Both the position numbers and the translations under genes were made by a program. A stretch of 55,784 nucleotides of DNA, from assembly GCA_016202645.1 (NCBI GenBank), contig JACQOF010000029.1, positions 1 through 55,784 on the forward strand, in the 5' to 3' direction. Origin of the DNA: a bacterium. GTDB taxonomy: Bacteria; Lindowbacteria; 2-12-FULL-62-27. Below, piece after piece: positions 1 through 55,784 of the stretch (the stretch's first letter is position 1; every line of letters starts with the position of its first letter). The notes under the pieces were generated by a model that did no database searches, was not told the origin of the DNA, and saw only the letters and a program-made list of their open reading frames with translations.

Positions 1-417
1 GCGCTGCTCATCGGCGACGAGGCGCTGGCGCGCCGCCGGGACTCCCGGCTCGATTTTGATCTTGTGGACCGCTGGCGCCGCCTGACGGATCTCCCGTTTG
101 TCTTCGCCGTCTGGGCGGCCCGGACGGACCACCCGCGCCGGTCTGAGATGGCCAAACTGTTTACCGACGCGTCTGTCCAGGGCCTGAGCCGGCTCGACTC
201 GCTGGCGCACCGAAAGTCAGGATGCAAGGGACTCTCGTCCTGGGAAATCGTCACCTACTTCAAAAAGAACATGACCTACAGGCTCGGCAAATCGCACTTG
301 GACGCGATTGAACGCTTCCGGGAAAAATGCGCGCCGTTTCTCTCCGGCGGCGTTTCTCTTCCGCCCTCCCGCGGCGCTTCAAACCCCGCGGGATCACCCT
401 CCTTCCCGCGCCCTTGA
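1..417 (+). CDS. mqnA: Chorismate dehydratase MqnA, C-terminal part (5' end outside window)
   Basis: Only the last 138 residues are in the window; the frame is open from base 1. The visible LLIGDEAL segment and the LPFVFAVWA segment (around residues 30-38 of the fragment) are typical of the MqnA/MqnD periplasmic-binding-protein fold, and a late WEIVTYFKKNMTYRL stretch fits the MqnA C-terminus. MqnA dehydrates chorismate to 3-enolpyruvyl-benzoate, the first step of the futalosine route to menaquinone. The next gene is mqnC, which overlaps this stop by four bases (TTGA). The last ~20 residues, rich in Ser, Pro and Arg, look like a non-conserved tail. The family assignment is firm; the length of the full protein cannot be judged. 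Confidence 0.88.
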   Translation, partial: ALLIGDEALARRRDSRLDFDLVDRWRRLTDLPFVFAVWAARTDHPRRSEMAKLFTDASVQGLSRLDSLAHRKSGCKGLSSWEIVTYFKKNMTYRLGKSHLDAIERFREKCAPFLSGGVSLPPSRGASNPAGSPSFPRP

Positions 418-1445
418 TCGCCTCGCGACTGTCGGTCGAAGACGGCGCCGACCTCTACGCCCGCGCGTCCCTGCCGGAACTCGGCGAGCTGGCCTTCGCG
501 CAGCGCAGGGAGATGCATCCAGACGGCGTCGTCACGTACGTGATCGACCGCAACATCAACTACACGAATGTCTGCGTCACAGGCTGTACGTTCTGCGCGT
601 TTTTCCGGTTTCCGCACGAAACCGGCGGATATGTTTTGCCGGAGGCAACCATCCACCAAAAAATCCGGGAGACACTCGACATCGGCGGCACCGGCATTCT
701 CATTCAGGGCGGGCTGAACCCGAAACTGGGTCTCCAGTATTACGTGGACCTTTTTTCGGGCATCCGCGAGGCCTTTCCGGCCATCCATATTCACGGACTT
801 TCAGCGGAGGAGATTTTTTTCATCGCGAAGATTTCAAAAAAATCCTTTGAGGAAATTCTACGGACGCTCCAGTCGGCCGGACTTCGGACCCTCCCGGGCG
901 GCGGCGCGGAAATCCTGGTGGAGGACCTCCGCAAAGAGGTCAACCGGTCGCAGTGCGGGGTGGAGGACTGGTTTGAGATCCATCGAACCGCGCACCGGCT
1001 GGGAATCCGGTCGACCTGTACGCAAGTGATCGGGTTTGAGGAATCCGTCGAGGACCGCCTCGCGCACTTGGAACGGCTCCGGGCTTTGCAGGAGGAGACC
1101 GGCGGATTTACGGCGTTCATCACCTGGACGTATCAGCCGACCGGAACCCGCCGCGGCGGCCGGTCGGTCGGCGCGACGGAATATCTCAAGCATCTGGCGC
1201 TCTGCCGGATATTTCTCGACAACGTCCCTCACATTCAATCCTCATGGCCGACGCAGGGCGAGAAGATCGGCCAGCTGGCGCTTTTTTTCGGCGCCGACGA
1301 CATGGGCAGTGTCATGATCGAGGAAAACGTCGTGGCCGCCGCCGGCACGATTCATACCACGACCGAAAAGCGTCTCCGGGAACTGATTGCCGAGGCGGGT
1401 TTCATCCCGAAAAAGCGGACCCATCTCTACGAACACATTGAGTAA
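414..1445 (+). CDS. mqnC: Cyclic dehypoxanthine futalosine synthase MqnC (radical SAM)
   Basis: A 343-residue radical SAM enzyme. A CX3CX2C cluster motif (CVTGCTFC, about residues 54-61) follows the NINYTNVC segment characteristic of the MqnC/CofH group. Later landmarks are GGGAEI, the EIHRTAH region and the WPTQGEKIGQ segment, all typical of MqnC. It cyclises dehypoxanthine futalosine in the cytoplasmic futalosine pathway. I chose the TTG at 414, which overlaps the mqnA stop, because it yields the family's usual N-terminus (IASRLSVEDGADLY) and matches the overlap style of the neighbourhood. An ATG at 327 in the same frame would add 29 unconserved residues lying inside mqnA. Confidence 0.93.
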   Translation: MIASRLSVEDGADLYARASLPELGELAFAQRREMHPDGVVTYVIDRNINYTNVCVTGCTFCAFFRFPHETGGYVLPEATIHQKIRETLDIGGTGILIQGGLNPKLGLQYYVDLFSGIREAFPAIHIHGLSAEEIFFIAKISKKSFEEILRTLQSAGLRTLPGGGAEILVEDLRKEVNRSQCGVEDWFEIHRTAHRLGIRSTCTQVIGFEESVEDRLAHLERLRALQEETGGFTAFITWTYQPTGTRRGGRSVGATEYLKHLALCRIFLDNVPHIQSSWPTQGEKIGQLALFFGADDMGSVMIEENVVAAAGTIHTTTEKRLRELIAEAGFIPKKRTHLYEHIE

Positions 1446-1447
1446 CC

Positions 1448-1828
1448 TTGCCCAAGCCTAAGGTCAAACCCCGTCGCCGTCCGGTTGCCGCCGCTCGCCC
1501 GTCGGCCGCGGCCGCGCAGATCATGAAGATCCTGGACGACCAGAAAGCGACGGAGATCCGCCACATTCTTCTGACCAACCATGTCGCCGACGCCTTCATC
1601 ATCGCCACCGCCGCCGGAACCCGGCATCTGCACAGCCTGGCGGACCATCTCCTTGAAAAGATGCGGGAGGCTGGAACCGCGGCGCACCACGTCGAAGGCC
1701 ACGGCGGCTCGGGTTCTCCCTCCGAGCGATGGGTCCTCGTCGATTACCTCGGCGTCGTCGTCCATCTCTTCACGGAAGAGGGCCGCCGGTTTTACGCGCT
1801 GGATCGCCTGTTCGAATCCACGCCCTGA
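1448..1828 (+). CDS. rsfS: Ribosomal silencing factor RsfS (Iojap family)
   Basis: 126 residues from a TTG start two bases after the mqnC stop. After a basic, Ala/Pro-rich N-terminal tail of about 20 residues comes the RsfS core: KILDDQKATEI, VADAFIIATAAGTRHLHSLAD, then SERWVLVDYLGVVVHLF near the C-terminus, which is the most conserved part of the family. RsfS binds ribosomal protein uL14 on the large subunit and blocks subunit joining when nutrients are scarce. The gene is apparently co-transcribed with mqnAC. In many bacteria it neighbours nadD or rlmH instead, so the pairing with menaquinone genes is only positional. Confidence 0.92.
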   Translation: MPKPKVKPRRRPVAAARPSAAAAQIMKILDDQKATEIRHILLTNHVADAFIIATAAGTRHLHSLADHLLEKMREAGTAAHHVEGHGGSGSPSERWVLVDYLGVVVHLFTEEGRRFYALDRLFESTP

Positions 1829-1837
1829 CTGCGCATC

Positions 1838-1864
1838 TTGACAATTGCCCGCGGCGGATATAAT
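1838..1864 (+). promoter_or_regulatory. Sigma-70-type promoter for the lipoprotein gene at 2013
   Basis: Perfect -35 box TTGACA at 1838-1843 and perfect -10 box TATAAT at 1859-1864. The spacer is only 15 bp, two shorter than optimal. It starts 10 bp after the rsfS stop and would give a leader of about 140 nt before the ATG at 2013. That start has an AGGGAG Shine-Dalgarno at about 2000-2005. Confidence 0.6.
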
Positions 1865-2012
1865 CCGCCGTCGAATCCGGGCCGGGTGATGTTCAGGCCG
1901 GGCCGGCATCGCATAGATCGTCACAGTCATGAAAAACCGCGCGCCGATTTGCAGTGGAGCGAACGGCCCGCGGTTTCAAGTTATGCAGAAGGTACCTTAG
2001 GGAGAAGAAAGT

Positions 2013-2621
2013 ATGGTTCGGAGTTGGATTGGAGTGGGGTTGGTGGTTGTTGTTGGGATGCTGACGGCGGGTTGCGGCAAACCGCCGGAGATGGAAATGA
2101 ACGAAGCGACGGAGGCGATGCAGGCCGCGATGGCAAGTCAGGCTGAAATTTACGCCCCCGCTGAACATACCGCCGCCCAGACGGCGATGGCCCAGGCCCA
2201 GGCCGAGGTCGAAGCGCAGAACGGCAAATTTATTTTGCTTCGAAATTACGATCAGTCGAAGACCCTCTACATGGAGGCCACCGAGGCGGCGCGGCGCGCC
2301 GGCGAGGCGGCGACGACCGGCAAGGAAGCGGTCCGGCAGGAAGCGATGAGTCTGGCGGCCGAGGCGAGGTCTTCCGTCGAGATGGCCTCAAAGGCGCTCC
2401 GGTCGGCGCCCCGCGGTAAGGGATCGCAAGCCGACATCGACGCGATGACCACGGATATTCAGACCCTCAACGGTCTTCTCGCCGAAGTCGACCAGTCCAT
2501 GGAGACGGAGCGATACATGGACGCCAAGATCAAAGCGCAATCCATCAAGGACAAAGCGGCTGAAATTCAAACTGCCGTAGACGCGGCCCGACGGAAAGTC
2601 AAGGTGCGTCCAAAGTCTTAA
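2013..2621 (+). CDS. Small helical lipoprotein (DUF4398-like)
   Basis: 202 residues. A signal peptide with lipobox LTAGC (Cys about residue 21) indicates lipid anchoring to a membrane facing the periplasm. The rest is almost wholly alpha-helical, Ala/Glu/Gln-rich and without Trp: a first pattern EIYAPAEHTAAQTAMAQAQ, then repeated helical segments with many Ala-Ala pairs. This resembles DUF4398-type or Lpp-like coiled coils, which are thought to link or space envelope layers. The gene has its own promoter and a good ribosome binding site, and is followed by repeats, so it is probably monocistronic. The precise role is unknown. Confidence 0.72.
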   Translation: MVRSWIGVGLVVVVGMLTAGCGKPPEMEMNEATEAMQAAMASQAEIYAPAEHTAAQTAMAQAQAEVEAQNGKFILLRNYDQSKTLYMEATEAARRAGEAATTGKEAVRQEAMSLAAEARSSVEMASKALRSAPRGKGSQADIDAMTTDIQTLNGLLAEVDQSMETERYMDAKIKAQSIKDKAAEIQTAVDAARRKVKVRPKS

Positions 2622-2624
2622 AGG

Positions 2625-2665
2625 CGTAGAAGGGTAGAAGGTAGAAAGGTAGAAGGAGTAGAAGG
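2625..2665. repeat. Degenerate tandem array of a GTAGAAGG word
   Basis: About five imperfect copies of an 8-nt word (GTAGAAGG, GTAGAAAG, GTAGAAGG, AGTAGAAGG) lie directly after the lipoprotein stop and run into the outer palindrome that begins at 2664. It is purine-rich on the plus strand and has no coding sense. It belongs to the same class of short-word arrays seen near 12500, 40704, 55371 and 55620. Confidence 0.7.
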
Positions 2666-2835
2666 GGTCATTCCCTTAGTTTATTAGTTTTGCAACCGTC
2701 AGGTTGTCGTCATGCCCGCGAAGGCGGGCATCCAGAGCCTCGAAGCGGACTGGATTCCCGCTTTCGCGGGAATGACGGATGGGCTGAATAGTGACTTAGT
2801 TTTGGCCAAAACTAATAAACTAAGGGAATGACCCC
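2664..2835. repeat. Palindromic element with perfect 29-bp arms, interrupted by a second palindrome
   Basis: The arm at 2664-2692 (GGGGTCATTCCCTTAG then a doubled TTAGTTT-like word) is the exact reverse complement of 2807-2835. The 114 bp between the arms hold a different inverted repeat (2709-2776), so this reads as one mobile palindrome inserted into the loop of another. The same arm sequence recurs, with one base changed in the doubled word and a 5-nt loop, at 30871-30921. A 14-bp direct repeat, GAATGACCCCTATT, occurs at 2826-2839 and 2874-2887. Such arms resemble REP/MITE sequences mobilised by IS200/IS605-type transposases, but no transposase gene is in the window. Confidence 0.85.
2709..2776. 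repeat. Inner inverted repeat of the ATTCCCGC...GCGGGAAT type
   Basis: Imperfect 27-bp arms at 2709-2735 and 2750-2776 pair around a 14-nt loop; the right arm carries ATTCCCGCTTTCGCGGGAAT. This is a widespread bacterial palindrome type, similar to Neisseria dRS3-like repeats and to sequences whose chance translation reads VIPAKAGIQ. It lies within the loop of the 2664-2835 element. Confidence 0.85.
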
Positions 2836-2886
2836 TATTCCCTATTCCTATTCCCCAAATTGACAGATTGACGGAATGACCCCTAT

Positions 2887-3414
2887 TTAGCGGCGATAGG
2901 TTTCGAGATACGATTTCGCGATTTTGTGAAGTGATGGTCCACCAAGCCCGGCGGTGTGGTTGAAGACCCGCCGGGCTTGGCGTTTGCAGGGTCCGGAGAG
3001 TGCCGCGAATTCCCGGGCGCCGGCGGGGGTGGACGGCATGAGACTCAGGGCGTATGGAATCCGGCGGCGGAAGGCCCATGCGGTATAAGCTTCCGGAAAA
3101 ATGCCGAGGGCGTGGATCAGATCGTAGCGGACGTTCCGCGATGTTCGCAGGATAAAGATGTAGGATTTCGCCTGGAATTCGAAGAGTTCGTCCGCCGTTA
3201 TTTTTCCCTGGGTTTTTTTGTAAACATTGAGCCGGTGCGTCGTCACGCCCGAGTGAATCGATTCGGACTGATAGACCGGGCGGTCGGAGATGGTCAGGAA
3301 ATCAATGTGGACGGCGGGGTCGTTTCCCAGAAATTCGAGAAGCCGCCGGATCGTCCTCCCGCCGCGCCCTCCCAGCGGATCGAGGGCGTGGTGGATCATG
3401 AGGACCCGGATCAC
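2887..3414 (-). pseudogene. Glycosyltransferase (GT4-type), probably truncated: N-terminal domain only
   Basis: 175 residues. The start IRVLMIHHALDPLGGRGG and later YDLIHALGIFPEAYTAWAF are typical of the N-terminal, acceptor-binding Rossmann domain of GT-B fold glycosyltransferases. Family members run 350-400 residues and carry the donor-binding EX7E motif in a second domain, which is missing here. The reading frame ends on a TAA directly abutting the GAATGACCCCTATT repeat, so the gene was probably cut short when the repeats inserted. The last ~45 residues (Arg/Lys-rich) do not look like a normal continuation. It overlaps the threonine-synthase-like gene by ATGA and is the last gene of the yajC-secDF run. 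A solitary N-domain protein with retained function is less likely. Confidence 0.6.
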
Positions 3415-4646
3415 AAGATCCGTTCCAGAGTTTGGAGGGCGGTTTTTCGGGTGACGGGGATGGCTTTGGATATTTTCTGAACGGATGATTTGGCCGACTT
3501 GATGTCTTTGAGGCCGTTTCCGGAAATCAGGCAGAGAACGCTTGCGCGTTTCGGGATCAGCCGCGATCTCGCGGCTTTCCGGAGCGCCGCGACGGCGCAG
3601 GCCGCGGCCGGTTCGGCGAACACGCCCGCTTTCCTCGCAAGATACGGAATGGCCGAGAGAATTTCCCGGTCGGAAACCTCGATCGCGAATCCCCGCGAGC
3701 GCCGGATGCAGTCAATCGCGATATCGCCGTCCCGTGGGAGGCTCACGCTGATGGAGTCCGCGACGGTGGTCGCGTTCACGGGTTTCAGCGTTCCCGTTTT
3801 GAGCGCGCGCGCGATAGCGTTGCTTTTGACGGACTGCGCCGCGATCATCCGGGGAACTGCCCGCGTGAGGCCCAGGGTCTTCAGTTCGAAAAATCCTTTT
3901 GCCACGCCGGAGATGATGTTCCCGTCGCCGGTGGCGATCAGGACGTAGTCGGGGACGGACCAGTTCATCTGCATCGCGATTTCGTACGCACAGAGTTTTT
4001 TGCCTTCCCGCGTGAAGGGGTTGAGGCCGGTGTTGCGGTTGAAAAGCCCGAAGGTCCGCGTGGCCTCGACCGACAGATCGAACGCGTCGTCATAGGTTCC
4101 ATCGACGGCAAAAACCGTCGCGCCGAACACCAGAAGCTGGGCAATTTTCGCTTCGGGCGCGGCGGCTGGGAGGAAGATCAGCGCCCGCAGTCCCACCGCG
4201 GCGGAGAGACACGCGAGAGACGCCGCGGCGTTTCCGGTTGACGCGGCGACAATGGTCTTCCGGCCGAGGTTCATCGCCCGCAGGATTGCGACCGCGCTGG
4301 CGCGGTCTTTGAAGGAGGCCGACGGGAGCCGCCCGTCGTCCTTGACCAGGACGCGCGAAAATCCCGTATCTTTTGCCAGCGCCGCCGAGTCGTACAGCGG
4401 CGTGTCTCCGATGAGCAGGGGAATGGCCGGCGTCCCGGGCCGTATCGGCAGGACAGGCCGCCAGCGGTCCATGCCGGGGATTCGGGAATCCTTGAGCCGC
4501 CGCGCGATCTCGCGTGAAAGGACCATTTCGATTTCGACATTTTTTCCGCAGGACCCGCACGTGTAAACAATGGCGTCCGTGTCGGGTTCGGTCCAATTGC
4601 AGAACGGACAGCGATGGCGCCAACCGGGCGAGAGAGAGGAAGTCAT
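3411..4646 (-). CDS. Threonine synthase-like PLP-dependent enzyme
   Basis: 411 residues. An N-terminal zinc ribbon (Cys13, Cys16, Cys30, Cys33) precedes a fold-type II PLP domain: DTPLYDS, the PLP lysine in SASFKDRAS (Lys113), the substrate loop STGNAAAS, and the phosphate-binding glycine stretch ATGDGNIISG. This is the layout of archaeal/plant-type ThrC, which converts O-phosphohomoserine to threonine. A cysteine-synthase or diaminopropionate-lyase-like activity cannot be excluded because no other threonine gene is nearby. The ATG overlaps the stop of the PaaK-like gene, so the two are translationally coupled. Confidence 0.78.
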   Translation of the reverse strand: MTSSLSPGWRHRCPFCNWTEPDTDAIVYTCGSCGKNVEIEMVLSREIARRLKDSRIPGMDRWRPVLPIRPGTPAIPLLIGDTPLYDSAALAKDTGFSRVLVKDDGRLPSASFKDRASAVAILRAMNLGRKTIVAASTGNAAASLACLSAAVGLRALIFLPAAAPEAKIAQLLVFGATVFAVDGTYDDAFDLSVEATRTFGLFNRNTGLNPFTREGKKLCAYEIAMQMNWSVPDYVLIATGDGNIISGVAKGFFELKTLGLTRAVPRMIAAQSVKSNAIARALKTGTLKPVNATTVADSISVSLPRDGDIAIDCIRRSRGFAIEVSDREILSAIPYLARKAGVFAEPAAACAVAALRKAARSRLIPKRASVLCLISGNGLKDIKSAKSSVQKISKAIPVTRKTALQTLERIL

Positions 4647-6082
4647 GTCTTCGGCCTCAGATCCAGAATCCGCACTTCCTTGAGCGCGGTCTCCACGCGG
4701 ATGCGGTCGACCATTTCCTTGAGCGGCAGTATCCGGGTGTCGTTCGGCGTTATTTCGCAGGCGGCGCGGAGTTCCCGGTTTATTTTTTCGGCGATCTCGT
4801 TTTCCGGCCGTCCGATCCGGACCGCGATGTAGAGGATGACTTCATCGATCTCGTGCGGATCGTTGTCCTTTTTCCGGATCTCGATCTGCCATTCCTCGAG
4901 ATCCTCCGAGTCGTCGAGAATCTCCGCAAGGTTGTTGAGATTGACCAGCGTGCCCTTGATCTTGGTCAGCTTGAGGTCCTTGATGTTCGACACGCGCGAG
5001 ATCGGTCCCATGAGACGCGGAACGTCCCGACCGCAGTGCGGACACGGACGGTAGGTGATGCCGCCTTCGGCGATGTCGCCGGTTCGGTACCGGTAGACCA
5101 GCGTGCCCGCGCCCGCCAGCGGCGTGTAGACGATTTCGCCCGGCGTTTCCGGCGGCAGAATTTTCCCGGTGACCGGGTCGGCAATCTGCAGGAGGTCAAG
5201 GTCGGGCGTCAGGTGATAGCCGCTCGATACTTCCGGATCGGCCGTCGGGCATTCTCCCCAGGCTTTTTTTGCCTCGGTGAAGGCGTAGGTCGAAAAAATG
5301 AGCGGGTCTTGAGCGCCGCTCTCGCGCAAGAGCGAGATCATTTTCCGTTTCATCCCCGGCGGAACTTTTTCCGCGCCCAGAACGACTTTCCGAACCTGGG
5401 CCAGACTGAGCTTGGCGGCCAAGGCCTCCCGGAGCAGATGATACACGAAACTGGGGACACCGACGATCGTCGTGGGCTTGAGCTTGTCCAGCATCCTCAG
5501 ATTGCCTTCCGTCCCCATCACTTTGCCGCCGCCGGACTGGACCATGAAGACGTCGGACGCGAATCCCGCGAGACAGCATTGCCAGAACGCGAGGTGCGGC
5601 GCGTAGGGGAAAACGGAAAGCACGCGGTCCGGATATTTCAAGCCGAAGACATCGAGGAGCCGCCGCCCCGCGTCGGATAGAATGTCGAGGTCGCGGCGCG
5701 CGTAGATAAAAGAGACTGGCTCGGCCGCCCGCCCGGTGGTTGCCGTGAGGAGCATGGGATAAAAACTTTCCCTGAATTTTCGCTTTGCCGCGAGAACGCC
5801 GATCATCCTCCAGAACGGCCACGCCCGCCGCAGGGCCTCGGGGGTCGGCGTCAGAATAAATTTTTTAAACCGGTCCGGCGCCGAAGGCGACGCCAGCAAG
5901 TCTTTTTTCGACAGAAACGGCAGTTTGGCGAGGTCTTCCACACTGGAGACGGCGTTCGCGGGCAGGCGCGCCCGTTCAAAGAGATCTGTCGTGTACGGGT
6001 GGAACGGCTGAAGGTAGAGCCGAAAGAATCTCGATATCGCCCGATCCTGCGCGCGCCGGACGGACGGTTCGGTCAACGCCAA
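4643..6082 (-). CDS. Phenylacetate-CoA ligase (PaaK)-like adenylate-forming enzyme
   Basis: About 479 residues from a TTG start 7 bp after secF. The open frame runs further upstream but there lies over secF and is compositionally nonsense. Landmarks: LPFLSKKDLL, the hinge and ATP-binding motif YRYRTGDIAEG, a CPHCGRD motif typical of the PaaK family, and a C-terminal segment SRVSNIKDLKLTKIKGTLV. These enzymes activate aryl or acyl acids as AMP esters and then thioesters. The usual SSG(T/S)TG phosphate loop is replaced by TATTGRAAE, a moderate divergence. It is coupled by ATGA to the ThrC-like gene. The substrate is unknown; I see no phenylacetate pathway genes here. Confidence 0.75.
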   Translation of the reverse strand: MALTEPSVRRAQDRAISRFFRLYLQPFHPYTTDLFERARLPANAVSSVEDLAKLPFLSKKDLLASPSAPDRFKKFILTPTPEALRRAWPFWRMIGVLAAKRKFRESFYPMLLTATTGRAAEPVSFIYARRDLDILSDAGRRLLDVFGLKYPDRVLSVFPYAPHLAFWQCCLAGFASDVFMVQSGGGKVMGTEGNLRMLDKLKPTTIVGVPSFVYHLLREALAAKLSLAQVRKVVLGAEKVPPGMKRKMISLLRESGAQDPLIFSTYAFTEAKKAWGECPTADPEVSSGYHLTPDLDLLQIADPVTGKILPPETPGEIVYTPLAGAGTLVYRYRTGDIAEGGITYRPCPHCGRDVPRLMGPISRVSNIKDLKLTKIKGTLVNLNNLAEILDDSEDLEEWQIEIRKKDNDPHEIDEVILYIAVRIGRPENEIAEKINRELRAACEITPNDTRILPLKEMVDRIRVETALKEVRILDLRPKT

Positions 6083-6089
6083 CCCGGTC

Positions 6090-7631
6090 CTATTTTTTGG
6101 CCGGCCAGAGGTAGACGACGGGGCTGGAGACGAAAATCGACGAGTAGGTCCCCACCAGGATTCCGATGAAGAGCGCCAGGGAAAATCCCTCCAGCACCGG
6201 CCCGCCGAAGAAGAACAGGGCGAGGACCGCCAGAAGCGACGTGACACCGGTGACGACGGTCCGGGAGAGGGTCTGGACGACGCTGGTGTTGATGATGGTC
6301 TTGAGGTCCGAGCCGCGCATGCCGGCGATGTTCTCGCGGATGCGGTCGTACACGACAATCGTGTCGTTCAGGGAATATCCGATGATCGTGAGGATCGCGG
6401 CGATGAGGTTGATGTCATATTCGTATCCGAGCACCGTCATCAGCGGGATGACGGTCAGGGCATCGTGAAGGAGCGTGACGATCGCGCCGACGCCAAACCG
6501 GAATTCAAACCGGACCCAGATGTACAGCAGCATGACGAGCAGAGAAAGCCCGATGACCACGAGGGCTTTCTGCCGGAGTTCCGCGCCGATGCGGGAGGAG
6601 ACCTGGTCGGTTTTGATGAGCACGAACGGCCCCGCGTAGAAAGACTCGGTGAGAATTTGTTTCATCAGGGCTGTCTGGGGGCCGGACGCCAGGGCGGCGG
6701 CCGACTCCACCGAATCGAACAGCCCGCGTTTTTCTTTTTCAGCGATGATCCGGTTCGCCGCCGGCATCATCTCATCGACAAACGCGCGCGGGTACAGTTT
6801 CGCCAGATCCGCCGCCAGCCGAGCCGGTGCGCCGGCATAGTCATGCAGGTCTGTCTTGATTTCTTCGAGGTCCGGGGCCCGCAGGAGAAATGCGGCCTGG
6901 AAGGGCGCCGAGTCCAGCTTCGCGTCTTTGAGCAAGGGCGCCAGTTCGTCCACGGCCTTGGCCGATCCCATCCGGTCGAGCAGTTGCGCGGCAAGCTGCC
7001 GCAGGGCTTCGGTCTGAATCGCCGCCGAGAGTCTCTGCGCCGTCGGCAGGGTGTTGAGGTTGATCCGGTCCGCTGGCGCCCCGGCCGAGCCGGGCCCGAA
7101 CCGGCGTTCCAATTCCACGATGAGCCGCCGCGCCGTGGCGTCGTTGATGTAATCGGAGACAGCCTTGATGACCCGGGGCGCCGGCGGCGGTCCGGTTTCC
7201 ATTTCAAGACTCTCGTAAAAGCCGGTATCGAAAATGGCGAATCCGGCGAGGCGGTCCCTGAGGTCCTGCGCATCCCGGAGCGGCGCCTTGGAAATTTCCG
7301 ATGACGCCTTTGCCACCAGCTCAAATCCCTTGACCTGGATCACCACCTCGCCCTCATCGGGCTTGCCGATGTTCTGGACCATGGCCGACGGATCCGCCAG
7401 GGTCGCCGCCTCCCGGACTTCCGACAACAGTTCCGGCGTGCTCGCCCGGTTGAATTTAAAAATGTGCCGGATGCCGCCCGTGAAGTCGATTCCGTACTGG
7501 AGGCCGCCCGTGGTCAGCGTCCATATCCAGAGGATCAGGACGCTCCCTCCGGACAGGGCAAATGCCAGATTCCTCAATCCAATAAAATCAAACGACCAGG
7601 GAGATTTCGGGGAGGGATTCTTCGTCTGCAT
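6090..7631 (-). CDS. secF: Protein translocase subunit SecF with enlarged periplasmic domain
   Basis: 513 residues from the ATG at 7631, which overlaps the secD stop (ATGA). The first membrane helix (residues 20-40) is followed by the SecF signature YGIDFTGG (46-53). The last five helices begin near residue 353 with the conserved LLHDALT and GYSLNDTIVVYDRIREN motifs. SecD/SecF use the proton gradient to pull exported proteins through SecYEG. The periplasmic P1 region between helices 1 and 2 spans about 300 residues, against about 110-120 in E. coli; the extra part (about 105-325) is helical and Ala/Leu-rich. The overall length therefore far exceeds the usual 300-330 residues. Confidence 0.93.
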   Translation of the reverse strand: MQTKNPSPKSPWSFDFIGLRNLAFALSGGSVLILWIWTLTTGGLQYGIDFTGGIRHIFKFNRASTPELLSEVREAATLADPSAMVQNIGKPDEGEVVIQVKGFELVAKASSEISKAPLRDAQDLRDRLAGFAIFDTGFYESLEMETGPPPAPRVIKAVSDYINDATARRLIVELERRFGPGSAGAPADRINLNTLPTAQRLSAAIQTEALRQLAAQLLDRMGSAKAVDELAPLLKDAKLDSAPFQAAFLLRAPDLEEIKTDLHDYAGAPARLAADLAKLYPRAFVDEMMPAANRIIAEKEKRGLFDSVESAAALASGPQTALMKQILTESFYAGPFVLIKTDQVSSRIGAELRQKALVVIGLSLLVMLLYIWVRFEFRFGVGAIVTLLHDALTVIPLMTVLGYEYDINLIAAILTIIGYSLNDTIVVYDRIRENIAGMRGSDLKTIINTSVVQTLSRTVVTGVTSLLAVLALFFFGGPVLEGFSLALFIGILVGTYSSIFVSSPVVYLWPAKK

Positions 7632-8950
7632 CAGATGGCCATCCTCAGCATCCGTGGATTTCGAAGACAAAAAAGAAACAGGGTGCGGCATCCAAAGAGG
7701 GCGGTGAACATGCTGGCGAGGATGCCGACCATGAGCGTGACGGCAAATCCCCGGACCGGCCCGGCGCCGAATTTGTACAGGACGACGGCCGTGATGAAGG
7801 TCGTGAGGTTGGAGTCGAGGATGGTCATGAAGGCCCGTGAAAATCCGGCGTCGACCGCGGTCCTCAGGGTGTGGCCGGAGCGCAATTCCTCCTTGATGCG
7901 TTCATACACCAGGACGTTGGCGTCGACGGCCATGGCGACGGTCAGAAGCAATCCCGCGATTCCCGGAAGCGTCAGGGTTCCGCCCATGAGCGCCATCGAT
8001 CCCAGCACCAGAATGATATTCGCCAGAAGGGCCACGGTGGCGATGAGGCCGGCGAACCGATACCACACCACCACAAACCCGACCGTGAGAGCAAACCCGA
8101 GGGCCGACGCCCAGAGGCCCTTGACGATGGAGTCAAGCCCGAGAGACGGCCCGACGGCGCGTTCCTCGATGATCCGGATTTCCGCCGGAAGCGCGCCGGC
8201 GTTGAGGACGACCGCGAGATCTTTGGCCTCCTCCATCGTAAACCGCCCCTCAATGACTCCGTGCCCGCCCAGAATCGCGCTTCGAATGACCGGCGCCGAT
8301 TGAACGACTCCGTCGAGGATGATGGCGAGCCGCCGGTTGACGTTCCGGGACGTGATTTCACCGAACTGCGTTGCGCCGGCATCGTTGAAGTTGAAGGCGA
8401 TGTTGGGCATGCCGGTGATCTGATCGAATGTCGGATAAGCGCGCTCAAGATTTTCAGCGGTCATGAGGACGCGGCTTTCGACCAATACCGGCCGCGTCTC
8501 CGTCCGCTCGTGGGTCACCGGGTCGCGGATGTCCGTGTGGATGAGTTCGTACCCCTCCGGGACGTTTCCCTCGACAGCGGATGCCAGCAGATCGTCGTTC
8601 ACCAGCCGGAATTCCAGCCGGGCGGTCTTGCCGATGACGGCCTTGGCCCGTTCCGGGTCCTTTTCGCCCGGCAATTCCACCACGATCTTGTTGCTTCCCT
8701 CGCGGCCGATGCCGGGCGAGCTGAGCCCGAACTGGTCGATGCGGTTTCGAATGATCTGCATCGCCTTGTCGACTTCCTCCTCCACCTTGTCTTCCGGAAT
8801 ATGTTCGGTTTCGACTTCCATTGAAAGAAGGATTCCGCCTTTGAGGTCCAGGCCGAGTTTGATTTTGTCCTGCAAGGGATACATCGAGAGGTATGCGCCG
8901 ATCATGACGAAGGCGAGAATCGCGAAGCGCGGCGCGAGCGACCGGTTCAT
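7631..8950 (-). CDS. secD: Protein translocase subunit SecD
   Basis: 439 residues. Landmarks in order: helix 1, KLGLDLKGGILLSMEVET with the DLKGG signature, RNRIDQFGLSSPGI, the P1 head domain with IAFNFNDAGATQFGEIT, then RIIEERAVGPSLGLDSI before helix 2, and ERIKEELRSGHTLRTAVDAGF followed by SRAFMTILDSNLTTFITA in the membrane part. It acts with SecF at the periplasmic face of SecYEG. The start ATG shares one base with the stop of the upstream gene (TGATG), and the stop overlaps secF. The P1 domain is short, as in many non-proteobacterial SecD proteins. Confidence 0.96.
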   Translation of the reverse strand: MNRSLAPRFAILAFVMIGAYLSMYPLQDKIKLGLDLKGGILLSMEVETEHIPEDKVEEEVDKAMQIIRNRIDQFGLSSPGIGREGSNKIVVELPGEKDPERAKAVIGKTARLEFRLVNDDLLASAVEGNVPEGYELIHTDIRDPVTHERTETRPVLVESRVLMTAENLERAYPTFDQITGMPNIAFNFNDAGATQFGEITSRNVNRRLAIILDGVVQSAPVIRSAILGGHGVIEGRFTMEEAKDLAVVLNAGALPAEIRIIEERAVGPSLGLDSIVKGLWASALGFALTVGFVVVWYRFAGLIATVALLANIILVLGSMALMGGTLTLPGIAGLLLTVAMAVDANVLVYERIKEELRSGHTLRTAVDAGFSRAFMTILDSNLTTFITAVVLYKFGAGPVRGFAVTLMVGILASMFTALFGCRTLFLFCLRNPRMLRMAI

Positions 8951-10146
8951 CAGGCGGCGCGCCCCCCGGCCGTCTGGTACCGGCTGAGCCGCGCGATGTC
9001 CAGCACGAGCCGGACCTCTCCCTCGCCCAAACTCAGTTTCCCGGCGATCGTCTCGGCGGTCTCGCCCGCTCCGGCCAGCATCACGACTTCGCGGTAGACG
9101 CCTTCGGCCAGTTCCGGCGGCAGAAGAAAAATGTTCGGTTCCTCAGCCGTGTCTGGCGGTGGTATTTCAATGTCTTCGGGTTCGGGCGCGGCCTCTGCGG
9201 CCGGAGCGTAGTACGGCTCGTCTGCTGTTGCGGGTGCGGCGGCAACGGGAACAGGCCTTCGCGCGGCGCGTTTTTGCTGTTCAGCGTAGAGTTTTTTGAA
9301 ATAGGCGCGAGTTTCGGAGTCAATTGCGCTCTGGGATCTGATGTGCGGACGCCGGTGTTTGATCCAGTAGAGAACGGACCCGCCGGCCGCGAGAACGGTG
9401 AGGCTGGCGGCCAGCCACCACCACGGGGTTCCGGTTTCGGATGCCGGGGCGACCGCCGCGGGTTTCACGGCGGGTGACTTCTGAAAATTTTCCAGGTCCC
9501 GCGCCAACGCGTCCATGTCGACGGCGCCTTCGACCTCCGCTACCTGTATGGCCGGTTCAACCGGCCCGGCAGTCGGTTCGATCCGGGCCGGGCCGCCTGA
9601 GGCGGCGGGCCGAGGTGTTGGCGCGTCTGACCATTTCGGTTTCGCCGATTGCCGGACTTCAGCCAGAAGCTTGTCGATGTCGGGCAGGGGCCTCCCCGGT
9701 TTCTTCACCGGTTTGACTTTGGTTTTATCGATGACCTTCGCGGCCGGCGCGGTCTTGCGGCCCTCATCGCCTTTCTTGACTCCGGCCTTCACGGCCGTAG
9801 TCTCCGGCGACTCCGCCTCCGGATCCGCCTCGGGCTGAGGCCCGCCGATTCCCGCCGGCGGCGCGGGCTTGCGCTCGGGCTTCTTGACGGTCAACACAGG
9901 CTTCGGCAGGGGCGGCAGGGCCTCTTTTTCCGGCCAGGGCGATTCATTCGAAAGAAAGAAGAAGGCCTTCCCGGAGGGTTCGGTCTTAAGCTTGCTCTCC
10001 GACGCAAACCCGATGTCCACCTTCGGCTGTTCCCGCGCCACCGCTTCATCCTCCTTCTCGACCGCGATCGTTCGTTCAACGGCGGTCGCCGGGAGGAGAA
10101 TGCCCGCCAGAAGCATGAGGGTGATTGCGGTGAAAAGACGGTTCAC
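8950..10146 (-). CDS. Unknown membrane-anchored Pro/Ala-rich protein with C-terminal helical HTH-like tail
   Basis: 398 residues. A signal peptide ends near residue 22. It is followed by about 200 residues of low-complexity Pro/Ala/Lys/Glu sequence, a membrane helix at about 245-265 (WWWLAASLTVLAAGGSVLYW) preceding a KHRRPH stop-transfer stretch, then a cytoplasmic-side tail. The tail ends with YREVVMLAGAGETAETIAGK and an LSLGEGEVRLVLDIARLSR helix. That ending looks like the DUF2802/DUF6115-type helix-turn-helix tail of membrane-anchored proteins. Its place between a TPR protein and secD, coupled by TGATG to secD, suggests a role at the translocon or cell envelope. The function is unknown. 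Confidence 0.6.
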   Translation of the reverse strand: MNRLFTAITLMLLAGILLPATAVERTIAVEKEDEAVAREQPKVDIGFASESKLKTEPSGKAFFFLSNESPWPEKEALPPLPKPVLTVKKPERKPAPPAGIGGPQPEADPEAESPETTAVKAGVKKGDEGRKTAPAAKVIDKTKVKPVKKPGRPLPDIDKLLAEVRQSAKPKWSDAPTPRPAASGGPARIEPTAGPVEPAIQVAEVEGAVDMDALARDLENFQKSPAVKPAAVAPASETGTPWWWLAASLTVLAAGGSVLYWIKHRRPHIRSQSAIDSETRAYFKKLYAEQQKRAARRPVPVAAAPATADEPYYAPAAEAAPEPEDIEIPPPDTAEEPNIFLLPPELAEGVYREVVMLAGAGETAETIAGKLSLGEGEVRLVLDIARLSRYQTAGGRAA

Positions 10147-10175
10147 GAAGGGAATGGTGTGCGCGGGTCTATAGT

Positions 10176-11315
10176 CTATTTCTTGCGGCGAGCCGCCAGA
10201 ATTTTCTCTTTCATCGGCTTGCCCTCGATCCCGACAATGCCCATCGCCTGCGGCTCATATTTTTCGTTCAGGTCCTTCACCAGGGTCCAGGCCTCCACGG
10301 CCTCCTCGAACCGGCCCATCGCGTAGAGGGTGTTGCCGCGGAAGTCATGAAAGAAATCGACGGTCGGCTCGAGTTCCACGGCTTTGCGGATGGCCGTGAG
10401 GGCTTCGTCGAGTTTTTTCATGGAGTAATAGGCCATGCCGAGGTTGAGGAACGCGTTCGACGCGTCGGGCTGGACCTTGATGACGGCCTGATACTGCGTG
10501 ATGGCGGATTTAAGGTGCTCGGTTGCCTCCGGTTCCTGGTGGTTCTGCGTGAGAAAAATGCCGCGATGGAGGAGCGAATTGCCGAGCATGAATATGCTCG
10601 TCGGGTTCGAATATCCCATTTCGATCGCGCGCCGGAAATTCCGCGCGGAATGCCAGAACTCGGCCTTGTCGCTCCGGAAATCGCCCTGCGCGTAGTAGGC
10701 GCTGCCGAGCCAGAAAAAGAATTCGGCGTTGGAACTGTCCAGCTCGATCGCCTTCGCCAGCATTTCCGCAGCCTTCGCCCATTCGCCCATCTCCAGATAC
10801 GTGCGGCCCATGTAGGCCATCGAGTATGGATTTTTCGGTTCCGCCTCGACGGCCTTGCTGAGGTACCGGAGCGCGGCCGGGTAGTCGCCGAGTTGGAAGT
10901 AGGCAAGGCCGATGCGGTATTGGGCTTCAAAATCGTTCTCGCGGATGCGGAGAATCGGCTCGAATTCCTGGATGGCCTTCCGGTGCGCGCCCTGATCGAG
11001 GAATATCATCCCGATCCGGGTCATGGCCTGGATGTGTTTGGGGTCGAGCCGGACCGCCGCACGGTAGGACTCGATGGCCTTGGCCTCCGCCCGGAGGTTT
11101 TCGAAAGTCCGGCCGAGGAAGAAATGGTATTTGGGGACGTTGGGATTGAGGGCGATGGCCTTGGCGAACTCGACGGCGGACGCCCGGTAATTGTTTTCGA
11201 CGAACTTGCGGAAGCCCTCCTTGTAATAATCCTCGGCCTTCTCGGCGCCGGCCGCGGGCAGGGCGATTGCGGCGGCCGCGATGAGAGGGGCGAGCGCGCG
11301 GACGAGCGGATTCAT
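10176..11315 (-). CDS. Exported tetratricopeptide-repeat protein
   Basis: 379 residues: an Ala-rich signal peptide (first ~23 residues), then about eight TPR units. Clear repeats include DYYKEGFRKFVENNYRASAV, YHFFLGRTFENLRAEAKAIE and NAFLNLGMAYYSMKKLDEAL. TPR solenoids scaffold protein complexes. The gene lies between yajC (ATGA overlap) and the unknown anchored protein 29 bp downstream, so it belongs to the secretion operon and may handle exported substrates in the periplasm. This role is inference from position only. Confidence 0.75.
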   Translation of the reverse strand: MNPLVRALAPLIAAAAIALPAAGAEKAEDYYKEGFRKFVENNYRASAVEFAKAIALNPNVPKYHFFLGRTFENLRAEAKAIESYRAAVRLDPKHIQAMTRIGMIFLDQGAHRKAIQEFEPILRIRENDFEAQYRIGLAYFQLGDYPAALRYLSKAVEAEPKNPYSMAYMGRTYLEMGEWAKAAEMLAKAIELDSSNAEFFFWLGSAYYAQGDFRSDKAEFWHSARNFRRAIEMGYSNPTSIFMLGNSLLHRGIFLTQNHQEPEATEHLKSAITQYQAVIKVQPDASNAFLNLGMAYYSMKKLDEALTAIRKAVELEPTVDFFHDFRGNTLYAMGRFEEAVEAWTLVKDLNEKYEPQAMGIVGIEGKPMKEKILAARRKK

Positions 11316-11644
11316 GACGTTTTTTCCTCCGTTCCCGCCGACAGCTTGCTCGCGATGGATGATTTGGTCATCTTCACGCGGACGTTGTCGGCGATCTTGA
11401 CCACGAAGTGGTCTTCGCGGACGTCCGCCACCTGCGCGTACATGCCGCCGGACGTGACGACGTCATCTCCCTTTTTGAGACCGTCGATCATGACACGGTG
11501 CTCCTCCTGGCGCTTTTTCTGGGGCCGGATGAGCAGAAAATAAAAAATGAAGATGATGAGAATGAACGGCAGAAGCTGAATCAAAATCCCGGGCGCAGGC
11601 GGCGCCGCCCCTTCGGCCGCGTATGCCGGCAACAAAAATTGCAC
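11312..11644 (-). CDS. yajC: Preprotein translocase accessory subunit YajC
   Basis: 110 residues with a single membrane helix (LLPFILIIFIFYFLLIRP) followed directly by the family hallmark RPQKKRQEEHRVMIDGLKKG, then DDVVTSGGMYAQVADV. YajC binds SecDF and the holotranslocon. The gene opens the run yajC-TPR-unknown-secD-secF, an arrangement like the yajC-secD-secF order common in bacteria but with two genes inserted. An AGGGAGG Shine-Dalgarno lies about 9 nt upstream of the ATG. Confidence 0.95.
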   Translation of the reverse strand: MQFLLPAYAAEGAAPPAPGILIQLLPFILIIFIFYFLLIRPQKKRQEEHRVMIDGLKKGDDVVTSGGMYAQVADVREDHFVVKIADNVRVKMTKSSIASKLSAGTEEKTS

Positions 11645-11684
11645 CGTGTCCTACCTCCCTTCCGAATCCTGTTTCTTATCCAAC

Positions 11685-11714
11685 CTTATCGGCATTCAGG
11701 GGATTGTGTCTCAA
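11685..11714 (-). promoter_or_regulatory. Possible promoter of the yajC-secDF operon
   Basis: Read on the minus strand, TTGAGA (11709-11714) and GATAAG (11685-11690) are separated by 18 bp. The -10 region also contains GCCGATAA (11686-11693), identical to a sigma-28 -10 box, but no matching sigma-28 -35 box is present. Both boxes are only partial matches, so this is tentative. Confidence 0.3.
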
Positions 11715-11727
11715 GTCTTTTCGAAGG

Positions 11728-12204
11728 TCAAGCGGAAGCCTCATGGGCGTGGTGCGGGGATACTTCGAGGTCCATGATCCAGGCGTCGGTGGTGTCCTCG
11801 TAGTACTTGAGCCGGACCCCGGCCTTGATGAATCCGAAGCGGCTGTAAAGCCGGATCGCGTCGCGGTTGGTCTCGCGGACTTCCAGCGTGATTTTCCGGA
11901 CACCAAGTTCGCCCGCCTGCCGGATCACTTCCCGGCAGATCAATTCGCCCAGTCCCCGCCGGCGAAGCGGGGGATCGACCGCGAGCGTGACCAGGTGCCC
12001 CTCGTCGACGATTTTCCAAAGAGAATAGTACCCGACGATCCTGTCGTATTCCCGGGCGGTGTTGATATGCGCGAGGGGGTTGTGCAGGATGTCGCGTTCA
12101 AACATGGCCTGCGACCACGGCGAGGGAAAACTTTCCTGCTCGATCCGCAGAACCTCCGGCAGATCCTCAACGGTCATCCGGGAAAAAGTCAGGCGGTCTT
12201 CCAT
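11728..12204 (-). CDS. rimI: Ribosomal-protein-alanine N-acetyltransferase RimI
   Basis: 158 residues, GNAT fold. FSRMTVEDLPEVLRIEQESF and PSPWSQAMFERDI are characteristic of RimI; the acetyl-CoA pyrophosphate loop is RRRGLGELI, followed by ITLEVRETNRDAIRLYSRFG. RimI acetylates the N-terminal alanine of ribosomal protein bS18. It lies 9 bp downstream of tRNA-Gly and 83 bp upstream of yajC on the same strand, so it may be transcribed together with the tRNA. The commonly associated tsaB is not adjacent. Confidence 0.92.
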   Translation of the reverse strand: MEDRLTFSRMTVEDLPEVLRIEQESFPSPWSQAMFERDILHNPLAHINTAREYDRIVGYYSLWKIVDEGHLVTLAVDPPLRRRGLGELICREVIRQAGELGVRKITLEVRETNRDAIRLYSRFGFIKAGVRLKYYEDTTDAWIMDLEVSPHHAHEASA

Positions 12205-12213
12205 TATATTTTA

Positions 12214-12284
12214 AGCGGCTGGCGGGAATCGAACCCGCGGCTCTAGCTTGGAAGGCTAGGGTATTACCATTATACGACAGCCGC
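12214..12284 (-). tRNA. tRNA-Gly (anticodon TCC)
   Basis: The minus strand folds as a full cloverleaf: acceptor stem GCGGCTG/CAGCCGC, D stem GTAT/ATAC around AATGGTA, anticodon stem CTAGC/GCTAG with loop CTTCCAA, and T stem GCGGG/CCCGC with loop TTCGATT. The anticodon TCC reads GGA/GGG glycine codons. It is 71 nt without the CCA end, which is not encoded; the discriminator base is U. rimI follows after 9 bp. Confidence 0.96.
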
Positions 12285-12569
12285 ACGGAAGCGGGGTCCC
12301 GCCTCACCCGCCATGCCATGGATGGCATGGCCTCCAAGGCGGGACAGCCGCACGCCTAGCCGCACTCCTCTTTTCAGCCGTTATCGGCGTCCGAGTATCC
12401 AAAGTAACCTCTTCCCCCCTCCAAGCCTCCCCCTCAAGGGGGGAGGATGTGACAGCAACCGGATTAAAACATATTCCCACATCTCTTGAAAGTCAAATGG
12501 CCTCCGGTTTGGGCTGAGAGCTGAAGGCTGACGGCTGAAAGCTCCAAATGTTTATGATATAGAAATCCC
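12285..12569. other. Gene-free stretch with hairpins and a short-word array
   Basis: No gene is supported. It holds a hairpin (GCCATGCCA/TGGCATGGC, 12310-12331) flanked by CCCGCC...GGCGGG; an 11-bp direct repeat GACAGCCGCAC (12276-12286, inside the 5' end of the tRNA gene, and 12343-12353); an 8-bp perfect hairpin CCTCCCCC/GGGGGAGG (12426-12446); and a degenerate array of GCTGAAAG-like words (about 12509-12542). The array ends just before a TATGAT box (12553-12558) close to the thiolase start. Confidence 0.6.
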
Positions 12570-13850
<1,281 letters not shown>

Positions 13851-13852
13851 CG

Positions 13853-15979
13853 ATGGCCGACTCGAGGGGATTTCGGATTGTGGAGGAAAGCTGGGACAAC
13901 CGTCAGATTGTCCGGCTTGTTTTCGAATCTCCCGACCGACCCGTAAACGTGTTGACGCCGGAAGTCATGTCCGCCCTCGAAGAGGCGTTGTCCCGTTTCC
14001 AGCGGAACCTTCCCTCCGCCCTGATTCTGGAAAGCGCCCTGCCGGACGTTTTCATCGCGGGCGCCGACATCCACGTCATCGAAAAAATCCGAAACGAGGA
14101 CGAAGCGAGAAAACTCAGCCGCGAAGGCCAGGACATTCTCATCAAGCTCCATTCGATTCCCTGCCCGACCTTCGCCGCCATCGACGGCGCCACCCTGGGC
14201 GGCGGGTTGGAAGTCGCGATGTTCTGCGATTACCGGATTGTTTCCGACAATCCCAAGGCCCGCCTCGGCCTGCCCGAAGTCAGTCTCGGCATCATCCCGG
14301 GATTCGGCGGGACGCAGACTCTGCCGCGCCTCGTCGGGTTCCAGGCCGCCCTCGACCTGATTCTGACCGGCCGGCAGATCGACGGACGCCGCGCGAAGAA
14401 ACTCGGGCTGGCGGATAGTTGCGTGCCGCGCGGAATTTTCGCCGGAGAGGTCCGGTCCTTCGTGCTGAAACATCCCAAAAAACATTTCGGGCCCCGCCAT
14501 TCCCCGCCGATGTTTCTCTTCCGAGAAATCGGTTGCTCCCTGGCCAAGCGATCCGTCCTGAAAAAAACGATGGGGAATTATCCCGCACCCCTGCGCGCCA
14601 TCGAAGCCGTGCGGCGCGGCATTTCGAGGCCGCTCTCGGAGGGTCTCAAGATCGAGGCGGACCTCTTCGCCCAGCTTCCCCAGACCCGCGAGTCCCGGAA
14701 CCTGGTGCGGACTTATTTTCAAGTCGAGAAATTCAAGAAACTGACCCTGCCGCACTTGGAGGAAAAACAGCGCTGGGCCAAATCCCACGCCATGCCCAGA
14801 ACCTGCGCCGTCATCGGCGCAGGCACGATGGGCGCGGGCATCGCCTATCAGCTTGCCTCGGCGGGCCTGTCGGTTCGTCTCAAGGACGTTGAACCGAAAT
14901 TCATTCAGAGGGGTCTTGCGGCGGCGGATAAAATCGTGAAAGGCCTTCTGAAAAAAAAGCGCCTGAGCCCGGAAGAGGCGCGTGACATCCTGGGCCGGAT
15001 TCTGCCGACCCTGGACGCCGCTCCGCTCCGCTCGGCGGGCGTTGTCATCGAAGCCGTGATCGAGGACCTGCCGCTGAAGCGCAAAGTTTTTGACGATCTC
15101 GAGAAGGCTGCGCCTGCCGGGGCCATCTTGGCGACGAACACGTCCAGCATTCCCATCGGGAAAATCGCCGCGGACCGGGAATTGTCAGGACGGTATGTGG
15201 GTCTCCATTTTTTCAATCCGGTGGACAAAATGCCGCTGGTGGAGGTCGTCGTTGGAGAAAATACGTCGGACGAGACGACGGCTTTCGCCATCGAGTTCGC
15301 CAAAAAAATCCGCAAGACCCCGATCGTCGTCCGGGATCGCCCCGGCTTTCTCGTTAACCGCCTGCTGATGCCTTATCTCAACGAAGCGGCATTGCTTCTC
15401 AGCGAAGGCGCGCAGACGGCCCGGATCGACCGGACCGCCCGCCAGTTCGGGATGCCGATGGGCCCGCTGATGCTCCTCGACGTGGTGGGGCTTGACGTGG
15501 CGGAAAAAGTCGCCGAAGTTCTGGAGGACGCCTATGGTGAGCGCATGAAACCCTGTTCGGTCATCGGCCGTCTGAGAAAGGAGGGCCGGCTGGGCCAAAA
15601 AAACGGGACCGGGTTTTACACGCACTCCGGCAAATCGAGCGACCCCGATGAAAGTCTCCACGCCGCCGGCGGTCCGGCCGCCGGCATGTCTTGGGAGGAA
15701 ATGATCGACCGGATGATCCTCTGCATGGTGAACGAAGCCGCGCGGGCGCTGGAGGAAGGCATCGTCGCCGACGCGGAAACCCTCGACGTCGGAATGCTCC
15801 TCGGAACAGGCTTCCCCCCCTTCCGCGGCGGCCTCCTCAAATACGCCGACGACCGCGGCATCCCCGTCATCGTCAGCCGGCTCTATACCTTCTCGGAAAA
15901 ATACGGCATGCGCTTCGCCCCGGCCCCGATCCTCGCCGACATGGCCCGGTCGGGCGCACGGTTTCACCCGATCGCCTAG
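13853..15979 (+). CDS. fadJ: Multifunctional enoyl-CoA hydratase / 3-hydroxyacyl-CoA dehydrogenase (FadJ/FadB type)
   Basis: 708 residues. The N-terminal crotonase domain (about 1-190) has FIAGADIHVIEKI (oxyanion hole) and GLPEVSLGIIPGFGGTQTL with the catalytic glutamates. The NAD domain begins near 315 with CAVIGAGTMGAGIAYQLASA, followed by LATNTSSIPI, the catalytic-His segment GLHFFNPVDKMPLVEVV and RPGFLVNRLL. A second dehydrogenase C-domain carries GTGFPPFRGG. It performs hydration and NAD-dependent oxidation of acyl-CoAs and pairs with the thiolase just upstream. The order thiolase then FadJ, 2 bp apart, indicates one operon. No acyl-CoA dehydrogenase or ligase lies beside it. Confidence 0.94.
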   Translation: MADSRGFRIVEESWDNRQIVRLVFESPDRPVNVLTPEVMSALEEALSRFQRNLPSALILESALPDVFIAGADIHVIEKIRNEDEARKLSREGQDILIKLHSIPCPTFAAIDGATLGGGLEVAMFCDYRIVSDNPKARLGLPEVSLGIIPGFGGTQTLPRLVGFQAALDLILTGRQIDGRRAKKLGLADSCVPRGIFAGEVRSFVLKHPKKHFGPRHSPPMFLFREIGCSLAKRSVLKKTMGNYPAPLRAIEAVRRGISRPLSEGLKIEADLFAQLPQTRESRNLVRTYFQVEKFKKLTLPHLEEKQRWAKSHAMPRTCAVIGAGTMGAGIAYQLASAGLSVRLKDVEPKFIQRGLAAADKIVKGLLKKKRLSPEEARDILGRILPTLDAAPLRSAGVVIEAVIEDLPLKRKVFDDLEKAAPAGAILATNTSSIPIGKIAADRELSGRYVGLHFFNPVDKMPLVEVVVGENTSDETTAFAIEFAKKIRKTPIVVRDRPGFLVNRLLMPYLNEAALLLSEGAQTARIDRTARQFGMPMGPLMLLDVVGLDVAEKVAEVLEDAYGERMKPCSVIGRLRKEGRLGQKNGTGFYTHSGKSSDPDESLHAAGGPAAGMSWEEMIDRMILCMVNEAARALEEGIVADAETLDVGMLLGTGFPPFRGGLLKYADDRGIPVIVSRLYTFSEKYGMRFAPAPILADMARSGARFHPIA

Positions 15980-15989
15980 CCGTCCCCTT

Positions 15990-16616
15990 TTACATCGGAC
16001 CGTGCACGGGTATCGAGCTTTCGATCTTTTTTGCGCGCGCAACGCCGAAGAGCGCCGCATAGGCGTCCAGGAAATTCAGCCTGAGGCGGCGTTTGTCGCC
16101 GATGCAGTGGGACATATCCCGCGTGTAGAGTGACGCGAGTCTATCCGGATCGATTGCCACAGCTTTTCCGATGGCGCGGATTCCCTCGATGTCTCGTTCC
16201 TCCCCCCGGACAATCTTCATCAGGATCAGATCGTGGGCTTCCGGAACAGACACGCGCATTCTTTTGAAATCCGCCTCCACGGCAAGCAGGCGTTCCTCAA
16301 ATCCCCACGGCCCGTCGGCGATGCCGACACACTGCACCGGCACCTTTCCGGATCCGGATCTGGCCGCGTTGACTCGCTCGCAGGCATTCATGAATAATTG
16401 ATCGGCTGGGCCATGGGAGTAGGTATCTATGTCTTTGGTTCCATGGCTGGGATCGTATTTGAGAGCGATTCCGCTTCCGCCGATGATAATCACGGATACG
16501 GGATCCGCCGCCGCTGTCCTGCCTCCGCCCGCGAGGATGCCGTCCACCTCTCCCAGAAACGCCAGAATGTCGCCGCGATTGAAAAGCCGGAACCGTTCTC
16601 CGCCTTCAGCCGCCAC
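15990..16616 (-). CDS. Nucleotidyltransferase-like protein (DUF6036/AbiEii-like), possible toxin
   Basis: 208 residues from a GTG start that overlaps the upstream gene by 11 bp. VIIIGGSGIALKY followed by TKDIDTYS matches the GG...DxD core of minimal or AbiEii-type nucleotidyltransferases; PEAHDLILMKIVRGEERD fits the downstream helix of that family. Such proteins are often the toxin half of toxin-antitoxin or phage-defence pairs and transfer nucleotides to tRNA or proteins. The partner gene directly upstream and the strong single promoter suit a two-gene module. It converges on fadJ with a 10-bp gap. The toxin role is inference. Confidence 0.6.
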   Translation of the reverse strand: MAAEGGERFRLFNRGDILAFLGEVDGILAGGGRTAAADPVSVIIIGGSGIALKYDPSHGTKDIDTYSHGPADQLFMNACERVNAARSGSGKVPVQCVGIADGPWGFEERLLAVEADFKRMRVSVPEAHDLILMKIVRGEERDIEGIRAIGKAVAIDPDRLASLYTRDMSHCIGDKRRLRLNFLDAYAALFGVARAKKIESSIPVHGPM

Positions 16617-17223
16617 GGTGCTTCTCCAAAAACGCCTTCAGCCCGTCGTCGTCCATGCGCACCCAGTATCCCCATCGTCGAACCTCTGGCGGCGTCATGA
16701 GCCGGGCTGCCTCCTCCCCGTAGGGTGAAGACTGGCGGGAGTAATAAGCGGGCCGGGTAACGCTGAGCCGGCGGGAAACGCGGAATTTCTCCGCCTTCTT
16801 CACGAGCGCCGGATGGCCGAGCAGGCGGCCAACCCAAGCTGCAAGCATCGCGATACGCCTGTCAACTCCGCGATCCGCCGCCAGATCCCAAAGCCTCTCC
16901 CAATCCATCCGGGTCTTGTTTTTGTAAAGAAGAGCGGCGAGAACACAAAAATAATGACCGCTGCGCTTGGATCTGACGCATGTTTCCACAGTTGCATCCT
17001 CAAGCGTCATGGCATTGTGGGAAGGACCCCATACGGGTGCGCCAAAAAAAGCAAGCGCAGAGCGAAGTCTCCCCTCGGCCGACGTCCAGCGTGATTTGGC
17101 CGCGAGACGCCCCAGCGCACGTCGAGCCTCCGGCGGCATTTTTGAAGTTCTGGCAAGGCCGCCGAGACGGCCCGCCTCCCGCACAGTTAACAACATTGAA
17201 GATCGTCGCCGAGCCTGTTTCAT
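16606..17223 (-). CDS. Unknown protein with N-terminal HTH-like motif, partner of the nucleotidyltransferase
   Basis: 205 residues. Residues 14-45 (VREAGRLGGLARTSKMPPE then RRALGRLAAKSRW) resemble the short GG-LA...RR...AA-RW helix pair found in small DNA-binding or antitoxin-like proteins. The remainder, with many Trp, Tyr and Arg and a central CVLAALLYKNK helix, is not one I recognise. It is the first gene of the two-gene unit and would be the antitoxin/regulator under the toxin-antitoxin reading. The start is uncertain: the ATG at 17223 lies only about 8 bp from the -10 box, giving an essentially leaderless mRNA; Met10 (17196) is the alternative, though neither has a clear Shine-Dalgarno. 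Confidence 0.5.
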   Translation of the reverse strand: MKQARRRSSMLLTVREAGRLGGLARTSKMPPEARRALGRLAAKSRWTSAEGRLRSALAFFGAPVWGPSHNAMTLEDATVETCVRSKRSGHYFCVLAALLYKNKTRMDWERLWDLAADRGVDRRIAMLAAWVGRLLGHPALVKKAEKFRVSRRLSVTRPAYYSRQSSPYGEEAARLMTPPEVRRWGYWVRMDDDGLKAFLEKHRGG

Positions 17224-17230
17224 GATATAT

Positions 17231-17259
17231 ATTATATGCTAAACGCTTGGTAGTTTCAA
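17231..17259 (-). promoter_or_regulatory. Strong sigma-70-type promoter of the putative toxin-antitoxin pair
   Basis: On the minus strand, TTGAAA (17254-17259), a 17-bp spacer and TATAAT (17231-17236). The surrounding AT-rich TATATA tract is unlike the GC-rich neighbourhood. Transcription would begin at about 17224, within a base or two of the ATG at 17223. Confidence 0.65.
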
Positions 17260-17316
17260 TATTTAGAAATGAAATTGGAAAGAGGGGACGGAGTGTTAGT
17301 TTGTTTACTTCAGCCC

Positions 17317-18192
17317 CTACGGTTTTTTACTGTCCCGGACCCGAACATGGGCCAGCACGGGGAAATGATCTGACGGATACCGGCCATTTTTCGAATCGGC
17401 GATCACGGTGTGAGACAGGATGTCGATGGAGCCGGTCACGAAGATGAAATCGATGGCCCGTTTGGGATCGGCGTTTTTTTTGAACCCGTTGAATGTGCCG
17501 GCCGGACCATCCGGTGGATGTTCGGAGATGTCCTGGCTGTCCCGGAGAAGCGGCGGTGTGTCTCCGTTGGCGGTCAGCGTCCGATAAGGAACAGACGTGC
17601 GATCACAGTTGAAGTCGCCAAGGAGGACAGCCGGCGCCGTCCGGGCAATTTCCCGTATTTTTCGGATCGCGAGGTCCGCGCTGCGCTTTCGGGCGGTTTT
17701 CCCCCGGTTGTCGAAATGGGTATTGAAGAAAAACCAGGCGCTGCCGGACGAACGATCCCGCAACTCCGCCCAGCGAACCAGCCTGGGCTCCTGCGCGTCC
17801 CAGCCGCGGCTTTTGCGGTCGGGTGTTTTTGACAGCCAGAAGGTTCCGCCGCGGAGCAATTCGTATCGGGCGCTCCTGTAGAGAATCGCGTTTTTGACGC
17901 CATAGAACGCGTAGTCCGGCAGGCGTTTCTTCAAGTCGCCGATCTGCCGCTTGTCGGGTTCCTGTAGACCCGCCACGTCGACCGCGTATTTTTTGAAGAT
18001 GTTTGCAACCATTTTTTTTCGATGCGGCCATGCGTTCCGGCCGTCGTTCGGGGTGTTGTAGCGGACATTGAAACTCAGAACACGGCACGCCGGCCCGTTT
18101 TGATCGGCGGCGGAAACGGACCAGGAGGCGGGAAGGACGCACGCGACGGCGATCAGCGCCAGAATGTTGAATGCCCAATACCTGCGCATCAC
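17317..18192 (-). CDS. Exported endonuclease/exonuclease/phosphatase (EEP) family protein
   Basis: 291 residues with a signal peptide (first ~29 residues). The EEP superfamily motifs are in order: LSFNVRYNTPNDGRNAW, the metal-binding Glu in AGLQEP, FNTHFDNRG, VLLGDFNCD with the catalytic Asp-x-Asn, RAIDFIFV, and the terminal SDHFPVLAHV with the Asp-His pair. The family includes nucleases, sphingomyelinases and phosphoinositide phosphatases. The secreted form and short length suggest an extracellular phosphodiesterase, but the substrate cannot be read from sequence. The gene is probably monocistronic. Confidence 0.85.
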   Translation of the reverse strand: MMRRYWAFNILALIAVACVLPASWSVSAADQNGPACRVLSFNVRYNTPNDGRNAWPHRKKMVANIFKKYAVDVAGLQEPDKRQIGDLKKRLPDYAFYGVKNAILYRSARYELLRGGTFWLSKTPDRKSRGWDAQEPRLVRWAELRDRSSGSAWFFFNTHFDNRGKTARKRSADLAIRKIREIARTAPAVLLGDFNCDRTSVPYRTLTANGDTPPLLRDSQDISEHPPDGPAGTFNGFKKNADPKRAIDFIFVTGSIDILSHTVIADSKNGRYPSDHFPVLAHVRVRDSKKP

Positions 18193-18320
18193 GTCTGCGC
18201 CGGGTGGCGGGTTCGTAGAATGGATTTTCCGTGCATGCGCCGCCCTCTCCAGTTCGGTTTAACTCAGCCTGTTAATTCGTTTGTAGCTGATTTGAAGTGG
18301 ATTTTTCAACGGCGCAGGAA

Positions 18321-18326
18321 TATAAT
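18321..18326 (+). promoter_or_regulatory. -10 box upstream of the truncated haemoglobin gene
   Basis: A perfect TATAAT lies 40 bp before the ATG. The best -35 candidate, TTGAAG at 18292-18297, is 23 bp away, which is too far. It forms an inverted repeat with TTCAA at 18305-18309, which might be an operator. Activator dependence is possible. Confidence 0.4.
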
Positions 18327-18366
18327 GCCGGCCGTGTCGGAAACATCATTGTTCAAAGGAGGCGGT

Positions 18367-18879
18367 ATGCTGCGATTGGTTGTGAGTATGGGATTGTTGT
18401 TGAGTGTTGGGTTGAGTCCATTTGCTTTTGCGCAGGAAAACGAAACCGGCGGTACGGTGGAGGCGGCTGCGGAGACGACCCCGGCGCCGGCATTGTATGA
18501 ACGGCTCGGCGGAGTTTATGCGATTGCCGCGGTGGTGGACGATTTCATCGAGCGGCTTCTCGCGAACGATACGCTGAACGCCAACCCGAAAATATCCGAG
18601 GCTCGCGTCAAGGTTCCGAAAGCCGGCCTCAAGTTTCAGGTCACGGCGCTGGTCAGCCAGGTCACCGGCGGGCCGCACACGTACGAGGGCCGGTCGATGA
18701 AGGATGCCCACGCGCATCTCGATATCACCGAATCCGAGTGGTCGGCCATGGCGGCGGACTTCAAAAAAAGTCTCGACGCCTTCAACGTCCCGGAGTCGAT
18801 GCAAAGCGAGTTGTTCGCCATCGTCGAGATGACGAAACCGGACATCGTCAAATCGGAGGGAGAAACATTGGGGAAGTAA
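18367..18879 (+). CDS. Group 1-like truncated haemoglobin with signal peptide
   Basis: 170 residues from an ATG with a strong AAAGGAGG ribosome site. An N-terminal signal peptide (VSMGLLLSVGLSPFAFAQ, cleavage near residue 20) precedes a truncated globin: LYERLGGVYAIAAVVDDFIE (helices A-B), the GGP turn followed by a Tyr, and MKDAHAHLDITESEW, in which the first His is the expected proximal haem ligand. Truncated haemoglobins bind O2 or NO and detoxify NO or scavenge oxygen. Most are cytosolic; export to the periplasm or cell surface is uncommon. It is isolated between a divergent EEP gene and the flagellin. Confidence 0.85.
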   Translation: MLRLVVSMGLLLSVGLSPFAFAQENETGGTVEAAAETTPAPALYERLGGVYAIAAVVDDFIERLLANDTLNANPKISEARVKVPKAGLKFQVTALVSQVTGGPHTYEGRSMKDAHAHLDITESEWSAMAADFKKSLDAFNVPESMQSELFAIVEMTKPDIVKSEGETLGK

Positions 18880-18886
18880 AAGAAAA

Positions 18887-18915
18887 TTGACAGGAGTCCG
18901 TCTATTTTGGACAAT
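18887..18915 (+). promoter_or_regulatory. Candidate promoter of the proteolytic flagellin gene
   Basis: TTGACA (18887-18892), a 17-bp spacer and GACAAT (18910-18915), starting 7 bp after the haemoglobin stop. It gives a leader of roughly 150 nt that contains two Shine-Dalgarno-like stretches (AGGGAGGTGAT at 18958-18968 and AAGGAGG near 19003) and the small ORF at 19019. No sigma-28 or sigma-54 flagellar promoter is evident. Confidence 0.5.
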
Positions 18916-19018
18916 GGGAGCCGACGTATGTAGGGTCCAATGAAACTGCCGCCTACAAAGGGAGGTGATCCGGTCGGCATCAGCATTGGGTGCTGGTGAT
19001 TGTAAGGAGGAATACACG

Positions 19019-19084
19019 ATGGGAATCGCGATTCGGGCATGCCGTCCGTCCGCGCATGGGGAGGGGGGAAGTTTGCATGGCTGA
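19019..19084 (+). CDS. Possible 21-codon leader peptide overlapping the flagellin start
   Basis: An ATG preceded by the best ribosome site of the region (AAGGAGG, 9 nt upstream) opens a 21-codon frame (MGIAIRACRPSAHG..., ending LHG). Its stop, at 19082-19084, lies 5 nt inside the flagellin gene in another frame. Ribosomes finishing here could re-initiate at the flagellin ATG (19077), which also has its own GAGGGGGG site. No homology is recognised; it may also be chance. Confidence 0.3.
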   Translation: MGIAIRACRPSAHGEGGSLHG

Positions 19085-20759
19085 GGGATTCGCTGTGCAT
19101 TTCAACCCTGCTTCTCATTTCGCTCTCCGCCAAGTTTTCCTGAACGAGGCGGGGCTGTCCAAATCGCTGGAACGACTCTCATCCGGCTACCGCGTCAATC
19201 GAGCCTCCGATGACGCCGCCGGGCTTGCCGTATCCGAAAAAATGCGCGGCCAGATTCGGGGGCTTCATCAGGCCAGAAGAAACGTGCAGGACGCATTGAG
19301 TCTGATGGAGACGGCGGATGCGATGTTCACAACGACCTCCGACATCCTGCAGCGCATGCGCGAATTGATGATTCAGTCGGCCAACGGCATCTATTCAGAC
19401 AGCGACCGCGCGCTGATCCAAATCGAAATCGAACAATTAAAGCAGAGCCTGGACGAAAACGCCGGCAAGGCGGAGTTCAACGGCCATATCCTGGGGGCGC
19501 TGGAGCCGGCCAACGAGGCTCAACTTGACAAATTCGACCTCTCCGATGGATTCGACCTCACGGCGAATTACAACGATGACGGCGCGGGCGGACAATTCGA
19601 CGTCAATGCCGACGGCTCGAACGATTTCACGCAGGAGGAATTGGATTCATTCTACAAGCGCGTGATCCAAATCGTGAAAAACGCTCTGCGCGTTGCCTGG
19701 GGCCGCACTGGCCTGAGCAATGACCAGAGCTTCTCCGCGGCGCGGAGCGGCCTCACGATCGTCATTCATGAGAATTCCGCCGCGATGGGGTCGGGCGCCC
19801 TGGCCAACGCCAACGGCAGTACCATCAACATCAACCTCACCTTTTTTGACGACAACCTCAAGGACGAAAAAGCGCCCGTTGATGTGTTCAGCGCGGAGCA
19901 GGTGCTGGCGCATGAATCTACGCACGTTCTGCAATTTCGAAACGGGATGCGGAACGGAGCGTCTCCCGGCTGGCCCCTCGAAGGCGGCGCCGAATGGGGC
20001 GGCAATGCCGGCAACGCGCGCTCCGGCTTCGCCTCCCCCACGCTGGACGGGCTTGAAACACCGCTCGCCGCCGCCGCTTTCACAAGCAACGACTATTCCG
20101 AGTCGTTCCAGGCCCAGCGATATATTGTCGAAACCTATGGCGCCAAAGTCCTCTACGATTTTTACACCAACTTGTCGGATCAGCGAAACGACACGCGCGC
20201 GGAAGTCCAGGGGGCGCTTCTGTCCGCCATTCGGCAAACCGATCTCAGTGTCACGGAGTTTGACAGATTCGAGTTCAATTTCCGGAACTGGTTCAATGAA
20301 ACCGGAACGGAGAAGGCCCTGAGCCAAAGTCCCTACGGGCGGACCGTGCCGGAGGCCATCGTCAACGAAAAATTGAAAATAACAGTGGGCGCCAATTATG
20401 GACAGACCTTCGACGTGAGCACGTATCTGATGACGGTCGGCGCCCTCGATATGGTCGGATATGTGGACGCCGGCACGCAGGCGCGCGCCGAAAGCGGCAT
20501 TGCCGCGCTCGACCGGGCGCTCAATGTCGTGTCGCAGGCGCGCGCCAACCTCGGCGCCACCTTCAACCGGATCGAACGCGCGATGAATTTTCTGGACGTC
20601 GCGGAAGAGAATATGCAGGCATCGGAATCGCGAATTCGGGACACGGACATGGCCGCGGAACTCGTCAGCCTGACGCGTCAGCAGGTCCTCGCGCAGTCTG
20701 CCCAAGCCATGCTGGCCCAGGCCAACCTACAGCCGCAAAGCATCCTGACAATTCTGTGA
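19077..20759 (+). CDS. Proteolytic flagellin (flagellinolysin-like): flagellin with inserted HExxH metallopeptidase
   Basis: 560 residues. The N-terminal D0/D1 region (1-about 130) has SLERLSSGYRVNRASDDAAG and EKMRGQIRGLHQARRNVQD. The C-terminal D1/D0 region (about 480-560) has NRIERAMNFLDVAEENMQAS and RDTDMAAELVSLTRQQVL. Between them, the hypervariable part is a peptidase-like domain with HESTH at 279-283 and a WPLEGGAEW segment (299-307) supplying a candidate third zinc ligand Glu. This matches the known class of flagellins with surface-exposed gluzincin-type protease activity. The start ATG has a GAGGGGGGAAG site. The first 10 residues differ from the usual RINTN pattern. No other flagellar gene is nearby, so it may be an accessory filament subunit. 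Confidence 0.88.
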   Translation: MAEGFAVHFNPASHFALRQVFLNEAGLSKSLERLSSGYRVNRASDDAAGLAVSEKMRGQIRGLHQARRNVQDALSLMETADAMFTTTSDILQRMRELMIQSANGIYSDSDRALIQIEIEQLKQSLDENAGKAEFNGHILGALEPANEAQLDKFDLSDGFDLTANYNDDGAGGQFDVNADGSNDFTQEELDSFYKRVIQIVKNALRVAWGRTGLSNDQSFSAARSGLTIVIHENSAAMGSGALANANGSTININLTFFDDNLKDEKAPVDVFSAEQVLAHESTHVLQFRNGMRNGASPGWPLEGGAEWGGNAGNARSGFASPTLDGLETPLAAAAFTSNDYSESFQAQRYIVETYGAKVLYDFYTNLSDQRNDTRAEVQGALLSAIRQTDLSVTEFDRFEFNFRNWFNETGTEKALSQSPYGRTVPEAIVNEKLKITVGANYGQTFDVSTYLMTVGALDMVGYVDAGTQARAESGIAALDRALNVVSQARANLGATFNRIERAMNFLDVAEENMQASESRIRDTDMAAELVSLTRQQVLAQSAQAMLAQANLQPQSILTIL

Positions 20760-20786
20760 ATTTGGCGAAGAAAAGGGGAAGATCTC

Positions 20787-21947
20787 CTAACCGCAGAGGC
20801 GGCAGCCCCGGTGGGGTTCGTGTAAGTCCACCGGCCGGCCGGTTTCGGCCGATTCGTAAAGCGCGTGGATGAGGCCGAGGGATTTTTTCCCTTCGGCGCC
20901 GTCCACCAGCGGCGCCGCGCGGCCCCGCAGAGTTTCAACGACATTTCGGTAAACGGCGGCGTGGCCGCCAACTTCGCCGGGGTCCGGCGGCCGGTTCCTG
21001 GACATCCCTGTCGGAACCGGCACTAGGCCCTCCATGGCCGGCGGCGCTCCATCGTCACACTCCCAATGGACGACCCGGTCCAGGGCTGTTCCGCCGATTT
21101 CGATGGAGCCGCGGTCGCCCAGAATGGAAATCGATCCTTCCAAATCCGCCGGCCGCGCCGCGGTGGTGGCTTCGATGAGGCCCGCCGCGCCGCTTTCAAA
21201 TTCCAGGATGGCCGCCGCCGTGTCTTCCGCCTCGATTTTCGCGAGACGCGTCGCGATCGCCGCCCGGACGCGGCGGACCGGACCGGCAAGCCAAATCAGC
21301 AAATCCAAGTAGTGGCTGGCGTGATTGGCCAGCACGCCGCCGTCCTGGTTCCACGTGCCGCGCCACGATGCCGCGTCGTAGTAGGACTGCCGGCGGCACC
21401 ATCGGAGCCGCGCCGTCGCCATCAGGATTTTTCCGCAGTGGTTTTCCGACACCGCCCGGCTCAGCCGCGCGATGTGAGAGTAGGTTCGGCATTGCTTGAC
21501 GACAAACAGGTGGACGCCGTTTGCGTCGCAGGCTTGGATGAGTCTGTCCGCGTCCGGGAGTTTCAGGGCCATCGGTTTTTCGACGATGACGTGTTTCTTC
21601 ATACCGGCCGCCTTCACGCCGATTTCCGCGTGGGTTCCGGCCGGCGTCAGGATTGACACCGCCTCCGCCCCGGACAGCGCGAGGGCGGTGTCAAGGTCCG
21701 TGAAGGCCCGCGCGCCGACCGCATCGGCCGCGGCTTGGACGGTCTCCATCCGCCGTCCGACGACCCCGGCGACGGCGCAGTCCGGGTTCTTGTGGATGGC
21801 TTCCACGTGTTTGCGAAAGATTTTTCCGCACCCGACGAGAAGGATTTTCAGCGGACAGGGATGTCCAGTCCCCGGAGCTCCAGACTCAGGAAATCCCAGG
21901 ACGGGATTTCCTTCAATCTGCGAGGGGGGCGGATGAGCGGCTGTCAT
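20787..21947 (-). CDS. Gfo/Idh/MocA-family NAD(P)-dependent oxidoreductase
   Basis: 386 residues. Rossmann motif ILLVGCGKIFRKHVEAI near residue 35, then SILTPAGTHAEI, the family hallmark VIVEKPMAL (catalytic Lys), and a C-terminal beta-sheet domain with GGVLANHASHYLDLLIWLAG carrying the usual His. Members oxidise or isomerise sugars; the closest feel is to UDP-N-acetyl-glucosaminuronate 3-dehydrogenase-like (WbpB) enzymes of surface glycan synthesis, but this is only an impression. The first ~32 residues precede the conserved fold and may not be translated. It ends 27 bp from the convergent flagellin; a role in modifying flagellin glycans is possible but untested. Confidence 0.8.
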   Translation of the reverse strand: MTAAHPPPSQIEGNPVLGFPESGAPGTGHPCPLKILLVGCGKIFRKHVEAIHKNPDCAVAGVVGRRMETVQAAADAVGARAFTDLDTALALSGAEAVSILTPAGTHAEIGVKAAGMKKHVIVEKPMALKLPDADRLIQACDANGVHLFVVKQCRTYSHIARLSRAVSENHCGKILMATARLRWCRRQSYYDAASWRGTWNQDGGVLANHASHYLDLLIWLAGPVRRVRAAIATRLAKIEAEDTAAAILEFESGAAGLIEATTAARPADLEGSISILGDRGSIEIGGTALDRVVHWECDDGAPPAMEGLVPVPTGMSRNRPPDPGEVGGHAAVYRNVVETLRGRAAPLVDGAEGKKSLGLIHALYESAETGRPVDLHEPHRGCRLCG

Positions 21948-22003
21948 GAAGGCGGTTTAGTTCATCTGGTAAATGGCGTCAATCTTTGCTAGAAGTGACC
22001 GAC

Positions 22004-22756
22004 ATGGCGCTGATTGCGTTGGCTACGGATTTCGGTGAAGGCCCCTACGTGGGCCAGATGAAGGCTGTGCTCCTGTCCCACGCGCCTCGTGCGCAAATCG
22101 TCGACCTGTTTCACAGCGTGTCGCCCCAGGCAGTCCTTGAAGGCGCGTTTCTTCTGTCGCGGACGTGGGCTTTTTTCCCGCGCGGCACGGTATTCGTCGC
22201 TGTCGTCGATCCGGGCGTGGGCACGCGGCGAAACATTCTGGCGGTCCGCGCTTGGGGCCGGATTTTTCTCGCGCCGGATAACGGCCTGCTTTCCTTCGTC
22301 CCGCCCCGTGCCGTTCTCGACGTCCATCTGGTCGAAACCCGGTCCCTGTTTCTCCCGACGGTCTCATCCACTTTTCACGGCCGGGATATTTTCGCGCCTG
22401 TCGCGGCCGCCCTCTCACGGGGCACGAACGTCCGGCGCCTTGGGCGGAAAGTCCGCGGCTTTCTTCGAGATGGCCGGCTGTTTCCGGAAAGGTCGGGCGG
22501 CCGCCGAACCGGACGGATTGTCCACATCGACCGTTTTGGAAACGCCGTGACCAACCTCCCGTCTACCGGCGCCGTCCGGGGTCTTTGCATCGGCCGCCGC
22601 AGGTACGGCAACATCGTACGCACATACGCGGAAGCTCCTCTCCGCCGTCCTGTGGTCCTGCGGGGCAGTTTCGGGACGTGGGAGATCGCTCTTCGGAACG
22701 GCAGCGCCGCACGCGCGCACGCGCTCCGGGTGGGCATGCCGGTGAGGGAGGCCTGA
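22004..22756 (+). CDS. SAM hydroxide adenosyltransferase family protein (DUF62)
   Basis: 250 residues from the ATG at 22004; six codons more are open upstream but lack support. The N-domain has ALATDFGEGPYVGQMKAVL with the SAM-contacting Asp, VVDPGVGTRR, APDNGLLSFV and FHGRDIFAPVAA; the C-domain has HIDRFGNAVTNLP. These are diagnostic of the fluorinase-like DUF62 enzymes, which hydrolyse S-adenosylmethionine to adenosine and methionine. It is the first gene of a run through moaC and the bio genes, and its stop shares one base with the next ATG (TGATG). Confidence 0.9.
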   Translation: MALIALATDFGEGPYVGQMKAVLLSHAPRAQIVDLFHSVSPQAVLEGAFLLSRTWAFFPRGTVFVAVVDPGVGTRRNILAVRAWGRIFLAPDNGLLSFVPPRAVLDVHLVETRSLFLPTVSSTFHGRDIFAPVAAALSRGTNVRRLGRKVRGFLRDGRLFPERSGGRRTGRIVHIDRFGNAVTNLPSTGAVRGLCIGRRRYGNIVRTYAEAPLRRPVVLRGSFGTWEIALRNGSAARAHALRVGMPVREA

Positions 22757-25647
22757 TGGGCGAAGCCGCGCGGACCCTCAAGCCCGGCGAGTACCTGTTT
22801 TTGCAGGGCGAGCCGGGTCATGAACTCTATTTTCTGAAGTCCGGCGCTCTGGAGGTGGTGTTGTCGCCCAGCCAGTCCAGCCTGACGCCCGAGGAAGTGA
22901 ACCGGTGCGGACAGGTGATCGAGACCTTTGAACAGCCCGGCCAGCTGATCGGAGAAATTTCCCCGATCCTCCATTGCCCGCGAACGGCGTCCGTTCGGGC
23001 CTCGAAGGAAACGACGCTCATCGTCGCCGACATGAAGGCCGGCGCGATGGACAACGCCATCCGGGCGAATCCCGCTCTCGGCATCAAGATCGCGGAGGAA
23101 CTGGCGCGCCGGATCAGCAAGACCAACGACCGCCTGAAAAAACAGGATTTGAAACTTCTCCGGTTCCTGGAGGAAATCCGAAATGCGATGACGGCCTTCT
23201 GGGACTCCGGCGCGGCCGCTCTCCCGTCCGATTCCCCCGAAATCTCGTCGCACCCGTTTGTCGGCCTTGCCAAATTTTGCCGGACCGTCGCGTCCCTCCC
23301 GGCCGACCTGCCCATCAGCCTTGCCCTGCCCTACGCGCAGGCCGGCGCGTTCTTCGCCTACTTCGGAGGGATCTCCTTTCAGACGCCCAAAACGGAAACT
23401 CATGCGGCGAGCGCCGCGGAGGCGCTGGCCAGGATCCAGGGGAAAAAATACGCGACGGGCGAAGTCCTCTGCACGAGCGGCGAGGAAGCCGGAGAACTTT
23501 TTATTCTGCTTCAAGGCCGGCTGAACGTCGTCGTCGGCCGGCGGATCATCCAGACGATTCAGGGCCGGGGGAGCATCGTCGGCGAGATGGCGTTTCTTTT
23601 GAAGACCCGCCGGACCGCGTCCGTGGTGGCCGTCGAGTCGAGCACGGTGCTGGCCGTCCCCTACGATAAGATGGAACCGCTCTTTAAGCGCGTCCCGCCG
23701 CTCCTCGCCCTCATGCTCAGGGAACTCAGCCTCCGACTTCTCCAGGTCGACACGCTCCTTCAGAAATCGACCTGGCGAAACCTGTTTTTCGCGGAAGTCC
23801 TTCCCGCTTTTTCAAAATCCTTCCGGGAAATTTCCGGAAGCCTGCCGGATTCGGTTGCGGAGGAGGTCAAAGACGCGGCTGGCAAGGCCGCCGCGCTGGT
23901 CGAGGAGGCGGCCGGGACGATGTCGAAAGCCGGATCGCAGGATGGCGGAGTCCTGCCGTTCGGTCTCGATGAACTCGTCGGCGGATCGCGCCTGCCTCCT
24001 CCCGTCAACGCCGAGGAACTCAGCGAAATGCCGCCTTCCGCCGGAAGCCACACGGAACATGCCGACTTCGTTCTCTGCGCCTCGGACGGCCGGATGGTGT
24101 TCGGGCCGCCCGGCACAACCCGCGCGCGGTTCGCGCAATACCTGAACCTCGAAGAGCAGACGCTCGTGCCCGCCCGGCTCGTCGGGAAAGCGGGACAGGC
24201 CGGCGCGTACGCGGAAGTGTGCCTGGATGACGAGGGCACGGAAGCTTCGCGGACGGAACTGGTCAAACGCCTTGGCGCGGCGATCGGGGTGGAGTATTAC
24301 CTGTTGCACAAGGACGCCCGCCGGTGGATCTATCAGTTCGAGGGCGGCGGGACGGGGGCGGTCTCAGCGGAAACAATCCCTCATGCCTCTGCCTACCTCG
24401 AAATGCTCTCCAAATTGGACCGCTCCGGCATGTCCCCGCTCGACCGGGCCCGATCCCGCCGTCTCTACCTGGAGGCGGTTGCGGAAATTCTCGAATCCCA
24501 CTGGAGTTCCCCCGGCCAGTTCACGGAACTTTCGCCGGACGAAATGTACCTGCTCCAGTTCGGCGTGACGCCCGGAAATTCAGGCGACACCCTCAAACTC
24601 GACGCGCCGCCCGGCCGGGTGGTTCTCTCTCTCATGGATTTCGCCAAGCAGGCCATCGTTAAACTGGCCGGCGGCGAGGCCGCGCTCATGGGCGGCCCGG
24701 CGTCCGCCAAGGCAAAACTGCCGGAGGTGGAGAAAAAAATTACGGAATCGGTTGAGGCCCGGAAGAAGGCCTATGAGGAACTTCAGATCCCCTACGAAGA
24801 CAGCCGGGAGACGCCTCTTTTGACGCAGATCGAGAAGATGACCCAGCTCCTGCGGCTCAAGGAAAAAGGTGGCAGCCGGTCGGGCGAATCTCTCCGGGAC
24901 CTCGCGGCGGCGGAAAAGGAAACCGAAAAAATGATGGACGAGCGGAACGGGTTCATTTCGCAGAAACTCAAGGGCGACGCCGGCCGGAAGGCCCTTTCGC
25001 AGATCAAGGGAATCGAGGATCAGATCCGTGATGCCTTGCGGGAAAAGATGGACCTGACAGACATCGTCCAGATGCCGGCGGCCGAGGCGGACGCCCAGAA
25101 GGAAAAAAACGCGGCGTCCCTCCAGCCCATCAACCTCCTGAACGGGTTCCGGGACCTCCTGATCGATTTCTTCGAGCGCATTCGGACCACCCTCCGGCCG
25201 GAAAACTACGACGTCATCCCTGTCTACTCCGAGGGCGTCCGGATGTACACCGGCCGGGACATCGGGATCGCGCTCCAGAAAATATCCGACAAGGACAAAC
25301 TCTTCATGGCCGGCCGAGAGATGCCCCCGATCCTCCGCGTCCCGGGCGCCGGTTATGCCGTCTACGACGCCGACTGGAACGTCTTCATCGTGCCGCTCTT
25401 TCTCATGCTCGACCCCTTTCAGATGATGGCCAACGCCGTCGGGGAATGGCGGTGGAGTTTTATTCCGGAAGTGGACCGGAAAAAATTCCAGAAGGCGCTG
25501 AAGGGCGGCGCCAGCATCAAGATGGAGCAGATGGGGATTTATTTCGGCCGCGAATACCGGATGCATCTGGACGGCAAGGAAATCGAGGAAAACACCGCGA
25601 AGTTTCTCAACGAGACTCTGGCGGCGGCGGCGCCGGCCAAGTCATGA
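22756..25647 (+). CDS. Long protein with two cyclic-nucleotide-binding domains and unknown C-terminal half
   Basis: 963 residues. CNBD 1 (about 8-125) has GEYLFLQGEPGHELYFLKSG and the phosphate-binding cassette GEISPILHCPRTASV; CNBD 2 (about 230-345) has GELFILLQGRLNVVVG and GEMAFLLKTRRTASV. Both keep the Glu and Arg expected to hold a cyclic nucleotide. Residues about 430-700 are soluble and unfamiliar; about 640-790 are predicted coiled coil (Glu/Lys-rich); the last ~150 form a globular, aromatic-rich domain (VPGAGYAVYDADWNVFIVP). There are no membrane helices, kinase or HTH motifs. It overlaps moaC (ATGA). It probably senses cAMP or cGMP in the cytoplasm; the output is unknown. Confidence 0.8.
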   Translation: MGEAARTLKPGEYLFLQGEPGHELYFLKSGALEVVLSPSQSSLTPEEVNRCGQVIETFEQPGQLIGEISPILHCPRTASVRASKETTLIVADMKAGAMDNAIRANPALGIKIAEELARRISKTNDRLKKQDLKLLRFLEEIRNAMTAFWDSGAAALPSDSPEISSHPFVGLAKFCRTVASLPADLPISLALPYAQAGAFFAYFGGISFQTPKTETHAASAAEALARIQGKKYATGEVLCTSGEEAGELFILLQGRLNVVVGRRIIQTIQGRGSIVGEMAFLLKTRRTASVVAVESSTVLAVPYDKMEPLFKRVPPLLALMLRELSLRLLQVDTLLQKSTWRNLFFAEVLPAFSKSFREISGSLPDSVAEEVKDAAGKAAALVEEAAGTMSKAGSQDGGVLPFGLDELVGGSRLPPPVNAEELSEMPPSAGSHTEHADFVLCASDGRMVFGPPGTTRARFAQYLNLEEQTLVPARLVGKAGQAGAYAEVCLDDEGTEASRTELVKRLGAAIGVEYYLLHKDARRWIYQFEGGGTGAVSAETIPHASAYLEMLSKLDRSGMSPLDRARSRRLYLEAVAEILESHWSSPGQFTELSPDEMYLLQFGVTPGNSGDTLKLDAPPGRVVLSLMDFAKQAIVKLAGGEAALMGGPASAKAKLPEVEKKITESVEARKKAYEELQIPYEDSRETPLLTQIEKMTQLLRLKEKGGSRSGESLRDLAAAEKETEKMMDERNGFISQKLKGDAGRKALSQIKGIEDQIRDALREKMDLTDIVQMPAAEADAQKEKNAASLQPINLLNGFRDLLIDFFERIRTTLRPENYDVIPVYSEGVRMYTGRDIGIALQKISDKDKLFMAGREMPPILRVPGAGYAVYDADWNVFIVPLFLMLDPFQMMANAVGEWRWSFIPEVDRKKFQKALKGGASIKMEQMGIYFGREYRMHLDGKEIEENTAKFLNETLAAAAPAKS

Positions 25648-26114
25648 GCCTCCGGCATCTCGACGCGCGCGGCCGCCCCCGCATGGTGGACGTGTCGTCC
25701 AAGTCCGGGACCCGCCGCGTGGCGGTGGCCGAATCGACCGTGCGCTTGACGCCGCGAGCCGCACGGGCGCTCGACGCCGCCCGCGCAAAAAAAGGCGATC
25801 CGCTCTCCGTGGCGGTTCTCGCCGGGGTCATGGGCGCGAAAAAAACCGCCGACCTCATCCCGCTCTGCCATCCCATCCCCATCGAGTCGGTGGAAGTGGA
25901 GCCGCGTCTTTCGGGATGCCGGGCGACGTTCCGGGTCACCTGCGTCACGACTGGCCGGACCGGCGTCGAAATGGAGGCGATGGTCGGCGCCTCCATGGCC
26001 GCCCTGGCATTCTACGACATGACCAAATCCGCCGACCGGGGCCTCGTGATCGAACGGGTGAGACTGTTGAAAAAATCGGGCGGCAAAAGCGGAACCTACA
26101 TCGCCGGAAAATGA
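25644..26114 (+). CDS. moaC: Cyclic pyranopterin monophosphate synthase MoaC
   Basis: 156 residues. RMVDVSSKSGTRRVAVAES near the N-terminus, KKTADLIPLCHPIPIESVEV in the middle, TGVEMEAMVGASMAALAFYDM and the catalytic Lys-Ser-Asp segment MTKSADRG are all diagnostic. MoaC completes cyclic pyranopterin monophosphate formation in molybdenum cofactor synthesis. It is coupled by ATGA to both neighbours (dual-CNBD protein upstream, bioF downstream). No other moa gene is in the window, so the cofactor pathway is split. Confidence 0.96.
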   Translation: MSLRHLDARGRPRMVDVSSKSGTRRVAVAESTVRLTPRAARALDAARAKKGDPLSVAVLAGVMGAKKTADLIPLCHPIPIESVEVEPRLSGCRATFRVTCVTTGRTGVEMEAMVGASMAALAFYDMTKSADRGLVIERVRLLKKSGGKSGTYIAGK

Positions 26115-27292
26115 GGGTCGATTCCCCCGCGCGGGAACGGTTCGACCGTCCATTCGAGGAGTCCCTCCGGCGTCATGAATCCGCAGGGCTTCTTCGGGTG
26201 GAAGAAGTCATCGACAAACCTGACGCGCGCCGGGCGCGGCTTGCCGGCGGCCGTATCTGCGTCGATTTTTCATCGAATAGTTATCTCGGCCTCCACGAGC
26301 GGGTCGCGTCCCGGGCGATCCGCAAGTTTCCGCGCGCGGGCAGTCTCACGTCCGCCGGAAGTTCCCGGATGGTCAGCGGGACCCGGCCTCTGCACCGGCA
26401 ATTCGAGGAGTCCCTCGCCGATTTTCTCGGGGCCGAATCCTCCGCGGTCTTCGGCAGTGGATTTCTTTCGTGCGCCTCCACGGTCTCGACGCTCGCGGGT
26501 CCCCGGGACCGTATTTTGTACGACGAAAAATGCCACGCCTCCCTTCGGGCCGGCGTACAAATGTCCGGGGCGGTCAGCTTGGCGTATCGGCACGCTTCAA
26601 CGGACGACCTCGAGGAAAAACTTCGGAAACCCCGGGCGCATGGCCGGACCTACATCCTCACCGACGGACTCTTCAGCATGGACGGCGATTTCGCCCCGCT
26701 CGACCGGATATCGGCGCTGGGCGGGAAATACGGCGCCTGTTTGATCGTCGACGATGCGCATGGCATCGGGGTCGTTGGCAGCGCCGGCCGCGGATCATTC
26801 GAGAAGTTCGGAATTCGGCCCGGTCCAGGGAAAATTCTGCTCGGGACCCTCTCCAAAGCATTCGCCTCCTACGGCGGTTTCGTCGCCGCTACCCGCGCGG
26901 TCATTCGCTATCTGAAAGCCCGCTCGCGGGAATTCATCTACACGACAGGCGCGCCGCCCTTCCAGATCGTTGCGGCGTCGGTGGCCCTGGCGGTCATCAG
27001 ATCCCGCGAAGGTCAAAGGCTCCGGGAAAAACTCCGCCGGAATGCGGCTGAACTCGGCCGCGCCCTCGGACGGCCCGTCAACAGTCCCATCATTTCGATT
27101 CGGATTCCGGGCGGATCCGCGGCTGTTCTCGCCGCCGCCCGCGCCCTGCGGGAAAAGGGCGTCCTCGCGTTTGGTATCCGCTATCCGACGGTCCCGCGGG
27201 GTGAAGAAATGATTCGCGTATCCCTGTCCGCCGCGCACACGCCCGCCGACATCCGGCATCTCGCCGTCGCGCTGAAACCGCTCGCGGCATGA
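26111..27292 (+). CDS. bioF: 8-amino-7-oxononanoate synthase BioF
   Basis: 393 residues, fold-type I PLP enzyme of the alpha-oxoamine synthase family. NSYLGLHERV, the GSLTSAGSSRMVSGTRPLH loop, YDEKCHASL, TDGLFSMDGDFAPL, VDDAHGIGVVG and the PLP lysine in LGTLSKAFASYGG (Lys249) appear in order. It condenses pimeloyl thioester with alanine. The ATG overlaps the moaC stop and the stop overlaps bioD (ATGA both sides), so moaC, bioF and bioD are translated as a coupled unit. bioB and bioC/bioH are not in the window. Confidence 0.94.
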   Translation: MRVDSPARERFDRPFEESLRRHESAGLLRVEEVIDKPDARRARLAGGRICVDFSSNSYLGLHERVASRAIRKFPRAGSLTSAGSSRMVSGTRPLHRQFEESLADFLGAESSAVFGSGFLSCASTVSTLAGPRDRILYDEKCHASLRAGVQMSGAVSLAYRHASTDDLEEKLRKPRAHGRTYILTDGLFSMDGDFAPLDRISALGGKYGACLIVDDAHGIGVVGSAGRGSFEKFGIRPGPGKILLGTLSKAFASYGGFVAATRAVIRYLKARSREFIYTTGAPPFQIVAASVALAVIRSREGQRLREKLRRNAAELGRALGRPVNSPIISIRIPGGSAAVLAAARALREKGVLAFGIRYPTVPRGEEMIRVSLSAAHTPADIRHLAVALKPLAA

Positions 27293-27942
27293 TCCTCTTC
27301 GTCAGCGGCACCGGCACCGCGGTTGGCAAGACCTGGGTCGCATGCGCGCTGGTCCGGCATCTCCTTCCCCAGGGCGTCTGCGGCGTCTGTAAACCGGTCG
27401 CCACCGGCGCGGTCCGCCGGGGGGGCCGGTCCATCAGCGGCGATGCCATCCGATTGATGCGGGCCGCCGGTTTACCCATGTCCGAAATTGGCAGGGTCAA
27501 CCCCGTCCTTTTCAGCCCTCCCTTATCCCCCCACCTGGCCGCCCGGATGGACCGCCGGCCGATCGATTTGGGCCGCCTGCGCCGCCATATATATAATATA
27601 GAGTGTGGGACCCCTTTTTTGGTGGTCGAAGGGGTGGGCGGGGTGGCGACCCCCCTGACTTCCCGGTCGACCTGGGGCGACTTCATGGCCGGATTCCGGA
27701 GCCCTCGGACCCTCCTGGTCTGCTCGCCCCGCTTGGGGACCCTGAACCATACCCTGCTGTCGCTTGAGTATCTGGCGTCGCGGAAGGTTGCCTGTCCCCT
27801 GCTGGTCGTTTCCAACTATGATCCGTCCATTCCCATCCACCGGCAGAACGTCCGGGAACTACGGCGGCTCACGAAAATCCCGGTGAGCGCCTGCCGCCGC
27901 GGCGCCGGAATTCTTTCCATCAGCAAGTTCATTCTCTCTTAG
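27289..27942 (+). CDS. bioD: Dethiobiotin synthetase BioD
   Basis: 217 residues. Walker A GTGTAVGKTW at 7-16, CKPVATGAV with the substrate Lys, SPHLAARMD and VVEGVGGVATPL are all BioD landmarks. It closes the ureido ring using ATP and CO2. A short AT-rich tract (27585-27600, containing TATAAT) interrupts the otherwise GC-rich gene and encodes HIYNIE. It is coupled to bioF by ATGA and followed after 6 bp by a polytopic membrane protein. Confidence 0.93.
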   Translation: MILFVSGTGTAVGKTWVACALVRHLLPQGVCGVCKPVATGAVRRGGRSISGDAIRLMRAAGLPMSEIGRVNPVLFSPPLSPHLAARMDRRPIDLGRLRRHIYNIECGTPFLVVEGVGGVATPLTSRSTWGDFMAGFRSPRTLLVCSPRLGTLNHTLLSLEYLASRKVACPLLVVSNYDPSIPIHRQNVRELRRLTKIPVSACRRGAGILSISKFILS

Positions 27943-27948
27943 GCGCTG

Positions 27949-29568
27949 ATGGACGCGCGTCCGGACAAACGCTGTCCGCTCTGGGTGCCTTTGAGCGGCC
28001 TTGTACTCGCGCTCTGCCCGATCCTGATCATGCTGGTTGTGTCGCGCTCGATTTCGCCCGGTGACCGGTTCATGTGGGCCATCCAGTACGACCAATTTTA
28101 TTACGCGGCGAACGCGCGGCAGATGGCGCAAGATGGCGGGGTTGTGTATGCGAACGCGTATGACGACCGCGCGGAACCGCACAAAATATATTCGCATCTC
28201 TATCCCCTGCTCCTCAGCGTCGCGTCGAGGGTTTCCGGGATCGAGCCGGTCTATTGTGCACTTTTTTGGAGCCCGGTATTCGGCATTTTTCTGGCGCTCA
28301 GCCTCTGGATATTTCTGGGCGAGATTTTCCCGGACGGTCTCTGGCGCGCGCGTGCATTTGCCTGCCTGATGACGACGGGCGGCCTGACCGGACTCTGGGC
28401 GTTTCTGGAAACTTGCGGCGGAGTCCCGGAGGGGGCGGATTTTTTTGTTGAAGCCTTCGCCCGGCAGTTTTTTCAGAACGAAGGCACCGCGCTTGACTGG
28501 CTCTGCAGTGTCGGCCGGGTTTTCCTGATCCCGCCGGAGACGCTGTATCACGCCGTCTGGTTTGCCGCTCTTGCCGCGTATCTCAAGGGTCGTCGCGTCG
28601 CGTCGACGGCCTGGGCGGCCCTCGAAGTCTATGCGCACCCATTTACCGGTCCGGAATTGGCGCTCGTTCTGGCTGCCGCGTGCCTGGGGGACATCCTCTG
28701 CGAAAGGGATCGCCGCGGCGCTGTTCTTCAGCTCTGCGGCATGGCCGCCCTTCTCGCCGGATTCGCCGCGTATGCCTTCTGGCTCGGAACCGACAGCGTC
28801 CACAGGGCGGTACAGGAAACATGGTCGCACTTTAAGTCGCCCATTCCGCTCGATCGCTACTTTCTGATCTACGGAATCTGGCTGCCTCTGGGCGTGATGG
28901 CGGCCGTCGCCCTGCGAAAATACCTGAAAACAGATGCCGGTGTCCGGCTGATGCTGATCCAGGCGGGTGTGGTCTTCCTGCTGACCCATCATCACCTGTT
29001 TCTGGACGTCGAATTTCAGCCGGCGCATTTTTCCCGGGGATATCTCATGGCCGCGCTTGTGGTTCTGGGCTGGAAAGGTCTCCACGCGTCGCGGATCGGC
29101 CGGTTCTTCCGGCCGCGTCTGGTCGCCGCCGGCATTGCCCTCCTGTCGCTCGATACATGGCTCTACATGGTGTACGCGGCCGTGCGCGCGCAGGACCCGC
29201 CGACGACGGTGACGTCTGACCGTGCCGAAGTCATCCGGGAAATCGCGAAACTCCCGGGACGGCAGTTTGTCGCGTCCGATGCTGACATTGGATATCTCCT
29301 GCCCGTTTTTTCCGGGCACCGGGTTTTGCTCGGGCATTACGGGACGACCCCGCGTTTCGAGGAAAACCATGCGCTCTGGAGCGCCTGGCTGCTCGGCGGC
29401 AACCCTTCGGTCTTCGTGAAGTACCCGGGCCTGACCGTTCTTGTTATTCCCGTCGAGGCGCGAGGTTGGCTCAGAACACCAGTGCCCCAGATGGAGGGCT
29501 GGCGGATCGCTCTTCGGAACGCGTCGTTCCTCGTGTATCATCTGCCCCGGGCGGACGGATCGGCATGA
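27949..29568 (+). CDS. Polytopic membrane protein inside the biotin cluster (GT-C-like topology)
   Basis: 539 residues with about 10 predicted membrane helices, starting with LVLALCPILIMLVV. A long first extracytoplasmic loop contains YDQFYYAANARQMAQDGGVV, then HKIYSHLYPLLLS. The C-terminal ~110 residues are soluble (RAEVIREIAKLPGRQFV, LLGHYGTTPRFEENHALW). Many helices, an acidic first loop and a soluble C-terminal domain recall GT-C glycosyltransferases or O-antigen polymerase-like proteins, but no catalytic motif is certain. It sits between bioD (6 bp) and bioA (ATGA overlap), so it is transcribed with biotin genes. It may simply be a passenger; a transport role is not indicated by sequence. 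Confidence 0.6.
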   Translation: MDARPDKRCPLWVPLSGLVLALCPILIMLVVSRSISPGDRFMWAIQYDQFYYAANARQMAQDGGVVYANAYDDRAEPHKIYSHLYPLLLSVASRVSGIEPVYCALFWSPVFGIFLALSLWIFLGEIFPDGLWRARAFACLMTTGGLTGLWAFLETCGGVPEGADFFVEAFARQFFQNEGTALDWLCSVGRVFLIPPETLYHAVWFAALAAYLKGRRVASTAWAALEVYAHPFTGPELALVLAAACLGDILCERDRRGAVLQLCGMAALLAGFAAYAFWLGTDSVHRAVQETWSHFKSPIPLDRYFLIYGIWLPLGVMAAVALRKYLKTDAGVRLMLIQAGVVFLLTHHHLFLDVEFQPAHFSRGYLMAALVVLGWKGLHASRIGRFFRPRLVAAGIALLSLDTWLYMVYAAVRAQDPPTTVTSDRAEVIREIAKLPGRQFVASDADIGYLLPVFSGHRVLLGHYGTTPRFEENHALWSAWLLGGNPSVFVKYPGLTVLVIPVEARGWLRTPVPQMEGWRIALRNASFLVYHLPRADGSA

Positions 29569-30890
29569 GCCTTCCGAAATCCGCGGTCTGGTATCCGTTC
29601 ACCCAGATGTCCGAACCCGCGCGCGCGCCGTTTCTGTCGATCGTCCGGGGCCGTGGGAATTATTTGTATGACGCCGAAGGCCGGAAATATTTCGACGGGG
29701 TCTCGTCGCTCTGGTGCAATCTCCACGGGCACGGCGTTCCGGAACTGACCCGCGCGATCGCCCGGCAGGCGGACCGCCTGGCCCACTCGACTCTCCTGGG
29801 TCTCACGCATCCGGGGGCGGAGGATCTGGCGAAGCGGCTCACCGACATTGCCCCGCGCGGGCTCACGCGCATGTTCTATTCCGACGACGGCGCGACAGCG
29901 GCGGAAGTCGCGCTCAAGATGGCCTACCAGTTCTGGCGCCACCGCGGCGAATCCCGGCGCGATCGGTTTATTTCGTTCAAACTCGGCTATCACGGCGACA
30001 CCCTGGGCGCCGTGTCGGTCGGCGGGGTCGACCTCTTTCACTCGACCTTCCGCCCCCTGCTTTTTCGGGGCGTCAAGGTTGACCCGCCGTACTGTTACCG
30101 GTGCCCGCTGAAACTGTCCTTCCCGTCCTGCCGGTACAAATGCCTGGAGGCGGTCGAGACCGCGTTGAAAAAAAATCAGAGACGCCTCGCGGCGTTTATC
30201 CTTGAGCCGAAAGTCATCGGAGCCGGCGGCATCATCGTCCAGCCTCGCGGTTATCTCTCACGGCTGGCGAAACTCTGCCGGGCTTATCGCGTCCCGATCA
30301 TCGCGGATGAAGTCGCGACGGGCTTCGGCCGCACGGGACGGATGTTCGCCTGCGAACACGAAAACGTCCGGCCGGATTTCATGTGCGTCGCCAAGGGCCT
30401 GACGGGTGGGACCGTGCCGCTGGCCGCGACGCTGACGACCGACCGCGTCTACCGGGCGTTTCTCGGACGATACGAGGAGGCCAAAACCTTTTTCCACGGC
30501 CACACCTACACCGGCAATCCCGTCGGCTGTGCGGCAGCCCTCGCCAACCTCGACCTCTTCAAGCGCCGCCGCATCCTACAACATCTCCCTGCCAAGATCC
30601 GTTTTTTCTCCGACGAATTGGCCGCCCTCCGCAACCTCCCCCACGTCGGCGACGTCCGCCAGGCGGGTTTCATGGTCGGCGTGGAATTGGTCCGCCGCCG
30701 CGCAACCCGGGAACCTTACTCTTGGGAAGAAGGCATCGGCCGCAAGGTCTGCGCCCGGCTCCGCGCCCGCGGCATCCTCCTGCGCCCGCTGGGAAACGTC
30801 CTGGTCCTGATGCCTCCCCTGTCTTCCACCCTCGCCGAACTGCGCCGCCTCGTCCAGGAAATAAAAGGGATCATTCCCTTAGTTTGTTAG
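29565..30890 (+). CDS. bioA: Adenosylmethionine-8-amino-7-oxononanoate aminotransferase BioA
   Basis: 441 residues, class III aminotransferase. VWYPFTQMSEP, DGVSSLWCNLHGHG, YSDDGATAAEVALKMA, SFKLGYHGDTLGAVSVGG, the cofactor Asp in IIADEVATGFGRTG and the PLP lysine in CVAKGLTGG (Lys277) identify BioA. A cysteine cluster (CYRC at 177-180, then Cys189 and Cys193) is found in some BioA subfamilies. It forms 7,8-diaminononanoate using SAM as amino donor. The last six codons and the TAG stop lie inside a palindromic repeat (30871-30921), so the original C-terminus has been replaced by IIPLVC. Confidence 0.93.
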   Translation: MSLPKSAVWYPFTQMSEPARAPFLSIVRGRGNYLYDAEGRKYFDGVSSLWCNLHGHGVPELTRAIARQADRLAHSTLLGLTHPGAEDLAKRLTDIAPRGLTRMFYSDDGATAAEVALKMAYQFWRHRGESRRDRFISFKLGYHGDTLGAVSVGGVDLFHSTFRPLLFRGVKVDPPYCYRCPLKLSFPSCRYKCLEAVETALKKNQRRLAAFILEPKVIGAGGIIVQPRGYLSRLAKLCRAYRVPIIADEVATGFGRTGRMFACEHENVRPDFMCVAKGLTGGTVPLAATLTTDRVYRAFLGRYEEAKTFFHGHTYTGNPVGCAAALANLDLFKRRRILQHLPAKIRFFSDELAALRNLPHVGDVRQAGFMVGVELVRRRATREPYSWEEGIGRKVCARLRARGILLRPLGNVLVLMPPLSSTLAELRRLVQEIKGIIPLVC

Positions 30891-30921
30891 TTTTGCCCAA
30901 ACTAACAAACTAAGGGAATGA
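30871..30921. repeat. Perfect 23-bp inverted repeat forming the 3' end of bioA
   Basis: Arms 30871-30893 and 30899-30921 are exact reverse complements around a 5-nt loop (TGCCC). Each arm contains TCATTCCC and a doubled TTAGTTTG/TTAGTTT word, matching the outer palindrome at 2664-2835 except for one base. It supplies the bioA stop codon and, as a very stable hairpin, probably limits read-through into the HD-GYP genes. Confidence 0.88.
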
Positions 30922-30950
30922 CTCCTATTCCCCTCTCTCCCCCTTCTTGC

Positions 30951-30979
30951 TTGAAAATAACGTCGGGGCGCAGTAGACT
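30951..30979 (+). promoter_or_regulatory. Candidate promoter of the HD-GYP gene pair
   Basis: TTGAAA (30951-30956), a 17-bp spacer and TAGACT (30974-30979). The predicted transcription start falls at about 30986, right before the ATG at 30988. A GGGGAGG tract ends one base before the ATG, too close to act as a normal Shine-Dalgarno. The mRNA may be leaderless. Confidence 0.45.
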
Positions 30980-30987
30980 GGGGAGGT

Positions 30988-32346
30988 ATGGCTCGTAAAA
31001 CGATTCGGTTGGAGAAAGCGGAGCAGGGTCTTAAACTGGCGTCGGCCGTGGTGACGGTGGCCGGGCAGAGGCTTTTGTCGGCCGGGGTCATGCTGGACGA
31101 GGAGAAGATCCAGCTTCTGAAGAAACACGGGGTGCGGTATATCCAGGTTTTCGAGCAGACCTACGACGAGCCGGTTGACACGCAGGTGTTCAGCGAGATC
31201 ATCAAAAATCTTGGGGTGACCGAGGCTCCGTCTGCGGCGGCTCTGGAACCTCCAAGATCGGCCAAGGCCGTTCTACCTCCGGCGCCGCCCGCGCCCGCCG
31301 CGGAGGATGCCCAGGCGAAAACCGAGCGGGTCCGGAAAAAAGCGGACGAGGTGCGGGAACGTCTTACAGAAGACAAGCGGAAGTACTCCGATAAATATGG
31401 CGAGCGATACACGAGCGTCTCCTACACCCTTGGAGACCCCGCCCCGTTCAGCAAATCCACTCCCTACGCGCCCTATGTGGACCTCCTATCGCTTCTCGCG
31501 CGGGACATGACCGACAAGCTGATTTTCGAGCGCAAAATCGACGCGGAGACAATCCAGGTTCTGGTGAAGGACATCGTGTCGGAGTTGTCGAGCCACGGCA
31601 GTGTCATGCAGCTTTTGACCGCGGCCTATTCGGTGAGCCGGTATCTTCTGTCTCACATGGTGAACGTCGGTCTGTACTCCATGCGGGTCGCGTCGGAAAT
31701 GAAGCTGACCCAGGCGGAGGTGACGGACATCACCGTCGGCGCGATCCTCCATGACATCGGCATGGTTCTCATCCCGGTCGGATTTTGGACCACCCGCCGC
31801 GAACTCACGCCGCGGGCCAGGTCGGAAGTTCAGAAGCATCCGGAATTGGGCGCCCAGCTTATTCGAGAGACGCCTGGCACGCAGGAAGCCTGGTCCCTGC
31901 CCGCGCTGGAACACCACGAGCGTCTCGACGGCAGCGGCTACCCATCCGGGAAACCCGCCGGGAAACTTTCCCTGGCCTCCCGGATCGTCCAGCTCTGCGA
32001 CGTCTACGAGGCCCTGACGTCGGACCGGTCCTACCGCTACGCGAAGTTCCCGGACATCTCGATGAAGCACATCCTGGGAAGTCCCGAACAGTTCGACCGC
32101 GACATCGCTCAGGTCTTCTGCAAGTGTCTCGGATTTTATCCGGAAGGCTACCAGGTGAAGCTCGCCACGGGAGAGACCGCGGTTGTCCTGTCGTCCAATC
32201 CCAAAAACGTTTTTCGCCCCGTAGTGAAACTTCTGACCGACGCGGCCGGCACGGATGTGCCGCCGGAAGCCCAGCTCGTTTTGGATCTCACCAACCGTCT
32301 GGACCTTCGCGTGATCGAAATCTCCAACCGCCGCGCCATCGCCTGA
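30988..32346 (+). CDS. HD-GYP domain protein, probable c-di-GMP phosphodiesterase
   Basis: 452 residues, soluble. An N-terminal region with VVTVAGQRLLSAGVMLDEE resembles the DUF3391-type domain often found ahead of HD-GYP. A Pro/Ala linker (about 80-110) and a charged helix follow, then the HD-GYP domain (about 170-370): LLSHMVNVGLYS, HD at 255-256 (AILHDIGM), paired His309-His310, and DGSGYP at 314-319. All expected metal ligands are present, so hydrolysis of c-di-GMP is likely. The last ~80 residues are an added beta-rich segment (GYQVKLATGETAVVLSSNP). The next gene encodes a paralogue 7 bp downstream. Confidence 0.88.
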   Translation: MARKTIRLEKAEQGLKLASAVVTVAGQRLLSAGVMLDEEKIQLLKKHGVRYIQVFEQTYDEPVDTQVFSEIIKNLGVTEAPSAAALEPPRSAKAVLPPAPPAPAAEDAQAKTERVRKKADEVRERLTEDKRKYSDKYGERYTSVSYTLGDPAPFSKSTPYAPYVDLLSLLARDMTDKLIFERKIDAETIQVLVKDIVSELSSHGSVMQLLTAAYSVSRYLLSHMVNVGLYSMRVASEMKLTQAEVTDITVGAILHDIGMVLIPVGFWTTRRELTPRARSEVQKHPELGAQLIRETPGTQEAWSLPALEHHERLDGSGYPSGKPAGKLSLASRIVQLCDVYEALTSDRSYRYAKFPDISMKHILGSPEQFDRDIAQVFCKCLGFYPEGYQVKLATGETAVVLSSNPKNVFRPVVKLLTDAAGTDVPPEAQLVLDLTNRLDLRVIEISNRRAIA

Positions 32347-32353
32347 CCCTGCC

Positions 32354-33544
32354 ATGCCGCGCTACGAGACGCACCTTCTGCAGCCCAACAGCATGTTCAT
32401 CACGCCCATCCTCTCCTCCGATAAACTCATGCTTCTGCCCGCCAAGCGCCTCCTCACGTCCGACGACATCGCCACCCTCAAGCGCTGGCAAATCGAGGCG
32501 GTCGAAGTTGCGGGCCGGCGCCTGACGGAAGCGGAGGCCGCGCAGGTTCTGCAGGCGGCCGCCGCCCAGCACGTTCTGACCCGCGCCGCATACGGCAAGG
32601 TGAACGACTACGAGAAGAAGCGGTGTTTCGGATTTTACATCGACACCGAAGTCAGCATTCGCTCCCTGGCCGAAACCATCGTGACCGGCCTCCGGGTCGA
32701 ACCCGAAAAGATCAAGGGAATGGTCCGGCGTCTGGTCGAGGAAATTCGCCGCAGCCGGGACGTCTACCTCTCGATTATCCATAACGACTACGGCAAGGGC
32801 GAACATCTGTATTTCCATATCTTGAACAACATGATCCTCTGCCTCACGATCGGCGTTTCGATGAACCTGAAACAGGACGAACTCATCAACCTCGGCCTCG
32901 GCGCGTTCTTTGCGGACGTCGGGATGCTCAAGGTCCCCAAGCACGTCCGGGACAAGACCCGGGAGCTGACCGACGCCGACCTGAACCTGATCCGGAAACA
33001 TCCGCTGGAGGGCGAAAAAATCCTGAATAAATGGATCACCGACTACGAGGACTCGGTGATCCGGATGACCGTCGAGCACCACGAGAACGTCGACGGCAGC
33101 GGATACCCGTACGGCAAGTCCTCCCACGAGATACACGATCACGCCAAGATCCTCGCGCTCGCGGACGTGTACAACGCCATGACCAAAAAACGCGCCTACC
33201 GGGAGGGCAAGGCGGGGGTATCGGTGATGAAAGACCTGATTTTGATGAAGGACAAAAAGTTCGACGCCGTGTCCCTGAAGACCTTCCTCGGCGTCATGTC
33301 GGTTTTCCCGGTCGGCACGTTCGTGAAACTATCCAACGGATCCTACGCCCTCGTCGTGAAACCCAGCGCCGGCGATCCCCTTCGGCCCTCGGTCAAAGTC
33401 ATGTTTTCCGAAACCTACGCGCGCCTGGAACAGCCCGTGCTGATCGATCTTCGGGGGGAAGGCTCGACCCCGGACGCCGTCAAAATCGTCGGGCCGGTCG
33501 ACGCGTCTGTCCTGCCCAAAGTGGACGTCGTTGAAGAACTCTGA
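32354..33544 (+). CDS. Second HD-GYP domain protein with degenerate HD motif
   Basis: 396 residues, with the same layout as the protein upstream: N-terminal domain, HD-GYP, C-terminal beta-rich tail ([20 protein letters not shown]). The HD dyad is Ala187-Asp188 (FFADVGM), so the first metal-binding His is lost, while His242-His243 and DGSGYP (247-252) remain. It may bind c-di-GMP or the active paralogue without hydrolysis, or have altered metal use. It overlaps yraN at its 3' end. Tandem duplication followed by divergence is the simplest origin. Confidence 0.87.
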
Positions 33545-33908
33545 AGCGCCGGTTGTGCCCGCGGGCCGCTGGGCGGAGGATCGCGCGGCTGATTTTCTGA
33601 CCGCGAAAGGCCTGCGGATCCTGGCCCGGAATTTCCGGATGAAATCCGGCGAAATCGACCTCGTCGCGTCGGACGGGGACACGCTGGTGCTGGTGGAAGT
33701 CAAACACCGGCGGGACGAGGCGTTTTCGACTCTGGAGGAATGCCTGACCGCCGACAAGCGCCGGAAACTCCTCAAGACCGGCCGGCTGGCCTGGCAACGG
33801 TTCGGCCCGGACAAATCGGTCCGGTTCGATTATGTCGCGCTCGTCGGTCCGCCGGAGAGTCCGGAAATCCGCCATTATGTGAATGTGATCGAAGGACCCG
33901 GTCTGTGA
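33531..33908 (+). CDS. yraN: YraN/UPF0102 family nuclease-fold protein
   Basis: 125 residues. [20 protein letters not shown], then [22 protein letters not shown], holds the Glu-x-Asp...Glu-x-Lys core of a PD-(D/E)XK nuclease-like fold; the end [10 protein letters not shown] also fits. YraN proteins are conserved but their role is unsettled (DNA repair or uptake suggested). The TTG at 33531 overlaps the HD-GYP gene by 14 bp; an in-frame GTG at 33555 beginning just before GRWAED is an equal candidate. The stop overlaps coaX (GTGA). Confidence 0.9.
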
Positions 33909-34735
33909 CGGCGCTCCGCCGGACGCGAGGGGGACGCTCCGGTCCGGTCCTCGCGATCGATATCGGAAACACGGAAACGACCATGGGAGTTTTCCGGTCC
34001 TCGCGTCTGGCCGTGACCGCCCGGGCCTCGACACTCCGCCGGTCCGTGGATGAAACCTTTTTTCTGATCTCGTCTCTTCTCCATCAGAACGGATATCCAT
34101 TGGCGGCCTCCCGGAATCCCTTCTCCGGATCGATCCTCGCGTCCGTCGTGCCCGACGTCACGTCCACTTGGAAGGCGGCCCTGCGCCGGTTCGGCCCGAA
34201 ACCGCTCGATCTCGACGATCCCGAAGTCCGCGCGCCGGTTTCCGTCGAGTACAGGCCGCCGTGGGCGGTGGGCGCCGACCGGATCGCGAATGCCGCCGCG
34301 GCTCACGCGCTGTACCGGGCCGCCCGGCCGAAAATCGTCGTCGATTTCGGAACCGCCACCACCGCCGATTGCGTGTCGAAATCCGGCGTCTATCTGGGCG
34401 GCGCGATCTATCCCGGCGTCGAAATTTCCACCCAGTCCCTCTTTGAGCGCACCGCCCGTCTCCCGCGGATCGAATTCGCGCCGGTCCGGTCGGCGGTGGG
34501 CAGGGACACGCGGGGCAGCATTCAGGCCGGGCTGTTTTATGGGGTGGTCGGCGCCGTCCGGGAAATCGTGTCCCAGATGGAAAAAGAAATCGGCCGGGCG
34601 TTCCGAATCGGCACCGGCGGTCTTGCGCCGCTGGTGTGCCCCGCCGTGGGCGGCTTCGACGCCGTCGATTCCGATTTGACCCTGCGCGGCATCAAACTTC
34701 TCTATGACATCCGCCAAACGCGACGGCCCGCCTGA
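33905..34735 (+). CDS. coaX: Type III pantothenate kinase CoaX
   Basis: 276 residues from a GTG overlapping the yraN stop. The ASKHA-fold motifs are clear: [15 protein letters not shown] (phosphate 1), [16 protein letters not shown] (substrate and dimer loop), and [28 protein letters not shown] and the [11 protein letters not shown] segment complete the family pattern. It phosphorylates pantothenate in coenzyme A synthesis. The last 32 bp overlap tyrS, a longer overlap than elsewhere here. The usual BirA fusion or neighbour is absent. Confidence 0.94.
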
Positions 34736-35900
34736 CTCCCCCTCGATTCTGCTGAGAGGCATCGTCGAGACCCTCCCAGCGGGGGAACTGCTCGCCCGCG
34801 CCAAAAAGGGCCGGCTCCGCGTGAAATTCGGCGCCGATCCGACCGCTCCCGACCTGCACCTTGGACATCTCGTGGTCCTGCGAAAACTCCGGCAGTTTCA
34901 GGACCTCGGCCACACGGTGGTCTTCATCATCGGTGACTTCACCGCGCGGGTCGGAGATCCGTCCGGCCGGAACACGACGCGGCCGCCGCTCGCGCCCGAA
35001 ACCATCGAAGCGAACGCGCGGACATACCTCGACCAGATTTTCCGGGTGCTTGACCGGGAGCGCACAGAAATCGTCCGGAACGGGGACTGGTTCGGCAAGA
35101 TGGGATTCGCGGATATTCTGAAGCTGGCCGGTGAGCAGAGCGTCGCGCAAGTTCTGCACCGGCGGGATTTCAAGGACCGCATCGACGCCGGGGACGACGT
35201 GCGTCTGCACGAATTTCTGTACCCTCTCATGCAAGGGTACGATTCGGTGGCGGTCCGGTCCGACGCCGAGATCGGCGGCAGCGATCAGAAATTCAATCTT
35301 CTCGTCGGCCGCGACCTCCAGGAAAAATCGGGCCAGGTCCCGCAGGTGATTTTGACGATGCCGCTTCTGGTCGGAACCGATGGAAAACAAAAAATGAGCA
35401 AAACCTACGGAAACGCCATCGCCTTCCGGGATCCCCCGGAGGACATGTACGGCAAGATCATGTCGGTCCCGGACGACCTGCTCTGGGATTACTGGCTGCT
35501 CTTAACGGACCGTCCGGAATCGGAAATCTCGGCGGTGCGGGCCGCGTGCGCGTCCGGCAAAACCAACCCCCGGGACGCCAAAGCCGGTCTGGCCAAAACC
35601 CTCGTCGGATTTTTTCACGGCCCGGCCGCGGCCGCCGACGCGGAGAGCCATTTCGAAAGAGTTTTTGTCCGGAAGGACGCGCCCGAAGACATCGAGGAGT
35701 TCAAGGTCTCCGGCGGGGATTTGCCGGGCATTCTCACCGCCGCAAAACTGGCGCCTTCCAAAGCCGAGGCCCGCCGCCTTATCAACCAGGGCGCCGTTTC
35801 CATCAACGGCGTCCGCCACACCGGCGCCGCCTACACCCCCAAAGACGGAGACACCTTAAAGGTCGGCAAGCGCCGCTTCATCAAAATCCGGGTTGGATGA
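34704..35900 (+). CDS. tyrS: Tyrosyl-tRNA synthetase
   Basis: 398 residues. Class I signatures: FGADPTAPDLHLGHLVVLRK (HLGH form of HIGH) and GKQKMSKTYGN (KMSKS form). FLYPLMQGYDSV and GGSDQKFNLLVGRDLQ are typical of the bacterial TyrZ-like type. A C-terminal S4 RNA-binding domain (about 340-398) begins SKAEARRLINQGAVSINGVR. It charges tRNA-Tyr. It starts inside the coaX 3' end; an ATG there has only weak ribosome-site support. No T-box leader is possible because it lies inside an operon. Confidence 0.95.
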   Translation: MTSAKRDGPPDSPSILLRGIVETLPAGELLARAKKGRLRVKFGADPTAPDLHLGHLVVLRKLRQFQDLGHTVVFIIGDFTARVGDPSGRNTTRPPLAPETIEANARTYLDQIFRVLDRERTEIVRNGDWFGKMGFADILKLAGEQSVAQVLHRRDFKDRIDAGDDVRLHEFLYPLMQGYDSVAVRSDAEIGGSDQKFNLLVGRDLQEKSGQVPQVILTMPLLVGTDGKQKMSKTYGNAIAFRDPPEDMYGKIMSVPDDLLWDYWLLLTDRPESEISAVRAACASGKTNPRDAKAGLAKTLVGFFHGPAAAADAESHFERVFVRKDAPEDIEEFKVSGGDLPGILTAAKLAPSKAEARRLINQGAVSINGVRHTGAAYTPKDGDTLKVGKRRFIKIRVG

Positions 35901-35923
35901 GAACGAATTAAACGCGCCGGTCG

Positions 35924-35952
35924 TTGACTTTTACCTCGTCATGGCCTACCAT
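35924..35952 (+). promoter_or_regulatory. Candidate promoter upstream of the S1-domain gene
   Basis: TTGACT (35924-35929), a 17-bp spacer and TACCAT (35947-35952), in the 108-bp gap after tyrS. The leader would be about 50 nt and ends with an AAAGGGAG ribosome site at 35993-36000. Confidence 0.45.
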
Positions 35953-36008
35953 GGCCGGGTTTTGCGTCCGAAGCTGTTATCAGATCTTAAAGAAAGGGAG
36001 TGAGGTCA

Positions 36009-36419
36009 GTGTCGCTCAGCAGTGGTGCGGTCAGCATGGGGGAAGTGGTGGGAGTGGAGGTTGTCAAGATTGCGGATTTCGGGCTTTACGTGAAACTGCC
36101 CAACGGCCAGGAGGGCCTTGTGCATGTTTCTCAGATCGCCAACGAGTACGTTAAAAATATCAACGATTACGCCCGCATGGGGGACCATTTTTCGGTCAAG
36201 GTCATCCAGAACCGCGGCGGTCGCCTGGAGCTGTCGGCGAAGGAGGTCGAGCCGCTCCGCAAAAAGGCCGCGGGCGCGGACTCGGCGCGGAACGCGCAGG
36301 ACGAGTTTGAGGACAAGCTGAAGCGGTTCATGATCAATTCGGACCGGACCCAAGCTGACATCCGGCGCAACCGAGAGGCCCGCCGGACGGGCAAAAAAAT
36401 CAGCCGATTCCGCCGGTAG
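36009..36419 (+). CDS. Small S1 RNA-binding domain protein
   Basis: 136 residues from a GTG at 36009, 8 nt after an AAAGGGAG site; a GTG at 36000 and an ATG at 36036 are alternatives. One S1 domain (about 8-75): GEVVGVEVVKIADFGLYVKL, NGQEGLVHVSQIANEYV and GDHFSVKVIQNRGGRLELS. A basic tail rich in Arg (RRNREARRTGKKISRFRR) follows. It resembles the YugI/CvfD-type general stress proteins that bind RNA and ribosomes. It probably has its own promoter and begins the run leading to DUF501, upp and the atp genes. Confidence 0.85.
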   Translation: MSLSSGAVSMGEVVGVEVVKIADFGLYVKLPNGQEGLVHVSQIANEYVKNINDYARMGDHFSVKVIQNRGGRLELSAKEVEPLRKKAAGADSARNAQDEFEDKLKRFMINSDRTQADIRRNREARRTGKKISRFRR

Positions 36420-36432
36420 TATCGGACCCCGG

Positions 36433-37011
36433 GTGGAACCAAGGTCGGGGTTGCGGGATCGCCGGATCGTGTCTCGTCAGCTTTCCCGCCGGGACGTGGC
36501 GTCTTTCAAAGTCCGCGTGCGTTGCCCGGCGCGGTTTCCGATGGTCATTGAGAATCCCCCGGTGGTCGACCGGCCCGGCCGCCCGCCCCAAGTCTTTACG
36601 ACGCTCTACTGGCTGACGTGTCCTTTGCTCATCCGCCGCCTCAGCCGCTTTGAATCCGCCGGCTGGGTTCGGCGCCTGGACGACGCCGTCCGGCAAAACC
36701 GGGATCTCTCCGAGTCGATCGATGACGTCGGCCACGCCTACGCCTACCGGCGATTTCGGCGGCTGGGAAAAAAACGGTGGGAGAATCTGAGCCGCAGCCG
36801 TCCGAATCTGGCGGACTCCCTGAGGAACACCGGCATCGCCGGCGTCCGGCGCCCGGCCGGCAGTTCCGCGGCGCCCATCAAATGCCTGCATGCGCACGCC
36901 GCCTACCATCTGGCGGAGGGCGGTCATCCGCTCTTTGAAGCTTTTCCGGAACTTCTCACCGACGTCTCGTCCTGCCGGGACTGCGAAGTCCTGACCGCCC
37001 ATGCGCTTTAA
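36433..37011 (+). CDS. DUF501 family protein
   Basis: 192 residues from a GTG, 13 bp after the S1 gene. FKVRVRCPARFPMVIENPPV, then FTTLYWLTCPLLIRRLSRFESAGWV, and a C-terminal GVRRPAGSSAAPIKCLHAHAAYHLAEG motif rich in His and Cys are diagnostic of DUF501 (COG1507). The conserved Cys/His pattern (CLHAH, CRDC) suggests metal binding. The family is frequent in Actinobacteria and Firmicutes and of unknown function. It overlaps upp by 11 bp. Confidence 0.88.
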   Translation: MEPRSGLRDRRIVSRQLSRRDVASFKVRVRCPARFPMVIENPPVVDRPGRPPQVFTTLYWLTCPLLIRRLSRFESAGWVRRLDDAVRQNRDLSESIDDVGHAYAYRRFRRLGKKRWENLSRSRPNLADSLRNTGIAGVRRPAGSSAAPIKCLHAHAAYHLAEGGHPLFEAFPELLTDVSSCRDCEVLTAHAL

Positions 37012-37639
37012 ACAGCTTCATACCATCACGCACCCGTTGATCCGGGAGAAGGTAACCAAGCTCCGGGACCGCGCCACGCCCAACCGCGAGTTCCGTCAGC
37101 TGATCGCCGAAATCTCCGCTCTCATGGTCTTCGAAATGACCCAGAACCTTCTGACACGCCCCGTCACCGTCGAAACGCCGCTCGGCAAGCGTGCCAAGGG
37201 TGTGAAACTCGCCCGGCGGATCGCGCTCGTGCCGATCTGGCGGGCGGGACTTGGCATGCTCGAAGGCGTTCACCGGCTGATTCCGTCGGCCGGCGTCGGG
37301 CACATCGGGATTTACCGGGATGAAGTCACTCTTCAGCCGGTCGAATATTTCTGCAAACTGCCGCCCAACATCGCCGAGGCCCAGACCATCGTCATGGACC
37401 CGATGCTGGCCACAGGCGGGTCAGCGGCCCATGCCGTCTCGCTCTGCAAACGCGCGGGCGCCAAACATATTTCTTTTCTGTGCCTCCTGGCCGCGCCGGA
37501 CGGCTGTGAACGGTTTTTCGCGGCGCATCCGTCGACGCCGGTTTTCACGGCGGCCCTCGACGACGGCCTCAACTCGCGGGGTTACATCCTCCCCGGCCTC
37601 GGCGACGCGGGAGACCGGCTCTACGGGACGGAAAAATAG
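37001..37639 (+). CDS. upp: Uracil phosphoribosyltransferase Upp
   Basis: 212 residues. Substrate and PRPP motifs: LVPIWRAGLGMLEG near residue 80, the PRPP loop IVMDPMLATGGSAAHAV near 130, and the uracil-binding C-terminus RGYILPGLGDAGDRLYG. It salvages uracil to UMP. The ATG lies inside the 3' end of DUF501, and atpH follows after 2 bp. Proximity of upp to atp genes is seen in several bacterial groups. Confidence 0.96.
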   Translation: MRFKQLHTITHPLIREKVTKLRDRATPNREFRQLIAEISALMVFEMTQNLLTRPVTVETPLGKRAKGVKLARRIALVPIWRAGLGMLEGVHRLIPSAGVGHIGIYRDEVTLQPVEYFCKLPPNIAEAQTIVMDPMLATGGSAAHAVSLCKRAGAKHISFLCLLAAPDGCERFFAAHPSTPVFTAALDDGLNSRGYILPGLGDAGDRLYGTEK

Positions 37640-37641
37640 CC

Positions 37642-38175
37642 ATGGCCTCTTCAGCCGGTCTTCGGATCCTCGCCGGGCGTTATGCCCGGGCGCTGGCGGA
37701 GGCTTCCCCGAAAGATTTGTCGGCGGCGCAGTCCGCCCTGGAGGGTTGGCTGGAAACGGTCCGGCACTCGCCCGAACTCATCCGGGTACTCTCCAATCCC
37801 CGCATCCCCCGGCCCGGCCGGATTTCCATCGCGCGGGAGATTTTCGCGAATCTGTCCGCCCCGCCCGTCCTTCAAAACTTGGCGGCTCTCCTCATTGAAA
37901 AAAACCGGTTTTCGCTTCTGCCCGCCATCCACGCCGCCGTGCGCGATGAGCGGGAAACCCGCGACGGCATTTGCCGGGCGGTGATCGAGTCTCCCCGGGA
38001 AGTCCCGGAGGCCGTCCGCGAGCGGATCCGCTCGCGCCTGGCCGAAATTTTCAGGCGTCATGTTCAAATCGAGTCGCGCGTGCGGCCGAACATCCTCGGT
38101 GGCGTGAACCTCCGGATCGGCAGCCGTGTCTGGTACGGCAGCGTCCTCCACCGTCTCGAACAGGTGCTCCAATAA
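37642..38175 (+). CDS. atpH: ATP synthase F1 subunit delta
   Basis: 177 residues. [12 protein letters not shown] at the N-terminus, [21 protein letters not shown] in the middle, and the C-terminal [28 protein letters not shown] motif are typical of the delta/OSCP subunit, which ties the F1 head to the peripheral stalk. The stop shares one base with the atpA ATG (TAATG). The Fo genes (atpB, atpE, atpF) are not upstream, so the operon is split. Confidence 0.94.
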
Positions 38176-39698
38176 TGTACATCAAGCCCGAAGAAGTCGC
38201 GTCCATTCTCAAGAAAAAAATCGGCGATGCTCCGGCCCAGCTCGAATCCCGAAGCGTCGGCGTGGTCCTCAACGTCGGAGACGGCATCGCCCGGATCCAC
38301 GGTCTCGATGAAGTCGGTTCCGGCGAATTTCTCGAATTTCCGAACGGCCTCTACGGCATCGCCCTCAACCTCGAGGAAGACAACGTCGGCGCGGTGTTGC
38401 TTGGCAACGATTCTCTCGTCAAGGAAGGCGACGAAGTCCGCGCCACCGGCAGAATCGCCTCCGTGCCCGTCGGACGCGGCCTCCTCGGGCGCGTCGTCAA
38501 CGCCCTCGGCCATCCGATCGACGCCGGCCCACCCATTCCCGTGGAGGAAACCCGGGCGGTCGAGCAGGACGTGCCGAACGTCGTGGAACGCCAGCCGGTG
38601 AAGGAGCCTCTCCAAACCGGCATCATGGCGATCGACTCGATGATCCCGATCGGTCGCGGCCAGCGCGAGCTCATCATCGGAGACCGCCAGACCGGCAAGA
38701 CCAGCGTGGCCCTCGACACGATCATCGCGCAGAAAGGCCAGAGCGTCTATTGCATCTACGTCGCCATCGGCCAGAAACGATCGACCGTCGCCAACGTCGT
38801 TCAGCTGCTCAAGGACCACGGCGCGATGGACTACACCGTCGTCGTCTCCGCGTCGGCCTCCGACCCCGCGCCGCTTCAGTACCTCGCGCCGTTTTCCGGC
38901 GCCGCGATCGGGGAATATTTTCGCAACAAAGGCGAGCACGCCCTCATCATTTACGATGACTTGTCCAAACACGCCGTCGCCTACCGCCAGATATCGCTCC
39001 TCCTCCGGCGGCCGCCCGGCCGCGAGGCCTTTCCGGGCGACGTGTTTTATCTTCACTCGCGCCTGCTGGAGCGCGCCGCCAAATGCAGCAACGAGCTTGG
39101 CGCCGGGTCTCTCACGGCCCTGCCGATCATCGAAACCCAGGCCGGGGACATTTCGGCCTACATTCCGACAAACGTCATTTCGATCACGGACGGCCAGATT
39201 TTCCTCGAATCCAATCTCTTCTATTCCGGCATCCGCCCCGCCATCAATGTCGGCCTTTCGGTGTCGCGGGTCGGCGGCAACGCCCAGACCAAAGCGATGA
39301 AGCAGGTCGCGGGCCGCCTCCGGCTGGAACTCGCGCAGTACCGGGAACTCGCGGCTTTCGCGCAGTTCGGGACGGAACTCGACAAGGCCACAAAGGCGAC
39401 GTTGAACCGCGGTGAGCGCCTGGTTGACCTTCTCAAGCAGGGCCTCTTCGCGCCCTACGCCCTGCCCGACATGGTCCTTCGCATTTATCTCGGCGTAAAC
39501 GGCCACCTCGACCGTCTGCCGGTGGAGAAAGTCCGGCCGACCGCGGACGAGTTCGTCCAGCACATGAGGCGCGTCCACCCCGATATCCCAAAGACGATCG
39601 AGGAATCCAAAGTGATTTCAGACGACCTCAAGGCCCGGATCGAGGAAGTCATCAAGACTTTCTTCGCGGGCCAGGACGCCAAAGCCCAGGCCGCATAA
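38175..39698 (+). CDS. atpA: ATP synthase F1 subunit alpha
   Basis: 507 residues, the normal length. Landmarks: [19 protein letters not shown], the Walker A loop [16 protein letters not shown] near 170, the [20 protein letters not shown] region with Walker B, and the alpha signature [17 protein letters not shown]. It forms the non-catalytic nucleotide sites of F1. It is followed by a 51-bp spacer holding an inverted repeat, then atpG. Confidence 0.97.
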
Positions 39699-39701
39699 TG
39701 T

Positions 39702-39749
39702 CCATTCTACGAAGCACACCCGAGCCGAAGGCGAGGTCCGCGAAGTAGA

Positions 39750-39753
<4 letters not shown>
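39702..39753. repeat. Inverted repeat spanning the atpA-atpG junction
   Basis: CCATTCTAC (39702-39710) pairs with GTAGAATGG (39745-39753), the latter containing the atpG start codon. There is no Shine-Dalgarno before atpG. A 16-codon frame (39698-39748) starts on an ATG overlapping the atpA stop and ends one base before the atpG ATG, so ribosomes may be handed on by re-initiation. Confidence 0.6.
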
Positions 39754-42210
<2,457 letters not shown>

Positions 42211-42216
42211 GGCGTC

Positions 42217-42627
42217 ATGAAGACGTTCACTCTGCGGATCGTCACGCCGAACCGCGAGATTTTCAACGGAGAGGTCGAACAGACGTGGCTGCCCGGCGCC
42301 GCCGGATATTTCGGAGTTCTCGCCGACCATGCGCCCCTCCTGGCCCTGCTTGACGCCGGCGCCGGATATTTCAAGGGGCCCCAGAGCGAGCACATCCTCG
42401 CGGTGACCGGCGGCTACGCGGAGATTTCCGAAAACGTCGTGACGGTCCTCGCCCGAAGCGCGGAATTCCTGGAGGAAATTGACGCCGACCGCGCCGATAA
42501 AGCGCGCGGCCGCGCCGCCGACAGGCTTTCCGCCGGCGCGCCGAACATCGACCGGGACCGCGCCCGGTCGGCGCTCCGCCGCGCCCAGGTAAGACTGAAC
42601 CTCATCCGCGCCAAACGGAGGGCCTGA
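42217..42627 (+). CDS. atpC: ATP synthase F1 subunit epsilon
   Basis: 136 residues, 6 bp after atpD. TLRIVTPNREIFNGEVEQTW and LPGAAGYFGVLADHAPLLALL with GGYAEISENVVTVLARSAEF form the beta-barrel domain; the C-terminal helical hairpin (Ala/Arg-rich) ends VRLNLIRAKRRA. It inhibits ATP hydrolysis and couples F1 to Fo. The stop shares one base with the next start (TGATG). Confidence 0.95.
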   Translation: MKTFTLRIVTPNREIFNGEVEQTWLPGAAGYFGVLADHAPLLALLDAGAGYFKGPQSEHILAVTGGYAEISENVVTVLARSAEFLEEIDADRADKARGRAADRLSAGAPNIDRDRARSALRRAQVRLNLIRAKRRA

Positions 42628-43223
42628 TGCGCCGTATTTTGTTTGCGGGTCTATCGGCCCTGTGCCTGCTCGCCGGTCCCGCCGCCGCGGATACGGCGCC
42701 CGCCCCGCGGCCGGAGTACTACGTCCGATTCGACACGGCCGTCTATCCGCCGCCGGGGAAAAAACCGTACAAAAAGGGTCAGCGGCTGGTCTACACCATC
42801 TGGATCGACAACGACGATCCCGGCAACGGCATGCAGGACATCGTGCTTCATCTCCCGCCTCTCCCCGCCGGCCAGCGGCTGGATCTTTCGGACAACCAGC
42901 CGCCCTATGGAAACATTTTTATCGACAGCCGGTTCGTCCAGCGGTCCGATACCCCGATCAATTGCCATGTCTTCTATATTTCCAACCCGGAGGGAGACAG
43001 ACGCCGTCTGACCTACAACACGCCGTCCTCCGCCATCGGCCGGGTCCTCTGGGTCTGCACTCGCGGGAATTCCGAGGAAGTCGTCGCCCCGCACAACGGG
43101 AACGACGACATCAATGCGAAGTCAGAGGCTGATGTCCGCTACGGCGCGCCGGTCGATGCCGACGAAATCTATTTCCGATACGCGGTGATTGTCGACCCGT
43201 TGCCGAAATTCCGGAAACGATGA
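42627..43223 (+). CDS. Exported protein of unknown function, beta-rich
   Basis: 198 residues. A signal peptide (first ~22 residues: LFAGLSALCLLAGPAAA) is followed by a single domain: KGQRLVYTIWIDNDDPGNGM, then DIVLHLPPLPAGQRLDL, suggesting a DUF11/Ig-like beta-sandwich as in many surface proteins. It has two Cys (in NCHVFYISN and WVCTRGN), possibly a disulphide. It is coupled to atpC (one-base overlap) and to the TPR lipoprotein (ATGA). A link to ATP synthase is unlikely; it begins an envelope-related subset of the operon. I do not recognise the family. Confidence 0.55.
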   Translation: MRRILFAGLSALCLLAGPAAADTAPAPRPEYYVRFDTAVYPPPGKKPYKKGQRLVYTIWIDNDDPGNGMQDIVLHLPPLPAGQRLDLSDNQPPYGNIFIDSRFVQRSDTPINCHVFYISNPEGDRRRLTYNTPSSAIGRVLWVCTRGNSEEVVAPHNGNDDINAKSEADVRYGAPVDADEIYFRYAVIVDPLPKFRKR

Positions 43224-44851
43224 CTTCCAAACTGGCCTGCGCCTTCGCGGCGGCCATGGTCCTCTCCGCCTGCGTATCGTCCCGGCCGTCTGGCCGCCCC
43301 GCAGCCGACGCCCGAGATCCGTCTACAGCCGCCTCGCCCGCCCGCTCTTCCGACGCCATACCGACCTCCGAGGCGCTGCTGGCCTGGAGCCAGGCCGTCT
43401 ACGCGTTTGAGCAGGCGCATTATTCCGAGGCGGCAAAATCCGCGGGGATCGCGATTGCCGGCGGGATGGACAGCATCGAGGCGCGGCTGTTGTACGCCGA
43501 GGCCCTGGCCTACAGCGGCGAGCTGGTCCGGGCCGAGTCGGTTCTATCGGACGTCATTTCGAAATTTCCGAAAGCGCCGCCCTCCGCGCATTTTCTTCTT
43601 GGGAAAATATATCTGATCTGGGGTAAAACCGAAAAAGCCGAAGCGGCCATCGGCCGCGCGTTCACCCACGGCGGGCAGGACGACGAGGCCCTCTACCAGC
43701 TCGGCGACCTTCAGCTCCGGCAGCGCTCCATCCCCGGCGCCATCCAGTCCTTCAAGACCTACGTCGACCGGAATCCGGAAGATCCCGAAGGCCTCACGCG
43801 CTACGCCGTCGCGCTTCTGGACGGCGGCCGCGCGGACGAGGCGGAAGCGGTCCTCAAGCGTCTTCTCGAAGTCGATCCCGACAACCGGCTCGCGCTCTTC
43901 AGCCTCGCCCTTCTGGCCGAACAGCGGGAGGAGCAGAAAAAAGCGGCGGGCCTATATGACCGCCTGCTGGATCTGGATCCCGGAAATATTGAAGTCCTTC
44001 TCCAGCGCGCGAATCTCGCCGAGCAATGGAAAGAATTCGACACCGCCATCAACCTTCGCACCCGGGCCGTCCGGGAGTCCCCGAAAAATCTGCAGAACCG
44101 ATACCAGCTCGGCCAGCTCTATATCGACGCCGGCCGTGAAACCGACGCCTACGAAGTCTTCAAGGAACTCGCCCGTGATCTTCCGGAACTCGGTCAGCCC
44201 TACGTCCAGATGGGATACATCGAAATCCGCCGGGGCCGGCATGCCCAGGCCATCACTCTGCTTCGGTCGGCTGCCGACCGGATGCCGGACAACGCCGAAA
44301 TTCCGACCATGATCGGATACACATATCTGGCGATGAAGGCCGACACTCTTGCCGTGCCGGCTTTCGAGCGGGCCATCCGGCTCGATTCCAAGAACGTCGA
44401 AATCCTGTTCGCGCTCGGCGAAGTCCAGTACAGGCTCGGTGACAACCGGTCGGCGATCCGGACGTTTCAGAAAATTCTCAATCTCAAATCCGACCATGCC
44501 GCCGCCCTCAATTTTCTGGGATACATCTACGCCGAAAAAGGCATCCGGCTGGCCGAAGCCGAACGGATGGTGAAAAAAGCCCTGAAGGTCGAACCGATGA
44601 ACGCCTACTATCTCGACAGCCTCGGCTGGATTTATTTTAAGAAAGGCAGGATACGGCTCGCTCTCGAATATCTCGACCGGGCATCCCGCATCCTCTCGGA
44701 CGCCGTGATCTTCGAACACCTCGGCGACGTCCATGCGGCCCTCGGGTCGATCCCGGAAGCCCGGGACTCCTACCGCCGGTCCCTCGAAAAAACCAACAGC
44801 CGGACGGTCGAGGACAAGCTCAGAACTCTCGGCGTCGGCGTGGGACCCTGA
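43220..44851 (+). CDS. TPR-repeat lipoprotein
   Basis: 543 residues. Signal peptide with lipobox LSAC (Cys about residue 18), a Ser/Pro/Ala-rich linker, then at least 10 TPR units from about residue 50 to the end, such as LLYAEALAYSGELVRAESVL and ALNFLGYIYAEKGIRLAEAE. The arrangement resembles the large TPR lipoproteins found just upstream of ispE in several diderm bacteria (in Proteobacteria the neighbour there is the lipoprotein gene lolB). It lies in the periplasm facing the membrane and probably organises envelope assembly. The stop overlaps the ispE start. Confidence 0.82.
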   Translation: MTSKLACAFAAAMVLSACVSSRPSGRPAADARDPSTAASPARSSDAIPTSEALLAWSQAVYAFEQAHYSEAAKSAGIAIAGGMDSIEARLLYAEALAYSGELVRAESVLSDVISKFPKAPPSAHFLLGKIYLIWGKTEKAEAAIGRAFTHGGQDDEALYQLGDLQLRQRSIPGAIQSFKTYVDRNPEDPEGLTRYAVALLDGGRADEAEAVLKRLLEVDPDNRLALFSLALLAEQREEQKKAAGLYDRLLDLDPGNIEVLLQRANLAEQWKEFDTAINLRTRAVRESPKNLQNRYQLGQLYIDAGRETDAYEVFKELARDLPELGQPYVQMGYIEIRRGRHAQAITLLRSAADRMPDNAEIPTMIGYTYLAMKADTLAVPAFERAIRLDSKNVEILFALGEVQYRLGDNRSAIRTFQKILNLKSDHAAALNFLGYIYAEKGIRLAEAERMVKKALKVEPMNAYYLDSLGWIYFKKGRIRLALEYLDRASRILSDAVIFEHLGDVHAALGSIPEARDSYRRSLEKTNSRTVEDKLRTLGVGVGP

Positions 44852-45762
44852 CCGCCGCCGAAGTCACAGTCCGGGCCTTCGCCAAGATCAATCTGGCCCT
44901 GCGGGTCGGCCCACCCGCCCCGGACGGATATCATCCGATCCTCACTCTCTTTCAGTCGATTTCCCTCCACGACCGGTTGAGCGTCCGGTACAACCCGGCA
45001 GGCCGCGCAGGCCTGACTCTTGATGTCACCGGCGCGCGAATTCCCGCGGACCGGCGGAACACCGTCTACCGAGCATGGGAATTTTTGCGGCGTCGATTCC
45101 CCCCGGCACGCCGCGGCGCGTTCGCCGTCATCCTGCGAAAACGCATCCCATCCGGTTCGGGTTTGGGCGGCGCCAGCGCCGATGCCGCGGCATTCCTGTC
45201 CGCGTCCGCTCGGCTCCTCGGCGAGAATCTTCCGGCCGGCCCCGCATTCCTGTCCCGCGTGTCGCGCGAAATCGGCGCGGACGTTCCCTTCTGCCTGCGC
45301 GGCGCCGCCGCCGTCGGGCGCGGCCGCGGAGAGCGCTTGACTCCCATCAGGCCTCTGCCGCGCCGCCGCGTGATCATCGCCGTTCCACGGAAAAAAATTC
45401 TCACGCGCGCGGCGTACCTCGCCCTGGACCGCGCGCGGCCGAAAAACTTGACATTCTCCGCGGGTGTCCATACTCTTGACTGGGTGGTGGACGCTGTCCG
45501 TAAAAGCCATGCGGTGGAGTTTCCGCTGAACGATTTTCAAGTCCCGGCCTGCCGGTCGCATCCGGAGCTGGCCCGAATCGCCGCCGTGTTTTCCCGGGAA
45601 GGTTTCTCCGGAATGACCGGCAGCGGCTCGGCCTTCTTTGCCTTGCCGGTTCGGCCGGGCGCGCTATCGCGCCTTAAAGCGGCCCTGCCCGGTGTTCGGA
45701 TTTTGGAGTCGGTATTTGTGTCAAGGGGGTATGACGGTGGAAGTATCGGAGGTGCGGATTAA
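44848..45762 (+). CDS. ispE: 4-diphosphocytidyl-2-C-methyl-D-erythritol kinase IspE, apparent CTG start
   Basis: 304 residues if begun at CTG 44848. GHMP-kinase motifs: AFAKINLALRV near residue 10, PDGYHPILTLFQSI, PSGSGLGGASADAAAFL (ATP loop) near 100, IGADVPFCLRG, and the C-terminal GFSGMTGSGSAFFAL. It phosphorylates CDP-methylerythritol in the MEP isoprenoid route. Conserved sequence begins right after 44848, yet no ATG, GTG or TTG occurs in frame there or for over 200 bp upstream. The only later start, GTG/ATG-like codons near 44977, would delete the AKINL motif. CTG overlaps the upstream TGA (CTGA), fitting coupled initiation. Confidence 0.88.
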   Translation: MTAAEVTVRAFAKINLALRVGPPAPDGYHPILTLFQSISLHDRLSVRYNPAGRAGLTLDVTGARIPADRRNTVYRAWEFLRRRFPPARRGAFAVILRKRIPSGSGLGGASADAAAFLSASARLLGENLPAGPAFLSRVSREIGADVPFCLRGAAAVGRGRGERLTPIRPLPRRRVIIAVPRKKILTRAAYLALDRARPKNLTFSAGVHTLDWVVDAVRKSHAVEFPLNDFQVPACRSHPELARIAAVFSREGFSGMTGSGSAFFALPVRPGALSRLKAALPGVRILESVFVSRGYDGGSIGGAD

Positions 45763-46027
45763 AAAAATCGCGCGTGATGTGGACCCAAACGCCCGGGAAC
45801 AGCTCCTGGCCTGGGCCTCCGTCACCTTTGACGGCGCCTTCGTCGTTCACAATTTGAGGATTGTCGAAACCCTCAAGGGCCTGGCCGTCTTCATGCCCTC
45901 CCGAAAAATGAAGGACGGCGAAATGAAGGACGTCGCCCACCCCCTCAACATCGAAACCCGCCGGAAAATCGAACAGGCGGTCCTGGCCGAATACAAGAAA
46001 CAATCCGCCGTCAATCCATCGGCGTAA
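45731..46027 (+). CDS. spoVG: SpoVG family DNA/RNA-binding regulator
   Basis: 98 residues. VSEVRIKKIARD, LLAWASVTFDGAFVVHNLRIV, GLAVFMPSRKMKDGEMKDVAHPLN and ETRRKIEQAVL are textbook SpoVG. In Firmicutes it modulates sporulation, division and virulence genes and binds nucleic acid; it also occurs in non-spore-formers. The ATG has an AAGGGGGT site and lies 31 bp inside ispE. The ispE-spoVG proximity recalls Bacillus. The 3' end overlaps the convergent FAD-oxidoreductase gene by 17 bp. Confidence 0.94.
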   Translation: MTVEVSEVRIKKIARDVDPNAREQLLAWASVTFDGAFVVHNLRIVETLKGLAVFMPSRKMKDGEMKDVAHPLNIETRRKIEQAVLAEYKKQSAVNPSA

Positions 46028-47126
46028 CGAACCTCCCCGGAGCCAGTTCCACCGGCGGCGCGCTCAGCCCCAAGATCGAATCCGCCGCGATCCGGCCGAC
46101 GGCCGGCGACGATGTCACGCCGTGGCCGCCGAGTCCCGCCGCCCAATGGAGATGGTCCCGCTCCGGGTCCGGGCCGATAACGAAGCGGCCGTCCGGCGTC
46201 AGGACTCGCGTGCCGCACCAATAGCGGTGGAAGGGGATCCGCGAAAGGTTTGGGAAGGAGGTTGAAAGTTTCGACCGCAGAATATCTTGTTGCCCACGCT
46301 TCGGCCGGAGCGGATCCGCGGGGTCGTAAGGGTCCTGGTCGCAGGCCGACAGCATCAGCCGGCCGTCGCCCAGAGGGCGCACGTAACATTCAGTCCTGAG
46401 ATCCCAGATGTATGGGAGTTCGCGGTCGTATTCCCCGCAGCGGATAGATTCGAACAAGTGCCGTGTGGTCGGCTGGAGCGGCGGTGGCTTCGCGCCGATT
46501 TTCGCCGCCAGCGGCCCGCCCCACGCGCCGGCCGCGATGACGAGGTCAACGCACCGCACCGGCCCGCGCGATGTGTCCAGGTCCCAGTGCGGTTTTCCGC
46601 CCGCGGCGGAATTCAGTTCACAGCGGGTCCAGACGTCCGCTCCGTCGAGAAACCCGCCCATCAGCGCCCCCAGATCGATGAATCCGTCGGTCCACGTGAA
46701 GAGCGCCGCGGCCTCGCCGCCCGGCGGCAGGTACGGCACGCCGCCGATCCGGTCCGGCCGGCCGATTTCAAATTCGCCGCCCGGGAGAATGTTCGTGATG
46801 CTGTCCGCAAGTTTCCGGACCTGGCTTTCCGATCCGATCAGGGCCGATCCCGCCCGGCGGAGCAGCGGCCGCGTCGCCCGGAATTCCTTCGGCGGCGCCA
46901 TCATGAACCGGACGCCTTCGGCCAGAAGCCGCGACAGAAACGGGTCGGGCGTCGACTGCCTCGCCATGGCCGCGTTCTGCCCGCTGGCCTGAAGTCCCGG
47001 CGAGGTCTCCCGCTCCAGGATCAAAACGTCCGTCTCGCCGCGCTGGCGCAGCCACCAGGCCGTGGACGCGCCCGCAAATCCGCCGCCGACGATCACGATC
47101 TTCGCGGTCCTCATGCGTTGGCCCAT
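46011..47126 (-). CDS. FAD-dependent oxidoreductase (D-amino-acid oxidase / DAO family)
   Basis: 371 residues. The N-terminal dinucleotide motif IVIVGGGFAGASTAWWLRQRG is followed by an Arg/Gln-rich LQASGQNAAMARQ loop, and LGGHGVTSSPAVGRIAADSI near the C-terminus closes the FAD site. The family oxidises amino acids, glycine or sarcosine. VRCVDLVIAAGAWGGPLA is the central FAD segment. The substrate is not predictable. It is divergently arranged with the redoxin gene (about 40 bp apart) and may share regulation with it. An internal ATG at 47114 is an alternative start. Confidence 0.82.
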   Translation of the reverse strand: MGQRMRTAKIVIVGGGFAGASTAWWLRQRGETDVLILERETSPGLQASGQNAAMARQSTPDPFLSRLLAEGVRFMMAPPKEFRATRPLLRRAGSALIGSESQVRKLADSITNILPGGEFEIGRPDRIGGVPYLPPGGEAAALFTWTDGFIDLGALMGGFLDGADVWTRCELNSAAGGKPHWDLDTSRGPVRCVDLVIAAGAWGGPLAAKIGAKPPPLQPTTRHLFESIRCGEYDRELPYIWDLRTECYVRPLGDGRLMLSACDQDPYDPADPLRPKRGQQDILRSKLSTSFPNLSRIPFHRYWCGTRVLTPDGRFVIGPDPERDHLHWAAGLGGHGVTSSPAVGRIAADSILGLSAPPVELAPGRFVTPMD

Positions 47127-47127
47127 C

Positions 47128-47157
47128 TTGAAATGACGCGCGCGTCCATGTCATACT
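47128..47157 (+). promoter_or_regulatory. Candidate promoter of the redoxin gene
   Basis: TTGAAA (47128-47133), an 18-bp spacer and CATACT (47152-47157), in the short divergent region between the FAD-oxidoreductase and redoxin genes. Transcription would begin at about 47164, a few bases before the ATG codons at 47169 and 47178. Confidence 0.45.
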
Positions 47158-47168
47158 CATGCTACAAC

Positions 47169-47765
47169 ATGGCGCTCATGTACTCAACCTCGGTCCCGCT
47201 CGGGTCGGGCGCAATCGATTTTTCACTGCCCGGGACGGATGACCGGATCTATTCGCTGAAGAGTTTCAAAGACGCCGATGTCCTGGTCGTCATTTTTACC
47301 TGCAATCACTGCCCCTACGCCCAGGCCATCTGGCCCCGCACCATCGACCTGCAGGCCCGCATGGCCGGCCGGGTCAGCGCCTCCGGCGCCCCAAGTGCCG
47401 GCGTCTCTGACGCCGGCCGCGGCGTCCGGCTGGTGGGAATCAATCCGAACGACGCCAAAAATTATCCGGATGACCATCCAAAAGAAATGAAGAAAAAAGT
47501 CAAGGAATGGGGAATCAATTTTCCCTACCTCTCCGACGAGTCCCAGGAAACCGCCCGTGCCTACGACGCGCAGTGTACGCCCGACCTCTACGTCTTCGAC
47601 CGCGACCGAAAACTCCGCTATCATGGCCGGCTCGACGACAACTGGCAGGACCCCGGCAAGGTCAAGACCCGTGACTTGGAGGACGCAGTTAACGCGCTCC
47701 TGGCGGGCCGCCAGCCGCCCGAAAAGCAAATGCCGTCGATGGGGTGTTCGATCAAGTGGAAGTGA
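47169..47765 (+). CDS. Thioredoxin-fold redoxin (peroxiredoxin-like, PRX_like1 group), with a palindromic in-frame insertion
   Basis: 198 residues from ATG 47169 (also possible: 47178, or 47133 further upstream). SGAIDFSLPGTDDRIYSLKSF leads into VVIFTCNHCPYAQAIWPRTI, with the CxxC motif CNHC; VGINPNDAKNYPDDHPKEM, TPDLYVFDRDRKLRYHGRLDD and PSMGCSIKWK are typical of this group. It is probably cytoplasmic, reducing peroxides or disulphides. Between RTIDLQARMAG and GVRLVGINPND lie about 17 extra residues (SASGAPSAGVSDAGR) encoded by a hairpin-rich stretch containing GCCGGCGTC/GACGCCGGC (47398-47418). The 3' end overlaps the PAS gene by 22 bp. Confidence 0.85.
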   Translation: MALMYSTSVPLGSGAIDFSLPGTDDRIYSLKSFKDADVLVVIFTCNHCPYAQAIWPRTIDLQARMAGRVSASGAPSAGVSDAGRGVRLVGINPNDAKNYPDDHPKEMKKKVKEWGINFPYLSDESQETARAYDAQCTPDLYVFDRDRKLRYHGRLDDNWQDPGKVKTRDLEDAVNALLAGRQPPEKQMPSMGCSIKWK

Positions 47766-49018
47766 AATCCGGCGAGGCCGCGGCGGAACTGAGAGACTTG
47801 GTGGAACAGCTTCAGCCCGCCTTCGACATTCTGCCGGACCCCATCCGCGTTATCGATCCGCGGGGAATTTCCATCTACGTCAACCGCGCTTTCCTTCAGA
47901 TGACCGGATTTTCCCCAACGGAAATCATCGGCCGGCCGGCCGTCGAATCTTTCGTCGAGGAAGATCATACGCGGGTGAAAACGTCCATCTCATCCTTCTT
48001 CAAGTCCGGCGTCTGGTCCGGCACGCTCGAAGTCCGGATGCACCGCAAGGGCGGGGAACCGGTGGCCGTGAGCCTCAACGGATCGGCGGTCCGGAACTCC
48101 CGGCAGGAAATGATCGGCGGGTTTGCGGTGTTCCGCGACGTCTCGCGCCTCGAACGGATCCTCGCCGAGCCGCTGGAAATCCTCAAACTCGAGGGATCTC
48201 CCGTCGAAGTCCTCCGACTGCTTCCCGCTCGCGTCGCCGGATATTTCCCGGGAAGACCCTGGGTGATGATCAATCTGGTGCAGGGCGAATATCTGCGGTT
48301 CGCGTACGCGATCAACGTCCCGGCCGAACTCATGGCCCAGGGCGGTGAACCGATGGATGAGGCCATCTGCAGTATTCCGATCCGGAGCGCCACGCCGCTC
48401 GGCATCGCCGACATGACGGCCGACGACCGGACCCGCCAGGATCCCTGCGTCACGCAATACGGATGCCGGGGGTACCTCGGTTATCCGATCCGGCTCTCAT
48501 CCGGCATGGTGGTCGGCGTGATCTGCGTGCTTCGAAGCAACCGCGGCGGGTTCGGGGAGTACGACCATCGGATACTGGAGATGTTCGCCAAACGCGCCGC
48601 GATGGAACTCGAACGGTCGGAACTCGAAGCCCGGCTTGACGAGGCGGAACGCGACCTCCAGGGCATGATCGACCACGCGCCCTTTCTGCTCTGGCGGATT
48701 TCGCCGGAAGGCCGGATTTTCGCGATGTCCCGGAAGGGTAAGAAAGACTTGGGATACGAGGAATCGGCCGCGATCGGTGAATCGTGGTTCGATCTGATCC
48801 ATCCCGACGACTTGGACGACATCAGAAAAGGATTTGCGCAACTTCAGAATCCCAAAACACGGAACGGCAATCCCGCCCACCAGTTCCGTCTGCGCAAGAA
48901 GGACGGTGAATACGGCCTGTTCTTCACCACCGTCCGCCCGGTCCTCGACCGGATGGGCAACGTCAAAATCCTCGAAGGCGTCTCGATCGAAATTCCCCAG
49001 GAAGAATCCGTCAACTAA
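47744..49018 (+). CDS. PAS-GAF-PAS sensory protein without an output domain
   Basis: 424 residues, soluble. The first PAS domain (about 20-135) has DPIRVIDPRGISIYVNRAFLQ and FSPTEIIGRPAVESFV. A GAF-like domain (about 145-290) has WVMINLVQGEYLRFAYAIN, ICSIPIRSATPL and YLGYPIRLSSGMVVGVICVL, followed by the signalling helix ELERSELEARLDEAE. A second PAS domain (about 300-415) has MIDHAPFLLWRISPEGRIF and IHPDDLDDIRKGF. There is no kinase, HTH, GGDEF or cyclase. It may act on a partner protein. The GTG at 47744 overlaps the redoxin gene; a GTG at 47756 is an alternative. A Cys-x-x-x-x-Gly-Cys (CVTQYGC) in the GAF domain might bind a cofactor. Confidence 0.8.
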   Translation: MFDQVEVKSGEAAAELRDLVEQLQPAFDILPDPIRVIDPRGISIYVNRAFLQMTGFSPTEIIGRPAVESFVEEDHTRVKTSISSFFKSGVWSGTLEVRMHRKGGEPVAVSLNGSAVRNSRQEMIGGFAVFRDVSRLERILAEPLEILKLEGSPVEVLRLLPARVAGYFPGRPWVMINLVQGEYLRFAYAINVPAELMAQGGEPMDEAICSIPIRSATPLGIADMTADDRTRQDPCVTQYGCRGYLGYPIRLSSGMVVGVICVLRSNRGGFGEYDHRILEMFAKRAAMELERSELEARLDEAERDLQGMIDHAPFLLWRISPEGRIFAMSRKGKKDLGYEESAAIGESWFDLIHPDDLDDIRKGFAQLQNPKTRNGNPAHQFRLRKKDGEYGLFFTTVRPVLDRMGNVKILEGVSIEIPQEESVN

Positions 49019-49943
49019 AAAATCGTTCCACCCCGCGCGCGATTTCCGCCGCGGCGGCTTCGACGGCTTCATGCGTCGACGCGCCGAGGTGCGGCGTCAG
49101 AATCAGGTTTCCGCGGGATCTCGCATACGCCCTGAGGGGACTTCCCGCCGGCAGAGGCTCCGTCGAAAAAACGTCGAGGGCCGCGCCGCCAAGCCGGCCA
49201 TGCCTCAGCGCCGCGAGAATCGCGCGCTCGTCGGCGATGGCGCCCCGCGCGGTGTTGACCAAAAACGCGCCGCGCCGCATGAGCCGCAGTTCCCGCGCGC
49301 CGATCATCCCGCGGGTTTCGGCCGTCAACGCAGCATGGATCGAGACCACGTCGGACCGTCGGAGCAGGTCCTGCAGACGCCGGCACATCTGAATGCCGCG
49401 CCGCCCGCGAACGTAGGGATCATACGCCAGCACAACCATCCCGTGCGCCCGTGCTAGTTTCGCGACGGCCCGGCCGATCCGCCCGAGCCCGACAATCCCG
49501 ATGGTCTTGCCGGATATCTGCGTTCCGATCCAGCGCGCGCGGTTCCAGCCGCCGGCCCGCATCACCGGCTGAACTTCAGCGACTCGCCGCGCCAGCGCCA
49601 AGAGAAGCGCCAGCGTGTGCTCGGCGGTGGGGATGGTGTGCGTGCCGTGAAGATGCAGAACGCGGATGTTTCCGCGGCGTGCCGCATCGAGGTCGATGTG
49701 GTCGATCCCCGTCGTCGCGCTTGCGATGAGTCTGAGACGCGGCGCGCCCTCCAGGAGGCGCCGGTCCAGCCGCGTCTCGACCCGGACCACCGCCGCGTCC
49801 GCCCCCGGCAGATCCCCCGCCAGCCGCCGCCGCGCCGGCGATCCCGCTTGCACCCGGCCAACCCGTCTCAGGCGGGACAGAACGCTTTTGAAATAGGCAG
49901 GCTCCGTCACCAAAATGACCGGCCAGTATCCTCCGCGTTTCAT
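49011..49943 (-). CDS. D-2-hydroxyacid dehydrogenase (SerA/hydroxypyruvate-reductase type)
   Basis: About 310 residues from the ATG at 49943; ATG 49964 and TTG 49985 are in frame upstream. IASATTGIDHIDLDAA, the NAD loop GIVGLGRIGRAVAKLA, the Arg in NTARGAIADE, the Glu in DVFSTEPLPAGSP and the His in LTPHLGAST make the catalytic triad. It reduces a 2-keto acid with NAD(P)H; phosphoglycerate, glyoxylate or hydroxypyruvate are candidates. No ACT domain is present, which argues against allosteric SerA. The stop overlaps the convergent PAS gene by 8 bp. No Shine-Dalgarno is evident. Confidence 0.88.
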   Translation of the reverse strand: MKRGGYWPVILVTEPAYFKSVLSRLRRVGRVQAGSPARRRLAGDLPGADAAVVRVETRLDRRLLEGAPRLRLIASATTGIDHIDLDAARRGNIRVLHLHGTHTIPTAEHTLALLLALARRVAEVQPVMRAGGWNRARWIGTQISGKTIGIVGLGRIGRAVAKLARAHGMVVLAYDPYVRGRRGIQMCRRLQDLLRRSDVVSIHAALTAETRGMIGARELRLMRRGAFLVNTARGAIADERAILAALRHGRLGGAALDVFSTEPLPAGSPLRAYARSRGNLILTPHLGASTHEAVEAAAAEIARGVERFFS

Positions 49944-50040
49944 CGCCGTAAGATAATCACCCATAGGCGCGTCCCGCAACCGCAATATGGGTCGGCTGCC
50001 GCGCCGGCTGCCAGAATCACCGGCCGCCGGGTGAATGGGG

Positions 50041-50123
50041 AAATGGGGAAATGGGGCCGGGTATTGACATTATTGACATTTCAAATGTCAATAATGTCAA
50101 TACCCGGCCCCATTTCCCCATTT
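50041..50123. repeat. 83-bp perfect palindrome at the 3' end of the GH15 gene
   Basis: The arm 50041-50081 is the exact reverse complement of 50083-50123 with a single-base loop at 50082. Each arm contains doubled words: AAATGGGG twice and TATTGACAT twice. It overlaps the last 27 bp of the glucoamylase gene, whose final codons (KWGNGAGY) and TGA are encoded by the arm. A 41-bp perfect stem would be an extremely strong transcript hairpin. Confidence 0.93.
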
Positions 50124-52097
50124 TGCCTCGTATTGATGGACCGTTTCCACCAGCGTGGCGTGGCTCCACGTCAGAGGGGATACGGACAGCGGCTCGCCCG
50201 TGAGCGGGTGGACCTGCTCGGCCAGAACGCCGCTTTGCAGGGCGCGGACGGCGACCCACGAGAGGATGTCCCGAGGCCACGCCAGGTCCGCGCGCGTTTT
50301 CGCGCGGGCGATCAACCACTGCGCCACCCACATCGTGCAGATGAGCCAGGGATTGCCCGGGACCTTGTCGATGTCGGAACTTTTCCGGTGATAATAATCG
50401 TTGGTGTAGCGCGCGATGCCGCCGACGTCCGTCTTGATCCGCAGATCCTGCTCGATCCGCCGCATCGTCTGCTCGACCTGGGGGTCGTCCGCCGGAAAGG
50501 CGCCGAAGGCGAACAGGCCGAAGAGACTGCTGTCGAGGACAGGGTCGACCTTGAGACGGCCGTCACGGTCGTACGAGACCATCCGCGCGTAACGGCCGAG
50601 TTCCGGCCGGTAGAGAATTTTTTTCAGGGCGGCCCGCATGGTCTCGGCCGCGTCCCCGGCGGCTTTCGAGAGTTCCGCATCTTTGAAGAGGCCGGCGAAA
50701 TACGCGCCCGCGCGCAGGCCGGCCACCACGGCGCTCGTCGTGAAAGTCAGCACGCCGTATCGTTCCTCCCAGAGGTCGTAGGATTCCCGGGGCAGGCCGG
50801 TGGTCTCGTCCCGGTAATGGATCATGAATGAAGTGGCGGGCTTGATGAGCGGCTCATAGAGGTCCCGGACGAACGCAAGATCTTTGCGTCGGGCGTAATG
50901 CTCGCCGAGCGCCCAGAGGACCAGCGCGGTTTCGTCCTCCTGGATGGGCAGGGAGGGCCCGCCGTCCCGCACCCACGGATGCCAGGAACTTCCGAGAGAA
51001 CCGTCGGGATTGAATTTATGGAGCAGATAGCCTTCGTGGTAGAATGTTTTCGGCGGCATGAGCTTCGCGCAAAATTCGAAAAACTTTCTCGTCAGGTCCG
51101 GATACCCGGCCCGGTCCAGGGCGTGGGCCACGAGCGCCCCGTCCCTCGGCCACATGTAGCTGTAGGTGTCCATGTTGAATTCGCGGGAATCGCCGTCGTT
51201 GGCGGCGAGAATGGCGCCGCCGTCGTCGATCTGCGAGCGGATGATGAGAAGGCTTCGGCGATAGAGACTCAGCAGGTCCTCCGGCAAATCTCCCGCCTTA
51301 CGGCCGCGGTCGCCCAGCCAGCCGCGCCAGTGGGCCGCAGTTCGCTCGAAATAAAAATCGGGTCCGTTTTTGAAAATGGTCAGGTTGGTGTTGCGCGCCG
51401 CGAAGTACCCGAGGTCGGCGGCGATCCAGTAATGAAATCGCGCCGTCTGGCCGGGTCCCACCTCGTGCCGGAGGGAAAACGTCGAGTCGACGGAGCCTTG
51501 CGTGATGGGGTTCATCGAAAGCTCCCCGTCTTCGGCGTCCCGCCAGCTTCCCTCCTGCCCGCCGAATTCCTTGACGCCGGTGCAGTACTGGTGGATGGTT
51601 TTGTGCGAAGCGGGATCGGCGCCGGGTGCGGTTCCGTTGATCAGAAAATACCGGCGGCCCTTGTAATGGATGAGGACGTCGTTCACCGGCTCGTAATAGG
51701 CGGTGTCCCCGGTCTTGTCGGCGTAGATGCGGAAGTCGTGATGGAAAAAGAGGCGGACCTCGCGGGCCCGGCCTTCCTCGTTTCGAACGTCGATGCGTTT
51801 GAAATAAATGGTTTCCTGACAATCGACCATGTCCTGGCAGGTGAGATGCAGCTTCAGTCGGGGATGGTACAGGTGAACGGACGTGATCAGGAGACCGTCC
51901 GCGTAGTCGAGCTTCCGCTCCCAGCCGGCGTCATCCACCCACCGGAATTCGCCGTCCACCCAGACGCCGAACCGGCACGGAAAGCCCATGGTCTGATTTT
52001 CCTGACCGACGCGCGGATAATAGAAATCGCGGAGCCGGTACCCGGCGTCGAAATTGACCAGCATCCGGCCGTTGCCGATCGGCAAGTCACGCGGCAT
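50097..52097 (-). CDS. Glycoside hydrolase family 15 (glucoamylase-like)
   Basis: 666 residues, cytoplasmic (no signal peptide). An N-terminal beta-sandwich domain (about 1-260) precedes an (alpha/alpha)6 barrel: MDTYSYMWPRDGALVAHALD, PIQEDETALVLWALGEHY with one catalytic Glu, SYDLWEERYGVLTFTTSAVV, and SGVLAEQVHPLTGEPLSVSPLTWSHA with the second. These match prokaryotic GH15 glucoamylases and trehalases that release glucose from alpha-glucans. The C-terminus ends inside the palindrome at 50041-50123. The zinc-ribbon gene sits 13 bp upstream. Intracellular glycogen or maltodextrin turnover is the likely role. Confidence 0.92.
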   Translation of the reverse strand: MPRDLPIGNGRMLVNFDAGYRLRDFYYPRVGQENQTMGFPCRFGVWVDGEFRWVDDAGWERKLDYADGLLITSVHLYHPRLKLHLTCQDMVDCQETIYFKRIDVRNEEGRAREVRLFFHHDFRIYADKTGDTAYYEPVNDVLIHYKGRRYFLINGTAPGADPASHKTIHQYCTGVKEFGGQEGSWRDAEDGELSMNPITQGSVDSTFSLRHEVGPGQTARFHYWIAADLGYFAARNTNLTIFKNGPDFYFERTAAHWRGWLGDRGRKAGDLPEDLLSLYRRSLLIIRSQIDDGGAILAANDGDSREFNMDTYSYMWPRDGALVAHALDRAGYPDLTRKFFEFCAKLMPPKTFYHEGYLLHKFNPDGSLGSSWHPWVRDGGPSLPIQEDETALVLWALGEHYARRKDLAFVRDLYEPLIKPATSFMIHYRDETTGLPRESYDLWEERYGVLTFTTSAVVAGLRAGAYFAGLFKDAELSKAAGDAAETMRAALKKILYRPELGRYARMVSYDRDGRLKVDPVLDSSLFGLFAFGAFPADDPQVEQTMRRIEQDLRIKTDVGGIARYTNDYYHRKSSDIDKVPGNPWLICTMWVAQWLIARAKTRADLAWPRDILSWVAVRALQSGVLAEQVHPLTGEPLSVSPLTWSHATLVETVHQYEAKWGNGAGY

Positions 52098-52110
52098 CTT
52101 TCAGTCCGGC

Positions 52111-52317
52111 CTACGAAAGACCCATTCTCACCCGGGCATCCGCTATGCTCATGCCGTGGATGAGAATGTGCAGGCACCTCGGGCAGATCAGAGCGTCTGA
52201 TCCGTTGACGCTTGCATGAAAGTGGACTTCAGGCTGGCCAAAATGCCCCGAACAGACCGCGCAGGCAACGTCGCCGGCGCTCCCCTGAGACTGCCCCGGG
52301 ATCGAAGCTTCGTTCAT
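52111..52317 (-). CDS. Small zinc-ribbon protein
   Basis: 68 residues with two CxxC knuckles: CAVC (about residues 19-22) and CPRC (about 45-48), with His residues between (HFHASV). A GGAGGAGG ribosome site lies 7 nt before the ATG, supporting translation. The short Gly/Ser-rich start and the hydrophobic helix after the second knuckle (LHILIHGMSI) fit a small metal-binding or adaptor protein. It is the first gene of a two-gene unit with the glucoamylase. The function is not recognised. Confidence 0.6.
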   Translation of the reverse strand: MNEASIPGQSQGSAGDVACAVCSGHFGQPEVHFHASVNGSDALICPRCLHILIHGMSIADARVRMGLS

Positions 52318-52640
52318 GAATGGGCCTCCTCCGATTTCGTGAAAGACATGCCCATGGTTATGCGAAAATCATGCCGAAGTCTCCCCGGACACGGAAAACC
52401 GTTTAACCGACTGAATGTAAATCAAATGAGAAAGACGCCGGTTTGGCGGAAACGGCGGAGCCTGTCTTGAATCAGGACAGGCCTGTTTGTTCTTCCCCGC
52501 GCTCTCCGCTACTCGGCAGCGTTCTGGATCGGAACCATGTCTGTCAGGTGTAACGAAATTCTTTCCGTATAACAGGGTCTAGCAGGAAAGAACCTTCCGC
52601 CTCCAATCTCCGAAAAGGGGCAGGCGGGAGACCGTCGAAT
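52318..52640. other. Gene-free stretch with one hairpin
   Basis: No frame here has coding character or a ribosome site. The only structure is a hairpin GCCTGTC/GACAGGC (52460-52466 and 52476-52482, 9-nt loop) followed on the plus strand by a T-rich CTGTTTGTTC. It looks like a rho-independent terminator for plus-strand transcription, although no plus-strand gene precedes it. It may be a remnant. Confidence 0.45.
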
Positions 52641-52859
52641 TCACGCACATTCCCAAGCATGCCTTTGCCATCTATTGAGTTTCCGTTCATCCAAATCCGC
52701 CGCCGTCCGTTTGGAATTCTGTACCGGCCTGTTGTTCCGGTCGCCATAAAAGGCCGGCGCGGTCCACATGTTGACCGGCCCGGCCGGGCCCACGACCCGC
52801 TCCCGCGCCGTCTCAGGGGTCCGACCGACAAGATTCGGAATCGTGTTGACCCTCACCAT
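52641..52859 (-). CDS. Possible small protein with PASTA-like start
   Basis: 72 residues from an ATG (52859) preceded by a good GGAGGGAT site 8 nt upstream. NTIPNLVGRTPETARERV resembles the opening of a PASTA repeat, but the rest (YGDRNNRPVQNSKRTA, RWQRHAWECA) does not. It overlaps the 3' end of the cyclase gene by 47 bp, which is long for this window. It may be a small or decaying gene. Confidence 0.3.
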   Translation of the reverse strand: MVRVNTIPNLVGRTPETARERVVGPAGPVNMWTAPAFYGDRNNRPVQNSKRTAADLDERKLNRWQRHAWECA

Positions 52860-54177
52860 CGTTGAAATCCCTCCACGGCGAGCGCAGCACATACGTCGTG
52901 AGCGGCTCCTCCACGCCCTTTACCCGCAGGCCATCGCGCCGCTTAATCCACTCGGGCGGAGGTACGGGATCAAGACGGCGAAAGGTCGAGGATCCGACGT
53001 GGACGGCATCCACGGGACAGGTGGACTCGAAACGCTGGGCCACGTTCACGGCCGAACCCACGCAGGTGTAATCGCGGCGTGACGACATCGCGCCGATGTC
53101 GCCGAGGATCACGACGCCGGTGTTGACCCCGATGCGGATGCGGAAAGCCTCCGGGTTAGACACGCGCAGTTCAGCCATCCGCGCCTGCATTTCCAGCGCG
53201 GCGGAGACCGCGGCATTCGCGCCCGCGTCGCCGGCGGTGGAGGCCTCGAATATCGCCATGATCGCGTCCCCGATGAACTTGTCGATCATGCCGCCGTTGC
53301 GGGTCACGATCGGCGCCATCTCCTCGAAGTAGCGGTTGAGCCGCCGCACGAGTTCGTCCGCGGACGTGACCTCGGTCATGGGCGTGAACCCCACGACGTC
53401 CGAAAAGAGGATGGTAAGCTCCTGATTCCGGGCCGAACTCTCGGCGCCGCCCGCCGCTCGGCGGTGCGCCGCCTCCCAGGCTGACTTCGGAACGTAGTGG
53501 ATGAGTTCGCGCTTCGCCTGCATGCCTTCGACGAGGCGATTGAAGACGGCGGCAAGATCGCCGACCTCGTCCTTTGTTCGAAGGTTTACCCGCACGTCGA
53601 GATCGTCGGACTCGAGACGCTTCATGCCGAGCGCGAGCGTCGCGAGCGGAACGGTGATGCCCCGGGCGACGAGGATCGAGAAGGAGACGGCGACCAGAAT
53701 CGCAACCGCCCCGAGGGTGACCGCGTGGCCGATGAGACTGCGGCGCGCGGCGTGAAGCCGCGTGGCGTCGAAGGCGACCTCGATCCGCCCGATCTCGCGG
53801 GGAGTTTCCCCGGGGGACAAGATCGTGATGGGGCGGACGACGCGGTGGGCCTCGGGCGGAACGCTCCCCCACTCGCTTCCCAGATCGAGCGGTTGGCCGT
53901 CGTCGCCCAGGACCGCGATCGAGCGAAGGTCCCCGTACACCAGGGCGATCTCGCGCAGGACCTCGCGCGTGTTGTCCGGGTCGATCACCTCGTTGGCGAG
54001 GAGCGTCTCGAGGAGCACGGGAGAGAGCGTGGTCGCGAGCGCCTCCACGGATTCCCGGTACCGCGTCTCGATCGCGGCGCGTTCCCTTTGATAGTTCACG
54101 AAGAGGGTGAGCGCCGTCCCCTCAAGGATCCCGACCACGAGGAGGGCCGCGACCTTGTGCCAGAGCCGGATTCTCAT
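52813..54177 (-). CDS. Membrane-bound class III adenylate cyclase with HAMP domain
   Basis: 454 residues. Two membrane helices (about 8-27 and 150-170) flank a ~120-residue periplasmic sensor region. The HAMP linker (172-225) includes LATLALGMKRLESDDLDV, and the catalytic domain (250-430) has ILFSDVVGFTPMTEV (metal Asp260), MIDKFIGDAIMAIF (Lys299, Asp304) and DYTCVGSAVNVAQRFE (Asp369, Asn378, Arg382). The Lys/Asp pair favours ATP over GTP. cAMP production controlled by a periplasmic signal is the expected activity. The ATG overlaps the stop of the PhnD-like gene, so the two are co-expressed. This part of the window is more GC-rich than the rest. Confidence 0.9.
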   Translation of the reverse strand: MRIRLWHKVAALLVVGILEGTALTLFVNYQRERAAIETRYRESVEALATTLSPVLLETLLANEVIDPDNTREVLREIALVYGDLRSIAVLGDDGQPLDLGSEWGSVPPEAHRVVRPITILSPGETPREIGRIEVAFDATRLHAARRSLIGHAVTLGAVAILVAVSFSILVARGITVPLATLALGMKRLESDDLDVRVNLRTKDEVGDLAAVFNRLVEGMQAKRELIHYVPKSAWEAAHRRAAGGAESSARNQELTILFSDVVGFTPMTEVTSADELVRRLNRYFEEMAPIVTRNGGMIDKFIGDAIMAIFEASTAGDAGANAAVSAALEMQARMAELRVSNPEAFRIRIGVNTGVVILGDIGAMSSRRDYTCVGSAVNVAQRFESTCPVDAVHVGSSTFRRLDPVPPPEWIKRRDGLRVKGVEEPLTTYVLRSPWRDFNDGEGQHDSESCRSDP

Positions 54178-54961
54178 TCCGGAAGCCGCCCGTGCCCCGA
54201 GAGCGTGGCCGCAACCCGGCGCACCGGGGCGAACTCCCTGTCCGAGACCGCGCCGAAAGGATGCGGCGACCCGGTGCGCGCGTCCGGCGCGAGGAGCGCG
54301 GCGCGGATTCGCTCCGCCAGGGCGGGCTCGCGTGCGAGGAAGGATCGGGAGAAGGCGACGCACCAGTTCGGAAGGAGCGGCGTCTCGGCGAGGATGCGCA
54401 CGCGCGCGCGTTCCCCCGCCGGGACGTGGTCGGCATACGCCTGCGGGTAGGTGAAACCGGCGTCGTACCGCCCCTCCTTCAGGTGGATCAGGACGTTGAC
54501 GTGCGACCCGACGCCCGTGAAAGAGGCGAAGTCGTTGAACGGATTGATGCCGGCATCGAGGCACATCGCGAGCGGATAGAGGTATCCCGAGGCGGAGTGG
54601 AGATCCACATACGCCACACGGCGGCCACGAAGATCCGCAAGCGTTCGGATATCGGGAGCGGCGGCGACGACGAGACCGCGGTACGCGGTCGAATCATCCT
54701 GAATCGGCCCCGCGACAGGCTCGACCCCGGCCTCCTGCCGGGCGCGGACGTAGTCGAAGGGCGCGAGGTCGACGATGTCGTACGCGTTCTCGCGCACACG
54801 CGCATGGAAAACCTGAGGATCTCCCAGAACCCGGATTCGGACGCGGAGGTATGGCTCGATGCGCCCCCGGCCGGATTCGACGAGATCGGGCCGGGCGAAG
54901 ACCCGCAGCCGACGCCCGCGACGGCGGCCAGGACACAGATGAAAATCGGAAGGCGTTGCAA
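54174..54961 (-). pseudogene. PhnD-like substrate-binding lipoprotein with apparent frameshift near its N-terminus
   Basis: The downstream frame encodes a PhnD/phosphonate-type periplasmic binding protein (ENAYDIVDLAPFDYVRAR, LADLRGRRVAYVDLHSASGY, HVNVLIHLKEGRYDAGFTYP). An N-terminal lipoprotein signal (IFICVLAAVAGVGC) lies in a different frame, starting at TTG 54961. The frames meet at about 54885-54900, where C/G runs (TTCGCCCGGCCCGATC) could hide an indel. The usual first strand of PhnD is mostly missing. It overlaps the cyclase by ATGA. With no ABC permease or ATPase nearby, it more likely serves as a sensor for the cyclase than as a transporter part. Sequencing error is as likely as true decay. 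Confidence 0.6.
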
Positions 54962-55037
54962 AGGGGCCGGCTATATTCTGGACAGCGAGGCGGAATTCAC
55001 CATGGCGCCCAACCGGATTGCTTCCTCCGGGGACATC

Positions 55038-55784
55038 TCAGCGCACAATCGCAAGCTTGTCCACGAGTTTGTCTCCGCCGGATTCGAGGATGTAGATGTA
55101 CACGCCCGAGCCGAGTCTCTGTCCGTGTTTGTTGGCGCAGTCCCACTCGATTTTTTGCGCCGCGGCGTCCGCGGCCAGTTCCTTCACCAGCCTCCCGCCC
55201 ACGTCGAATATTTTGAGTGAGACGACTCCGGTTGCGGTCGGGCCCCATTTGAAGGTCATCATCTGCGTGGTTCCGTCCGGGCCGGGGTTCGGATACACGA
55301 ATGCATTTTCCTTCGACAGCGGCGGCGCAAGAAACGGCGCGACGATTTCGGGCGCGCCGATGGCTAACGTCAGGGAGAAAGGGAGAGAGGGAGAAAGGGA
55401 GAGAGGCAGGGACTCGACCTTGCGCAAATTCACGGGGCCGGCAGGGCCGCCGATCAAATACGCCTCGTACCCAGTCGGCAAATTCGACACATTGTCCCAC
55501 GTGACCGCGACGGGTCCAGCAAGGTCGCTTGCCACGAGAACGTCCCACGACCGGCCCGCCGCTTTCGCGTCGGTGGCGGCCATGGGCTCCGAGAATGACG
55601 CGGCCAGCCATTCTTGGGATTTTGGATTTTGGATTTCGGATTTGGGAATTGAAACCGATAAAGAAGGGCGAACCGCCAGAGTCACCGCACCGCCGGCCGC
55701 GGACGGCGGCTCGTACACAGCCGCAAGCGCCGCCGATTTCGCGTTCGGCATCACCCCCACGTAATTCTGCGCGTCCGTCTTGCC
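55038..55784 (-). CDS. C-terminal part of a large secreted protein with FlgD-like sorting domain (5' end outside window)
   Basis: 249 residues visible; the frame is open to the window edge. Near the end are VYPNPGPDG and VVSLKIFDVGGRLVKELAAD, then WDCANKHGQRLGSGVYIYIL and a KLAIVR finish. This is the FlgD-Ig-like C-terminal domain common to surface proteins of diderms, with features shared with type IX-type C-terminal tails. Upstream, a fibronectin-like segment (VAVTWDNVSNLPTGYEAYLI) is interrupted by two low-complexity stretches encoded by short-word arrays (55371-55412 and 55612-55650). It is presumably exported and anchored or released at the cell surface. The N-terminal function is outside the window. 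Confidence 0.75.
   Translation of the reverse strand, partial: GKTDAQNYVGVMPNAKSAALAAVYEPPSAAGGAVTLAVRPSLSVSIPKSEIQNPKSQEWLAASFSEPMAATDAKAAGRSWDVLVASDLAGPVAVTWDNVSNLPTGYEAYLIGGPAGPVNLRKVESLPLSLSPSLPFSLTLAIGAPEIVAPFLAPPLSKENAFVYPNPGPDGTTQMMTFKWGPTATGVVSLKIFDVGGRLVKELAADAAAQKIEWDCANKHGQRLGSGVYIYILESGGDKLVDKLAIVR
55371..55412. repeat. Purine-rich short-word array inside a coding region
   Basis: AGGGAGAAAGGGAGAGAGGGA-like tandem copies (unit about 8 nt) lie in frame within the secreted protein and give the peptide LPLSLSPSLPFSLTL. It is the same kind of degenerate array as those in intergenic regions, here tolerated in coding sequence. Confidence 0.65.
55612..55650. repeat. GGATTTT-word array inside a coding region
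   Basis: Four to five copies of a TTTGGATT-like word (GGGATTTT, GGATTTT, GGATTTC, GGATTTG) lie in frame in the same secreted protein, encoding the peptide IPKSEIQNPKSQ. The local sequence is far more AT-rich than its surroundings. Confidence 0.65.

Follow-up and report, generated by a model that had tools for sequence, protein, structure and literature searches.

The window, that is, the whole stretch of 55,784 nucleotides analysed here, carries at 19077..20759 (+) a gene for a flagellin that bears a protease domain. The open reading frame starts with ATG at 19077, its stop codon ends at 20759, and the product has 560 aa. The codon-position GC (0.61/0.43/0.73) in a window of 62% GC indicates a real gene, and the start at 19077 fits the length of the N-terminus in flagellins of sister genera (MGLDFSVRNN, MSEIFNVRHN). 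Flagellin_N (PF00669) covers residues 10-137 (E 3.6e-35) and Flagellin_C (PF00700) residues 476-560 (E 6.9e-21); both matches score well above the cut-off and span nearly the complete Pfam model, in line with the sequence-only reading that preceded this analysis, in which the N- and C-terminal filament regions were described as intact. The frame, coordinates, motifs and the numbering of Glu302 and Glu306 were also as given there. The insert has approximately 330 residues. The features are as follows:

19077..20759 (+): whole gene, protease-bearing flagellin, 560 aa and stop (ORF, Pfam, NCBIfam)
19077..19493 (+): N-terminal filament core, residues 1-139, Flagellin_N (Pfam; fold match)
19494..20483 (+): insert in the hypervariable region, residues 140-469 (Pfam, alignment)
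19623..20351 (+): alignable peptidase domain, residues 183-425 (NF033876 match, alignment, hhalign)
19911..19925 (+): predicted zinc-binding motif HESTH, residues 279-283, with E280 as putative general base (H, E and H invariant)
19980..19982 (+): Glu302, putative third zinc ligand (alignments)
19989..19991 (+): Ala305, equivalent of the "basement" Ala265 of FliA(H) (invariant in alignments; PMC5595980)
20094..20096 (+): Tyr340, invariant, possibly a transition-state residue (alignments)
20484..20756 (+): C-terminal filament core, residues 470-560, Flagellin_C (Pfam; fold match)

The gene upstream, at 18022-18879 (+), encodes a bacterial-type globin (Bac_globin, E 1.4e-10) with an N-terminus that by eye resembles a signal peptide, which agrees with its earlier description as an exported haemoglobin. 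The other neighbours examined belong to the 3-hydroxyacyl-CoA dehydrogenase, endonuclease/exonuclease/phosphatase, GFO/IDH/MocA, SAM hydroxide adenosyltransferase and cNMP-binding families. A search for sigma-28 and sigma-54 sites upstream of the flagellin gave a best sigma-28 score of 10/16, no better than shuffled sequences; a flagellin-like gene (L038) of the sister-genus genome G001 is preceded by a perfect sigma-28 promoter, TAAAGTTT-N11-GCCGATAA. A 21-codon ORF at 19019-19084 (+), immediately preceded by a strong AAGGAGG site, extends over the flagellin start (ATGGCTGA) in a different frame and may represent a leader peptide or a case of translational coupling. Elsewhere in the window, the gene at 29286-30887 resembles the one adjoining the vWA flagellin of G001 described below; both encode a common class-III aminotransferase.

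The domain in the hypervariable region

The insert alone matches the NCBIfam flagellinolysin model NF033876 at E 4.2e-12 (46.2 bits). For the whole protein the score is 69.2 bits, well under the curated cut-off of 205, so we do not assign it to the curated family. The cut-off is passed by the scanned members from Pseudomonas, Psychromonas, Massilia, Sporosarcina, a Pseudomonadota bin and a Veillonellaceae bacterium; two ADurb.Bin236/UBP15-like proteins (L065, L068) gave no NCBIfam match at 1e-50. Pfam matches of the insert to M91 (18.6 bits) and eCIS_core (17.3 bits) lie below the gathering scores of 25 and 22 bits, respectively. A profile comparison with hhalign aligned the window domain with the classic flagellinolysin domains over 225 columns (98.1%, E 1.1e-13) and with the ADurb.Bin236 group at 96.8%. 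Profiles made from two flagellin-borne groups gave the domain 51.8 and 45.3 bits, and one made from three non-flagellin HExxH peptidases gave it 12.3 bits.

Because the single window protein, used as a query, retrieved no confirmed relative, a domain alignment was used instead. Among 84,980 named species it found 13 relatives, all of them flagellins with an HExxH domain in the hypervariable slot, to which the window domain is 16-24% identical. Many NF033876 matches of the wide search are C-termini of ordinary flagellins or general HExxH enzymes, and its match numbers were therefore not taken as a measure of family size. A further search in the phyla of genomes G121, G152 and G271 added one new sequence (L051) and otherwise returned known ones, a small yield explained by the size of these phyla (7, 2 and 2 genomes). 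In domain trees that included non-flagellin peptidases, p-AU was 0.058 for the window domain with the classic group, 0.116 for the union of all flagellin domains, and 0.465, not rejected, for the window domain with the ADurb.Bin236 group. With these outgroups, the window domain is not firmly placed in the classic group and the flagellin domains are not all united.

In the alignment of 14 flagellins, which also covers the region around the calcium site of FliA(H) (Asp206), residues H279, E280, H283, E302, A305 and Y340 are invariant; the conservation of the first five argues against a chance occurrence of HESTH. After addition of L007, L012 and L010, the same positions stay invariant except E302, which is nearly so. 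The HExxH flagellin L012 (G152) has His at the position of this Glu, which may leave it with a different or an inactive metal site. The sequence-only reading offered either Glu302 or Glu306, both within the WPLEGGAEW segment (residues 299-307), as the gluzincin Glu. Of these, Glu302 is retained as the likely third zinc ligand, since it is conserved among the aligned HExxH flagellins, whereas Glu306 is not. In FliA(H), E302 corresponds to Glu262, the third ligand, and A305 to the basement residue Ala265 (PMC5595980); EGxAE and the Y340 block are common to the window domain and classic flagellinolysins. Departures are also present: the window domain has HEST where relatives have a nearly invariant HEM (HESTHVLQ compared to HEMTHAV), with Ser replacing Met within HExxH and Val replacing Ala at 284. 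The distance from HExxH to the third Glu was considered as an unusual trait and dropped, as a spacing of 19 residues also occurs in Pseudomonas members.

Over residues 5-555, the full-length structural model (mean pLDDT 57.6) resembles flagellins of known structure (Z about 19). This structure search was swamped by flagellins, so the domain was modelled and searched alone (280 residues, mean pLDDT 58.6, pTM 0.65; pLDDT about 71-78 around HExxH and E302). In model numbering, HExxH lies on helix 91-106, and the helix that follows (116-126) carries E302. This arrangement of a collagenase-like zincin, modelled with moderate confidence, does not refute the gluzincin site that structure prediction was meant to check. 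The ten best entries in VIA-align are all clostridial M9 collagenases (Z 11.3-12.3), followed at lower ranks by M30 and M1 enzymes (Z 8.6 or less) and M4 enzymes (6.3 or less). Plain Foldseek also places collagenases first, with weak E-values (best 0.014), and a sequence search of the PDB with the insert gave a chance match only. The insert is thus predicted to be a gluzincin with an M9-collagenase-like fold, at moderate model confidence. The proposal of a flagellinolysin-type zinc peptidase in the hypervariable region is borne out by the NF033876 E-value, the 13 flagellin relatives and the M9-like predicted fold. Judged by its sequence and fold model, the window flagellin is a divergent variant of the known protease-flagellin kind: apart from the curated score, the tests of flagellin ends, motif, domain homology and predicted fold all fit flagellinolysin.

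Native flagellin frame and the flagellar genes of the genome

The ends of the window flagellin are 60/58% identical (N/C) to those of L028 of G001 and 48-60% identical to those of the other three filament flagellins compared from the sister genera G001 and G002 (L029, L030, L032), whereas the other protease-flagellins reach 26-48% at the N-terminal and 30-44% at the C-terminal end. In a tree of the N- and C-terminal regions it groups with the sister-genus flagellins (93/93), and L007 also falls inside this group. All three segments of the gene have 57-63% GC, close to the 62% of the window. The previously noted departure of the N-terminus from the RINTN pattern stands; it is shared by the sister-genus flagellins, which have VRHN, VRNN or VQHN. 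The accompanying suggestion, an accessory filament acquired separately, does not agree with the 60/58% identity of the ends to a sister-genus flagellin. As the ends are native, it seems that the domain was gained, and not an entire accessory flagellin. From these comparisons, the peptidase domain apparently entered the native flagellin by intragenic insertion or swap, and insertion into a lineage-native flagellin is one of two transfer routes proposed for flagellinolysins (PMC5595980).

The domain search detected no peptidase domain in sister genera G001 or G002. In G001, the flagellin L030:469-1989 (-), with a frame of 507 aa, has a von Willebrand A domain (PF00092, E 2.3e-11; DxSGSM) in the same slot. 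A 507-aa flagellin of G002, L029:412-1932 (-), has by eye a vWA-like stretch there that lies below Pfam detection.

The genome of the window flagellin (G000; 2.9 Mb, 146 contigs, 82% complete) encodes flagellar machinery. FlhA was identified by profile search, and its cluster reads by eye FlhF, FlhA, FlhB, FliR, FliQ, FliP; FliD, three Flg_bbr_C rod/hook proteins, FliG and FliS were also found. An export gate, motor switch, hook, cap and FliS chaperone are thus present, and a genome devoid of flagellar motor genes, which would have spoken against the sequence-only reading, is not the case here. The remark of that reading that no flagellar gene is near also holds: the neighbours examined are non-flagellar, and six flagellar families searched genome-wide gave no further match on the window contig, the flagellar genes lying on other contigs. 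In the sister genera, flagellins likewise lie on contigs other than that of FlhA, and two flagellins of G001 adjoin FlgL/FlgK-like ORFs on contig C20.

The window flagellin is the only Flagellin_N match in the G000 assembly. FlgL was not found in G000 with a query that finds it in G001, and no FlgK-like match was recognised. The search for a second, canonical flagellin was thus negative in a draft assembly in which FlgK and FlgL were likewise not found; given this and the 82% completeness, "sole flagellin" is unproven. The claim was dropped, as a flgK-flgL-fliC stretch may be missing from the assembly. In Clostridium haemolyticum, a plain flagellin is accompanied by smaller amounts of the protease form, which makes up to 10% of the filament (PMC5595980). 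By analogy, the window protein would most likely co-assemble with a plain flagellin. It seems improbable that it is the only filament flagellin, giving a filament with protease throughout, and that the slot serves in this phylum as an interchangeable tool mount (protease, vWA, simpler forms).

Proposed mechanism and competing explanations

The gene very probably encodes a filament flagellin of the native lineage with a flagellinolysin-type zinc peptidase in its surface slot, for which we infer zinc binding, catalysis, assembly, substrates and the route of acquisition. In the proposed mechanism, H279, H283 and E302 would bind zinc and E280 would act as the general base. The protein would be exported via the flagellar type III gate with the help of FliS, and its N- and C-terminal helices would polymerise into the filament. 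The peptidase would then be displayed on the outer face of the filament and could cleave peptides or proteins beside the cell locally. The steps of secretion, polymerisation, surface display and local digestion are taken from the established biology of the flagellinolysin family.

It is rather unlikely that a different HExxH peptidase, be it M91, eCIS_core or some general MA-clan enzyme, gave rise to the insert by independent recruitment into a flagellin, with convergence on the flagellinolysin layout. Such an origin would be consistent with the sub-threshold M91 and eCIS_core matches, which among three domains scanned occur in the window protein only, with HESTHVLQ instead of HEMTHAV, and with the outgroup tree, which leaves the place of the window domain unsettled and the flagellin domains not united. 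However, the flagellinolysin score of 46 bits stands against 18.6 for M91 and 17.3 for eCIS_core, and the profile score of 51.8 bits against 12.3 for the non-flagellin profile, itself a small one. EGxAE and the Y340 block, both common to the classic members, and the first rank of the collagenase-type fold also argue for the flagellinolysin-type origin.

Retention of all direct zinc-ligand and general-base residues at 16-24% domain identity argues for selection on catalysis and makes a catalytically dead surface module, acting as a spacer or adhesin only, quite improbable, although the substitutions of Met by Ser in HExxH and of Ala by Val at 284, as well as the relative L012 with His for the third Glu, point in its direction. 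The arrival of the whole protease-flagellin gene from another phylum, as a separate accessory filament, is very unlikely. Its remoteness from the flagellar genes found is compatible with this explanation, as is the proposal that flagellinolysin genes can be transferred whole, one of the routes put forward in PMC5595980; however, sister-genus flagellins also lie off the FlhA contig. The identity of the ends, far closer to the sister-genus flagellin (60/58%) than to other protease-flagellins (26-48% and 30-44%), the 93/93 grouping, though shared with L007, and the GC of the three segments (57-63%), near that of the window, all count against whole-gene transfer.

Relation to known protease-flagellins

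Protease-flagellins are already known as a class; the window adds a divergent form from a very poorly sampled phylum and indicates that they reach a deep, compact and poorly sampled branch overlooked by the curated model. A clearly native flagellin frame is combined with a slot domain that varies among sister genera (protease here, vWA in G001, simpler forms), which makes it testable within one family whether the slot on the flagellin surface acts as an exchangeable functional mount. If the window protein were the organism's only flagellin, it would also put to the test whether a filament built from protease subunits alone assembles and supports swimming.

Two proteins found in the searches extend the range of architectures. 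L007:1153-4200 (+) of G271 is a single open frame in which a complete protease-flagellin is joined to a second flagellin N-terminus and then to WD40-like PD40 repeats; by its sequence it would be two flagellins in tandem, the second outer domain being propeller-like. L010:823-2004 (+) of G080 has no recognisable flagellin ends, and its frame is cut by the contig end. Its HExxH domain scores 75 bits against the flagellinolysin model (39 bits for the window flagellin in the same search), and it is possibly a stand-alone relative of the domain.

Like flagellinolysin/FlaMP, described as FliA(H) in C. haemolyticum (Eckhard et al., 2017, PMC5595980) and as HgrFlaMP in Hylemonella gracilis (PMC7643111), the window flagellin has a gluzincin between flagellin ends and shares HExxH, the third-ligand Glu and the basement Ala. 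It differs in its 69 bits against the cut-off of 205, 16-24% domain identity, HEST instead of HEM, and its origin from a poorly sampled phylum (three genomes in the set searched). It also lacks the DTGAIGGxDADGG segment of the Pseudomonadota flagellinolysins. The HExxH flagellins of the ADurb.Bin236/UBP15 lineage and DeMMO6_30 (L065, L068, L070, L074) are of similar length (about 556-562 aa) and likewise have a compact domain without DTGAIGG; the ADurb.Bin236 group is a possible sister group of the window domain in the trees (p-AU 0.465). However, these proteins have WGQExxA in place of WPLEGGAE, and their ends are just 30-43% identical to those of the window flagellin. L030 (G001, vWA) and L029 (G002) have the same flagellin frame (ends 48-60% identical) and a large domain in the slot. 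Clostridial collagenase, the nearest structural relative of flagellinolysin (Eckhard et al., PMC5595980), is also that of the window domain model. The M9 collagenases ColH (4ar1), ColT (4ar8) and ColG (2y50) match its fold with Z 11.3-12.3, at 14-16% identity in the structural alignment, and are not carried within a flagellin.

Follow-up and report, generated by a model that had tools for sequence, protein, structure and literature searches.

A perfect 83-bp palindrome at the 3' end of a GH15 gene, very probably a gene-less TIRtron/TIRYT derivative

A perfect inverted repeat of 83 bp is present in the window (the whole stretch of 55,784 nucleotides that was analysed), between a D-2-hydroxyacid dehydrogenase gene and a GH15 gene whose final codons it contains. 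Its arms are 41 nt long, 100% complementary and separated by 1 nt, which confirms the perfect palindrome with 41-bp arms and a one-base loop reported in the first-pass annotation. The features of the locus are as follows.

49011..49985, minus strand: D-2-hydroxyacid dehydrogenase, the next gene; the palindrome sits between this gene and GH15.
50033..50052, plus strand: left "ladder", tandem copies of (G)AAT+GGGG beyond the left tip; exact repeat with a shift of 8.
50041..50123, no strand: 83-bp perfect palindrome, read as a dimer of terminal inverted repeats (TIRs) plus duplicated outer flank (inverted-repeat scan, simulation, fold); left arm 50041-50081, right arm 50083-50123.
50053..50081, plus strand: left TIR, with the head GGGGCCGGG at 50053-50061, the 9-nt tandem repeat TATTGACAT twice at 50062-50079, and then TT.
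50082, no strand: 1-nt centre; the transposase gene fills the same place in the parent transposon.
50083..50111, minus strand: right TIR, an inverted copy of the left TIR.
50112..50124, minus strand: right "ladder", ATTTCCCCATTTT; mirror of the left ladder, extending the palindrome past the core.
50097..52097, minus strand: GH15 gene (glucoamylase / oligosaccharide amylase-like), 666 aa; PF00723 and TIGR01577.

The longest perfect arm in simulated DNA (30 Markov-1 windows with the same dinucleotide frequencies) is 8-12 nt, as against 41 nt here, and the region of 50041-50123 is predicted to fold as ssDNA into one hairpin of -51.6 kcal/mol (z = -14.9). The repeat unit proper is a 59-61-bp core at 50053-50111 (GGGGCCGGGTATTGACATTATTGACATTT and its inverted copy), and the tandem repeat of its left TIR is significant (period 9, p=0.002). 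The 12 bp that flank this core at either end (AAATGGGGAAAT and ATTTCCCCATTT) consist of duplicated tip and flank; these two ladders make the palindrome in the window longer than the core by 12 bp per side. The symmetry of the outer 12 bp may stem from intrastrand copying, with one arm as the template of the other.

The C-terminus of the GH15 ORF is ...EAKWGNGAGY*. Codons 659-666 (50100-50123) and the stop (50097-50099) are all within the palindrome, so the earlier description of the palindrome as supplying the last eight codons and stop of this gene is exact for ORF 50097-52097. On the minus strand, from 50123 to 50097, the end reads AAA TGG GGA AAT GGG GCC GGG TAT followed by the stop TGA. 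GAGY and the stop (GGG GCC GGG TAT TGA) are from the element core, and KWGN is from the duplicated flank. The TIGR01577 match on the protein stops at residue 655 (profile position 612 of 616), and therefore the GH15 domain ends about where the element starts (residue 659). Four GH15 relatives (47-50% identity) have short, unconserved and unrelated tails, with neither NGAGY nor a palindrome. A search for an exact empty site through GH15 orthologues within the same bacterial family found no orthologue. In another genus of that family (G002), an unrelated 509-aa ORF also terminates as ...QNGAGY* inside the same element.

Copies of the arm are present at about 18-20 places in its own genome (a 2.92 Mb draft in 146 contigs), both as whole palindromes and as halves. 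Near-complete palindromes occur at five loci: the window, C125:26894, C106:57315, C99:16050 and C84:9622. Those in the window, C125 and C106 are perfect or nearly so, with at least about 31 bp per arm, and the remaining copies are halves or have additional DNA between or beside the arms. By simple ORF scoring, each of the five most complete palindromes has a predicted gene 3' end no more than 38 bp away, and two of the five separate convergent genes; some half-copies fall within ORFs. The first-pass annotation had proposed counting other copies of the arm and checking whether each sits at a gene 3' end; the other copies exist, and the five most complete palindromes all occupy such a position, which not every half-copy shares. 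Neither a lone copy of the arm nor the same natural C-terminus in GH15 relatives was encountered. Three half-copies, L079:690-760 and 2579-2650 (G000:C35) and L018 (G000:C132:1677), have in common an other arm that has diverged to GGGGCCGCCCAATGACTCG, and therefore look like a subfamily.

Among 40 other genomes searched, the repeat is present only in two other genera of the same family (G001 and G002), and it is absent from all 38 searched genomes outside the family. An exact 23-mer was found in only one assembly of an 84,980-species collection, a Candidatus Lindowbacteria MAG that is apparently G002. The viral contigs searched contained zero copies of the arm, and an Rfam scan of the window returned tRNA only. 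The possibility that the palindrome is a fold-back chimera of assembly or amplification has to be considered for a draft genome in this many contigs, as fold-back amplification can yield perfect palindromes. However, at least five independent palindromic loci have distinct unique flanks on both sides, and homologous repeats occur in two other assemblies, so that an artefact is vanishingly improbable.

The likely source of the arms is found in the same genome, where at least ten genes match Y1_Tnp (PF01797). On contig C95 (G000:C95), a HUH/Y1 transposase gene of 285 aa is flanked by two half-copies of the palindrome as inverted TIRs (34 nt, one mismatch). The ends of this transposon are GGGGCCGGGTATTGACATTATTGACATTTGAAAT and ...TTTAAAAT, in inverted orientation, and the left TIR of the palindrome is identical in type to them. 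Because the arm stands at both ends of the C95 gene, the palindrome can be read as the two ends of the transposon without the gene. On this sequence evidence it is very probably a gene-less TIRtron/TIRYT derivative with its two TIRs 1 nt apart. A TIRtron carries one gene, for a HUH/Y1 TIR-associated tyrosine transposase (TIRYT), between inverted repeats. The rarity of such a structure had earlier been ascribed to the instability of cruciform DNA, which misses the cause of the palindrome, namely that the arms correspond to the TIRs of a HUH transposon. G001 and G002 each have the same transposon, with transposases of 288 and 289 aa that are 58% and 65% identical. In G001 the variant TTGACTTAATTGACTT is found, with some variation, in both the TIRs and the dispersed copies; arms and TIRs have thus changed together, the pattern expected if the enzyme acts on dimers.

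The transposase matches PF01797 above the cut-off and NCBIfam NF047646 (REP_Tyr_transpos) with E 6e-20 at 72 bits; scores of 67-72 bits are below the cut-off of 80. HUH residues N59-H60-x-H62 and Y119 are invariant in the transposases. The C-terminus has an HTH_23 match under the Pfam cut-off (E 1.5e-4), and a C-terminal profile of ten proteins of the genome matches DnaA domain IV of solved DnaA structures (E 2.7e-6 and 7.7e-5). A single-sequence AlphaFold model of the transposase had a pLDDT of 41 and was discarded.

The very stable fold at a gene 3' end, and the fact that all five most complete palindromes occupy such a position, would also be expected of a host-encoded hairpin of the GH15 gene, a terminator or mRNA 3' stabiliser that is not a mobile element. 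The stem, however, has no long T-tract after it, the same arms form the ends of a transposase gene in each of three genera, and the half-copies elsewhere include those inside ORFs. A host hairpin is therefore largely refuted as the origin of the palindrome and is very unlikely, although the palindrome may have a secondary role as terminator or stabiliser. The recent insertion proposed in the first-pass annotation is backed by the dispersed copies, the parent transposon with the same ends, the GH15 relatives that are without the tail, and the alaS site, whereas the active gene conversion offered beside it was not shown. At the 3' end of alaS a palindrome is present in the own genome and none in the related genus G001; as evidence of insertion this cross-genus comparison is only suggestive because the neighbouring gene also differs in G001. 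If the palindrome is such a derivative, it is an odd sequence traced to a transposon product, and it illustrates how host genes acquire C-terminal tails from elements of this kind.

Nine of the ten Y1_Tnp genes have clear TIRs, of several distinct sequences, and these TIR types recur elsewhere in the genome. Two further features of this kind are in the window.

30863..30929, no strand: second palindromic TIR dimer in the window, with the TIR AGGGGTCATTCCCTTAGTTTGTTAGTTT of the transposase at G000:C106:129662.
2662..2836, no strand: third TIR pair in the window, with 114 nt between its arms (2663-2692 and 2807-2836); TIR family of 30863-30929.

The pair at 2662-2836 encloses an inner palindrome, CGTCATGCCCGCGAAGGCGGGCATCCAG...GGAATGACG, at 2708-2777. 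An imperfect palindrome of AGTATCGG-like 8-mers at 40698-40793 belongs to another dispersed family, with several dozen places in the genome, which matches none of the TIRYT TIRs found. A longer multicopy element carries the same GGGGCCGGGTATTGACATTATTGG tip, followed by a shared body of up to about 110 bp, and a different tail. It breaks the assembly, and is located at four contig ends (L025:1-150 at the start of G000:C114, the starts of C98 and C140, and the end of C65) and also at C106:73052.

The arrangement of the TIR was surveyed at 53 related genes, for which further TIRYT genes were fetched from many genera. A TIR score of at least 15 was obtained at 48 of the 53, and shuffled controls reached a maximum of 11. 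The arms share a plan, a G-rich head like GGGGTCAG..C followed by a tandem repeat of 7-9 bp. The period of the repeat is 7 mostly in proteins of 312-327 aa and 8-9 mostly in proteins of 285-305 aa. Of the 48 arms, 29 have a significant tandem repeat (p<0.05); the combined p of 3e-31 overstates the case because the proteins are related. In partial Mantel tests, to which TIR heads mis-anchored for a few proteins (e.g. L035, L164, L174 and L222) add noise, as they do to the ladder counts at gene ends, head distance tracks HUH-domain distance (r about 0.36-0.54, p 0.002 or less) and shows r of about 0 with C-terminus distance. Repeat distance tracks the C-terminus with the HUH domain controlled (r 0.17-0.22, p 0.006 or less). 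The latter correlation persists after pruning at 50% identity (r 0.23-0.32, p 0.006 or less) and is weak outside this bacterial family (r 0.09-0.19, p 0.03-0.11). These correlations suggest that the head may be read by the HUH domain and the repeats by the DnaA-like domain. The repeats are not claimed to be DnaA boxes because TTWTNCACA is not enriched overall in the TIR tails (mean 5.20 versus 5.09 matches, z 0.98); TTATTGACA of the palindrome family fits this consensus at 7 of 8 informative positions.

Outward ladders like those at 50033-50052 and 50112-50124 are far commoner than chance predicts. In the palindrome family, 18 of 44 ends repeat, within 30 bp outside, their GGGG together with the 4 flank bases next to it (at most 1 mismatch), compared with a mean of 1.2 and a maximum of 5 in shuffles and with 5 of 112 other GGGGC sites in the window. 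TIRYT gene ends have a ladder in 20 of 93 cases (shuffles 1.3, maximum 5), and exact matches only are found at 20 of 134 ends, versus 0.09 by chance. Each repeat of a ladder comprises 3-13 nt of the tip together with several nt of flank, and such tandem arrays extend outward from TIRYT ends in many genera, e.g. at L214, L040, L163 and L036. They could originate from slipped DNA synthesis at the base of the hairpin or from repeated abortive insertion.

A mechanism can be proposed in which the TIR dimer, once single-stranded (e.g. in the lagging-strand template), would fold into a hairpin with the tandem 9-mers in its stem and the G-rich head at its base. The transposase would bind the 9-mers through its DnaA-domain-IV-like C-terminus and cut at the head with its HUH/Tyr domain, and the element would be moved or copied to a new site. 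From sequence features we infer each of hairpin formation, repeat binding, head cutting and mobilisation of the dimer. At the GH15 3' end, the inserted element would have supplied GAGY and the TGA stop, and the duplicated flank KWGN. A more general proposal, which we hold tentatively and regard as falling a little short of probable, joins two parts: a TIRYT address in which HUH would recognise the G-rich tip and the DnaA-domain-IV-like module, a relative of the replication initiator, a family-specific 7-9-bp repeat behind it, and replicative stuttering at the tip that would leave tandem ladders of tip and flank as a scar of insertion. If the two-part address is true, it would allow ten such transposons within a single genome each to act on their own ends. 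A general duplication of tip plus flank could reveal how TIRYT elements insert. Bipartite TIRs and outward ladders seem little described.

By its enzyme, TIR and domain traits, the palindrome fits a known class of single-strand-DNA transposon, TIRtron/TIRYT (Di Nocera 2013) and TnpA_Y1 subclass 2.1 (Quentin 2018). The consulted part of the TIRtron source (PMC3733652) describes a RAYT-like HUH/Y1 gene between long TIRs, many of which have a GGGGWSAS head, this motif being found in part of the published TIRs and not in all, and TIR copies that occur dispersed as singles and dimers. The present elements likewise have a RAYT-like HUH/Y1 gene with TIRs and without GTAG REPs, and their TIRs are also dispersed as singles and dimers. 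They differ in that the dimer is a perfect palindrome with only 1 nt between the arms, in the second, tandem-repeat part of the TIR, which the same part of PMC3733652 does not describe, and in their hosts, which are uncultured Lindowbacteria-like genera. The TIR family of the palindrome has GGGGCCGG, which matches the GGGG part alone of GGGGWSAS; GGGGTCAG or GGGGACAG is found in the TIRs of many relatives. With TnpA_Y1 subclass 2.1 the transposases share a long protein, the HUH/Tyr core and a C-terminal HTH / Bac_DnaA_C domain (PMC6006769). In that study only the GGGG head was compared with DnaA boxes, and the conclusion was that the HTH possibly plays no part in target recognition, or else recognises a new target. 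The tail repeats here vary with the HTH, and the survey offers a testable answer to the 2018 question of the role of the HTH/DnaA-like domain in subclass 2.1 transposases.

The elements also resemble the REPIN/REPtron system (Bertels and Rainey 2011, PMC3116915) in having an inverted doublet, one hairpin and a supposed RAYT-like mover. A classical REP/REPIN, a GTAG-tagged REP doublet moved by a RAYT, would account for two inverted units in one hairpin and for the RAYT-like gene elsewhere in the genome. The units here are plain TIRs, however; a GT[AG]G tetranucleotide beside a within-unit hairpin was sought in the arm GGGGCCGGGTATTGACATTATTGACATTT and neither is present, that is, the arm has no GTAG/GTGG foot and no internal hairpin. 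The palindrome is not classed as a REPIN because its arms are without a GTAG-tagged hairpin, and simple TIRs around a gene with a DnaA-like C-terminal domain are TIRYT traits in PMC6006769 and the consulted part of PMC3733652, which makes a REP/REPIN origin extremely unlikely. Like a MITE, the palindrome is short, gene-less and has TIRs in common with an autonomous element of the same genome; it differs in having almost no internal DNA and in its HUH enzyme, as opposed to DDE. As a gene-less TIRtron/TIRYT derivative, the palindrome adds a new case to a class of mobile DNA that is itself ordinary, and represents no new phenomenon.

Follow-up and report, generated by a model that had tools for sequence, protein, structure and literature searches.

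Does a bacterial membrane adenylate cyclase receive its signal from a binding protein encoded by the gene in front of it? This question is raised by two overlapping genes on the minus strand of the window, by which we mean the whole 55,784-nucleotide stretch of contig JACQOF010000029.1 analysed here. One encodes a PhnD-like solute-binding protein (SBP) and the next a HAMP-containing adenylate cyclase. A preliminary description of the locus had proposed that the pair turns the binding of a ligand outside the membrane into cAMP. Conserved adjacency of the two genes and the absence of the PhnE permease from the three genomes of the home phylum leave that reading well supported, though unproven; in the window itself, however, the SBP gene is broken in frame. 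The home phylum was sampled through three genomes of Candidatus Lindowbacteria: G000, which contains the window, G001 (MFPR01000007.1) and G002 (JAHFCY010000023.1).

The cyclase and the broken frame beside it

The features of the locus, in the order in which they are transcribed, are as follows.

54848..54961, minus strand: lipoprotein-type leader of the PhnD-like gene, with a TTG start at 54961 and the sequence MQRLPIFICVLAAVAGVGC followed by GSS, in a frame other than that of the binding domain
54847..54848, minus strand: deletion junction, about 106 bp fewer than in G001 (DNA alignment with G001)
54174..54847, minus strand: PhnD-like binding-domain body (PF12974), 92% identical to G001 in amino acids
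53466..54847, minus strand: high-identity block (about 93% nucleotide identity to G001) comprising the binding-domain body and the cyclase sensor, transmembrane, HAMP and linker regions
54174..54177, minus strand: ATGA overlap of the PhnD-like stop with the cyclase start, sequence GAATGAGAA
52813..54177, minus strand: membrane adenylate cyclase gene, 454 amino acids plus stop (ORF and Pfam)
53758..54090, minus strand: predicted periplasmic sensor domain, about residues 30-140 of the cyclase, with a transmembrane helix on either side (AF2 model)
53518..53673, minus strand: HAMP domain, residues 169-220 (Pfam, 44.4 bits, above cut-off)
52882..53433, minus strand: class III catalytic domain, residues 249-432 (Pfam Guanylate_cyc, 101.9 bits, above cut-off)

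The domain content and catalytic motifs of the cyclase can be read directly from its sequence, and they bear out the earlier account of a HAMP membrane cyclase with a small periplasmic domain. Two transmembrane segments are followed by the HAMP domain and by a class III catalytic domain whose motifs are intact: FSD(260)VVGFT, DK(300)FIGD(304)AIM and RRDYTCVGSAVNVAQRFE. The residue set of class III adenylate cyclases is found in the protein (D260, K300 and D304, with the D(YT), N and R motifs), and we take these residues to serve in metal binding, base specification and stabilisation of the transition state. The solved protein closest to the catalytic domain is CyaB (3r5g, 1.3e-26). The periplasmic domain gave no match in a Pfam search. 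In an AF2 model of the sensor half (pLDDT 74) its elements follow the order alpha-alpha-beta-beta-beta, and the best single-domain structural row was 4onx_B (Z 9.1, rmsd 2.9, 96 residues aligned). VIA rows for the same model reached Z 7-10 to sCache/PDC domains, HAMP domains and LuxQ, a range that the tool itself describes as common, and Foldseek returned a single match below 1e-3, to an integrative model of WalK-YycH. The modelled domain may be said to resemble sCache domains, without a claim to membership of any fold family.

The overlap with the PhnD-like gene is as previously noted, the ATG of the cyclase sharing bases with the TGA of the PhnD-like frame. The lipoprotein gene that had been drawn from 54961 to 54174 survives only in part: its PF12974 body is clear, at 142.4 bits against a cut-off of 27, but it is not a single ORF, leader and domain lying in separate frames. 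The leader frame (TTG 54961, MQRLPIFICVLAAVAGVGCGSS...) terminates at 54488, and between 54961 and 54488 it has no Pfam match. The binding-domain frame extends for 287 codons from stop to stop, with no ATG, GTG or TTG before 54797, and its match begins at position 30 of the profile. The approximately 106 bp absent at the junction correspond to the strand and helix with which the binding domain begins; since 106 is not a multiple of three, the frame shifts at 54848/54847. In G001 (295 amino acids, 159 bits to PF12974) and in G002 (158 bits) the gene is intact with its signal sequence in frame, and the G001 counterpart of the leader, MTKTFFLCVLAAACIGC followed by GPS, reads straight into the binding domain. 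An intact exported PhnD-like protein with an in-frame signal sequence is therefore a property of the relatives and is missing from the window. An AF2 model of the SBP built from three sequences was poor (pLDDT 46.7).

With its SBP frame broken, the cyclase may lack a partner in this organism, or the assembly may be faulty. The first of these possibilities is that the SBP gene is a recent pseudogene, so that only the cyclase works here and the pair functions only in relatives; we regard this as slightly less than an even prospect. It would account for the frameshifting deletion, for the loss of profile positions 1-29 and for the missing start codon, whereas the remaining body has a dN of 0.039 and a dS of 0.161 against G001 and no internal stop, and in this low ratio it resembles a gene that selection maintained until recently. 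The genome is, moreover, a draft of 146 contigs, which makes an assembly error as likely as a pseudogene; real mutation and assembly error are equally compatible with the assembled sequence, which cannot tell them apart.

Comparison with G001 also revealed a second discontinuity. Homology between the window and G001 at this point is confined to the PhnD-like and cyclase genes, the flanking genes being different, and elsewhere in the same 20 kb the larger coding matches show 65-80% identity to G001. Within the cyclase, identity falls sharply where the catalytic domain begins, protein windows there being 55-79% identical. Differences were counted at 59 of 462 third codon positions before the break and at 87 of 200 after it, and a break at cyclase codon 238-242 gave a log-likelihood gain of 35.8, compared with at most 8.5 in 300 permutations. 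The block of some 93% identity and the break at its end suggest that the sensing half of the cyclase has had a recent history in common with the SBP body, and that the catalytic half has not. On these sequence comparisons, it looks as if SBP and sensing half had been exchanged as one cassette.

Since the high-identity block begins exactly at the deletion junction, a chimeric assembly, incorporating DNA of a related organism from the same sample, could explain both block and deletion, and G001 is indeed metagenome-derived. We nevertheless consider such a chimera less likely than not: the identity of the block, at about 93%, is far from 100%, its right edge is in frame, and GC3 is similar on either side, at 0.82-0.87, although DNA from a third organism would be compatible with all three observations.

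Several other features were seen in the window. A near-perfect long palindrome of about 2 x 36 bp (50046-50126) lies across the stop of a GH15 gene, and short palindromes similar to it occur at many sites in G002. A dispersed repeat of about 55-70 bp (~47355-47425) has more than 20 copies in G001, at 88-98% identity. At 55038-55784 is the end of a secreted-type protein with a FlgD_ig/Por_Secre_tail-like C-terminus, which matches many places in G001 and G002.

Conservation of the pair and the partners of PhnD-like genes

The survey of adjacency for which the preliminary description had called found PhnD-like and HAMP-cyclase genes side by side in nine genomes from two phyla. Systems with SBP-controlled receptors characteristically keep the genes for SBP and receptor side by side, and this arrangement is present in all three genomes of Candidatus Lindowbacteria (3/3) and in six of the seven genomes of the second phylum (6/7), the exception, G290, being only 78% complete. 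Two of the second-phylum genomes, G258 and G121, which are of other families, were picked up from the cyclase side, the gene immediately upstream of a HAMP cyclase being PhnD-like in each. Among the second-phylum pairs the PhnD proteins of different genera are 41-55% identical. An ATGA or GTGA overlap of 4 nt is present in eight of the nine pairs; in the ninth, that of G258, the genes are about 25 bp apart. The pair in G002 has diverged widely, its SBP sharing only about 25% identity with the G001 protein and its cyclase 34% with that of the window, with the gene order retained and a GTGA overlap. The cyclases of the second phylum have a larger periplasmic part, in which sCache_3_2 scored 29.2 and 30.8 bits against a cut-off of 28.4.

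Additional SBP genes accompany some of these loci. Directly upstream of the pair in G002 is a lipoprotein-like gene of the SBP_bac_8/SBP_bac_1 type (L022:2065-3369, minus strand), so that two different SBPs precede one cyclase; no permease was seen among the ORFs inspected there. Tandem arrays of three to five PhnD-like SBP genes occur in the second phylum, at L324 (G291:C118), L327 (G290:C335) and L329 (G121:C138).

Transporter genes were not seen near the pair, in agreement with the first account, when the neighbouring ORFs of the window and of its relatives were inspected by eye and in part scanned with Pfam. Nor was an ABC permease or ATPase, named in advance as the finding that would tell against the sensor reading, recognised directly upstream among the relatives' ORFs inspected. 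PhnE (TIGR01097) was found in none of the three home-phylum genomes, while the control was positive in 13 of 14 well-known genomes, and phosphonate transport by a PhnCDE system is therefore an unsupported reading in this phylum.

Each of the three Lindowbacteria genomes has exactly two copies of PF12974, and all six genes precede genes for HAMP signalling proteins, three of them adenylate cyclases and three of GGDEF type (the last of these, in G000, being counted although the contig ends inside the gene). In the second pair, kept in 3/3 genomes, the gene that follows the PhnD-like SBP encodes a HAMP protein with two TM segments (L024, G000:C104:1-3000; L113, G001:C43; L116, G002:C60). This HAMP partner has a C-terminal GGDEF domain in G001 and G002 and runs off the contig in G000, and the pair is likely to constitute an SBP-controlled diguanylate cyclase.

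To place these arrangements in a wider setting, PhnD was surveyed in 290 genomes, which gave 85 matches. With the three home-phylum cyclase pairs treated separately, 82 remained; 60 were fetched with their flanks, yielding 56 usable ORFs (54 of them outside the home phylum), and the 22 weaker matches were left out. Judged by domain or motif, the neighbours of the 56 were two-TM histidine kinases (11), multi-TM kinases (3), GGDEF proteins (4, of which two are from the home phylum) and ABC ATPases (14); the 24 others or undetermined include failures of the longest-ORF heuristic used to call neighbouring genes. None was an adenylate cyclase, and the resulting 0 of 54 loci examined outside the home phylum counts against the sensor reading. 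From the other direction, a PhnD gene, the sole SBP family looked for, lies directly upstream of four of 143 distinct cyclase ORFs, those of G001, G002, G258 and G121, two of them in the home phylum; the pair in the window is a fifth case, which went unflagged owing to its broken frame. Taken together, these counts indicate that PhnD genes are commonly found beside HAMP receptors and that pairing with a cyclase is a rare variant of this arrangement, but one that recurs. A tree of 63 PhnD proteins was built by a quick search, with proteins longer than 460 amino acids left out; in it the six cyclase-linked members require three changes, at least two of them forced by well-supported branches, so that coupling to a cyclase probably arose more than once. 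The survey also turned up a PhnD-like SBP followed by a 277-residue two-TM protein with a weak sCache_3_2 match and no recognised output domain (L077:1026-2832, G189:C168).

Small sCache-type sensor domains are able to bind a ligand themselves, and for this reason the cyclase might not need an SBP at all. That the SBP belongs to transport, as an orphan component or by sharing a permease encoded elsewhere, and is merely co-transcribed with an independent and self-sensing cyclase is nonetheless improbable: PF12974 is classically a family of ABC transporters, an ABC ATPase (by motif) stands beside 14 of the 56 loci, and the cyclase owns a sensor domain of sCache-like appearance, but against these points stand the absence of PhnE, the linkage of every home-phylum PF12974 gene to a HAMP protein, and a 4-nt overlap retained across two phyla.

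A proposed sensor and its relation to known systems

The pocket of the SBP offers some guidance as to the ligand. According to passages of PMC5908839, the pockets of AioX and PhnD have in common a Tyr, a Ser-x-Ser and a His. Mapped by motif, Tyr127, Ser156, Ser158 and His187 of the G001 SBP would be these shared residues; they are invariant in five aligned rows, and in the window the S-A-S and H are encoded by codons starting at 54596, 54590 and 54503 on the minus strand. A further pocket tyrosine of AioX, Y88, seemingly corresponds to Pro82 in G001 and the window. Among solved proteins PtxB, which binds phosphite, comes closest (4.8e-16), and this, with the shared pocket residues, makes an oxyanion or phosphonate-like ligand a reasonable guess for SBPs of the window/G001 type. 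The SBPs of the second phylum have no Ser-x-Ser motif, and so their ligand would be a different one. Arsenite sensing is unsupported: the pocket cysteine of AioX is given as Cys106 in the part of PMC5908839 that describes it, and the G001 SBP is free of cysteine from residue 18 to residue 127, the stretch in which a counterpart of Cys106 would be expected to lie.

Because the pair is kept in two phyla without a transporter, its two proteins probably form one sensor, and on this genomic evidence we think there is a good probability that the PhnD-family SBP controls the neighbouring HAMP adenylate cyclase as a two-protein device in the membrane. The PhnD-family lipoprotein would catch a small periplasmic ligand, perhaps phosphonate-, phosphite- or other oxyanion-like in the window/G001 type, and would then dock on the cyclase at its small periplasmic domain; the signal would travel through the second transmembrane helix and the HAMP domain to the catalytic dimer and alter the synthesis of cAMP. 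In this scheme ligand binding, docking, the direction of control and cAMP as the product are what we infer. To our knowledge, the stimulus has yet to be identified for the majority of membrane adenylate cyclases in bacteria, and one with a dedicated, separable ligand-catching partner would provide a route to finding it.

A receptor for the cAMP had also been suggested, in the form of a dual-CNBD protein encoded at 22756. Such a protein does exist (22585-25647, with two cNMP_binding stretches), but its proposed role as the dedicated receptor was not upheld: there are 24 cNMP_binding matches in the genome, at least three further proteins there are strongly related to the pair's cyclase, and 30 kb separate the two genes.

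LuxP-LuxQ of Vibrio combines a ribose-type SBP with a hybrid kinase receptor that has a small periplasmic domain. It thus follows the same plan as the pair described here, from which it differs in the type of SBP and in its kinase output; the structural match of LuxQ to the cyclase sensor model (Z 8.2, rmsd 3.0, 104 residues aligned) falls within the range of common arrangements.

By analogy, the pair would most likely work in the manner of AioX-AioS and other SBP-controlled receptors, with cAMP as the output. In AioX-AioS, as set out in passages of PMC5908839, the loaded SBP docks on the periplasmic domain of the receptor and changes its output through HAMP. AioX-AioS-AioR, ArxX and ArrX, which sense arsenic oxyanions, likewise place a PhnD-like SBP beside a membrane receptor, for sensing and not for transport, but AioX-AioS-AioR signals through a histidine kinase and response regulator, whereas the Lindowbacteria pair has a class III adenylate cyclase as its output (same passages of PMC5908839). 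CuaD-CuaS, from a three-component system of Ruminiclostridium, similarly has a second SBP devoted to signalling beside a two-TM HAMP receptor, and contact between the two was demonstrated by two-hybrid analysis; it differs in having a sugar-type SBP and a histidine kinase output (PMC10384115, in the sections on this system).

In SBP-controlled receptors generally, a ligand-loaded SBP stimulates a two-TM receptor encoded alongside it, as is proposed here (passages of PMC9602780 and PMC11113362). The SBP-driven receptors listed in those passages are chemoreceptors, sensor kinases, diguanylate cyclases or phosphodiesterases, and Ser/Thr or protein kinases; adenylate cyclases appear there as a receptor type, but outside the SBP-driven list. 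A search of the open-licence PMC literature, in the portions it returned, produced no report of a bacterial adenylate cyclase under SBP control, although one may be in print elsewhere. We hold evenly balanced the wider proposition that SBPs drive bacterial adenylate cyclases as a separate and repeatedly evolved class of cAMP receptor for extracellular ligands; that the PhnD family of Lindowbacteria has moved wholly from transport to second-messenger sensing, one member serving cAMP and one c-di-GMP; and that SBP and sensor half have been swapped between genera as a cassette with its breakpoint at the HAMP-catalytic border. If SBP control of the cyclase is correct, cAMP would join the outputs of SBP-controlled receptors, of which the passages of PMC9602780 and PMC11113362 name others. 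A parallel for control of a class III cyclase by an SBP-like fold may be seen in the receptor adenylate cyclases of Trypanosoma, for which such control by a Venus-flytrap ectodomain has been proposed, and which differ in being fused, single proteins with a single transmembrane segment, in a eukaryote (passages of PMC6027212).
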